Source: [Mycobacterium] zoologicum (lineage in GTDB: Bacteria > Actinomycetota > Actinomycetes > Mycobacteriales > Mycobacteriaceae). Taken from it: DNA of 38,801 bases. Under the pieces are notes generated by a model. It did not search any database. It was not told the origin of the DNA and saw only the letters and a list, made by a program, of their open reading frames with translations. The stretch lies in NCBI RefSeq assembly GCF_020172665.1, contig NZ_CP083985.1, positions 3,387,611 to 3,426,411 of the forward strand, in the 5' to 3' direction. How positions within the stretch are numbered: the first letter of the stretch is position 1; each line of letters begins with the position of its first letter. This document shows, piece by piece, positions 1-38,801 of this stretch. The position numbers were made by a program, and so were the translations under genes.

Positions 1-1
1 C

Positions 2-178
2 CACCGACTACTCTCCCACGGCTGGCAAACCCGCAAACGCCACAACGGCATCACCGAAACCCTGCCCCCAACCCACCTCGACCACGGCCAACCACGCACC
101 AACACCTACCACCACCCCGAAAAACTGTTGCGTGACAACAACTCCGGGGCCGACGACGACGATCCCGAGGATCCGTAG
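2..178 (+). CDS. 13E12-repeat-type (DUF222) HNH endonuclease, C-terminal fragment
   Basis: The window opens inside a gene; 58 residues remain before the TAG at 176-178. The visible protein begins [16 protein letters not shown] and ends in an acidic tail ([10 protein letters not shown]). The opening histidine followed by a GWQT-like stretch is what normally follows the last histidine of the HNH nuclease motif in the DUF222/13E12 proteins that are abundant in mycobacteria. These are repeated, probably mobile-element-related HNH proteins of unclear role. The N-terminal DUF222 part and most of the HNH motif lie outside the window, so the assignment rests on this tail only. Confidence 0.65.
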
Positions 179-217
179 CCCCGGCCGGGTGCGCGAACCC
201 CCGTGCGCACAAAAAGA

Positions 218-256
218 CACATCGGCCACAACCGTCGGGGGGTTGTGGCCGATGTG
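218..256 (-). terminator. Strong intrinsic terminator hairpin
   Basis: A perfect 16-bp inverted repeat (218-233 with 241-256) encloses a 7-nt loop. Read on the minus strand it is followed by a run of five T (complement of 211-215), so it should end transcription of the minus-strand secreted-protein gene at 312-1400. It also lies 40 nt after the HNH stop codon, so it may serve both converging genes, although the plus side has no T-run. Confidence 0.8.
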
Positions 257-311
257 GCTTATAGGTGCGACAGTGAGCCGTGCAGGCTCAGCCGCGACGT
301 CGGACCGTTGG

Positions 312-1400
312 CTAAGCCGACCCGAACAGCCCCATGGCTGCCAGGAGCCCGCCGACGATCGTGTCGTCGGTCACGACGTCAGTCGGGTCGCCGGTCAGCG
401 AACCGATCAGCTGACCCAGGTCAAGGCTGCCCAGTTCAATACCAGGAGCGCCGAGAACCGATCCGCCAAGGGTCATGCCAGCCAGGATCTCAGCCAGGGT
501 GTCGCCCGTGGGCAGGCCCAACATGGCACCGAGCGACTCGGAAGTCAGATCCGGGTCGAGACCCGTCAGGTAAGCGCCCAGCGTCGTGGTGGGGTCGACA
601 CCCAGCAGCGAGGCGACCAAGTCACTCACGTGGCTGTCACTGGTGAGCGTGTTAACACCGAGCGACGGGTCAAGCAGGTTCGGGGTACACGTCTCACCGT
701 ACTCGCACAGCAACGTGACGAAACCGACCAGGCCAGACATACCCGGACCCAAACCGTTGAACAGGTCACCGACGGTCTTCGTGGTGACGTCGCCGCCGAG
801 CATGTCGCTGAGCAATTGGTCGATGCTCAGGTTACCGATCGGGGTGGCGACGCCGTTGGCGTCGGGCATCGTGAAGATGCTGCCGGTACCCAACACCGAG
901 GCTGTCTCTGTATCGCTTGACCAGATCGGGTCGGTGAGGGACAGCCCGAGGAACTGGTCAGACACACCGCCGAGGGTGAGCGGGGTGCCGTTTACCGACA
1001 ACAGATCGAGCAGCAGACCGTGTGCCGGCGTGATGACAGTGGTGCCGTCAGTGTCGTAAACAGCAGGCACGTAAAGCGGCGTATCGACGTTGTACAGCGG
1101 GGCGGTGCCATCCGCGTTCAGACCGAGCAGACCGATCAACTGCCCGACTGTGCCCATGTCGATTCCGACCAGGGCGTTCTGCAGGGCGGCGGCGAAGGAG
1201 CCATCAGGGAAGGACGTGGGGATGGCGGTCAGTGCGACGTCCTGCTGCACCGACGCCGAAAGTCCGGCGGTGATGGTAGGAGCAACGGCCGTGCCGCCGA
1301 GCAAAGCCGCTCCAGCTAAGGCGGTACCGGCCGCGAACGCGCCGGCTTTCGCCACCACTCCACGCGGAGTCATCGGCGCCTCAATGGAAAGAGTTGACAT
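312..1400 (-). CDS. Secreted protein of unknown function, paralogue 1
   Basis: This 362-residue protein begins with a Sec-type signal: a short N-region, an Ala/Gly/Leu core at about residues 15-38, and likely cleavage after GGTAVA. The mature part is low in charge and rich in Leu, Gly, Thr and Asp, with recurring LGxxLGLxxGDTLAxILAGM-like units, suggesting a repeat fold. Just after the signal the stretch SVQQDVALTA, and then a segment built on LQNALVGIDMGTVGQLIGLL, reappear in diverged form in the neighbour at 1897-3219, so the two are paralogues. ATG at 1398-1400 is preceded by AGGGGGG about 8 nt upstream. Two cysteines (CEYGETC) are close together. I recognise no enzyme motif; PE/PPE signatures are absent. 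Export is well supported, function unknown. Confidence 0.75.
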   Translation of the reverse strand: MSTLSIEAPMTPRGVVAKAGAFAAGTALAGAALLGGTAVAPTITAGLSASVQQDVALTAIPTSFPDGSFAAALQNALVGIDMGTVGQLIGLLGLNADGTAPLYNVDTPLYVPAVYDTDGTTVITPAHGLLLDLLSVNGTPLTLGGVSDQFLGLSLTDPIWSSDTETASVLGTGSIFTMPDANGVATPIGNLSIDQLLSDMLGGDVTTKTVGDLFNGLGPGMSGLVGFVTLLCEYGETCTPNLLDPSLGVNTLTSDSHVSDLVASLLGVDPTTTLGAYLTGLDPDLTSESLGAMLGLPTGDTLAEILAGMTLGGSVLGAPGIELGSLDLGQLIGSLTGDPTDVVTDDTIVGGLLAAMGLFGSA

Positions 1401-1460
1401 GTAATAGGCCCCCCTTCAGGGATCTAGATGAACGGTGATGTGATTTCAACAACACACGTT

Positions 1461-1489
1461 AACTTATTATGTACTCAGTTTTTTGTCAA
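1461..1489 (-). promoter_or_regulatory. SigA-type promoter for the secreted protein gene at 312-1400
   Basis: On the minus strand TTGACA (complement of 1484-1489) and TAAGTT (complement of 1461-1466) are separated by exactly 17 nt, matching the mycobacterial SigA pattern TTGACA/TAnnnT. Transcription would start near 1454, giving a leader of about 55 nt that contains the ribosome binding site. No other -10 candidate in the region has a TTGACA at 17 nt. Confidence 0.65.
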
Positions 1490-1833
1490 CTAGAACGGAA
1501 GGAATTTACGACTGCGTCAGCAACCAAATCAGCGGGTATTACCTGCCCATACGCCACATCAGCGAACTGTCGTAACAGCTGCGTCCGTCACAAGGTCGAA
1601 CACGCGATAACAGATCACTCAGCGTTCCTTAGGCTTTCAGACCGCCCGCCTGTCTATCCGCAACCGCGATAACGGATCGGTGTTAATTTTTGGGATTAGC
1701 ATTCAATCGGTATGAATTTAGCCCGTCGAAGTACCGGCCAATACTGGACTCAACGTGCGCAATTCCCGCAGCGTGATATTCGTCACACAGCAAACACCAA
1801 GTTGCTATCAATCAACGCTGAATTCGATACAAA
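1490..1833. other. AT-richer intergenic stretch without a supported gene
   Basis: About 340 bases between the promoter of one secreted-protein gene and the terminator of the next. It is clearly lower in GC than the coding regions around it. The only structure I see is a direct repeat, CGCGATAACAGATC at 1603-1616 and CGCGATAACGGATC at 1665-1678 (13 of 14 identical, 62 nt apart), which could be a regulator site or chance. Short open frames here lack a ribosome binding site and mycobacterial codon use. Confidence 0.5.
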
Positions 1834-1866
1834 GCCGCACCCCGGCCGGAATGGCCGGGGTGCGGC
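1834..1866 (-). terminator. Hairpin terminator of secreted protein gene 1897-3219
   Basis: A perfect 14-bp GC-rich inverted repeat (1834-1847 with 1853-1866) with a 5-nt loop lies 30 nt after the stop codon. On the minus strand it is followed only by TTT, so it is a short-tail hairpin of the kind common in mycobacteria. Confidence 0.7.
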
Positions 1867-1896
1867 AGGTTGAGCGAAAGCTTGTCCGCTATCAGC

Positions 1897-3219
1897 TCAC
1901 TGGCCGAGCAGCGCCGCAAGGTAGTCGCCGACTTCCGTGAGGCCGGTGACGGCAGGGCTGCCGTCCGGAAGCCAGCTCGACAGCAGCTCACCCAAGGTCT
2001 GTGAGCCCCAGTCGCTAGTCCCCGCATGGAAGAAGGTTCCACCGAACAGCATGTTGCTCAGGTACTCGTTCCAGGTCTGGTCGGGATTCAGACCCAGCAG
2101 ACCCGCCAGTGTCTGGTCCGACAACGGCCCGGTTGTCGTCGTCCCGTTGACTGTGCTGGACCATGTGACCGACTGCAGGTATTGCCCGAGGGTGGTGGCG
2201 GCGAGATTGCTGGTGTCGGCGTCACTTCCCACACCGAGGGGACGGGCGCTGGTGGTGAAAACGTAAGCACTTGGATCGACGAGAAGCACAGACACGACCT
2301 TGTACGTGGTCTCGTTGACGGCAGTGGTCGGCATTCCCAGCAGGCCGCTGAGCCAGTCGTTCAGCGAGCTGTTCGCATTCAGAACGTCATGCACCCACGG
2401 GCCGTAATTGCCCCCTGCGCCCTGGCCGCGCCAGATCTCGTTGAAGTCGCTCAGTGTGGCGCCGACCTTGTTGATGGCATCCGCGTACGTGTGGACGCCG
2501 CTGAAGAAGCTGAAGACACCCCCGAGCGGACCGAGCGGCGGCAGGTCCTGATTCAGGTTGAAGCCCAGCTGGCTGGCCAGGTCCGCCACCGAGTGGTTGT
2601 CTCCTTCACCGGCCCCGCCGAGCAGCAGGTCCACGAGCTTGCCCAGGCCCACGTTGCCCAGCGGGGTGCCGTCGATGCTCGGGTAGAGGTGGTTGGCATC
2701 GCCAGGGTAGATCGTCGTGTAGAACGACGCCGGCGCAGTGAATACCAGCGGGTTGTCCACCGTGACGCCGTTGATGAGAAAGGTAGAGCTGCCCAGCAGC
2801 GACTCCCCTGTGGGGGTCCACAATTTGTCCGCGAGGGGAATACCCATCGAGTTGGCGATATCCCCGAGGGTCAGCCCCCCGCCGTTGAAGCTCTTCAACA
2901 GCTCAGAGACCGTCGAACCGACGTCGAATGGCACTTCGGGATTGGTATCGGGCACCATTCCCAACAGGGCGAGCACCTGGTTGAGGGTGCCGAGGTTCAT
3001 CTCCGCCAGCATGTTCTGCAGGGCGTCCATGAAGCTGCCGGGGGTGAGGGCCGTCAGTTCGATGTCCTGCTGCACCGAAGTGAACGATGCGCCCGAAACC
3101 GGTGGCTCCACCGTCGCGACACCGAACAGGCCGGCGCTCGCGAGGATCGTGGCCACGGCCAAGGAGCCGCTCCTGACGGCCAGCGCATGGCCACGCGACA
3201 CCCCGATTTGAGCCGACAT
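1897..3219 (-). CDS. Secreted protein of unknown function, paralogue 2
   Basis: A 440-residue protein with a Sec signal peptide (core about residues 18-35, GSLAVATILASAGLFGVA). After the signal comes SVQQDIELTA and LQNMLAEMNLGTLNQVLALL, the same landmarks as in the paralogue at 312-1400. The rest is Leu/Gly/Asn/Asp rich with repeating units such as LAGLLGLNPDQTWNEYLSNM and LGELLSSWLPDG. I see no catalytic motif, no C-terminal membrane helix and no cysteine pair. The start is fixed by AAGGAG 7 nt before ATG 3217-3219. It has its own promoter and terminator, so it is a single-gene unit rather than an operon with its paralogue. Likely an envelope or culture-filtrate protein; the role is unknown. 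Confidence 0.75.
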   Translation of the reverse strand: MSAQIGVSRGHALAVRSGSLAVATILASAGLFGVATVEPPVSGASFTSVQQDIELTALTPGSFMDALQNMLAEMNLGTLNQVLALLGMVPDTNPEVPFDVGSTVSELLKSFNGGGLTLGDIANSMGIPLADKLWTPTGESLLGSSTFLINGVTVDNPLVFTAPASFYTTIYPGDANHLYPSIDGTPLGNVGLGKLVDLLLGGAGEGDNHSVADLASQLGFNLNQDLPPLGPLGGVFSFFSGVHTYADAINKVGATLSDFNEIWRGQGAGGNYGPWVHDVLNANSSLNDWLSGLLGMPTTAVNETTYKVVSVLLVDPSAYVFTTSARPLGVGSDADTSNLAATTLGQYLQSVTWSSTVNGTTTTGPLSDQTLAGLLGLNPDQTWNEYLSNMLFGGTFFHAGTSDWGSQTLGELLSSWLPDGSPAVTGLTEVGDYLAALLGQ

Positions 3220-3272
3220 GGATCACTCCTTAATGCACCGGATCCCCCATGTGATCCACCTAATTGTGCAAG

Positions 3273-3301
3273 AAGCTAACGCTGAACTTCACAACTGTCA
3301 A
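3273..3301 (-). promoter_or_regulatory. SigA-type promoter for the secreted protein gene at 1897-3219
   Basis: On the minus strand TTGACA (complement of 3296-3301) is followed after 17 nt by TAGCTT (complement of 3273-3278). The layout is the same as that of the paralogue's promoter (identical -35 and spacing). The predicted leader is about 47 nt and holds the AAGGAG site. Confidence 0.65.
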
Positions 3302-3376
3302 ACATATGTGACCGCAAAATGCAACCTAAAAGTATGGTTTTTGAGTAGAGACATCCCCGAGATAATGACATCTGGT

Positions 3377-5122
3377 TCAGGTAAGCGGAATCGGCTCCAG
3401 AATCTCGGCCCTGGCTTCGGGCGCCCCGGCGCGCAGTGCGTCCGCCGAGGCATCGTCGGGCTGTTCCTGCGACAAGATCTCGGCCTCCACCCGGGCGGCG
3501 TAGTTAGCCACTTCGGCGTCGACGGCGGCGTCGTCCCAGCCCAGAACCGGGGCCATCACCTCGGCGACTTCGCGGGCGCAGTTCACCCCGCGGTGGGCGT
3601 ACTCGATGGAGATCCGGGTCCGGCGAGCCAGCACGTCCTCCAGGTGCAGGGCACCCTCGGCGGCGGCCGCGTAGGCCACCTCCACCTTCAGGTAGGTGGG
3701 TGCCTCGGCGATCGGGTCCAGCAGATCCGGGCGGCCGTCGGCGGCCGACAGCACGTCGTGGATCAGTGAGCCGTAGCGGTCCAACAGATGCCGCACCCGG
3801 TAGGGGTGCAGGCCCTCGCGCGCGCCGACGTGCTCGGCCTGGTTGACCATGGCGAAGTAGCCGTCGGCGCCCAGCAGCGGCACCTTCTCGGTGATCGACG
3901 GCGCCACCCGGGTAGGGATGAACTCCGCAGCGGCGTCGATCGCGTCGGCGCCCATCACCCGGTAGGTGGTGTACTTGCCGCCGGCGATGGCCACCAGGCC
4001 GGGCGTGGGCACCGCCACCGCATGCTCGCGGGACAGCTTGGAGGTGTCGTCGTTCTCCCCGGCCAACAGCGGCCGCAGACCCGCGTAGACGCCCTCGATG
4101 TCGGCGTGCGACAGCGGATTGGCCAGCGCGGTGTTGACGTGGGTCAGGATGTAGTCGATGTCGGCCTTGGTCGCCGCCGGGTGCGCCAGGTCCAGGTTCC
4201 AGTCGGTGTCGGTGGTGCCGATGATCCAGTGGGTGCCCCACGGGATGACGAACAGCACCGACTTCTCGGTACGCAGGATGATCGCCGCCTCGGAGACGAT
4301 CCGGTCGCGCGGCACCACGATGTGCACGCCCTTGGAGGCCCGGACGTGGAAGCGGCCGCGCTGGCGGGACAGCGCCTGGATCTCATCGGTCCACACCCCG
4401 GTGGCGTTGACCACGACGTGCCCGCGCACCTCGGTGACGTGACCGTCCTCGGAGTCGCGGACGCGCACCCCGGTCACCCGGTCACCCTCGCGCAGCAGTG
4501 CGACCACCTGGGTGGAGGTCCGGATCACCGCCCCGTAGTGCGCCGCGGTGCGGGCGACGGTCAGCGTGTGCCGGGCGTCGTCGACGACGGTGTCGTAGTA
4601 GCGGATCCCGCCGATCAGTGCGCTGCGTTTGAGTCCCGGGCACAGCCGCAGCGCGCCGGCGCGGGTCAGATGCCGTTGCGCGGGGACCGATTTCGCGCCG
4701 CCCAACTGGTCGTAGAGGAAGATGCCGGCCGCCACGTACGGGCGCTCCCACCACCGGTTGGTCAGCGGGTAGAGAAACGGCAGCGGCTTGACCAGATGCG
4801 GGGCCAGCGTGGTCAACGACAGCTCGCGCTCGTGCAGCGCCTCGCGCACCAGCCCGAACTCCAACTGCTCCAGGTAGCGCAGGCCGCCGTGGAACATCTT
4901 CGAGCTTCGGCTCGAGGTGCCGGCGGCGAAGTCACGGGCCTCGACCAGCGCCACCTTCAGGCCGCGGGTCGCCGCATCCAGCGCACACCCGGCGCCCACC
5001 ACCCCGGCGCCGATCACCACCACGTCGAACTGTTCCTCGCCCAGGCGCTGCCAGGCCTGTGCTCGCTGCTGTGGGCTCAGCGTCGCGCCGTCCCAACTGT
5101 CGTCGATCTCGGGGCTGACCAC
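3377..5122 (-). CDS. glpD2: Glycerol-3-phosphate dehydrogenase GlpD2
   Basis: FAD-dependent glycerol-3-phosphate dehydrogenase, which oxidises sn-glycerol 3-phosphate to dihydroxyacetone phosphate and passes electrons to the membrane quinone pool. The 581-residue protein has the N-terminal dinucleotide-binding motif VVVIGAGVVGAGCALDAATRG (about residues 34-54), then the GlpD landmarks GTSSRSSKMFHGGLRYL and AIAGGKYTTYR, and a C-terminal helical domain. It aligns from memory over its whole length with M. tuberculosis GlpD2 (Rv3302c), including the ending AEILEPIPL. The start is a GTG at 5120-5122 placed 7 nt after a TAGCCT -10 box, so the mRNA is probably leaderless. lpdA lies directly upstream on the same strand as in M. 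tuberculosis, but each gene has its own -10 box. Confidence 0.93.
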   Translation of the reverse strand: MVSPEIDDSWDGATLSPQQRAQAWQRLGEEQFDVVVIGAGVVGAGCALDAATRGLKVALVEARDFAAGTSSRSSKMFHGGLRYLEQLEFGLVREALHERELSLTTLAPHLVKPLPFLYPLTNRWWERPYVAAGIFLYDQLGGAKSVPAQRHLTRAGALRLCPGLKRSALIGGIRYYDTVVDDARHTLTVARTAAHYGAVIRTSTQVVALLREGDRVTGVRVRDSEDGHVTEVRGHVVVNATGVWTDEIQALSRQRGRFHVRASKGVHIVVPRDRIVSEAAIILRTEKSVLFVIPWGTHWIIGTTDTDWNLDLAHPAATKADIDYILTHVNTALANPLSHADIEGVYAGLRPLLAGENDDTSKLSREHAVAVPTPGLVAIAGGKYTTYRVMGADAIDAAAEFIPTRVAPSITEKVPLLGADGYFAMVNQAEHVGAREGLHPYRVRHLLDRYGSLIHDVLSAADGRPDLLDPIAEAPTYLKVEVAYAAAAEGALHLEDVLARRTRISIEYAHRGVNCAREVAEVMAPVLGWDDAAVDAEVANYAARVEAEILSQEQPDDASADALRAGAPEARAEILEPIPLT

Positions 5123-5129
5123 GACTGAC

Positions 5130-5135
5130 AGGCTA
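5130..5135 (-). promoter_or_regulatory. -10 box of a leaderless glpD2 promoter
   Basis: TAGCCT on the minus strand lies 7 nt before the GTG start codon, so transcription should begin at or next to the start codon. No Shine-Dalgarno sequence is present. Confidence 0.5.
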
Positions 5136-5159
5136 CGTGGCCCGGTCGCCGATCGCGCG

Positions 5160-6587
5160 TCAGTCCAGATCGTCGTGCGTCATCAGCCGCCGGGCGGCCT
5201 CGGTCAGCGAACCCGACAGCGACGGATACACCGCCAGCGTCTGGGCCAGGTCGGCGACGGTGATCCGGTTCTGCACCGCCAGCGCGATCGGCAGGATCAG
5301 CTCCGAGGCGATCGGCGCCACCACCACGCCGCCGATCACCGTTCCGGTGGCCGGGCGGCAGAACAGCTTGAGGAAACCGTGCCGCATCCGGCTCATCTTG
5401 GCCCGGGCGTTGGTCTGCAACGGCAGCATGACGGTGCGCGCCGGCACCGTGCCGTCGTCGATCTGCGACTGCGGCACCCCGACCGCGGCGATCTCCGGCC
5501 TGGTGAACACCGCGGCGGCCACCGTGCGCAACCGGATCGGGGACACCGCCTCCCCCAGCGCGTGATACATCGCGATGCGGCCCTGCATGGCCGCCACCGA
5601 CGCCAACGGCAGCAATCCGGTGCAGTCCCCGGCGGCGTAGATGCCGGCCACCGATGTCCGCGACACCCGATCCACCGTGACGTGCCCTCCGCGCTCCAGT
5701 TCAACGCCCACCCGGTCCAGGCCCAGCCCCTCGGTGTTGGGCACCGAGCCGACCGTCATCAGGGCGTGGCTGCCCGCCACGGTGCGTCCGTCGGTCATGG
5801 TGACCAAAACCCCGTCCCGGTCGCGGGTCACCGAGGCGGCCCGGGCGTTCTTGACCAGCGTGACGCCGCGTTCGGCGAACGAACGCTCCAGCACCCGCGC
5901 GGCGTCGGGGTCCTCGTGCGGCAGCACCCGGTCGCGGCTGGCCACCACGGTGACGTGCACCCCGAGTTCGGTGTAGGCGTTGGCGAACTCCGCCCCGGTC
6001 ACGCCGGAGCCGACGATGACCAGGTGCTCGGGCAGGGCCTCCAGGTCATAGAGCTGGCGCCAGTTCAGGATGCGCTCACCGTCCGGCTCGGCGCCGGGCA
6101 CCACCCGCGGGCTGGCGCCGGTCGCGATCAGCACCACGTCGGCCTCCAGCACCTGCCGGGCGCCGTCGTCGCTTTGGATCACCTCGATGCGGTGATGAGC
6201 CAGTCCGGACTGCTGGTCGGTGAGCCGGCCCCACCCGTCGATGACCTTGACTCCGGCGGCCACCAGCTGGGCCCTGATGTCGTCGGACTGGGCGGCCGCG
6301 AGCACCTTGACCCGGTCGTGGACCTTGTCCAGCTCGATCTCGGCGTCGGTGAAGTGGATGTCGAAGCCCAGGTGCGGGGCGCGGCGCAGCTCGGTGCGCA
6401 CCCCCGACGAGGCGATGAAGGTCTTGGACGGCACACAGTCCCACAGCACGCAGGCGCCGCCGATGCCGTCGGAGTCGACGACGGTCACGGTGGCGACCTC
6501 GGGCCCGCGGGCCGCCGCGACCAGGGCGGCCTCATATCCGGCCGGGCCGCCGCCGATGATCACAATGCGCGTGGAGGCAGAAGTCAC
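5160..6587 (-). CDS. lpdA: NAD(P)H quinone reductase LpdA (dihydrolipoamide-dehydrogenase family flavoprotein)
   Basis: A 475-residue two-dinucleotide-binding flavoprotein, matching M. tuberculosis LpdA (Rv3303c), which is known as an NAD(P)H:quinone reductase rather than a lipoamide dehydrogenase. Visible parts: FAD motif IVIIGGGPAGYEAALVAA (residues 8-25), active-site segment GGACVLWDCVPSKTF, NAD(P) motif VIVGSGVTGAEFANAY, second FAD motif GIYAAGDCTGLLPLASVA, and the C-terminal dimer domain. The segment AVYPSLSGSLTEAARR replaces the HxHPTxxE-type end of true lipoamide dehydrogenases, so the catalytic His is absent. Two cysteines four residues apart (CVLWDC) are present; as I recall, M. tuberculosis LpdA has only the second. 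The frame stays open far upstream, but homology begins at this GTG (6585-6587), 7 nt after a TAGGTT box. Confidence 0.9.
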   Translation of the reverse strand: MTSASTRIVIIGGGPAGYEAALVAAARGPEVATVTVVDSDGIGGACVLWDCVPSKTFIASSGVRTELRRAPHLGFDIHFTDAEIELDKVHDRVKVLAAAQSDDIRAQLVAAGVKVIDGWGRLTDQQSGLAHHRIEVIQSDDGARQVLEADVVLIATGASPRVVPGAEPDGERILNWRQLYDLEALPEHLVIVGSGVTGAEFANAYTELGVHVTVVASRDRVLPHEDPDAARVLERSFAERGVTLVKNARAASVTRDRDGVLVTMTDGRTVAGSHALMTVGSVPNTEGLGLDRVGVELERGGHVTVDRVSRTSVAGIYAAGDCTGLLPLASVAAMQGRIAMYHALGEAVSPIRLRTVAAAVFTRPEIAAVGVPQSQIDDGTVPARTVMLPLQTNARAKMSRMRHGFLKLFCRPATGTVIGGVVVAPIASELILPIALAVQNRITVADLAQTLAVYPSLSGSLTEAARRLMTHDDLD

Positions 6588-6594
6588 AGCGACT

Positions 6595-6622
6595 AACCTA
6601 TCGGCGGCTCGCCGTTTAAGCT
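6595..6622. promoter_or_regulatory. Divergent leaderless promoter pair lpdA / GGCT-like gene
   Basis: Two -10 boxes face away from each other within 28 bp: TAGGTT on the minus strand (complement of 6595-6600), 7 nt from the lpdA GTG, and TAAGCT on the plus strand (6617-6622), 7 nt from the GTG at 6630. Neither start codon has a Shine-Dalgarno sequence. RNA polymerase binding to one should exclude the other, so the two genes are probably expressed in competition. Confidence 0.55.
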
Positions 6623-6629
6623 TTCTGCC

Positions 6630-7088
6630 GTGCCGCTCTACGCCGCCTACGGGTCGAACATGCATCCCGAGCAGATGCTGCAGCGCGCACCGCATTCCCC
6701 GATGACCGGCACCGGTTGGCTGCACGGCTGGCGGCTGACGTTCGCCGGCGAGGACATCGGCTGGGAAGGCGCCCTGGCCACCGTGGTCGAGGACCCGGAG
6801 TCGAGCGTGTTCGTCGTCCTCTACGACGTGACGCCCGAAGACGAGAAGAACATGGACAGCTGGGAAGGCTCGGAGTTCGGCATCCACAAGAAGATCCGCT
6901 GCCGGGTCGACTGCGCACCCGAGCCGGTGCTGGCCTGGCTGTACGTGGTGGACGCCTGGGAGAGCGGCATGCCCTCGGCCCGGTACCTGGGTGTGGTGGC
7001 CGAGGCGGCCCAGATCGCCGGTGCGCCAGACGAATACGTCCGCAACCTGCGTACCCGGCCGGCCCGCAACATCGGTCCCGGAAGCTAG
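6630..7088 (+). CDS. Gamma-glutamylcyclotransferase-like (AIG2-like) protein, Rv3304 homologue
   Basis: A 152-residue single-domain protein of the GGCT/AIG2 fold. The family signature YGSN is at residues 7-10 (MPLYAAYGSNM), followed by a TPEDEKNMDSWEG segment that supplies the acidic residue used by family members to cyclise gamma-glutamyl substrates. It matches the position and size of M. tuberculosis Rv3304, which has no established substrate. The start is GTG 6630 directly before the conserved PLYAAYGSN; an ATG at 6660 would cut into the signature. Expression is probably leaderless and divergent from lpdA. Substrate is not deducible. Confidence 0.8.
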   Translation: MPLYAAYGSNMHPEQMLQRAPHSPMTGTGWLHGWRLTFAGEDIGWEGALATVVEDPESSVFVVLYDVTPEDEKNMDSWEGSEFGIHKKIRCRVDCAPEPVLAWLYVVDAWESGMPSARYLGVVAEAAQIAGAPDEYVRNLRTRPARNIGPGS

Positions 7089-7124
7089 TTCTTTCTTTCG
7101 CGCGAGCCGGGGCACCACCCCCCT

Positions 7125-7190
7125 GGCGCGAGCGTGCGCGTCTGCACAACGACACGCCGGTGTGGCTGTACAGCTGTGCACCCTCGCGCG
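7125..7190 (+). repeat. Intergenic palindromic element, copy A (subtype 1)
   Basis: The outer arms CGCGAGCGTGC and GCACCCTCGCG are near-complementary; the core reads GTCTGCACAACGACACG. The left half (30 bases) is nearly identical to copy B at 8221-8285 in the opposite orientation. The element lies between the GGCT-like gene and the AbiEi/DUF559 gene. Confidence 0.7.
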
Positions 7191-7234
7191 CGGGATTTGG
7201 CCGGGGATCCGGGGTTTTGGCGGACGTCGGCCGC

Positions 7235-8119
7235 TCAGGCCGCGGCGCGCATCAAGTGCGTCTCGATGCGGCGGACGGTCTCCCACGGCCGGCGCCGGAC
7301 GTCGTCGGCGATGATCGGGATCACCACCCAGCCCAGCTCCTCCAATGCGGCGCGCCGCTGACGTTCGTAGACGAACGCGTCGGGCCCCTCGTGCCAGACG
7401 ACGCCGTCGTACTCGACCGCGACTCGCTGCTGCACCCAGGCGAAGTCCACCCGCCACGTCCGGTGATTGCGATCCACGATTTCGTGCTGCAGGACGGGCA
7501 GCGGCAAACCGCCGTCGATCATCATCAGCCGCGACTCGCTCTCCATCTCCGATCCCGCCAGCGCGTCAGCCAGCGGCAGCAGTTCACGCACGTCCACGAT
7601 CCCGCGCCGGCCTGCCTGTCGGATGGCGGCGAGCTGCAACTCATGCTGCGTGCAGGTACCGCTGCGCAGCGCGGCATCCAGCGTCGCCAACGCCCGCGGA
7701 CGACTCAGCGAACGGGCGACCTCGATCGCGGTCCACGCCGGCGCGGTCGCCGGGCGGCCGGCGACTTCGCTCAGTGGTGCGCCCTCGCGCCGGTGCACCA
7801 CCAGCCCGTCGGCGTGGCGTAGTTGTTGGCCCGGTGGATTGAGCACGTGCAGATCGACGGGTTCCTCGGTGTCAAAGCCGTATGCCGCGGCCGCGGTCGC
7901 CAGACAGACCGCCACCGTGGTGCCAGTCGCCAGATCCAGCCCACGCAGCCGCAGCTCGGCGTCCAACTCCCCGTCGCCGTAGATGCCGTACCAAACCTTT
8001 TGCAGCGGACCATGTTTGAGTTCGCGTTCCAGGCCACGGCGAGTGAGGAACGTCAGCGCCTGCGCGGACGTCACCACCCCGCCCTGACGGTCGAGCAGTT
8101 GACGCAATCGGGGGTCCAT
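7235..8119 (-). CDS. AbiEi-like antitoxin-domain / DUF559 nuclease-fold protein
   Basis: A 294-residue protein with two parts. Residues 1-70 form a winged-helix-like segment (GGVVTSAQALTFLTRRGLERELKHGPLQKVWYGIY) typical of the N-terminal domain of type IV AbiEi antitoxins. The C-terminal part, about 190-290, has the DUF559/Vsr-like PD-(D/E)xK pattern: a Glu in MESESR, then RVDFAW and VAVEYDG as the catalytic Asp and Glu-containing strands, ending with a VIPIIADDVRRRP segment. Such proteins occur in several copies in many mycobacteria, without a proven function; no AbiEii toxin is adjacent. It has no counterpart between Rv3304 and the ami genes in M. tuberculosis and is bracketed by inverted repeat copies A and B, so it looks like an accessory insertion. 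ATG 8117-8119 is the first start, without a clear Shine-Dalgarno site. Confidence 0.75.
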   Translation of the reverse strand: MDPRLRQLLDRQGGVVTSAQALTFLTRRGLERELKHGPLQKVWYGIYGDGELDAELRLRGLDLATGTTVAVCLATAAAAYGFDTEEPVDLHVLNPPGQQLRHADGLVVHRREGAPLSEVAGRPATAPAWTAIEVARSLSRPRALATLDAALRSGTCTQHELQLAAIRQAGRRGIVDVRELLPLADALAGSEMESESRLMMIDGGLPLPVLQHEIVDRNHRTWRVDFAWVQQRVAVEYDGVVWHEGPDAFVYERQRRAALEELGWVVIPIIADDVRRRPWETVRRIETHLMRAAA

Positions 8120-8220
8120 GCCGCAGATCGTCGGCGCGGGACGCGAGAACGGGTTGCCTCACGGCGACCCGGCCGGCGCGAATTGTGGATCAAGGCCGGA
8201 CTGTGCACCATCTCGTGTGG

Positions 8221-8285
8221 GCCCGAAGGTGCGTGACTGTACGGGAATTACAGCGTGTCGTTGTACAGACCCGCACGCTCGCGCC
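8221..8285 (-). repeat. Intergenic palindromic element, copy B (subtype 1, inverted)
   Basis: Read on the minus strand it begins GGCGCGAGCGTGCGGGTCTG and continues TACAACGACACG, matching copy A almost base for base over the first 31 positions. It lies between the start of the DUF559 gene and the stop of the amidohydrolase gene. Confidence 0.7.
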
Positions 8286-8298
8286 AAAGGGGGGGAGG

Positions 8299-9486
8299 CT
8301 AGTCCGGCACGGCCTGATCGACGATGCCCGTCATCACCCGAACGCCGACCGCCAGCGCCCGCTCATCGAGATCGAACGTCGGCTGGTGCAGGTCCAGTTG
8401 CGAGCCACTGCCCGACCACACCCCGAGCCTGGCCATCGCGCCGGGAACCTCTTCGAGGTACCAGGAGAAGTCCTCCCCGCCGCCGGATTGCCGGGTGTCG
8501 GCCAGCACGTCGGGGCCGATGGCCTCGATCGCGTGGGTGAGCATCCGGGTGGACTGCTCCTCGTTGACCACGGGCGGAACCCCGCGGTAGTAGTACAGCG
8601 TGTGGTCGACGTGCAGCGGCGCCAGCAATGAGTCCACCGCCTCCTCGACGATGCCCTGCATCGCCAGCCAGGTCTCACGACTGGCGGTGCGCACCGTTCC
8701 GGCCAGCCGGCCGGCCTGCGGAATCGCGTTCGCGGCCGCACCCGCGCTGACCGCCCCCCACACCATGACGGTGTCGTCGCGCGGATCGATGCGCCGCGAC
8801 AACACGCCCGGCAGCCCGGTGATCAGCGTTCCCAACCCGTAGACCAGATCCGAGGTCAGGTGCGGCCGCGAGGTGTGCCCGCCGGGACCGTTGACGCTGA
8901 TCTCGATGGTGTCGGCCGCCGACGTGATCGGCCCCGGGATGGTGGCCACCTTGCCGACCTCCAGGCGCGGGTCGCAGTGCAGCGCGAAGATCCGGCTGAC
9001 CCCGTTCAACACACCGGCGGCGATCGCGTCGATGGCACCGCCGGGCATCAGTTCCTCGGCGGCTTGGAACACCAGCCGCACCCCCACCGGCAATCCGGCG
9101 CTGCGGTCGGCTTCGGCCATCGCCAGCGCGGCGCCCAGCAGGATCGCGGTATGCGCGTCGTGACCGCAGGCGTGGGTCACCCCCGGCACCAGCGAGGCAT
9201 ACGGCGCGCCGGTCTGCTCGGTCATCGGCAGCGCGTCGATGTCGGCCCGCAAGGCGATACGCGGCCCGTCCTCGGGGCCGAAGTCACAGGTCAGGCCGGT
9301 TCCCGACGGCAGCACCTTGGGGTTGAGGCCGGCACCGGCGAGCCGCTCGGCGATGAACTGAGTAGTGGCGAACTCCTGCCGGCTCAGCTCCGGGTGGCGG
9401 TGCAGATGCCGCCGCCAGGCCACCAGCTCGTCCGCGTTGTTGGCCAGCCACGCGTTGGCGGCCACAGATGCCAGACCTGGAGACAT
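8299..9486 (-). CDS. amiB1: M20-family amidohydrolase (AmiA1/AmiB1 type)
   Basis: A 395-residue metal-dependent aminoacylase/carboxypeptidase that hydrolyses N-acyl or amide bonds. M20 metal-site landmarks are visible in order: HACGHDAHTAILLG, QAAEELMPGG (catalytic Glu pair), FALHCDPRLEVG, the dimerisation-domain GPGGHTSRPH, and SGGGEDFSWYLEEVPG near the C-terminus. M. tuberculosis has two adjacent genes here, amiA1 and amiB1 (Rv3305c, Rv3306c); only one is present in this window. I use amiB1 because it is the copy divergent from deoD, but amiA1 is equally possible. ATG 9484-9486 lies 6 nt after a GATACT box, which would make it leaderless; there is no Shine-Dalgarno site. Confidence 0.85.
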   Translation of the reverse strand: MSPGLASVAANAWLANNADELVAWRRHLHRHPELSRQEFATTQFIAERLAGAGLNPKVLPSGTGLTCDFGPEDGPRIALRADIDALPMTEQTGAPYASLVPGVTHACGHDAHTAILLGAALAMAEADRSAGLPVGVRLVFQAAEELMPGGAIDAIAAGVLNGVSRIFALHCDPRLEVGKVATIPGPITSAADTIEISVNGPGGHTSRPHLTSDLVYGLGTLITGLPGVLSRRIDPRDDTVMVWGAVSAGAAANAIPQAGRLAGTVRTASRETWLAMQGIVEEAVDSLLAPLHVDHTLYYYRGVPPVVNEEQSTRMLTHAIEAIGPDVLADTRQSGGGEDFSWYLEEVPGAMARLGVWSGSGSQLDLHQPTFDLDERALAVGVRVMTGIVDQAVPD

Positions 9487-9492
9487 TTAGGC

Positions 9493-9521
9493 AGTATCGC
9501 ACCGTTGCACGCGGCTAAGCT
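9493..9521. promoter_or_regulatory. Divergent promoter region amiB1 / deoD
   Basis: The minus strand has GATACT (complement of 9493-9498) 6 nt before the amidohydrolase ATG; the plus strand has TAAGCT (9516-9521) 8 nt before the deoD GTG. Only 43 nt separate the two start codons and neither has a ribosome binding site. The deoD box fits the TAnnnT pattern; the amiB1 box is a weaker GAnnnT variant. Confidence 0.45.
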
Positions 9522-9529
9522 CGGGGGCT

Positions 9530-10318
9530 GTGACGGTTCCGCTGGCAATCCAGGCTGCTGCGGTGGTGGCCCGGCACACCGGCGCCGCCAGCCATGACGT
9601 GGCGATCGTGCTCGGTTCCGGCTGGGCGCCCGCGGTCGCCGCGCTGGGCTCGGCCAACGCGACGATCCCGATGGCCGACCTGCCGGGGTTCAGCTCACCG
9701 ACGGCGGTCGGCCACACCGGCGAGGTGGTCTCGATGGAGATCGGCGACCACCGGGTACTGGTTCTGGTCGGCCGAATCCACGCCTACGAGGGCCACAGCC
9801 TGGCCGACGTGGTGCGACCGGTGCGCACGGCGGTCGCGGCCGGAGCCACCACGGTGATTCTGACCAATGCGGCCGGCGGTCTGAGGGACAGCTACCAGGT
9901 CGGCCAGCCGGTGCTCATCAGCGACCACCTGAACCTGACCGGACGTTCTCCGCTGCGCGGCGCGCACTTCGTCGACATGGTCGACGCCTACACCCCGGCA
10001 CTGCGGGCACTGGCCCTGCAGGTCGACCCGACGCTGGCCGAAGGCGTCTACGCCGGGATGCCCGGCCCGCAATACGAGACGCCCGCGGAGATCCGGATGC
10101 TGCGCACGCTGGGTGCCGATCTGGTCGGCATGTCGACCGTGCACGAGGCGATCGCCGCCCGCGCCGCCGGCGCCCAGGTGCTGGGGGTGTCGCTGGTGAC
10201 CAACCTGGCAGCCGGGATCACCGGCGAGCCGCTCAGCCACGCCGAGGTGCTGGCCACCGGCCGGGAGTCGGCGGCGGGCATGGGCGCGCTGCTCGCCGAC
10301 GTCGTGACCCGGCTGTGA
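9530..10318 (+). CDS. deoD: Purine nucleoside phosphorylase
   Basis: A 262-residue trimeric-type purine nucleoside phosphorylase that splits inosine and guanosine with phosphate into base plus ribose 1-phosphate. Signature segments: [14 protein letters not shown] (phosphate loop), [10 protein letters not shown] (His), ILTNAAGGL (purine-binding region), [17 protein letters not shown], and [10 protein letters not shown]. It corresponds to M. tuberculosis Rv3307. The GTG start at 9530 is 8 nt after a TAAGCT box. The stop codon overlaps the start of pmmB by 4 nt (GTGA), so the two are co-translated; ribose 1-phosphate made here is a natural substrate for a phosphopentomutase-like activity of the next gene. 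Confidence 0.93.
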
Positions 10319-11943
10319 ATCCAGCGGACTGGATCGCCCACGACCCCGACCCGGTGACCGCCGCGGAGTTGCGCGGGTGCAGCGCCGCAGAGCTGACCGC
10401 CCGGTTCGCCGCGCCGCTGCGGTTCGGCACCGCCGGCCTGCGAGGCCCGGTACGCGGCGGCCCCGATGCGATGAACCTCGCCGTGGTGCTGCGCGCCAGC
10501 TGGGCGGTGGCGACGGTGCTGACCGCGCGCGGGCACGCGAGCGCGACGGTGGTGGTGGGCCGCGATGCGCGCCACGGCTCGGAGTCGTTTGCGGCGGCGA
10601 CCGCGCAAGTGCTTGCCGCCGCGGGCTTTTCAGTGCTGCTGCTGCCCGATCCGTTGCCGACGCCGGTCGTGGCGTTCGCGGTGCGGCAGACCGGAGCCGC
10701 GGCCGGCATCCAGATCACCGCATCGCACAACCCGGCGGCCGACAACGGCTACAAGGTGTACTTCGACGGCGGGCTGCAGATCGTCTCGCCGATCGACACC
10801 GAGATCGAGACCGCGATGGCCGCCGCTCCCCCGGCCGACGAGATCCCGCGTCAACCGGTGGCCCCGACCGGGCAGGAGCTGGTGGCGGGCTATATCGCGA
10901 GGGCGGCAACGGTGCGACGTCATCGCGGGCAGGTCCGGGTGGCGCTGACCCCGCTGCACGGGGTGGGCGGCGAGACGGCGGTCGCGGCGTTGCGTGCCGC
11001 TGGGATCAGCGATATCCGCACCGTGGCAACCCAATTCGATCCCGATCCGGATTTCCCGACGGTGGCGTTCCCCAATCCGGAGGAGCCCGGCGCCACTGAT
11101 GAGCTGCTGAAGTCAGCCGCCGAGGCCGGCGCCGACATCGCGATCGCGCTGGATCCCGATGCCGACCGGTGCGCGCTGGGCATCCAGACGCCAGAGGGCT
11201 GGCGCATGCTCACCGGCAACGAAACCGGTTGGCTGTTGGGCGATTATCTGCTGTCCGAACTGCCGGCGGGCGGGGCGGCGGGTGCGGTGGTGGCAAGCAG
11301 CGTGGTCTCGTCGCGGATGCTGGCCGGTATCGCGCAGCACTATGGCGCCCGCCATGTCGAGACGTTGACCGGGTTCAAGTGGCTGGCACGGGCCGACACC
11401 GGTCTGCCCGGGGCCACCTTGATCTACGCCTACGAGGAGGCGATCGGCTACTGCGTGGATCCGGACGCGGTCCGCGACAAGGACGGCATCAGCACTGCGG
11501 TGCTGGCCTGTGATCTGGTTGCAGCCCTACGTGATCGGGGTGCCACGCTGACTGCGGCGCTGGAGACGCTGGCCCGCCGGCACGGCGTGCATGTGACCGA
11601 CGCGGTCACCCGCCGGCTTGCCGACCCGAGCGAGGCGGCGGCGGTGATGGCCCGGTTGCGTGCCGATCCGCCGAAGGAACTGGCCGGATTCGCTTTGGCC
11701 GCAACCGATCTGCTGCACCGCGACGGGCCTGTCACCGACGCTTTGGAGTTCACCGGCAGCCGCGACGGCACCTCGGTGCGGGCGGTGGTGCGGCCGTCGG
11801 GCACCGAGCCGAAGCTCAAGTGCTATCTGGAAGTGGCCAGGGAACCATCGGAGCCCCTCGACCCTTTCGCCGACCTGGCCGACGACCGCGCCCAGGCCAC
11901 AAAGGTCTGCGCGGCACTGGCCGACGCGGTGCGCGACTGGTAG
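10315..11943 (+). CDS. pmmB: Phosphohexomutase PmmB (phosphomannomutase/phosphopentomutase family)
   Basis: A 542-residue alpha-D-phosphohexomutase, the M. tuberculosis Rv3308 homologue. The active-site serine is in [16 protein letters not shown] (Ser137), the metal-binding loop is [11 protein letters not shown], the sugar-binding loop [10 protein letters not shown], and the C-terminal phosphate-binding loop [14 protein letters not shown]. Annotated in M. tuberculosis as a phosphomannomutase, but the long form and the tight linkage with deoD fit a phosphopentomutase role (ribose 1-phosphate to ribose 5-phosphate) just as well. The GTG start at 10315 overlaps the deoD stop by 4 nt. It ends one base before the convergent upp gene. 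Confidence 0.9.
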
Positions 11944-11944
11944 C

Positions 11945-12568
11945 TCAGCGCGGTCCGAACTGGCGGTCGCCGGCGTCGCCGAGCCCCGGCACGATGAACG
12001 CGTCGTCGTTGAGTCGCTCATCGACGGCCGCGGTGACAAGCCGCGCCGGGAAACCGGAATCTTCCAGTGCCGCAATGCCCTCCGGTGCGGCCACCACGCA
12101 CACCACGGTGACGTCGGTGGCGCCGCGTTCGGCCAGCAGGCCGATGGCGTGCACCAGTGAGCCGCCGGTGGCCAGCATCGGGTCCAGGACCATGACCGGC
12201 TGGTCGCTCAGGTCCGCCGGCAGTGAGGCCAGATACGGCATCGGAACATGGGTGGCCTCGTTGCGCGCCACGCCGACGAACCCGACGGCCGCCTCCGGGA
12301 TCAGGGCGTGGGCGGCGTCGAGCATGCCCAGCCCGGCACGCAGCACCGGCACCAGCAGCGGCGGGCGGCCCAGTCGGGCCCCGGCGGTCTCTGCCAGCGG
12401 TGTGCGCACCGTGATCTGTTCACGGGGTGCGTCGCGGGTGGCCTCGTAGATCAGCATCCAGGTCAACTCATGCAGAGCCGAGCGGAAGGTGGCTCGATCG
12501 CTGCGCTCGTCGCGCAGGGTGCTCAGCCGCGCCGCGGCCAACGGGTGATCGATGACGCACACGTCCAC
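11945..12568 (-). CDS. upp: Uracil phosphoribosyltransferase
   Basis: A 207-residue pyrimidine-salvage enzyme that makes UMP from uracil and PRPP. The PRPP-binding loop [13 protein letters not shown] is at residues 125-137 and the uracil-binding C-terminal segment [13 protein letters not shown] closes the protein. Corresponds to M. tuberculosis Rv3309c. The start GTG (12566-12568) lies 7 nt after a TAGGGT box and lacks a Shine-Dalgarno site, consistent with a leaderless mRNA. Together with cdd, deoA, add and deoD it gives this region nearly a full nucleoside-salvage set. Confidence 0.93.
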
Positions 12569-12575
12569 GCCAGCG

Positions 12576-12581
12576 ACCCTA
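12576..12581 (-). promoter_or_regulatory. -10 box of a leaderless upp promoter
   Basis: TAGGGT on the minus strand is 7 nt upstream of the upp GTG codon. It lies in the 17-nt gap after the stop codon of the upstream secreted hydrolase gene. Confidence 0.5.
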
Positions 12582-12585
12582 CGGG

Positions 12586-14004
12586 TTATGTGTCGAGATA
12601 GTTGAAGAGACTAAAGCCCAGTCCGGCCAGGTCCAGCAGCGGCTCGGCGGAGATCAGCGGTGCACCGTTGAAGATGGCGTCCGGCCCCAGCACGTCGAGC
12701 AGGTTCCACTGGGTGGCCAGGTCCTGCCATGCGGTGAGCAGCGAGTGGTCCAGGTCGATGGTCAGGTGGTAGCCGGTCAGCATCGCGTCGATGATCGACT
12801 GCGACAGCGGCGCCTGACCGGCGAAGTCCAGCAGGTGGTTGACGGTGTTGGTCAGGCTCTGCACGCCGGCGTACTGCAGTCCGGCCAGCATCTGCAGCGG
12901 GTCCATCCGCAGCAGGAATCCGGCGGCGCCGGTGTCCTCCGAGAGGTGTCCGCTGGCGGTGACCGCCCATGGGCCGGCCGCACCGATCGGGTCGACACCG
13001 CCCACGGTGAACCCGGCATCGGGGGCGCCGGGGTTGCCGTAGGACCAGTCGATGGTCGTCTTCAGGATGGGCGCCAGCGCGTCGCCGACCAACTTGCCGA
13101 CGTCCCCGAGCCCGTAGAGCGGCCCCAGGATCGGCAACTGGTCGGTGGGCAGCATGTAGAAGTCGTTCGCCCCGATCGAGCCGAGGTCGATGGCGTTGCC
13201 GAGGTTGTCGTTGAAGTAGGCGCCGTGCACCGCCAGAATCCCCATCAGCGCGTTGAGCACGGCCACGATGTTGGTGGGGTCCTGCGGGAAGTTCGACCAG
13301 CCGTCGTATTCGTTGCTGTAGATGCTGGCGTGGAAGTCGGTCGGGGCCGCGCCGATGCCCAACGGAATGCCGAGGAACGGGATGTGTTGCATGTTGCCGT
13401 CCAAGCCGTTGGCGAAGTCCAGCCGGCTCAGGATGCCGCCGATCGGGCTGTTGGGGTCACCGATCAGCACAAAGTTCACATTGTCCGGGTTGTAGGCGCC
13501 GCCCGGCACATCGGCGAGCAGCTTCTGCATCGCCAGCGTGGCGATCACCGCACTCTGCGAGTAGCCGAACACCGTGACGTCATCGCCGGCCTCCAACTGC
13601 GGGCGAATCGCGGCGTCGAGGCTGGCAGCGCCCTGCGCCAGCGAGTCCGCGAAGTTCAGCTGCGGGACCGGCAGCGGCTGGCAGACGATCGGGCAGAACT
13701 GCTCGGGGGTGACCAAGCCCTCGAACCCATAGCCGGGGAACATCGACTGCCCGGCAAACCACGGGGTGGTCGGCTGCAGGTAGAAGGCCCGCACCACATC
13801 CATGTAGTTGCCGACGGTCGGGTCGGCCTGGCCGGTGCCGGACATGATCCAGCCCTCGTCGGCCAGCAGCGCGATCTCTGCGACCAGGTTGTCAAGCCGG
13901 GCCGCCCATGCCGGGGACAACAGCGCTGCCGGGCCCAGCACGGCGGCGCCCAGGACGGCGGCTAACGGTGCAGTACCGAGTCGACGCAGCCGCTTCACCG
14001 TCAT
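12586..14004 (-). CDS. Secreted PE-PPE-domain serine hydrolase, copy 1
   Basis: A 472-residue exported alpha/beta-hydrolase of the PE-PPE C-terminal domain family (PF08237), which is normally fused to PE or PPE modules; here it follows an ordinary Sec signal (residues 4-35, likely cleavage after PAWA). The nucleophile is Ser149 in [10 protein letters not shown], the GxSxS form typical of this family. The conserved [11 protein letters not shown] and [17 protein letters not shown] segments hold the probable acidic and histidine residues. Family members that have been tested are esterases or lipases; substrate unknown here. Two cysteines in [10 protein letters not shown] may form a disulfide. 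I start at ATG 14002-14004 because GGAGGT lies 6 nt upstream and the signal begins there; an ATG 12 codons upstream lacks a site. Sits between upp and satS, where M. tuberculosis has sapM. Confidence 0.8.
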
Positions 14005-14151
14005 GCCAGACCTCCGCACCCTTGACGAACTGTGTTCCAACTAATAACACAACGCTTGACTATCAGCCGGATTTAAGGATTCACCTTGAATGAGAGCACG
14101 GACGTTGTCAAATGGAACACGCGCGCGGCGGTCCGGCGGGCCTGGCGAGTT

Positions 14152-15639
14152 CTAGGCGCCGAAGACGTTGAAGATGTCGAAACCCGCGCCGACCAGCGCC
14201 AGCAGGCCGTCGCCGGGAATACCCACCCCGCTCAGCACGGCGTCGGGGCCCAGCACATCGGACAGATCCATGGAATTGGCGAGGCTGCTCCACGCATCCA
14301 ACAGCGACTTGTCGATCGAGTTGATCAGGTCGTATCCGGTGATGGTCTGCAGGAAGTCGGTGATGCCGGCGATGGTGCTGATGTCACCGGCCGAGAGGAC
14401 ACCCCCGCTGGCGGCGGCCGCGACATTGGCCCACGGACCGACGAGGCTTTGGATCAGCGCGTTCTCGACGCCAGCGAGCATCTGCAGCGGGTCCATCTTG
14501 GGGAACAGACCGGTGACGCTTGAGCCATCGTAGAGCTCGCCGGTGGGGGTCATGGCCCACGGTCCCCCGGCCACCCCGAACGCCTGTTGGTAGGGGCTGC
14601 CGCTGATGAAGTCGCCGGCCGGGATCTTGTAGAGGCCGTTGACCTCCGGATCCCCGGCGTTGCCGTAGCCCCAGCCGATGGCCAGCCGGGCCCACGGTGA
14701 GAAGAAGTCGCCAAAGAACTGCCCGGGAATACCGCCGTTGTACATGAACTGCAGAATCGGGAGATTCTGCGGAATCATGTAGAAGTTGGCATCGCCGATG
14801 GTGCCGATATTGATAGCGCTGGCCATCTGTTCGGCGCTGTAATCCGGGTAATACGGGTGCACGGTTAGGATGCCGATCAGAGCGTTGATCACGGCCAGGA
14901 TGTTGGTCGGATCCTGCGGGAAATTGGCCCAGCCGTCATACTCGCCGGTGTAGATGTCGGTCGAGATATGTGCGGTGGGAGTGGGATCCAGGCTCAGCGG
15001 GATGTTCACGAACGGGACGTGCTGATCACCCGGGAACTGGAAGCGATCCAGGATGCCCCCGATCGGGTTGTTCGGGTCACCGATCAGGACCACGTGCAGG
15101 TTGCCCAGCTGATCCATGGTCGGGTTGCCGGCGGTGCCGGCGCCTGCGATCAAGTTGTTCATCTCAATGGAGGCGATCGACGCGCTCTGCGAATAACCGA
15201 ACACGGTGACGCCTGAACCGGCCAGCAGCTGCGGCACGATCGACTGGTCCAGTGCGGCGACACCGGCGTCCAGCGATTGGCTGAAGTTGAGCGGCGGCGC
15301 CCCCGGGATGCACACGAACGGGCAGAACTGCTCCGGGGTGACCAGGCCGGTGAAGTCATAGCCGGGAAACGTCGGCTGGCCGGGGAAATGCGGTGGCGAC
15401 GGCTGCAGGAAGTTCGCCAGAATCTGGCTGATGTAGGGCCCGACGGTGGGATCGGGCACACCGGTGCCGCTCATGATCCAGCCCTCGTCGGCGAGCAACC
15501 GCAGCCGGGCACTGAGCTGCTCGGCGCCGGAAGCGGCCAACGTCCACAGCGGCCCCAGAGTCGAGGCCCCACCCACCACCGACACGCACAGCGCTGTCAG
15601 TGCTGCGGCGCTGAGCGCGCGCACTTTTTCTGCCGTCAT
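14152..15639 (-). CDS. Secreted PE-PPE-domain serine hydrolase, copy 2
   Basis: A 495-residue paralogue of the protein at 12586-14004, in the same orientation. It shares [19 protein letters not shown], [16 protein letters not shown], the nucleophile motif [10 protein letters not shown] (Ser150), IGDPNxPIGGIL, and [25 protein letters not shown] followed by VHPYY. The signal peptide is shorter in positive charge (MTAEKVRALSAAALTALCV). ATG 15637-15639 has GGAGGT 4-5 nt upstream. The two copies are 147 nt apart and differ throughout, so the duplication is old. This gene is divergent from satS (152 nt between starts), which suggests shared regulation with the export chaperone. Predicted secreted esterase; substrate unknown. 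Confidence 0.8.
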   Translation of the reverse strand: MTAEKVRALSAAALTALCVSVVGGASTLGPLWTLAASGAEQLSARLRLLADEGWIMSGTGVPDPTVGPYISQILANFLQPSPPHFPGQPTFPGYDFTGLVTPEQFCPFVCIPGAPPLNFSQSLDAGVAALDQSIVPQLLAGSGVTVFGYSQSASIASIEMNNLIAGAGTAGNPTMDQLGNLHVVLIGDPNNPIGGILDRFQFPGDQHVPFVNIPLSLDPTPTAHISTDIYTGEYDGWANFPQDPTNILAVINALIGILTVHPYYPDYSAEQMASAINIGTIGDANFYMIPQNLPILQFMYNGGIPGQFFGDFFSPWARLAIGWGYGNAGDPEVNGLYKIPAGDFISGSPYQQAFGVAGGPWAMTPTGELYDGSSVTGLFPKMDPLQMLAGVENALIQSLVGPWANVAAAASGGVLSAGDISTIAGITDFLQTITGYDLINSIDKSLLDAWSSLANSMDLSDVLGPDAVLSGVGIPGDGLLALVGAGFDIFNVFGA

Positions 15640-15778
15640 GACGACCTCCCCGACCGCGAATCTGTGTTCTGGATCACATCCGCTGGTGCGACCCTAACGG
15701 TTAGATGAATAGCGCGCCAAGATTCGACACGGAGCATTAAGGAATCTCCCCGGTTCAAGCACCCCGGCGCTGTCTCGT

Positions 15779-15784
15779 TATCCT
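15779..15784 (+). promoter_or_regulatory. -10 box of a leaderless satS promoter
   Basis: TATCCT lies 7 nt before the ATG at 15792; no Shine-Dalgarno site is present between them. Confidence 0.5.
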
Positions 15785-15791
15785 GTGCCGC

Positions 15792-17045
15792 ATGGCAGCT
15801 GATCTCGTACCGATCCGCGTCGCGGTGACCGCTGGTGACCGCTACACCCTGTGGGCGCCGGCCTGGCGCGACTCCGGTGACGAGTGGGAGGCCTTCCTCG
15901 GCAAGGACGAGGACCTCTACGGTTTCGCCTCCGCCGCCGACCTGGCGGCATTCGTGCGGACCAACACCGACAACGACCTGGTCGACCACCCGGGTTGGCA
16001 GGCGCTCACCGAGGCCAACGCCCACCGGCTCAACCCGCGCGGCAGCCGCCGGTACGACCTGATTGCGGTGGAGGAGCTGCTCAGCGACAAGCCGTCCGAG
16101 AAGTCGGTCCGCACCGTGGCCGACGCGATGGAGATCGTGTCGGCGATCGGGTCGGTGTGCGACCTGACCGCGGTGACGAAGTTCTTCAACGGCAACCCCA
16201 GCCTGGGCACCCTGGCCGGCGGGATCGACAACTTCAGCGGTCGCGCCGGCCGCAAACGCTGGAACGCGATCGCCGAGATCATCAACCACAGCTGGGGCAA
16301 CGTACTGACCGCTGTCGAAGAGATCCTGACCACCCCCGACGTCGACGCCGCGGCGTCCGCACAGGCGGCCGAGGAACTGGCCGCCGAAGCCCCGGCCGAG
16401 CCGGAGACCTCGGTCGCTGAAGAGCCGCTGGACGAGCAGGCCGATGCCGCCCCGGCGAGCGATGCGGCACCCGGAGACCGGGTGGTGCTCGGCGGCGACG
16501 AGGACTTCTGGACGAAGGTGGGTATCGACCCGATCCGGATCATGACCGAGAACGGGACGTTCTTCTCGCTCCGCTGCTACCTGGGCGACAAGCCGGTGTT
16601 CCTCGGTCGCAACGGCCGGATCAGCGTGTTCGCCTCCGAGCGTGCCCTGGCCCGTTACCTGGCCGATGAGCACGATCACGACCTGGCGGATCTGAGCACC
16701 TACGACGACATCCGGACCGCCGCCACCGACGGCTCGCTGTCGATCGACATCACCGACGACAACGTCTACGTGCTGTCCGGAATGGCCGACGACCTGACCG
16801 ACGGGCCAGACGCCGTGGACCGCGAGCAGCTCGAGCTGGCCGTCGAGTTCCTTGAGGACGTGGGGACCTACGCCGAGGACGGCATAGTCACCGAGACCCT
16901 CAAACCGGACCGCCCGCTGGGCCGGCTGGTGAGCTACGTGCTGGACCCGGACTCGGTGGACGAGCCGCAGCGCCCGTTTGCGCCCGCCATCAAGGAGTGG
17001 GAGCAACTCGAACAGTTCATGCAGTCACGCCTGCGACGCGAATAA
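15792..17045 (+). CDS. satS: SecA2-pathway export chaperone SatS (Rv3311 homologue)
   Basis: A 417-residue cytosolic protein homologous to M. tuberculosis Rv3311, SatS, shown in published work to be a chaperone needed for export of a subset of SecA2-dependent proteins including the phosphatase SapM. The sequence shows an N-terminal domain (about 1-180), a low-complexity acidic Ala/Glu/Pro linker (about 185-235, EAPAEPETSVAEEPLDEQ), and a C-terminal domain (about 245-417), matching the known two-domain build. There is no signal peptide or membrane helix. In M. tuberculosis the gene follows sapM; here the neighbour is a divergent secreted hydrolase gene instead. ATG 15792 is 7 nt after TATCCT. 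A hairpin at 17064-17094 ends the unit. Confidence 0.85.
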   Translation: MAADLVPIRVAVTAGDRYTLWAPAWRDSGDEWEAFLGKDEDLYGFASAADLAAFVRTNTDNDLVDHPGWQALTEANAHRLNPRGSRRYDLIAVEELLSDKPSEKSVRTVADAMEIVSAIGSVCDLTAVTKFFNGNPSLGTLAGGIDNFSGRAGRKRWNAIAEIINHSWGNVLTAVEEILTTPDVDAAASAQAAEELAAEAPAEPETSVAEEPLDEQADAAPASDAAPGDRVVLGGDEDFWTKVGIDPIRIMTENGTFFSLRCYLGDKPVFLGRNGRISVFASERALARYLADEHDHDLADLSTYDDIRTAATDGSLSIDITDDNVYVLSGMADDLTDGPDAVDREQLELAVEFLEDVGTYAEDGIVTETLKPDRPLGRLVSYVLDPDSVDEPQRPFAPAIKEWEQLEQFMQSRLRRE

Positions 17046-17063
17046 GAATTTCTTATCTATCAT

Positions 17064-17094
17064 TTCCTGCAATTGCAGGTGGCAATTGCAGGAA
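17064..17094 (+). terminator. Hairpin downstream of satS
   Basis: A perfect 13-bp inverted repeat (17064-17076 with 17082-17094) with a 5-nt loop, followed by TTTCATT. It lies 19 nt after the satS stop. The left arm runs into CTGCAATTGCAG, itself a 12-bp palindrome, so a protein-binding role is also possible. Confidence 0.65.
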
Positions 17095-17099
17095 TTTCA

Positions 17100-17128
17100 T
17101 TGCCGGGCCGTCGTGACCCGGATAGCAT
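17100..17128 (+). promoter_or_regulatory. Promoter of the LGFP lipoprotein gene
   Basis: TTGCCG (17100-17105) and TAGCAT (17123-17128) are spaced by 17 nt. The start would be near 17135 with a leader of about 54 nt carrying AAAGGA before the ATG. Confidence 0.5.
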
Positions 17129-17188
17129 TTGGCCCGTTAACGTCTGGGCCGTGTGGTTTGTGGCCCTTCCCGCCTGAAAGGACTACAT

Positions 17189-17767
17189 ATGCGCAAGGCA
17201 ACGCAACGAGCCGCAGCCGTATCCGCCGCAGTCTTGGGGATCGCACTGGTCGGCACGGGTTGCAGCACCGCCACCAAGGAGAAGACCAGCGATGTGCTGA
17301 GTTCGGCCAGCTCGGCCGCATCCTCAGCCGGATCGGCGGCGAGTTCGGTGATCTCGTCAGCGGTCACGGCCCCTGGCGAGGAGAGCGGCGCGGCCAGCTC
17401 CACCGAGATGACCGGTGCCGACGGCAAGGAGTACACCGTCTCCGGCCCGATCCTGGCCAAGCTCGACTCTTTGGACGCAGCCGACAAGCAGAGCCTGGGT
17501 GAGCCCACCGGCGCCGAGCAGAAGAACCCCGACGGCGGCATCTACCAGCAGTTCGACGGCGGCGTGATCGTCCACACCACCCGGTCCTACGTGGTGTGGG
17601 GCAAGATCCGCGACAAGTGGAACGAGCTGGGCGGTTCGCAGGGCAAGCTGGGTTACCCGACCAGTGACGAGACCACTAACGCCGACGGTGCCAAGCAGAG
17701 CACCTTCGAGCACGGCGTTGTCACCTGGAAGACGGGCGACGCGGAGGCCACTGTCGCCGAGCACTGA
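17189..17767 (+). CDS. LGFP-repeat lipoprotein
   Basis: A 192-residue predicted lipoprotein. The signal is MRKATQRAAAVSAAVLGIAL followed by VGTGCS, with the probable lipidated Cys at 25 (the -3 residue is Gly, a slightly unusual lipobox). A Ser/Ala-rich linker (about 35-70) precedes a globular part with at least one LGFP repeat: QQFDGGVIVHTTRSYVVWG, then GGSQGKLGYPTSDE. LGFP repeats occur in mycobacterial and corynebacterial envelope proteins and are thought to anchor proteins to the cell wall. No catalytic domain is attached. ATG 17189 is chosen over an upstream in-frame GTG because AAAGGA lies 6 nt upstream and the signal peptide starts there. It is a single-gene unit with promoter and terminator. 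Confidence 0.8.
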   Translation: MRKATQRAAAVSAAVLGIALVGTGCSTATKEKTSDVLSSASSAASSAGSAASSVISSAVTAPGEESGAASSTEMTGADGKEYTVSGPILAKLDSLDAADKQSLGEPTGAEQKNPDGGIYQQFDGGVIVHTTRSYVVWGKIRDKWNELGGSQGKLGYPTSDETTNADGAKQSTFEHGVVTWKTGDAEATVAEH

Positions 17768-17779
17768 TCCTTGACGACG

Positions 17780-17815
17780 AAGGCCGGGCAGTCGCAAGCG
17801 CGATTGCCCGGCTTT
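17780..17815 (+). terminator. Intrinsic terminator of the LGFP lipoprotein gene
   Basis: A 16-bp stem (17780-17795 with 17800-17815) with two G-U pairs and a 4-nt loop, ending in CTTT. It starts 13 nt after the stop codon. Confidence 0.75.
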
Positions 17816-17825
17816 CGCCGTTTTC

Positions 17826-17888
17826 GCCGAGCGCGCACAAATGTCCGGCACCACTTGGGGAAATACCGAACGTTTGTGCACGGTCGGC
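17826..17888 (+). repeat. Intergenic palindromic element, copy C (subtype 2)
   Basis: The outer arms GCCGAGCGCGCACAAA and TTTGTGCACGGTCGGC pair at 14 of 16 positions around the core TGTCCGGCACCACTTGGGG. It lies between the lipoprotein terminator and the end of add. Confidence 0.75.
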
Positions 17889-17898
17889 CTATTTGGGC

Positions 17899-17932
17899 GC
17901 CAGGCCTATGTGGGTGCCAGGCCTATGTGGGT
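17899..17932. repeat. 17-bp tandem duplication at the 3' end of add
   Basis: GCCAGGCCTATGTGGGT occurs twice back to back (17899-17915, 17916-17932), with a decayed third unit just before (GGCCTATTTGGGC). The add stop codon (17923-17925) lies in the second full unit. Confidence 0.7.
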
Positions 17933-19017
17933 GAGGCCAGCGCGGCGTATTGCGGCTTGATGACGTCCTCGATGATCGCCACCCGCTGATCGAACGGGAT
18001 GAACGCCGACTTCATCGCATTGACGGTGAATCGCTGCATGTCGGTCCAGCCGTAGCCGAACGTCTCGGCGAGCACCAGCATCTCCTTGCTCATGGTGGTG
18101 TCGCTCATCAGCCGGTTGTCGGTGTTGACCGTCACCCGCAGCCGGGCGCGGGCCAGCAGGTCGAAGGGGTGCTCGGCGATGCTGTCGACCGCGCCGGTCT
18201 GCACGTTGGAACTCGGGCACAGCTCCAACGGGACCCGCTTGTCACGCAGGATCGCCGCCAGCCTCCCCAGCTGTGGCACCCCGTCGTCGTCAAGCACGAT
18301 GTCGTCGGTGATCCGCACCCCGTGGCCGAGCCGGTCGGCGCCGCAGAACGCGATCGCCTCGTGAATGGATGGCAGCCCGAACGCCTCGCCGGCGTGAATG
18401 GTGAAGCGGGCGTTGTGGTCTCGCATGTACTCGAAGGCATCGAGGTGTCGGCTCGGCGGGTAGCCGGCTTCGGCTCCGGCGATATCGAAGCCGACCACGC
18501 CCTTGTCCCGGAATCGGATTGCCAGCTCGGCGATCTCCCGGCTCAGCGCGGCGTGGCGCATCGCGGTGACCAGACAGCGCACGGTGATCTCTCGGCCGGC
18601 GGCAGCGGCGTCACGCTCGCCGTCGGCGAAGCCGGCCAGTACCGCGTCGGTCACCTCGTCGAAGGACAGCCCGCCCTCGATGTGCAGTTCCGGCGCGAAG
18701 CGCACCTCGGCGTAGACCACGGCATCGGCGGCCAGGTCCTCGACACATTCCCGGGCCACCCGGTGCAGCGCGTCGGCGGTCTGCATCACCGCCACGGTGT
18801 GGCTGAACGGCTCCAGGTAGCGCTCCAATGATCCGCTGTGTGAGCGGGTGCGAAACCAGGTGGCCAGCTCGTCGGGGTCGGTTGCCGGCAGACCGTCATA
18901 ACCGACCTGCCCGGCGATGTCGACGACGGTGGCAGGGCGCAGACCACCGTCGAGGTGGTCGTGCAGCAGCGCCTTGGGGGCCCGGCTGATCGAGGACAGG
19001 TTCAGCGGTGTGGTCAT
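17923..19017 (-). CDS. add: Adenosine deaminase
   Basis: A 364-residue zinc enzyme that converts adenosine and deoxyadenosine to inosine forms. Zinc ligands are visible in LLHDHLDGG (His19, His21) and [10 protein letters not shown]; the catalytic His/Asp region appears as DRLGHGVRI and the later VTVNTDNR. Homologue of M. tuberculosis Rv3313c. The ATG (19015-19017) overlaps the deoA stop by 4 nt (ATGA), so it is the third gene of a cdd-deoA-add operon. The inosine made can feed deoD upstream in the window. Confidence 0.93.
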
Positions 19018-20288
19018 GGCCTCTTTCCCGGGTCGTCACGTTCGTCAAGCACCGCGTAGCCGCCGTCCAGCTCGGCGCAGGCCGATCCGAACCGATCCGG
19101 CGTGTCGCTGTACAGCGTGAACAGGGCCTGCCCGGCGCTGACCGGCTCACCCGGCCGCCGATGGATCCGCACCCCGGCCCCGGCCTGCACCGCTTCGCCG
19201 GGGCGGGTGCGGCCCGCTCCCAGCCGCCAGGCCGCCAATCCCACTGCCATCGCGTCGATGTCTCCCATTGTGCCGCTCCGCGGGGCCGTGACGGTCTCCG
19301 AACATGCCGCCACCGGCAGCGGAACGCTCAGGTCGCCGCCTTGGGCGGCGATCATCGCGGTGAACCGGTCCATCGCGGTGCCGTCGGCCAGGGTCGCGGC
19401 CGGATCGCGGTCGCCCCGGCCGGCCAGCTCGAGCATCTCGGTGGCCAGCGTCAGTGTCAGCGCCACCACGTCGGCGGGGCCACCACCGGCCAGCACCTCC
19501 AGGGCCTCGGCGACCTCCAGGGCGTTGCCGACGGTAGCCCCCAGCGGGGTGTTCATGTCGGTGAGCACGGCGCGGGTCGGCACGCCGTGCGCCGCACCGA
19601 GGGCGACCATCATGTCGGCCAGTTCCCGGGCCTGCTCGGGCGATTTCATGAACGCCCCGCTGCCGACCTTTACATCCAGGATGAGGGCACCAGCGCCTTC
19701 CGCCAGCTTTTTGCTCATCACCGAACTGGCGATCAGCGGCAGCGACTCCACAGTGGCGGTGATGTCGCGCAGCGCGTAGAGCTTGGCGTCGGCCGGCGCC
19801 AGGGCTCCGGCCGCGAAGATCGCCGCGCCCACGTCCACCAGCTGCTCGCGCAGACGCCGGGTCGTCACGGTGGCGTCGAAGCCGGCGATGGACTCCAGCT
19901 TGTCCAGGGTGCCCCCGGTATGGCCCAGGCCCCGTCCGGAGGCCTGCGGCACCGCCGCGCCGCAGGCCGCGACGACGGCCACCAACGGCAGGGTGATCTT
20001 GTCCCCCACGCCGCCGGTGGAGTGCTTGTCGACGGTGGGCAGCAGCTCACCGTGACGCCGCAGGTCGCGCCAGTCGAGCTGTTCCCCCGAGGCGATCATC
20101 GCCGCGGTCCAGCGGGCGGTCTCGCGGGCGTCCATACCGCGCAGGAAGATCGCCATCAGCAACGCCGACATCTGTTCGTCGGCGACCCGTCCGGCGGTGT
20201 AGGACTCGATCAGCCAGTCGATCGCGGCGTCGGACAGTGCGCGGCCGTCGCGTTTGGCGGCGATCAGGGTGGGAGCGTCGAAGGTCAC
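19014..20288 (-). CDS. deoA: Thymidine phosphorylase
   Basis: A 424-residue pyrimidine nucleoside phosphorylase releasing thymine and deoxyribose 1-phosphate. The family signature is at residues 88-98 ([11 protein letters not shown]), followed by [15 protein letters not shown] and the phosphate-site segment [24 protein letters not shown]. The frame stays open upstream, but homology to M. tuberculosis Rv3314c begins at the GTG 20286-20288 ([15 protein letters not shown]), which overlaps the cdd stop codon by 4 nt (GTGA). Middle gene of the salvage operon. Confidence 0.92.
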
Positions 20289-20686
20289 GGCAGCGAGTCG
20301 GGTCCGAAGGCATCCGGCAGCAGATCGCCGAGTGGCCTGGCACCGGCGGGGTGGTCGATCAGCAGGCCCGGCCCGCCGTGTTCGAGCAGCACCTGGCGGC
20401 AGCGGCCGCACGGCATCAGCAGTGTGCCGTCGGTGTCGGTGCACGACAGCGCCACCAGCTTGCGACTCTGGCCGGCGCCGCTCGCGTGCAAAGCGCAGAC
20501 CACCGCACATTCGGCACACAGGCCCAGGCCATATGAGACATTCTCCACATTGCAGCCGGTCACCACCGCGCCGTCGCCGGTGAGCGCGGCAGCCCCGACA
20601 CGCAACCCCGAGTACGGCGCATAGGCCCGGGCGGCAACGCCGATAGCATTGTGCCGCAACATATTCCAGTCAATTTCTGCGACCAC
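20285..20686 (-). CDS. cdd: Cytidine deaminase
   Basis: A 133-residue homotetrameric-type cytidine deaminase producing uridine from cytidine. Zinc and catalytic residues: CAE at 57-59 and PCGRC with Cys93 and Cys96. I start at GTG 20684-20686, which gives 133 residues, the length I recall for M. tuberculosis Rv3315c, and has GGAG about 9 nt upstream; an upstream GTG at 20723-20725 would add 13 residues not found in the homologue. First gene of the cdd-deoA-add operon, divergent from sdhC across about 240 nt. Confidence 0.9.
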   Translation of the reverse strand: MVAEIDWNMLRHNAIGVAARAYAPYSGLRVGAAALTGDGAVVTGCNVENVSYGLGLCAECAVVCALHASGAGQSRKLVALSCTDTDGTLLMPCGRCRQVLLEHGGPGLLIDHPAGARPLGDLLPDAFGPDSLP

Positions 20687-20824
20687 GTCAGCCGACTCCG
20701 TTTCGATCTGAGCGCACCGAATCACCTCATCAACCCGTCTGGCCGGCCGAAAATCAGCCTAGCCGCGGGCCGTTGCTACTCACCGGTAACTTCGATGATG
20801 TCGTTTCGACCCTGTGGATGGGTT

Positions 20825-20830
20825 TAGAGT
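20825..20830 (+). promoter_or_regulatory. Possible -10 box of the sdhCDAB operon
   Basis: TAGAGT fits TAnnnT and is about 97 nt before the sdhC ATG; no good -35 is visible at 16-18 nt. The leader would be about 90 nt and contains GGAGG before the start. Confidence 0.35.
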
Positions 20831-20927
20831 CCAAGACGGGGTTGGCCAAACAGCAACGCCGTTGCGTAGCGACGCGGACGCTGGAAACCCCTGCAAAGCA
20901 GGTCAAAGCAGCTACATGGAGGCGCTG

Positions 20928-21362
20928 ATGACGGCGACATCCGCCGATGCGACTGGGTCGCCGGGAACGCGGACAGACGCTCCGCGACGCCGGCGGCAAA
21001 GTCTTTATAAGGGCGACCCCGGCATGTGGGCGTTCGCACTGCACCGGATCACCGGTGCGACCATCTTCTTCTTCCTGTTCGTACACGTCCTCGACACGGC
21101 CCTGGTCCGGGTGAGCCCGCAGGCCTACACCGAGGTGATCGCGACCTACAAGACCCCGCTCGTGGGCCTGATGGAGCTGGGCCTGGTGGCCGCGGTGCTG
21201 TTTCACGGCCTCAACGGGGTCCGGCTGATCCTGATCGACTTCTGGTGGCAGGGCTGCCGCTGGCAGCGCCAGATGCTGGTAGCGGTCGGCGTGATCTGGC
21301 TGGTGGTGATGGTCCCGGTGGTGGTCCGGATCGGAATGCACATGGCGGAGCGATTCTTATGA
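20928..21362 (+). CDS. sdhC: Succinate dehydrogenase cytochrome b556 subunit SdhC
   Basis: Membrane anchor of complex II, 144 residues with three hydrophobic helices: ITGATIFFFLFVHVLDTAL, LMELGLVAAVLFHGLNGVRLIL and MLVAVGVIWLVVMVPVVVRIGM. His residues in LHRITG and VLFHGLNG are candidates for haem or quinone contacts. It has a longer polar N-terminus than M. tuberculosis Rv3316. ATG 20928 is chosen because GGAGG lies 5 nt upstream; the ATG 12 nt earlier overlaps that site. The stop overlaps sdhD by 4 nt (ATGA). Confidence 0.9.
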   Translation: MTATSADATGSPGTRTDAPRRRRQSLYKGDPGMWAFALHRITGATIFFFLFVHVLDTALVRVSPQAYTEVIATYKTPLVGLMELGLVAAVLFHGLNGVRLILIDFWWQGCRWQRQMLVAVGVIWLVVMVPVVVRIGMHMAERFL

Positions 21363-21826
21363 GCACACCTGACCTGCAACTCGGACGTGGCGGAGTAGCG
21401 CCGGTGCGCGGCCTCGACCGCGACCGCCCGGCCAGCCTGGGCAACCCGCGTGCGCCGTTCCGGCACAAGGGAATGGCCAACTTCGAGAAGTACACCTGGC
21501 TGTTCATGCGGTTCTCCGGCGCGGTGCTGATCTTCCTGGTGCTCGGGCACCTGTTCATCATGCTGATGTGGCAGGACGGGGTGTACCGGATCGACTTCAA
21601 CTACGTGGCGGAACGCTGGCACTCGCCGTTCTGGCAGATTTGGGACCTGAGCCTGTTGTGGCTGGCCCAGCTGCACGGCGGCAACGGCATGCGCACGATC
21701 ATCGGCGACTACACCCGCAGCGGCCGCAGCCGGTTCTGGCTGATGAGCCTGTTGGCGGTGTCGATGATCTTCACGCTGGGACTGGGCAGCTATGTGCTGC
21801 TGAGCTTCGACGCGAACATTTCTTGA
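21359..21826 (+). CDS. sdhD: Succinate dehydrogenase membrane anchor SdhD
   Basis: A 155-residue hydrophobic subunit with three helices (FMRFSGAVLIFLVLGHLFIMLMW, IWDLSLLWLAQLHGG, LMSLLAVSMIFTLGLGSYVLL). His in FLVLGHLF is in the usual haem-ligand region. The start ATG overlaps the sdhC stop (ATGA). Homologue of M. tuberculosis Rv3317. A 33-nt gap separates it from sdhA. Confidence 0.9.
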   Translation: MSTPDLQLGRGGVAPVRGLDRDRPASLGNPRAPFRHKGMANFEKYTWLFMRFSGAVLIFLVLGHLFIMLMWQDGVYRIDFNYVAERWHSPFWQIWDLSLLWLAQLHGGNGMRTIIGDYTRSGRSRFWLMSLLAVSMIFTLGLGSYVLLSFDANIS

Positions 21827-21859
21827 CGGCAGATTCGGTAGCGAACGGGTGATATCGCG

Positions 21860-23614
21860 GTGATTCAGGAACATCGATACGACGTGGTGATCGTCGGGGC
21901 CGGCGGCGCCGGGATGCGCGCAGCCGTCGAGGCGGCGCCCCGGGCCCGCACAGCGGTGCTGACCAAGCTCTACCCCACCCGCAGCCACACCGGTGCGGCG
22001 CAGGGTGGCATGTGCGCGGCGCTGGCCAACGTCGAGGACGACAACTGGGAGTGGCACGCCTTCGACACCGTCAAGGGCGGCGACTATCTGGCCGACCAGG
22101 ACGCGGTGGAGATCATGGCCAAGGAGGCCATCGACGCGGTACTGGACCTGGAGAACATGGGCATGCCGTTCTCCCGCACCCCCGAGGGCCGCATCGACCA
22201 GCGCCGGTTCGGCGGCCACACCCGCGACCACGGCAAGGCCCCGGTGCGCCGGTCCTGCTACGCCGCCGACCGCACCGGCCACATGATCCTGCAGACGCTG
22301 TACCAGAACTGCGTCAAGCACGATGTCGAGTTCTTCAACGAGTTCTACGTGCTGGACCTGGTGCTCACCGAGACTCCGTCGGGTCCGGTGGCCACCGGTG
22401 TGGTCGCCTATGAGCTCGCGACCGGCCAGATTCACGTCTTCCACGCCAAGGCCATCGTGCTGGCCACCGGCGGCTCGGGCCGGATGTACAAGACCACCTC
22501 CAACGCCCACACCCTGACCGGTGACGGTATGGGCGTCGTCTTCCGCAAGGGACTTCCCTTGGAGGACATGGAGTTCCACCAGTTCCACCCGACCGGTCTG
22601 GCCGGCCTGGGCATTCTGATCTCCGAAGCCGTGCGCGGTGAGGGCGGCCGGCTGCTCAACGCCGACGGCGAGCGGTTCATGGAGCGCTACGCCCCGACCA
22701 TCGTCGACCTGGCGCCCCGCGACATCGTGGCCCGCTCGATGGTGCTCGAGGTGCTCGAGGGCCGCGGTGCCGGACCGAACAAGGACTACGTCTACATCGA
22801 CGTGCGTCACCTCGGAGAGGACGTCCTCAACGAGAAGCTGCCCGACATCACCGAATTCGCCCGCACCTACCTGGGTGTGGACCCGGTCAAGGAGCTGGTG
22901 CCGGTCTACCCGACCTGTCACTACGCCATGGGCGGCATCCCGACCACGGTGACCGGTCAGGTGCTGCGCGACAACACCGCTACCGTGCCCGGGCTCTACG
23001 CCGCCGGCGAGTGCGCGTGCGTGTCGGTGCACGGCGCAAACCGGCTGGGCACCAACTCACTGCTGGACATCAACGTGTTCGGCCGTCGCGCCGGTATCGC
23101 CGCGGCCGAGTACGCCGCCGGCCACGACTTCGTCGAGCTGCCGGAGAACCCGGCCGACATGGTGGTCAACTGGGTCGCCGCCATCTTGTCCGAGCACGGC
23201 AACGAGCGGGTGGCCGACATCCGCGGTGCCCTGCAGCAGACGATGGACAACAACGCCGCGGTGTTCCGCACCGAGGACACCCTCAAGCAGGCGCTCAAGG
23301 ACGTGCAGGCGCTCAAGGAGCGGTACTCGCGGATCACCGTGCACGACAAGGGCAAACGCTTCAACTCCGACCTGCTGGAGGCCATCGAGCTGGGCTTCCT
23401 GCTGGAGCTGGCCGAGGTCACCGTCGTCGGTGCGCTGAACCGCAAGGAGTCCCGCGGCGGGCACGCTCGCGAGGACTACCCCAACCGCGACGACGTCAAC
23501 TACATGCGCCACACCATGGCATATAAGGAAGGCCCCGATCTGATCTCCGATATCCGGCTGGACTACAAGCCGGTGGTGCAGACCCGCTACGAGCCGAAGG
23601 AGCGGAAGTACTGA
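21860..23614 (+). CDS. sdhA: Succinate dehydrogenase flavoprotein subunit SdhA
   Basis: A 584-residue FAD subunit that oxidises succinate to fumarate. The dinucleotide motif [14 protein letters not shown] is at 9-22; His43 in [10 protein letters not shown] is the residue that binds FAD covalently in the family. Substrate-site landmarks [18 protein letters not shown] and [14 protein letters not shown] are all present, as is the C-terminal RxSRGGHxRxDYPxRDD segment. Homologue of M. tuberculosis Rv3318. GTG start at 21860. The stop overlaps the sdhB start by one base (TGATG). Confidence 0.95.
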
Positions 23615-24471
23615 TGGCTGACACCTGCTGCTCATCCGAAGGCGGCTGCTGCTCACCGGGTCCGTCCAGTGCAGCCCCGGTCGCATTCGTCGACGGCCCG
23701 CCAGCCGGTGACCCGCCGCTGCCCCCGGTGCCCGAGGGCGCGCACATGGTCACGCTCAAGATCGCCCGGTTCAACCCGGAGAACCCCGACCAGTACGCCG
23801 CCACCGACGGCTGGCAGAGCTTCCGGGTGCCGGCGCTGCCCACCGACCGGCTGCTGAACCTGCTGATCTACGTCAAGAGCTACCTGGACGGCACGCTGAC
23901 CTTCCGCCGGTCCTGCGCGCACGGGGTGTGCGGCTCCGACGGAGTGCGGGTCAACGGCAACAACAAGCTGGCCTGCAAGATGCTGATGCGCGACATCCTG
24001 CCCAAGAAGCCGGGCAAGGAGCTGACGCTGACCATCGAGCCGATGCGTGGGCTTCCGGTGGAAAAAGACCTCGTGGTCAACATGGAACCATTCATGGACG
24101 CCTACAAGGCGATCAAGCCGTATCTGATCACCACCGGTAACCCGCCCACCCGGGAATGGATCCAGAGCCAGCACGACCGGCACCGCTACGACGACACCAC
24201 CAAGTGCATCCTGTGCGGCATCTGCACCACCAGCTGCCCGGTGTACTGGAGCGAGGGGTCCTACTTCGGCCCGGCGGCGATCGTCAACGCCCACCGGTTC
24301 ATCTTCGACTCCCGCGACGAGGGTGCCGCCGAGCGCCTGGACATCCTCAACGAGGTCGACGGGGTGTGGCGCTGCCGCACCACGTTCAACTGCACCGACG
24401 CCTGCCCGCGCGGTATCGAGATCACCAAGGCGATCCAGGAGGTCAAGCGGGCGCTGATGTTCGCCCGCTAG
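23614..24471 (+). CDS. sdhB: Succinate dehydrogenase iron-sulfur subunit SdhB with cysteine-rich N-terminal extension
   Basis: A 285-residue subunit that carries electrons from FAD to quinone. Cluster ligands: [2Fe-2S] in SCAHGVCGSDG plus a later Cys (KLAC), with Asp as the alternative ligand as in E. coli; [4Fe-4S] in CILCGICTTSCP; [3Fe-4S] in CRTTFNCTDACPRG. The protein is about 20 residues longer than the M. tuberculosis Rv3319 product as I recall it: the first 25 residues contain [16 protein letters not shown], two CC pairs, before the conserved DPPLPPVPEGA. No other in-frame ATG, and no GTG early enough to keep that conserved segment, is available, and the ATG is coupled to the sdhA stop, so the extension seems real. 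Its role is unknown; metal or cluster binding is possible. Confidence 0.93.
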   Translation: MADTCCSSEGGCCSPGPSSAAPVAFVDGPPAGDPPLPPVPEGAHMVTLKIARFNPENPDQYAATDGWQSFRVPALPTDRLLNLLIYVKSYLDGTLTFRRSCAHGVCGSDGVRVNGNNKLACKMLMRDILPKKPGKELTLTIEPMRGLPVEKDLVVNMEPFMDAYKAIKPYLITTGNPPTREWIQSQHDRHRYDDTTKCILCGICTTSCPVYWSEGSYFGPAAIVNAHRFIFDSRDEGAAERLDILNEVDGVWRCRTTFNCTDACPRGIEITKAIQEVKRALMFAR

Positions 24472-24481
24472 CCCCCCTTGG

Positions 24482-24544
24482 CGCGAGCGTGCAGAACGGT
24501 CCGCCCCCACCTGGGGAAATGCCGCGCCAAGGTGCACGCTCGCG
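24482..24544 (+). repeat. Intergenic palindromic element, copy D (subtype 2)
   Basis: The outer arms CGCGAGCGTGCA (24482-24493) and TGCACGCTCGCG (24533-24544) are perfectly complementary. The core has CCCCCACCTGGGGAAATGCCG. It is 10 nt after the sdhB stop, so it may also serve as its terminator. Confidence 0.8.
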
Positions 24545-24578
24545 GAGGGTTCGTTGACGGCGTGATAAGACACTGACC

Positions 24579-25370
24579 ATGCATTGGTACACCGGCAACG
24601 CCGTCTACGACACCGTCCTGACCGTCGCGTTCGGCTTCGCCGCCTTCGTGATCGTCGGCGGCTTCTTCGGTCAGAGCTCCTATGGGCGGTTCTCGACGAC
24701 GCAGCTCGGCTTGAATCTGAACCCGAAGTTCGGCTGGTGGCTGATGGAGATCCCGGCGACCGTCGTTTTTCTGGTCGCCTACCTGAGCGGGCCGGCCCGC
24801 TTCGAGCCGACGTCGCTGGTGCTGGCCGGGATCTGGGCGCTGCACTACGCCAACCGCGGCTGGTTCTTCCCGCTGGCGATCCGCCAGATGCCCGGCAAGC
24901 GCAGCACGTTCAACATCTCGGTCGTGGTGATGGGCATGCTCGTCACCTCCATGCACGGGTATTTGAACGGGGCGCTGTTCAGCCACGACTACTTCCACCA
25001 GTACGGCCGCGGCTGGTTGACCGATCCCCGCTTCCTGGTGGGCCTGGCGATCTACCTGTGCGGGTTCGCGCTGCTGGTCAACTCCGAGTCGATCGTGCGC
25101 AACCTGCGCGACAAGAACAACCCGAGCGGTGCCGAGTACCGGATTCCGTTCGGCGGCGGGTTCCGGTTCGTCACCAGCCCGGCGTATCTGGGCGAGATTA
25201 TCGCCTGGACCGGCTTCGCCGTGCTGACCTGGGCGCTGCCCGGGGTGGCGATCCTGTTGATCACCGCCGGCAACCTGGTCCCCCGGGCGCTGGGCACCCA
25301 CCGCTGGTACCGGGAGAAGTTCGCCGACTACCCCACCGACCGCAAGGCGCTGGTCCCCTTCCTGATCTGA
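24579..25370 (+). CDS. Steroid 5-alpha-reductase-like membrane protein
   Basis: A 263-residue polytopic membrane protein with about six or seven hydrophobic helices, of the 3-oxo-5-alpha-steroid 4-dehydrogenase family. The C-terminal signature is clear: GGFRFVTSPAYLGEIIAWTGFA, then HRWYREKFADYPTDRKALVPFLI, with the NADPH-site residues typical of SRD5A proteins. Eukaryotic members reduce the delta-4 double bond of 3-oxosteroids; mycobacterial members may act in sterol breakdown, but substrates are unproven. It has no counterpart after sdhB in M. tuberculosis and is framed by inverted palindromic elements D and E. The ATG is the first of the frame; no clear Shine-Dalgarno site is visible. Confidence 0.82.
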   Translation: MHWYTGNAVYDTVLTVAFGFAAFVIVGGFFGQSSYGRFSTTQLGLNLNPKFGWWLMEIPATVVFLVAYLSGPARFEPTSLVLAGIWALHYANRGWFFPLAIRQMPGKRSTFNISVVVMGMLVTSMHGYLNGALFSHDYFHQYGRGWLTDPRFLVGLAIYLCGFALLVNSESIVRNLRDKNNPSGAEYRIPFGGGFRFVTSPAYLGEIIAWTGFAVLTWALPGVAILLITAGNLVPRALGTHRWYREKFADYPTDRKALVPFLI

Positions 25371-25397
25371 GGCCCGGGCCCTCCCCTGCCCCCTTGG

Positions 25398-25459
25398 CGC
25401 GACCGTGCACGGGTGTACGGCATTTCCCCAGGTGGGGGCGGACATTCTGCACGCTCGCG
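25398..25459 (-). repeat. Intergenic palindromic element, copy E (subtype 2, inverted)
   Basis: On the minus strand it reads CGCGAGCGTGCAGAATGTCC and continues with GCCCCCACCTGGGGAAATGC, nearly the same as copy D. It is 27 nt after the stop codon of the reductase-like gene and 29 nt before the ECF41-type promoter. Confidence 0.8.
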
Positions 25460-25488
25460 GGGAAGGCGGGCGGGGAACAACGGGCGGC

Positions 25489-25515
25489 TGTCACATTCCG
25501 GCGGGCTGCCCCGTC
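25489..25515 (+). promoter_or_regulatory. ECF41 (SigJ)-type promoter
   Basis: TGTCACA (25489-25495) and CGTC (25512-25515) are separated by exactly 16 nt, matching the published ECF41 promoter signature as I recall it (and the related GTCACA-N16-CGTCCT reported for M. tuberculosis SigJ at sigI). The CMD gene starts 8 nt after CGTC, so the mRNA should be leaderless or nearly so. Confidence 0.75.
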
Positions 25516-25523
25516 CAAGGGGT

Positions 25524-26117
25524 ATGACTACCAAACCGCGCATCGAACCACTGCCCCCGAAACGCACCAACCTGCTGGTGCGCGCCATGTACCGCTACGC
25601 CAAGCGTCGCTTCGGTGAAGTTCCCGAGCCGTTCACCGTCGCCGCGCATCACCCCCGGCTACTGGTGGCCAACGCCGTGCACGAAGGCCTGCTGCAGAGC
25701 GGATCCCGCAAGCTGCCGACAAGCGTGCGAGAGCTGGCGGTGTTCTGGACCGCTCGCACCGTCGGCTGCTCGTGGTGCGTGGACTTCGGTTCCATGCTGA
25801 CGCGGCTGGAGGGCCTGGACGTCGACCGGCTCAAGCAGATCGACGACTACGCCACCTCGCCGCTGTTCGACGACGACGAGCGGGCGGCCATCGCCTACGC
25901 CAATGCGATGACCACCGACCCACACACCGTCACCGACGCCCAGGTCGCCGACCTGCGGGATCGCTTCGGTGATGCCGGGGTGATCGAGCTGACCTATCAG
26001 ATCGCAGTGGAGAACATGCGGTCCCGGATGTACGTCGCACTGGGCGTCACCGAGCAGGGCTTCAACTCCGGGGACGCCTGCCGGGTGCCGTGGGCGGTCA
26101 GCGACCCGCAGGAGTGA
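25524..26117 (+). CDS. Carboxymuconolactone decarboxylase-like (AhpD-fold) protein
   Basis: A 197-residue all-helical protein of the CMD/AhpD family. It carries a CxxC pair at 82-85 (VGCSWCVDFGS) preceded by VRELAVFWTARTV, typical of the peroxidase-like or redox-active branch; the usual downstream His of CxxCxxxH is not present. Members of the ECF41 regulon are very often CMD proteins encoded next to the sigma gene, which is the arrangement here: sigJ is convergent and the ECF41-type promoter lies at 25489-25515. The ATG at 25524 is 8 nt after the -10 element, so AAGGGG just before it need not act as a ribosome binding site. The last 20 nt overlap the 3' end of the small gene at 26098-26268. 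Substrate unknown. Confidence 0.82.
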   Translation: MTTKPRIEPLPPKRTNLLVRAMYRYAKRRFGEVPEPFTVAAHHPRLLVANAVHEGLLQSGSRKLPTSVRELAVFWTARTVGCSWCVDFGSMLTRLEGLDVDRLKQIDDYATSPLFDDDERAAIAYANAMTTDPHTVTDAQVADLRDRFGDAGVIELTYQIAVENMRSRMYVALGVTEQGFNSGDACRVPWAVSDPQE

Positions 26118-26268
26118 TCTCGACATAGGCGATCGAGATCCCCGCCACCGCACTGTTGCGGATCCTTTTGACCTTACCGGTGGGGGCGCCGATGTCGAAG
26201 ACGGCACGGTCACGCATCTTGTCCATGGCGCGAAACATCAACGCGCCCAGTCGCTCCGCGACAGACAT
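26098..26268 (-). CDS. 56-aa protein translationally coupled to sigJ
   Basis: A small frame of 56 codons. The protein begins MSVAERLGALMFRAMDKMRD and ends in AYVEITPAGR; it is basic in the middle (GKVKRIRNSA) with an amphipathic N-terminal helix. ATG 26266-26268 begins one base after the sigJ TGA, and GGAGG lies 7 nt upstream, overlapping the sigJ end, so co-translation with sigJ is very likely. Codon use is normal for the genome (strong third-position G/C). No membrane helix or metal motif. I do not recognise the family; a role tied to SigJ is an inference from the spacing only. The 3' end overlaps the convergent CMD gene by 20 nt. Confidence 0.65.
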   Translation of the reverse strand: MSVAERLGALMFRAMDKMRDRAVFDIGAPTGKVKRIRNSAVAGISIAYVEITPAGR

Positions 26269-26269
26269 G

Positions 26270-27178
26270 TCATCCTCCGATCGACTCGCGCAGCGGCGTG
26301 CCGCGGAACTTGTCCGGATTGGCGATGTCCCAGATCGCCACCACCCGGCCGTCGCGGACCGTCACCGCGGTGACGCGCGGCAACAATTCGGCGAACCCCT
26401 CGACGGCGGGCGCCCCGGGCGTATAGGCGCCGAGTTCGCCGTTGACCAGCGCCAGCTGCTGAGCGCCTGACAGCGTCGGGCCGTAGCGTCGCGCCAGACC
26501 GAACAGGAACCGGGCCACGCTGTCCGCACCGCGGATGACCCGCGTGGCGGTCGGGGCCCGGCGGTTGGAGTCCCCGGTGAATGTCACGTCCGGGTGCAGC
26601 AGCGCCACCACCGCGTCCAGGTCACCGGCTGCCATGGCCGCCATCAGGGTGCCGACCACCTCGGCGTGCCCCGGATCCGGTTGCGGCGCAGGATCTGCCG
26701 CGACGGCCTTGCGGGCGCGCGACGCCAACTGGCGGGCTGCGGCCGCGGTGGTGCCCAGGGTGGCGGCCACGTCGTCGAACGGCACCGAGAACCCGTCGTG
26801 CAGCACGAACGCCACCCGCTGATCCGGGGTCAGCCGGTCGAGCACCACCATCGCGGCGAACCGGGCATCTTCACCGGCCACCACCGCCGACAGCGGATCG
26901 TCGTCGCCGAACCCGGTCACCACCGGCTCCGGAAGCCATTGCCCCACATAGGCTTCCCGTCGCCGCGGCGCCGAACGCAACCGGTCCAGGCCCAGCCGGC
27001 TGACCACCGTCGTCAACCAGGCCCGCAGATCGGTGATGTCGTCACGCCCGGCGGCGTCGTAGCGCAACCAGGCATCCTGCACGATGTCCTCGGCGTCGGC
27101 GAACATGCCGGTGAGCCGGTAGGCCACCGCCAGCAGATGGGGCCGCAGCGCCTCGAAATCCTCCACCGCTGCAGTCAT
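26270..27178 (-). CDS. sigJ: ECF41-family sigma factor SigJ
   Basis: A 302-residue extracytoplasmic-function sigma factor with a fused regulatory domain. Region 2 spans about 8-75 (LAVAYRLTGMFADAEDIVQDAWLRY), region 4 about 110-165 (LTPDQRVAFVLHDGFSVPFDDVAATLG), and a SnoaL-like domain occupies about 175-290. The ECF41 hallmarks WLPEPV in the linker and NPDKF near the C-terminus are present. It aligns from memory along its length with M. tuberculosis SigJ (Rv3328c) and lies in the equivalent position. ECF41 factors have no separate anti-sigma gene; the SnoaL-like tail adjusts activity. ATG 27176-27178 lies 6 nt after a TAGGCT box. The 56-aa gene follows one base after the stop. Probable target: the convergent CMD gene. 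Confidence 0.9.
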   Translation of the reverse strand: MTAAVEDFEALRPHLLAVAYRLTGMFADAEDIVQDAWLRYDAAGRDDITDLRAWLTTVVSRLGLDRLRSAPRRREAYVGQWLPEPVVTGFGDDDPLSAVVAGEDARFAAMVVLDRLTPDQRVAFVLHDGFSVPFDDVAATLGTTAAAARQLASRARKAVAADPAPQPDPGHAEVVGTLMAAMAAGDLDAVVALLHPDVTFTGDSNRRAPTATRVIRGADSVARFLFGLARRYGPTLSGAQQLALVNGELGAYTPGAPAVEGFAELLPRVTAVTVRDGRVVAIWDIANPDKFRGTPLRESIGG

Positions 27179-27184
27179 CGCTCC

Positions 27185-27190
27185 AGCCTA
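27185..27190 (-). promoter_or_regulatory. -10 box of a leaderless sigJ promoter
   Basis: TAGGCT on the minus strand is 6 nt before the sigJ ATG. No ECF41-type element is visible upstream, so sigJ appears to be made by the housekeeping polymerase rather than by itself. Confidence 0.5.
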
Positions 27191-27204
27191 GGCGCGGGGA
27201 CCAC

Positions 27205-27642
27205 TCAGTGCGGCGGCTCAGCGCCCGGCCGCAGCCCCACCAGCGCGATCACGCAGACCGCCAGCATCGCGACACTCAAGCTGTACAGGCCGGCGTCGAC
27301 GAGATTCTCCTGCCACGCCGCACCCTGGTGACCTGCGCCGGCGATCGGCGTCGTCCGTCCGGTGCCGAAGATCGCCGCGGCCAGAGTGCTGGCCCAGTTG
27401 ACGTAGGTGCCGTAGAGCGCCAACCAGAACAGTGCGGTCAGCCAGCGCGCCGACAGCCGCAGCCGGCCCCACAGCAGGCCGAGCGCCAGCAGGAACAGCC
27501 CGTTCATCACGCCTTCAAGATGCGACGACAATCCCATCCGGGGGTTGGCCATCGACCCGCTGACGATTCCGGTGGTCAGGCCCAGCAGGAACAGGAAGAC
27601 GCCGTGCCACAACAGGGCTCGGGATTTGTCGGCAGCCACCAT
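27205..27642 (-). CDS. Four-helix membrane protein, hydroxylaminobenzene-mutase (HabB)-like
   Basis: A 145-residue integral membrane protein with four hydrophobic segments (about 10-28, 42-60, 67-88, 112-135). The segment NPRMGLSSHLEGVMNGLFLLALGLLW and the later GHQGAAWQE resemble small membrane proteins annotated as hydroxylaminobenzene mutase or, less informatively, as hydrogenase. The reaction in known HabA/HabB is rearrangement of hydroxylaminobenzene to 2-aminophenol; whether this protein does so is unknown. ATG 27640-27642 is 6 nt after TAAGGT and lacks a ribosome binding site. It is divergent from the SMP-30-like gene. Confidence 0.65.
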   Translation of the reverse strand: MVAADKSRALLWHGVFLFLLGLTTGIVSGSMANPRMGLSSHLEGVMNGLFLLALGLLWGRLRLSARWLTALFWLALYGTYVNWASTLAAAIFGTGRTTPIAGAGHQGAAWQENLVDAGLYSLSVAMLAVCVIALVGLRPGAEPPH

Positions 27643-27648
27643 CGGCCG

Positions 27649-27706
27649 ACCTTAGATCCTGACAACGCCGCGGGACTGCCGAATGGGGCAACCACGGCCC
27701 TAATGT
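27649..27706. promoter_or_regulatory. Divergent leaderless promoters, HabB-like / SMP-30-like genes
   Basis: On the minus strand TAAGGT (complement of 27649-27654) is 6 nt from the HabB-like ATG; on the plus strand TAATGT (27701-27706) is 7 nt from the ATG at 27714. Confidence 0.5.
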
Positions 27707-27713
27707 CGTCGAC

Positions 27714-28706
27714 ATGAGCCGCAAGCCGCGTATCGATCCCGTCCGCTGGCAGCCCCCGCCGTCGCGCCCGCTGCCCCCGCCCGACCCCACACCGACCCTG
27801 ACCGTGCTGGACATCCCCGGCTTCGCACCGGAAGACGTCGTCGTGGACGCCGACGGCACGATCTGGACCGGTGTCGAGGACGGCCGGATCATCGCCGTCG
27901 GCTCCGACGGATCGCCGCGGGTGATGGCCGACACCGGCGGACGCCCGCTGGGGCTGGCGTTCACCCGCGATCAAAGGCTGCTGATCTGCGACAGTCACCG
28001 CGGGCTGTTGCGCTTCGATCCGAAGACCGGGCAGTTGGAGACCCTGGTCAGCGAGATCAATGGCCGGGTGCTGACGTTCTGCTCCAATGCGGTGGAATCT
28101 GCAGACGGCACAATCTATTTCACCGAGTCCACCGACCGGTTCCGCTACGAGCATTACAAGGCGTCGGTGATCGAGGGCCGCGCCAGTGGGTCGCTGATGC
28201 GGCTGGGCACCGACGGGCAGGTTAGCGTGCTGGCGTCCGGGCTGCACTTCGCCAACGGCGTGACGCTGACCGCCGACGAATCGGCGGTGGTGTTCGCCGA
28301 GAGCACCGCGCGCCGGCTGTCGAAGTACTGGCTGACCGGGCCGCGCGCCGGCACCGTCACCCCGCTGGTGACCGAGCTGCCCGGCCACCCCGACAACATC
28401 TCCACCGGGCACGACGGCCGAATCTGGGTGGCGATGGTGTCAGACCGCAACGCGCTGTCGGACTGGCTGAGCCCGCGCGCGCCCGTCATCCGCAGGTTGC
28501 TGTGGCGCCTGCTGCCGTACCACCTGCTGCCGGACGTGCAGTCCGGTGCGTGGGTGGTGAGCTTCCACGCCGACGACGGCCGGGTGCTGAGCCAGTTCCG
28601 CAGCACCGATCCGAGGTTCGGCATGGCGACCGGGGTGGTCGAATCCGGCGGCCGGTTGTGGATAGGCCGCATCGGCGGGCCGGGTCTGGCCTACTTCACG
28701 CTGTAA
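27714..28706 (+). CDS. SMP-30 / strictosidine-synthase-like beta-propeller protein
   Basis: A 330-residue protein with the six-bladed propeller pattern of the SMP-30/gluconolactonase and strictosidine-synthase-like (APMAP) group. Landmarks: FAPEDVVVDADGTIWTG, GGRPLGLAF, FCSNAVESADGTIYFTES, LHFANGVTLTADES and GHPDNISTGHDGRIWVAM, which carry the Asp, Asn and Glu residues that bind the central metal. Substrates of bacterial members are mostly lactones or esters; none can be assigned. There is no signal peptide. ATG 27714 is 7 nt after a TAATGT box. The C-terminal codons lie in a short tandem duplication (28697-28726). Confidence 0.75.
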   Translation: MSRKPRIDPVRWQPPPSRPLPPPDPTPTLTVLDIPGFAPEDVVVDADGTIWTGVEDGRIIAVGSDGSPRVMADTGGRPLGLAFTRDQRLLICDSHRGLLRFDPKTGQLETLVSEINGRVLTFCSNAVESADGTIYFTESTDRFRYEHYKASVIEGRASGSLMRLGTDGQVSVLASGLHFANGVTLTADESAVVFAESTARRLSKYWLTGPRAGTVTPLVTELPGHPDNISTGHDGRIWVAMVSDRNALSDWLSPRAPVIRRLLWRLLPYHLLPDVQSGAWVVSFHADDGRVLSQFRSTDPRFGMATGVVESGGRLWIGRIGGPGLAYFTL

Positions 28707-28726
28707 CCCCGCACGCTGTAACCCCG
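28697..28726. repeat. 15-bp tandem duplication at a gene end
   Basis: CACGCTGTAACCCCG is present twice in a row; the first copy contains the stop codon of the SMP-30-like gene. The second copy leads straight into palindromic element F. Confidence 0.75.
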
Positions 28727-28792
28727 CCGAGCGTGCACAAGTGTCCGGCAAAAGCCCAGGTGGTGCCGGACCCTTGTGCACGCTCGGCGGGG
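28722..28792 (-). repeat. Intergenic palindromic element, copy F (subtype 2, best preserved)
   Basis: The outer arms of 20 bp are perfectly complementary (28722-28741 with 28773-28792), and an inner 8-bp pair GTCCGGCA/TGCCGGAC (28743-28750 with 28764-28771) continues the stem. By its core (CACCTGGG on the minus strand) it is inverted relative to copies C, D and G. It may also act as a terminator. Confidence 0.85.
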
Positions 28793-28855
28793 ATCTAAAA
28801 CCCACCCGCCCCACCAGTCACAGCGTGGCTCCCGGGTTTCACGGGCCGATTCGCC

Positions 28856-28861
28856 TACCCT
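28856..28861 (+). promoter_or_regulatory. -10 box upstream of dacB1
   Basis: TACCCT lies 9 nt before the dacB1 ATG, so the mRNA would have a leader of at most a few bases. Confidence 0.4.
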
Positions 28862-28870
28862 GCACACACG

Positions 28871-30094
28871 ATGACTTTTGCGCGCTCGGTGTCGGCCCTG
28901 GTGGCGGTGAGTTTTCTGGTGGCCGCCGCGCCCCTGGCGGCTGCTGATCCCACGCCGGGACTGATCGCCGGGCCGGCCAACTGCCCCTACAAGGTCAACA
29001 CCCCACCCGCGGTGGACGCCTCGGAGGTCCCGACCGCCGGCGATCCGCCGCAGCCGCTGGCGGTGCCGGCCACCCCGGTCGGCGGCCAGGCCCTGAGCGG
29101 CTGCGGGATCGTCGCCGCGCCCGACACTCCGCCGGTTCCCGGTGAGATCTCCGCCGAGGCCTGGCTGGTCGCCGACCTCGACAGCGGCGCGGTGATCGCC
29201 GCCAAGGACCCGCACGGCCGGCACCGGCCCGCCAGCATCATCAAAGTGCTGACCGCCATGGCTGCACTGAACGAGCTGGACCTGGACCGGGTCGTCCCCG
29301 GCACCCAGGAGGACGCCAACGCCGAAGGCACCCGGGTCGGGGTGGGCCCCGGCGGCAACTTCACCGTCAACCAGCTGCTGCACGGACTGCTGATGGGCTC
29401 CGGGAACGACGCCGCCCACGCCCTGGCCGAGCAGCTCGGCGGCATGGGCGTCGCACTGGAGAAGATCAACACGCTGGCGGCCAAGCTCGGCGGCTACGAC
29501 ACCCGCGCCGCCACGCCATCCGGGCTGGACGGCCCGGGCATGAGCACGTCGGCCTACGACATCGGGTTGTTCTACCGCTACGCCTGGAACAATCCGGCGT
29601 TCGCCAACATCGTGGCGACCCGCACCTTCGACTTCCCCGGCTACGGCGACGTGCCCGGCTACGCCCTGGAGAACGACAACCAGCTGCTCTACAACTACCC
29701 GGGCGCCCTGGGCGGCAAGACCGGCTACACCGACGACGCCGGGCAGACATTCGTCGGTGCGGCCAACCGGGATGGACGCCGGCTGGTGGCGGTGTTGCTG
29801 CACGGCACCCGTCTACCGATCGCACCCTGGCAGCAGGCCGCCCAGCTGCTCGACTACGGCTTCGCCACCCCGCCGGGCACCCGGGTCGGCACCCTGATCG
29901 AGCCCGACCCGGCGCTGGTGGCCCCGCGCGCTCCGGAGCTGGGCCCCAACCCGCAGGCGCTGCCGCTGGTGTCGGCCGACAACACGGTGCCGGTGCGGGT
30001 CGGGGTGGGCGTCATCGGCACCATCATCGTGTTCGCGCTCATTATGGGAGCCCGGGCGGTGAATCGACGACCCGGCGAAGGGTCGGCCTGGTGA
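28871..30094 (+). CDS. dacB1: D-alanyl-D-alanine carboxypeptidase DacB1
   Basis: A 407-residue class C-type low-molecular-weight penicillin-binding protein that trims the terminal D-Ala from peptidoglycan stem peptides. It has a signal peptide (residues 1-25, cleavage after PLAAA), a Pro-rich spacer, then the active-site motifs SIIK (Ser122, Lys125), SGN (177-179) and KTG (283-285). A C-terminal hydrophobic helix ([18 protein letters not shown]) anchors it to the outside of the membrane. Homologue of M. tuberculosis Rv3330, in the same position before sugI. The stop overlaps the DUF4345 gene by 4 nt (GTGA). Confidence 0.92.
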
Positions 30095-30474
30095 TCCGGG
30101 CCCTGCGATACTTCGGCTGGTTCACCGGCCTGCTGCTGATCGCACTGGGACTGAGCCGAATCGCGTTCTCGCTGGACTCCATTCCCGGCGGTCAGGACGT
30201 CAACGCCACCGTAGACAGTGAGACCCGGGCCGCCGGCGCTCTATTGATCGGCTTCGGCCTCGGCTACCTGGAGGCGTTCCGGCGCACTCCCATCCCGACC
30301 GGGGTGGTGCGCCTGTTGGCCGGCACCATGGCGCTGCTGGGGCTCTCCCGGCTGATCTCGATGACCAACGCCGGGATGCCGCATCCGGCGTTCACCGCGG
30401 CGTGCGTCGTCGAGTTCGTCGCGGCCGCACTCACCTACTGGTACGCGACCCTGGCCGACCGCCCCACGCGATAA
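30091..30474 (+). CDS. DUF4345 four-helix membrane protein
   Basis: A 127-residue integral membrane protein with four predicted helices: [54 protein letters not shown] and [21 protein letters not shown]. The Gly-rich pattern with [12 protein letters not shown] and LSRLISM is that of DUF4345 proteins, whose function is unknown. The GTG start overlaps the dacB1 stop, so it is translated with dacB1. Confidence 0.75.
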
Positions 30475-30478
30475 CCCC

Positions 30479-30484
30479 TACGGT
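30479..30484 (+). promoter_or_regulatory. -10 box of a leaderless sugI promoter
   Basis: TACGGT is 7 nt before the ATG at 30492. Its position argues for that ATG over the GTG at 30483, which lies inside the box. Confidence 0.5.
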
Positions 30485-30491
30485 GAGCCTC

Positions 30492-31907
30492 ATGGGCCGA
30501 ATCGGGGAACTGCGCCGCTCCTCGCCGCTGGCGCTAATGGTGGGGGTGGCCGCCGCCAGTGTCGGCGTCATCTACGGCTACGACCTGTCCAACATCGCCG
30601 GCGCACTGCTGTTCATCGAGCGTGATTTCGGGCTGTCGGCCGCCCAACAGGAGATGGTGGCCACCGCGACAGTCATCGGCGAGATCGGCGGCGCCCTGGC
30701 CGGCGGCTGGCTGGCCAATGCGATCGGCCGGAAACGCTCGATGGTCGCCGTCGCCCTGGGCTACGCGGTGTTCGCGGTGGCCGGGGCGGCGTCGACGTCG
30801 GTGTCGACGCTGACCGTGGCGCGGCTGCTGCTCGGGGTCACCATCGGGGTGTCGGTGGTGGTGGCGCCGGTGTTCGTGGCTGAGTCGGCGCCGGCCGGTG
30901 CGCGCGGCGCACTGCTGGTCACCTACGGGGTGGCCACCGTGATCGGCATCATCGTCGGCTACCTGGCCGCCTATCTGCTGGCCGGGGCGGGCAATTGGCG
31001 GGCGATGCTGGGCCTGGCCGCCGTCCCGGCCGTGCTGGTGGCGCTGCTGCTGGCCCGTATCCCCGACACCGCCCGCTGGTATCTGATCAAGGGCCGCGTC
31101 GACGACGCCCGCCGCACCCTGTCGCGCATCGAGCCGGGAGTCGACGCGCAGCGCGAGCTGGACGAGATCTCCCGGACGCTGCGCGAGGAGGACTCCGGCG
31201 GTGCCGGTGTGCTGCGCGAGATGCTGCACCGGCCGTATCTGCGGGCGACGCTGTTCGTGGTGACGCTGGGCTTCTTCATCCAGATCACCGGCATCAACGC
31301 GATCGTCTACTACAGCCCCCGGCTGTTCGAGATGATGGGTTTCCACGGCGATTTCGCGTTGCTGATCCTGCCGGCGCTGGTGCAGGTCGCCGCCCTGGTC
31401 GCCATGCTGGTGTCGCTGGCGATCATCGATCGGGTCGGCCGGCGGCCGATCCTGCTGTCGGGGATCGCCACCATGGTCGCGGCCAACGCGCTGCTGGTCG
31501 CGGTATTCGCCGGCGGTGAGGTGTTCGGTGGCGCAGCGGCGGCGGTCAAGTTCGGCGGGGTGCTGCTGTTCACCGTCGGCTACACGTTCGGGTTCGGTTC
31601 ACTGGTATGGGTGTACGCCGGGGAGGCCCTGCCGGCCCGGATGCGCTCGATGGGGGCCTCGGCCATGCTGACCTCGGATCTGGTGGCCAACGCGGTTGTC
31701 GCCGCGGTGTTTCTGACCATGCTCACCTCGCTGGGCGGTGCCGGGACCTTTGCGGTGTTCGGGTTGCTGGCGCTGGCGAGCCTGGCGTTCGTGTACCGCT
31801 ACGCCCCCGAGACCAAGGGCCGCCAATTGGAGGACATCCGGCACTTCTGGGAAAACGGCGGACGCTGGCCCGCCGAGGACACCGAGAGGGTCGAGGCGCC
31901 GGCATGA
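30492..31907 (+). CDS. sugI: Sugar transporter SugI (major facilitator superfamily)
   Basis: A 471-residue MFS sugar porter with 12 predicted helices. Family signatures: GYDLSNIAGALLF in helix 1, NAIGRKRSM after helix 2, IPDTARWYLIKGR before the central loop, ITGINAIVYYSPRLF in helix 7, DRVGRRPIL after helix 8, and the final APETKGRQLEDI. Matches M. tuberculosis Rv3331. Substrate is unproven; the 4-nt overlap with nagA (ATGA) suggests uptake of a sugar related to N-acetylglucosamine. Confidence 0.9.
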   Translation: MGRIGELRRSSPLALMVGVAAASVGVIYGYDLSNIAGALLFIERDFGLSAAQQEMVATATVIGEIGGALAGGWLANAIGRKRSMVAVALGYAVFAVAGAASTSVSTLTVARLLLGVTIGVSVVVAPVFVAESAPAGARGALLVTYGVATVIGIIVGYLAAYLLAGAGNWRAMLGLAAVPAVLVALLLARIPDTARWYLIKGRVDDARRTLSRIEPGVDAQRELDEISRTLREEDSGGAGVLREMLHRPYLRATLFVVTLGFFIQITGINAIVYYSPRLFEMMGFHGDFALLILPALVQVAALVAMLVSLAIIDRVGRRPILLSGIATMVAANALLVAVFAGGEVFGGAAAAVKFGGVLLFTVGYTFGFGSLVWVYAGEALPARMRSMGASAMLTSDLVANAVVAAVFLTMLTSLGGAGTFAVFGLLALASLAFVYRYAPETKGRQLEDIRHFWENGGRWPAEDTERVEAPA

Positions 31908-33022
31908 CCGTGATCGCCGCGGGCGCCGTCGTGCTCGACGGCCGGGTGCACCGGCCCGGCTGGGTGTCGGTGGCCGACGGCCGGATCGCCGACTGCGGGT
32001 CCGGGCCGGTACCTGCCGACACCGACTTCGCCGACTCCACGGTGGTGCCTGGCTTTATCGACCTGCACTGCCACGGCGGGGCCGCTGTCTCCTACGCCGA
32101 CGATCCGGACCGCGCGGCGGCGCTGCACGCCGCGCACGGCACCACCGGGGGCCTGGCCAGTTTGGTGACCGCCGCACCGGAAACCCTGCTGGCACAGGTG
32201 CATACGCTGGCCGGCGCCACCCGGCGCGGCGTGGTGGACGGCATCCACCTGGAGGGGCCGTGGCTCAGCGACAGGCACTGCGGCGCACACGATTCGGCGT
32301 GGCTGCGCGACCCCTCTGACGCCGAGGTCGAGGCGTTGCTGACCGCTGGTGACGGCGCGATCGCGATGGTCACTCTGGCCCCCGAGCGGCCCGGCGCCAT
32401 CGAGGCCATCACCCAGCTGGTCGAGGCGGGAGTGGTTGTGGCCGTTGGGCATACCGACGCCGGATACGAGGTGACCCAAGCCGCCCTGGACGCCGGCGCG
32501 ACGGTGGGAACGCATCTGTTCAACGCGATGCGCCCCCTGCACCACCGCGAACCCGGACCGGTTGCGGCACTGCTGGCCGACCCGCGGGTGACCGTCGAAC
32601 TGATCGCCGACGGCGTTCACCTGCACCCGGCCGTCATCGAGCACGTGGTGGCGACCGCCGGCCCGGACCGGGTCGCGCTGATCACCGATGCGATGGCCGC
32701 CGCCGGGACCGGCGACGGCGCGTTCACCCTCGGCGGGCTCGACGTCGACGTGACCGGCGGAGTGGCCCGGCTGCGCGGCACCACCACGATCGCCGGCAGC
32801 ACCGCCACCATGGACCGGATCTTCGCAGCGGCGCTGGGGTTGCTCGGCGGCGATGACGCTGCCCTGACCGACGCCGTTCGCATGACCTCGTCCACCCCGG
32901 CGCGCACCCTCGGGCTGCACCGGGCCGGCGTCCTGGCCGCCGGACGTGACGCCGACCTGGTTGTGCTGGATCGGGATTGGCGGGTCTTGCGGGTAATGCG
33001 GCGCGGCGTCTGGCTGGGATAG
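31904..33022 (+). CDS. nagA: N-acetylglucosamine-6-phosphate deacetylase
   Basis: A 372-residue amidohydrolase-superfamily enzyme that removes acetate from N-acetylglucosamine 6-phosphate in amino-sugar and peptidoglycan recycling. Metal and catalytic residues: DLHCHGG (His55, His57), HLEGPW, VGHTDAGY, THLFNAM and ITDAMAAAG. Homologue of M. tuberculosis Rv3332, coupled to sugI by a 4-nt overlap. The TAG stop at 33020-33022 is also part of a TAGGCT -10 box for the next gene. Confidence 0.93.
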   Translation: MTVIAAGAVVLDGRVHRPGWVSVADGRIADCGSGPVPADTDFADSTVVPGFIDLHCHGGAAVSYADDPDRAAALHAAHGTTGGLASLVTAAPETLLAQVHTLAGATRRGVVDGIHLEGPWLSDRHCGAHDSAWLRDPSDAEVEALLTAGDGAIAMVTLAPERPGAIEAITQLVEAGVVVAVGHTDAGYEVTQAALDAGATVGTHLFNAMRPLHHREPGPVAALLADPRVTVELIADGVHLHPAVIEHVVATAGPDRVALITDAMAAAGTGDGAFTLGGLDVDVTGGVARLRGTTTIAGSTATMDRIFAAALGLLGGDDAALTDAVRMTSSTPARTLGLHRAGVLAAGRDADLVVLDRDWRVLRVMRRGVWLG

Positions 33023-33025
33023 GCT
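33020..33025 (+). promoter_or_regulatory. -10 box of a leaderless promoter for the small GNAT gene
   Basis: TAGGCT overlaps the nagA stop codon and lies 6 nt before ATG 33032 (3 nt before the alternative GTG 33029). Confidence 0.4.
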
Positions 33026-33031
33026 GCGGTG

Positions 33032-33307
33032 ATGAGCGAGCCGATCGTCACCCACGACAACGGGCAGTACCAGATCTCCGTCGACGGCGAGCAGGCCGGC
33101 TTCGCCGACTACATCGAGAACGGCGATCAGCGGAACTTCAACCACACCGTGATCGACAAGGCGTTCGGCGGACGCGGCCTGGCCGGCACGCTGATAGCCG
33201 CAGCCCTGACCGACACCCGCGCGGCCGGCAAACGCGTGGTGCCGACCTGTTCGTTCGTGGAGGGCTACATCACCAAACACCCGGAGTTCGCCGACCTCGT
33301 CGACTGA
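33032..33307 (+). CDS. Small GNAT-fold N-acetyltransferase (YjdJ type)
   Basis: A 91-residue protein of the short GNAT group (COG2388-like). It shows the acetyl-CoA loop GGRGLAGTLIAAALTDTRAAG followed by PTCSFVEGYITKHPEF, the usual ending of this family. Family members may acetylate proteins or small molecules; no substrate can be named. ATG 33032 is preferred over GTG 33029 because it is 6 nt after the -10 box. The CMD gene follows after 2 nt, so both are likely co-transcribed. Confidence 0.8.
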   Translation: MSEPIVTHDNGQYQISVDGEQAGFADYIENGDQRNFNHTVIDKAFGGRGLAGTLIAAALTDTRAAGKRVVPTCSFVEGYITKHPEFADLVD

Positions 33308-33309
33308 TC

Positions 33310-33765
33310 ATGACGCGGGTCCCCCTCGACAAACAGTCGGCCTCGGTCTATCGCGCCTACCTGCACGCCGCAGCCGAGGTGCGGGCTCGTGCCGAAGACG
33401 CCGGGTTGTCGCGGACCGTTCTGGAACTGGTGAATCTACGGGTGTCCCAGATCAATGGGTGCGCGTTCTGCCTGAACATGCACAGCAAGGCCCTGCTGGA
33501 GACCGGTGACACCGTGCAGCGGATCGCGGTGCTGCCGGCCTGGCGGGACACCGAGTTGTTCTCCGACACCGAACGGGCCGCCCTCGAGATCGCCGAAGCC
33601 GTCACGTGGATCTCCGAGACCCACCTGGACGACGACGAGTACACCCTGCTGCGTGAGCACCTCACCGACGATCAGGTTTCGCTGTTGATCTGGTCGGCGA
33701 TCACGATCAACGCGTTCAACCGGGTGTCGATCATGAGTCACTACCCCGTGCGGGCGGAGAAGTGA
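33310..33765 (+). CDS. AhpD/carboxymuconolactone decarboxylase-like alkylhydroperoxidase protein
   Basis: A 151-residue AhpD-fold protein with the complete redox motif CxxCxxxH (CAFCLNMHSKALLE), preceded by LVNLRVSQING. This is the signature of peroxidase-active CMD proteins that use a cysteine pair and a proton relay His. Unlike the CMD gene at 25524, it has no ECF41-type promoter and follows the GNAT gene by 2 nt. The frame is open upstream, but family similarity starts at ATG 33310. Confidence 0.83.
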   Translation: MTRVPLDKQSASVYRAYLHAAAEVRARAEDAGLSRTVLELVNLRVSQINGCAFCLNMHSKALLETGDTVQRIAVLPAWRDTELFSDTERAALEIAEAVTWISETHLDDDEYTLLREHLTDDQVSLLIWSAITINAFNRVSIMSHYPVRAEK

Positions 33766-33779
33766 CCCGCTGACCCCAC

Positions 33780-35707
<1,928 letters not shown>

Positions 35708-35726
35708 TCACGCCGCGTTTTCCCGG

Positions 35727-35788
35727 CGCGACCGTGCATAGTCGTTCGGCCTCACCTGGGCGTTGCCGGACAATTGCGCACGCTCGCG
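35727..35788 (+). repeat. Intergenic palindromic element, copy G (subtype 2)
   Basis: The outer arms CGCGACCGTGCATA and TGCGCACGCTCGCG pair imperfectly; the core CCTCACCTGGGCGTTGCCGG matches subtype 2. It lies between the start of trpS and the TetR operator. Confidence 0.75.
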
Positions 35789-35798
35789 ACAGATAACG

Positions 35799-35824
35799 TA
35801 ATAGAGTGACCGCTCTGTTATTCT
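35799..35824 (+). promoter_or_regulatory. TetR operator overlapping a leaderless promoter
   Basis: The imperfect palindrome TAATAGAG-N6-CTCTGTTA (35799-35820, 7 of 8 positions paired) runs into the -10 box TATTCT (35819-35824), which is 7 nt before the TetR ATG. A repressor bound here would block polymerase, so autorepression of the TetR-enoyl-CoA hydratase unit is likely. Confidence 0.6.
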
Positions 35825-35831
35825 GCCATCC

Positions 35832-36440
35832 ATGCCCCGCCCACGCGTGCACGACCCCGATCGGGTGCTCGACGCCGTCGAGTCGCTGGCAGCCCGATCC
35901 GGCCCCACCGCGGTGACGATCCGCGCGATCAGTGAGGCGACCGGCGTCTCCAACGGCGCGGTCTATCACGGATTCGGGTCGCGGGCCGGGCTGGTGGGCG
36001 CCGCCTGGCTGCGGGCCGCGCGAAATTTCCTGGCGGTGCAGGGCGAGCTGGTGAGCGCCGCACCGGAACCCACCGACGCGGTGATCGCCGCCGCCGACGC
36101 CCCGGTTGCCTTCGCCGAACTTCGCCCAACGGCCTCCAAGCTGCTGTCGGTGATCAACCGCGACGAACTGATCGACGCCGACCTGCCGGCCGAACTCGCC
36201 GCTCAACTGGGCCACGTCGACGCCGAGCTGATCGGGTTGCTGATCCGACTCGCCGCCGCATTGTGGGACCGCCGCGACGCCGCCGCGGTCGACACCATCA
36301 CCACATGCGTCGTCGACCTGCCCACCGCGATCGTGCTCAGCCGCGATCGGCTGGGCTCCCCCACCGCCCGCGCCCAATTGCACGCCGCCGTACGCGCCGT
36401 GCTGTCCGTCGGACCAACCTTGAAAGGATCTACCCCATGA
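35832..36440 (+). CDS. TetR-family transcriptional regulator
   Basis: A 202-residue one-component repressor. The DNA-binding helix-turn-helix is at about 30-52 (VTIRAISEATGVSNGAVYHGFGSRAGLV), the usual TetR pattern, followed by an all-helical ligand domain. Its ATG is 7 nt after the -10 box covered by the palindrome at 35799-35820. The stop overlaps the enoyl-CoA hydratase start by 4 nt (ATGA), so it probably controls that gene together with itself. The ligand is unknown; an acyl-CoA is a reasonable guess given the partner. Confidence 0.85.
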   Translation: MPRPRVHDPDRVLDAVESLAARSGPTAVTIRAISEATGVSNGAVYHGFGSRAGLVGAAWLRAARNFLAVQGELVSAAPEPTDAVIAAADAPVAFAELRPTASKLLSVINRDELIDADLPAELAAQLGHVDAELIGLLIRLAAALWDRRDAAAVDTITTCVVDLPTAIVLSRDRLGSPTARAQLHAAVRAVLSVGPTLKGSTP

Positions 36441-37099
36441 AGCTGACCTATGACGACGCCATCGCCGTACTGGACCTCGGCGACGACGAGAACCGGTTCT
36501 CCCCGGACTTCCTCGAGGAGATCAACGGCGTGCTCGACGACGTGGTGGCCGCGGGCGCCGAGGGCAGGGCCCAGGGCCTGGTCACCACCGCCGGCGGCAA
36601 GTTCTACACCAACGGCCTGGACCTGGACTGGCTGATGGCCAACGGCGACCGCACCGACTGGTACGTCGGCCGGGTGCATGCGCTGCTGGCGCGGGTGCTG
36701 ACGCTGCCGATGCCGACGGCGGCGGCGGTGGTGGGCCACGCGTTCGGGGCCGGCGCGATGCTGGCCGTCGCGCACGACTTCCGGGTGATGCGCGCCGACC
36801 GCGGTTTCTTCTGCTTCCCCGAGGTCGACATCCTGATTCCGTTCACGCCGGGCATGAACGCGCTGATCCAGGCCAAGCTGACCCCGCAGGCCCAGGTGGC
36901 GTCGATGACGACCGGCCGCCGGTTCGGCGGGGTGGATGCGGCGACCTTCGGGATCGTGGACTCCACCGCCGGCGAGGGCGCGGTGACGCCGGGCGCGATC
37001 GAGATGCTGCGGCCGCTGGCCGGCAAGAACCCGGGCACGCTGGGCGCCATCAAGGCCACCATGTTCGGCCCGGCGGTGGCGGCGCTGACGACCCCGTGA
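36437..37099 (+). CDS. Enoyl-CoA hydratase/isomerase-family protein
   Basis: A 220-residue crotonase-fold protein. The oxyanion-hole strand GKFYTNGLDLDWL and the second one HAFGAGAMLAVAHDFRVMRADRGFFCFPEVD are visible. It is shorter than classical hydratases (about 260) and lacks the hydratase catalytic Glu pair in the usual positions as far as I can judge, resembling enoyl-CoA isomerase-like members. It would act on fatty acyl-CoA esters; the exact reaction is not deducible. ATG 36437 has AAAGGA 9 nt upstream. Its stop overlaps the cobG GTG by 4 nt, so cobG, cobH and this unit may share a transcript. Confidence 0.82.
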   Translation: MKLTYDDAIAVLDLGDDENRFSPDFLEEINGVLDDVVAAGAEGRAQGLVTTAGGKFYTNGLDLDWLMANGDRTDWYVGRVHALLARVLTLPMPTAAAVVGHAFGAGAMLAVAHDFRVMRADRGFFCFPEVDILIPFTPGMNALIQAKLTPQAQVASMTTGRRFGGVDAATFGIVDSTAGEGAVTPGAIEMLRPLAGKNPGTLGAIKATMFGPAVAALTTP

Positions 37100-37992
37100 T
37101 TTCGGCGCGATTCGGCTCGCTCAGCGGTGATTTCCGCGCCGAAATCGCCGGGCGTAGCCGCCCCGACCGGTGCCCCGGCGTGCTGCGGCCGTGGCCGGCC
37201 GACGACGGTTTGCTGGTGCGGCTGCGCCTGGTCGGCGGCCGGCTACCGGGGGCGTCGTTGTCCCGGCTCCTGCAGGTCAGCGCCGAGTTCGCCGACGGGT
37301 CGGTCTACCTGACCGGGCGGGCCAACCTGCAGCTGCGCGGGCTGCCCGGCCGTGACGGCCGGCTGGACCCCGCTGTGGTGGCCGCGATCGAGTCGACCGG
37401 GCTGCTGCCGTCGCGCAGCCATGAGCTGGTCCGCAACATCCTGGTCTCCCCGCAGACCGGATACGCCGGCGGCCGCGCGGACCTGCGGCCGGTGGCGGCG
37501 CAACTGGACGCGCTGCTGTGCGGCGACGCGGGCCTGGCCGGACTGCCGGGGCGCTTCCTGTTCGTGCTCGACGACGGCCGCGGTGATCTGATCGACCGGC
37601 GTAGCGACGCCGGTCTGGTGGCACTGGGCGACGCGAGGGTCCAGCTGCGGATCGGTGACGGCTGGGGTGCGGTGATCGGTCTCGGCGACGCCGCTGCCCG
37701 GCTCGCCGAACTGGCGGGCGCGTTCCAGGCCGCCCGCGGCGACGGGCCCCAGGCGCCGTGGCACGTCCGCGAGTTGCCGGGCCCGCTGGCACCGACCGTG
37801 CCGACCGACCCGCGTGTCCCCGCCCCGTCGGGTCCGCTACCGTGTGGCAGCGTGCCCGGCGGCACTCACGTGTGCGTGCCCGACGGCGTGCTCACGCCGG
37901 ACCACGGGCGGTCACTGGTGGAGCACACCGAACTGGTGGTGACGCCGTGGCAGGGTGTCTTCATCCCCCAGGCCCAGGAGGCGGATCGGTGA
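37096..37992 (+). CDS. cobG: Precorrin-3B synthase CobG, C-terminally short
   Basis: CobG oxidises precorrin-3A to precorrin-3B in aerobic cobalamin synthesis, using sirohaem-reductase-like domains and an iron-sulfur cluster. The 298-residue protein shows the opening DRCPGVLRPWPADDGLLVRLRL, the ferredoxin-like half (FADGSVYLTGRANLQLRGL), then HELVRNILVSPQTGYAGG and LPGRFLFVLDDGRGD. It stops straight after LVVTPWQGVFIPQA. As I recall, homologues (about 363 residues in M. tuberculosis) continue with a segment carrying an ACxGxPxC motif for the cluster; this part is missing and cobH begins at once with a 4-nt overlap. The first 17 codons lie in an inverted repeat (37098-37146). Function doubtful. 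Confidence 0.8.
   Translation: MISARFGSLSGDFRAEIAGRSRPDRCPGVLRPWPADDGLLVRLRLVGGRLPGASLSRLLQVSAEFADGSVYLTGRANLQLRGLPGRDGRLDPAVVAAIESTGLLPSRSHELVRNILVSPQTGYAGGRADLRPVAAQLDALLCGDAGLAGLPGRFLFVLDDGRGDLIDRRSDAGLVALGDARVQLRIGDGWGAVIGLGDAAARLAELAGAFQAARGDGPQAPWHVRELPGPLAPTVPTDPRVPAPSGPLPCGSVPGGTHVCVPDGVLTPDHGRSLVEHTELVVTPWQGVFIPQAQEADR
37098..37146. repeat. Inverted repeat at the cobG start
   Basis: GATTTCGGCGCG (37098-37109) and CGCGCCGAAATC (37135-37146) form a perfect 12-bp stem with a 25-nt loop. The repeat covers the enoyl-CoA hydratase stop and the first 17 codons of cobG, before homology to other CobG proteins starts. Confidence 0.7.
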
Positions 37993-38651
37993 GCAGGCCC
38001 AGGCGCCCGTCCCGGCACTACGACTACATCGCCGACGGTCCGGCGATCTACGTCGAGTCGTTCGCGACCATCCGCCGGGAGTCCGACCTGACGCACATCC
38101 CGGCTTCGGCCGAGCGGCTCGCGGTGCGGATGATCCACGGCTCCGGCCAGACCGACGTCGCCAAGGATCTTCTGATCCACCCCGACGCGGTGCCGGCCGG
38201 GCGCGCCGCACTCGACGGCGGCGCGCCGATCCTCTGCGACGCCCGAATGGTGGCGGTCGGGGTGACGGCCGGGCGGCTGCCGGCCGGCAATGCGGTGCAC
38301 TGCTACCTGCACGACGAACGCGTCCCGGCACTGGCCGCCGAATGGGGCACCACCCGTTCGGCGGCGGCCGTCTCGTTGTGGGAGCCGGAGCTGGCCGGTG
38401 CCGTCGTCGCGATCGGCAACGCACCCACGGCGCTGTTCCACCTGCTGGAGCTGATCCGCGACGGCGGGCCGCGCCCGGCGGTGATCGTCGGCTGCCCGGT
38501 GGGTTTCATCGGCGCCGCCGAGTCCAAGGAGGCACTGGCCACGCTGCACGAACACGGCATCGACATCCCGTTCGTGACGCTGCGCGGCCGGCGCGGCGGC
38601 TCGGCGATCACCTCCTCGGCGCTCAACGCTCTTGCCTCGGATACCGAATGA
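37989..38651 (+). CDS. cobH: Precorrin-8X methylmutase CobH
   Basis: A 220-residue enzyme that moves a methyl group from C-11 to C-12 of precorrin-8X, giving hydrogenobyrinate. The catalytic His is in RMIHGSGQTD (His50); the later segments GAPILCDARMVAVGV, AIGNAPTALFHLLELI, CPVGFIGAAESKEAL and GRRGGSAITSSALNALAS are diagnostic. Homologue of M. tuberculosis Rv2065 with a longer N-terminus. The GTG (37989) overlaps the cobG stop (GTGA), and its own stop overlaps the cobIJ ATG (ATGA). Confidence 0.92.
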   Translation: MSRPRRPSRHYDYIADGPAIYVESFATIRRESDLTHIPASAERLAVRMIHGSGQTDVAKDLLIHPDAVPAGRAALDGGAPILCDARMVAVGVTAGRLPAGNAVHCYLHDERVPALAAEWGTTRSAAAVSLWEPELAGAVVAIGNAPTALFHLLELIRDGGPRPAVIVGCPVGFIGAAESKEALATLHEHGIDIPFVTLRGRRGGSAITSSALNALASDTE

Positions 38652-38728
38652 CCGGCCGTTTCTACGGGGTGGGCCTAGGTGTAACTCCCAGACAGGTTGT
38701 GAACGGCGTGGTGAGCGGAAGTAGGTGA
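38648..38728 (+). pseudogene. cobIJ: cobIJ, interrupted after 11 codons by an insertion sequence
   Basis: The ATG overlaps the cobH stop (ATGA) and the reading starts MTGRFYGVGLG, the conserved N-terminus of the precorrin-2 methyltransferase part of CobI/CobIJ (normally continued with GPGDPELVT-like residues). At 38680 the sequence changes into an IS end and the frame closes with TGA at 38726-38728 after 26 codons. The rest of cobIJ, if kept, lies beyond the window on the other side of the element. Confidence 0.75.
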
Positions 38729-38801
38729 GGACCTCCGGTATCGGTGTGGTTACCAAACACGCACATCCGATTACCGAGAGGTCCTCATGGTCCACGCTAA
38801 T
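38680..38801 (+). mobile_element. Left end of an IS481-like insertion sequence
   Basis: The element begins with TGTAACTCCC at 38680, directly after CCTAGG (38674-38679). IS481-type elements start with TGT and insert at NCTAGN sites, duplicating them, which fits exactly. A 107-nt leader precedes the transposase ATG at 38787. The right end and the target duplicate are outside the window. Confidence 0.7.
38787..38801 (+). CDS. Transposase start (IS481-like), partial
   Basis: Only five codons, MVHAN, are present before the window ends. This opening is typical of mycobacterial IS481-family transposases (MVHANA...). GAGAGG lies about 8 nt upstream. The family call rests on this, the TGT end and the CTAG target. 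Confidence 0.55.

What the first reader, a model, noticed from the sequence alone, without database searches (positions are those of the whole stretch)
25489..27178. SigJ (ECF41) module with an exact ECF41 promoter on a convergent CMD gene
Seen: sigJ with WLPEPV and NPDKF hallmarks; a convergent CMD/AhpD-fold gene whose ATG lies 8 nt after TGTCACA-N16-CGTC. Known: ECF41 sigma factors are typically encoded beside CMD, oxidoreductase or epimerase genes carrying this promoter signature, and M. tuberculosis SigJ recognises a GTCACA-N16-CGTCCT element at sigI. Inference: this CMD gene is a direct SigJ target, expressed as a leaderless mRNA, and its redox chemistry is the output of the SnoaL-regulated sigma factor. 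The M. tuberculosis gene order around sigJ, as I recall it, lacks this partner.
Basis: partly seen in the sequence, partly recalled or inferred. Interest (0 to 1): 0.75.

Follow-up and report, generated by a model that had tools for sequence, protein, structure and literature searches.

The report
SigJ's conserved leaderless partner-gene promoter
A mycobacterial stress regulator (SigJ) sits next to the small redox-type gene it most likely switches on; the switch sequence is kept across the genus sampled, altered in the one group that lost SigJ, and belongs to an already described type of regulator-target pair.

Summary
In detail: TGTCACA-N16-CGTC at 25489-25515, 8 nt before the ATG of a CMD/AhpD-fold gene convergent with sigJ. 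The motif alone is at chance frequency in this genome; conservation makes it real. In 118 genus genomes, 94 have a SigJ ortholog; all 94 have the CMD gene, with GTCAC-N16/17-CGTC 8-9 nt before its ATG. Eight genomes keep CMD but lack SigJ. They form one nested clade, hold CMD elsewhere, and read TGTCACA-N16-CATC. Seven CMD relatives outside the genus have the same promoter 34-48 nt before the ATG, so the leaderless placement looks like a mycobacterial trait. A paralogous ECF41 in the same genomes serves an oxidoreductase gene through the same -35 but TGTC. Across ECF41s, Asp/Asn at SigJ residue 65 tracks C/T at the first -10 base. Best reading: a typical ECF41 sigma-target pair (Wecke 2012), CMD being SigJ's direct, probably leaderless target. 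Activation, start site and chemistry are untested. New member of a known kind; the extras are the SigJ-loss rewiring and the Asp/Asn code.

The parts
25489..25495 (+). -35 element TGTCACA of the ECF41-type promoter
   Evidence: GTCAC invariant in the 94 rows with a 16-nt spacer outside the sigJ-less clade
25512..25515 (+). -10 element CGTC
   Evidence: CGTC in 94 of 95 loci outside the sigJ-less clade, CATC in 8 of 8 sigJ-less loci
25521..25524 (+). predicted transcription start (leader 0-3 nt); inferred
   Evidence: ATG 8-9 nt after CGTC in all 94 SigJ-bearing genomes of the sample; not mapped
25524..26117 (+). CMD/AhpD-fold gene, 197 aa, CSWC at residues 82-85
26270..27178 (-). sigJ, ECF41 sigma factor with C-terminal SnoaL_2 domain
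26339..26647 (-). SnoaL_2 domain of SigJ (residues 178-280)
   Evidence: 29.2 bits, cut-off 27
26984..26986 (-). codon of SigJ Asp65, proposed to read the first base of the -10 tetramer
26098..26268 (-). 56-aa in-frame remnant of a ~163-aa F420-dependent oxidoreductase gene that lies between CMD and sigJ in some relatives

Best explanation
This is a complete ECF41 sigma factor-target module. SigJ, held in check or tuned by its fused SnoaL domain until an unknown signal changes its shape, guides RNA polymerase to TGTCACA-N16-CGTC and switches on the convergent CMD gene. The transcript probably starts at or within 3 nt of the ATG (leaderless). SigJ Asp65 helps choose C as the first base of the -10 tetramer, which separates this promoter from that of the paralogous ECF41 module in the same genome (same -35, TGTC). 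Shown by sequence: the parts, their conservation, their co-occurrence, the -10 partition. Inferred: activation, start site, Asp65 contact, signal, chemistry (possibly thiol-based peroxide reduction or disulfide exchange).
For: 94 of 118 genus genomes have a SigJ ortholog and all 94 also have CMD. The 15 genomes without a CMD ortholog (14 without any match, plus G083 with only a paralogue) show no SigJ match better than 3.8e-52, the level of the paralogues. Motif and ATG distance conserved in 94 of 94, while most of the spacer varies; its last third is also fairly conserved. Three genomes with CMD outside the fetched DNA around sigJ, plus one where a locus end cuts CMD, still carry the motif. 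Loss of sigJ in one clade goes with CMD relocation and CGTC to CATC. Seven CMD relatives outside the genus keep the same promoter, five of the seven with a convergent ECF41 in the fetched DNA. The paralogue's own promoters are TGTC in 36 of 38 loci. Tested precedents in B. licheniformis and R. sphaeroides: PMC3426412 (abstract and passages).
Against: No expression data of any kind. The genome-wide motif count is at chance level. sigJ loss is one event on the tree, so that evidence is n = 1. CMD family scores are below curated cut-offs. If position -11 (numbering of Lin 2019, PMC6372665, passages) is the last C of CGTC (my assignment), strict counting puts +1 inside the ATG, so leaderless initiation needs a start 2-5 nt closer; I take that to be within normal flexibility. 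In 12 of the 94 genomes a second in-frame ATG lies 2 nt after CGTC, too close to be used from this promoter.
Confidence: 0.86

Rival explanations
1. CMD is driven by a different sigma factor: the paralogous ECF41 ('ECF41-B', own copy G000:C1:1090136-1090978) or the SigI-like one at 1804998; SigJ is only a neighbour.
For: ECF41-B uses the same -35; it is present in all eight sigJ-less genomes and is the only SigJ homologue found at E 1e-15 in G009, G018 and G098; the flanks of CMD's CATC promoter there resemble ECF41-B's.
Against: ECF41-B's own promoters are GG-TGTC in 36 of 38 loci, none of them CGTC; residue 65 is Asn in ECF41-B and Asp in SigJ. SigJ and CGTC occur together in 94 of 94 genomes. 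The SigI-like protein also has Asp at this position, so the code does not exclude it.
Confidence: 0.08
2. CMD is mainly transcribed by read-through from the upstream steroid-dehydrogenase-like gene or by sigma-A, and the ECF motif is silent.
For: The upstream gene is on the same strand, 153 nt away.
Against: A simple sigma-70 consensus scan finds nothing in 25300-27400 (such a scan can miss mycobacterial promoters). The motif is kept when CMD lies elsewhere in the genome.
Confidence: 0.05
3. In the sigJ-less clade the CMD promoter was taken over by ECF41-B, or by sigma-A through the new A of CATC.
For: All eight -10 regions score on the ECF41-B side once flanks are included (-3.9 to -9.8 bits). 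Five of eight have A and T spaced as in the ANNNT motif that PMC6448022 (passages) associates with SigA.
Against: The core CATC by itself leans to SigJ (+4.9 bits) and fits neither; by the Asp/Asn code ECF41-B should want T first. Three of eight lack ANNNT. Takeover is unproven.
Confidence: 0.4

Closest known systems
ECF41 modules of B. licheniformis (ydfG) and R. sphaeroides (RSP_0606), PMC3426412
   Same: ECF41 sigma with fused C-terminal domain, CMD partner, TGTCACA-type -35 with a GTC/GTT-type -10
   Different: those promoters have 31-32 nt 5' UTRs (Table 5); here the ATG sits 8 nt after CGTC
M. tuberculosis SigJ (PDB 5xe7) and its sigI target
   Same: orthologous sigma (455 bits), same Asp in region 2.4
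   Different: reported target is sigI (PMC4821874, passages); whether a CMD partner exists there could not be tested
AhpD/CMD superfamily (e.g. 6k40, 2oyo)
   Same: CxxC core
   Different: below curated cut-offs; Gly where AhpD has its catalytic His (recalled)

Membership tests
ECF41 sigma factors | sigma regions 2 and 4 without region 3 | tested here: met
   Sigma70_r2 and Sigma70_r4_2 above cut-off, no region 3 match listed
ECF41 sigma factors | C-terminal SnoaL-like extension | tested here: met
   SnoaL_2 29.2 bits, cut-off 27
ECF41 sigma factors | signature motifs WLPEP and NPDK-type (recalled) | tested here: met
   translation: WLPEPV, NPDKF
ECF41 sigma factors | linked CMD/oxidoreductase/epimerase gene with TGTCACA-N16-CGTC | tested here: met
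ECF41 sigma factors | the linked gene depends on the sigma factor | not testable with these tools
   needs expression data
SigJ subfamily | NF007214 over cut-off | tested here: met
   404.9 bits, cut-off 271
AhpD/CMD family | Pfam PF02627 over cut-off | tested here: not met
   19.9 bits, cut-off 23
AhpD/CMD family | CxxC | tested here: met
   C82 and C85 in at least 99% of 100 rows
AhpD proper | catalytic His four residues after the second Cys (recalled) | tested here: not met
   G89 in at least 99% of 100 rows
leaderless gene | transcript begins at the start codon | tested here: inconclusive
   position only: ATG 8 nt after CGTC in 89 of 94 SigJ-bearing genomes and 9 nt in 5; no 5' end mapped

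The most novel reading that the evidence does not exclude
Within ECF41, one residue of region 2.4 (Asp or Asn at SigJ position 65) sets the first base of the -10 tetramer (C or T). This lets several ECF41 paralogues share one -35 in one cell yet keep separate targets. When a mycobacterial clade lost sigJ, its conserved target moved and changed its -10 to CATC, a natural rewiring that may put CMD under the paralogue or sigma-A.
Probability: 0.5. Interest if true: 0.6.

Novelty: new member of a known kind. Interest (0 to 1): 0.45.

Why it matters
In M. tuberculosis SigJ has been linked to sigI and sigD (PMC4821874, passages) and to peroxide sensitivity (Hu 2004, as cited). In the genus sample here CMD accompanies every SigJ ortholog, so SigJ's function may best be sought in what the CMD protein does. 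The paired SigJ and ECF41-B modules, and the clade that lost SigJ, give a ready natural test of how paralogous sigma factors stay separate and how a target survives loss of its regulator.

Tried and rejected
Motif counting alone: rejected, at chance for the exact motif and unspecific for the loose one. A conserved sigI link in this genome: the SigI-like locus L107/L109 has GGTTACC-N16-CGTCAT, also seen by eye in L180 and L181, not GTCACA; no SigI over cut-off among the two proteins scanned. M. tuberculosis gene order: no record of that name among the 80 returned loci. Small ORF between the genes as a functional peptide: thought unlikely; it looks like an in-frame remnant of a longer gene. A pattern of the sigJ-less CMD promoter (GTCACAT-N15-CATCT) was searched for a shared regulon: in 8 genomes it gave the 8 CMD sites plus 2 others, so no regulon was seen. 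Capture of CMD by ECF41-B is left open because core and flanks disagree. Choices that lean my way: I labelled 40 loci by hand, left out loci without a site, sites inside the sigma gene, and SigJ/ECF41-B family loci; L171 has both a TGTC and a CGTC site and was labelled T; L344 (Asn with CGTC) is a true exception and L312 is a fragment. Rows dropped: L051 (17-nt spacer); L104, L105, L106 (broken or shortened CMD). A reading of my own that the check overturned: I had taken the ATG 2 nt after CGTC in 12 rows for out of frame; one search shows it is in frame, two codons before the conserved ATG.

Full report
Observation. The ORF 25524-26117 encodes 197 aa with CSWC and faces sigJ (26270-27178, minus). 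SigJ passes NF007214 (404.9 bits, cut-off 271) and matches the M. tuberculosis SigJ structure 5xe7. The CMD assignment rests on sub-threshold family scores and on AhpD and peroxidase-related PDB chains.

Chance. In the 4.43-Mb genome TGTCACA-N15..17-CGTC occurs 3 times, against 6 for the backward control; the looser BGTCAC-N17-CGTC occurs 102 times against 43.

Conservation. In 118 genomes of the genus (own included), 104 match CMD at 1e-20 and one of these (G083) has only a paralogue, leaving 103 with the ortholog. All 94 have CMD. The 15 genomes without the CMD ortholog have no SigJ match better than 3.8e-52; eight of them have a weaker one, four of these seen at 38-42% identity, the other four not listed. 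Of the 103 CMD loci, all 94 from SigJ-bearing genomes have [TCG]GTCAC[AG] and CGTC, 93 with a 16-nt and one with a 17-nt spacer; the 95th (L105, G089: sigJ and CMD both partial) reads CGCC. The conserved ATG lies 8 nt after CGTC in 89 of these 94 and 9 nt in 5. One search prints 2 or 3 nt for 15 rows because it stops at an earlier ATG: in 12 rows this is a second in-frame ATG two codons before the conserved one, in 3 it is out of frame. Eighty named GTDB loci, partly the same genomes, gave 72 with a CMD opposite to sigJ and the motif, one with CMD cut by the locus end and 7 without CMD in the DNA held. Four of these eight were followed (L191, L205, L223, L235); all four genomes have CMD with the motif. 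L197, L199, L214 and L259 were not followed.

Loss of sigJ. Eight genomes have CMD but no SigJ ortholog. Their CMDs form one clade (100/98) inside the sigJ-linked CMDs (the midpoint root falls on two broken rows and is for drawing only). Their CMD has different flanking genes: a ~580-aa permease-like ORF follows in six of eight (my reading of the translations). All eight read TGTCACA-N16-CATC-N8-ATG, and GTCACAT-N15-CATCT marks CMD in all eight, with two extra sites among the eight genomes. So the -35, spacing and ATG distance survived and the -10 changed. It is one event, so it supports but cannot prove that CGTC is held in place by SigJ.

The paralogue. Another ECF41 in this genome (G000:C1:1090136-1090978, here 'ECF41-B', TIGR02957 over cut-off) lies just downstream of a pyridine-nucleotide oxidoreductase-like gene. 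In 36 of 38 loci that gene is preceded by [TCA]GTCAC[AG]-N16-TGTC, with GG before it. The same cell thus holds two ECF41 modules with one -35 and two -10s. The -10 region of the sigJ-less CMD promoters resembles ECF41-B's by its flanks (overall -3.9 to -9.8 bits) but not by its core (+4.9 bits towards SigJ). G009, G018 and G098 have no other SigJ homologue at 1e-15. Who reads CATC stays open.

A residue-base code. Residue 65 of SigJ is Asp in all 141 distinct SigJ rows and Asn in all 39 ECF41-B rows. In 40 further ECF41 loci labelled, it is the best of all SigJ columns at telling CGTC from TGTC: 28 Asp/C, 10 Asn/T, one Asn/C (L344) and one fragment (L312) (Fisher p 1.7e-8 on the 39 Asp or Asn rows, without correction for kinship; my labelling choices are told under Tried and rejected). 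Residue 65 falls near residue 79 of sigma-L if the end of the phmmer stretch (query 73 to chain 87) is gap-free, which I did not see. Lin 2019 (PMC6372665, passages) suggests that sigma-L residues 78-82 may contact -14/-13, which by my assignment would be the first two bases of this tetramer. The chemistry (Asp accepting from cytosine, Asn donating to thymine) is my inference. A general ECF promoter code exists (Todor 2020, seen only as cited), so this pair may already be covered there.

Leaderless start. Seven CMD relatives from outside the genus (L301-L307, 54-67% identical) have the same promoter 34-48 nt before the ATG, each with a GGAG stretch within 16 nt of it; three more distant ones (L308-L310) have 32-37 nt. 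Of the remaining five matches of the order-wide search, L311-L315, each has a TGTC site next to an ECF41 instead. The tested promoters of Wecke 2012 have 31-32 nt 5' UTRs. In this genus the gap is 8-9 nt in all 94. Leaderless genes make up about a quarter of mycobacterial transcripts (PMC6448022, passages). The reading is therefore likely, but no 5' end has been mapped for this gene.

What it works like and what it is. It is a member of ECF41 by every feature that I tested; dependence of CMD on SigJ is the untested one. ECF41-CMD pairs and this promoter have been described since 2012, including 9 convergent pairs of 373 (PMC3426412). I found no paper describing the mycobacterial sigJ-CMD pair in the searches (listings), but most subscription papers are not in that library. 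The signal for SigJ and the substrate of CMD remain unknown. CMD keeps C82 and C85 in at least 99% of 100 rows and has Gly89 where AhpD has His (recalled).

Noticed in passing
window 26098-26268 (-): 56-aa ORF next to sigJ whose ends match a ~163-aa PPOX F420-dependent oxidoreductase (TIGR03666 in L007). Nine relatives have a match near CMD and six of them show a 162-183-aa ORF: probably an internally deleted, in-frame remnant.
   Followed up: partly
window 24485-24541, 28729-28785; diverged copy 25398-25459: Interspersed ~57-bp palindromic element GAGCGTGCA...TGCACGCTC; 17 places in the genome, 0 in the backward control. The two window copies lie in gaps between genes; a diverged copy lies upstream of the CMD promoter.
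   Followed up: partly
G000:C1:1090136-1092153 (L110, L262): Second ECF41 module: oxidoreductase gene followed by an ECF41 sigma gene, promoter TGTCACA-N16-TGTC; in some relatives (e.g. L263) an ATG also lies 8 nt after the -10.
   Followed up: yes
L107/L109 (G000:C1:1804998), L180, L181: Third ECF41-like sigma gene with a divergent small gene; the gap holds GGTTACC-N16-CGTCAT, conserved in the three loci by eye.
   Followed up: no
L296, L297: A second, distant CMD class (29% identical) directly upstream of an Asn-type ECF41, with GGTCACG-N16-TGTC.
   Followed up: partly
G045, G076, G089 (L104, L106, L105): CMD split or shortened in three genomes; in G076 and G089 sigJ is broken or partial too: decay or assembly error.
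   Followed up: no
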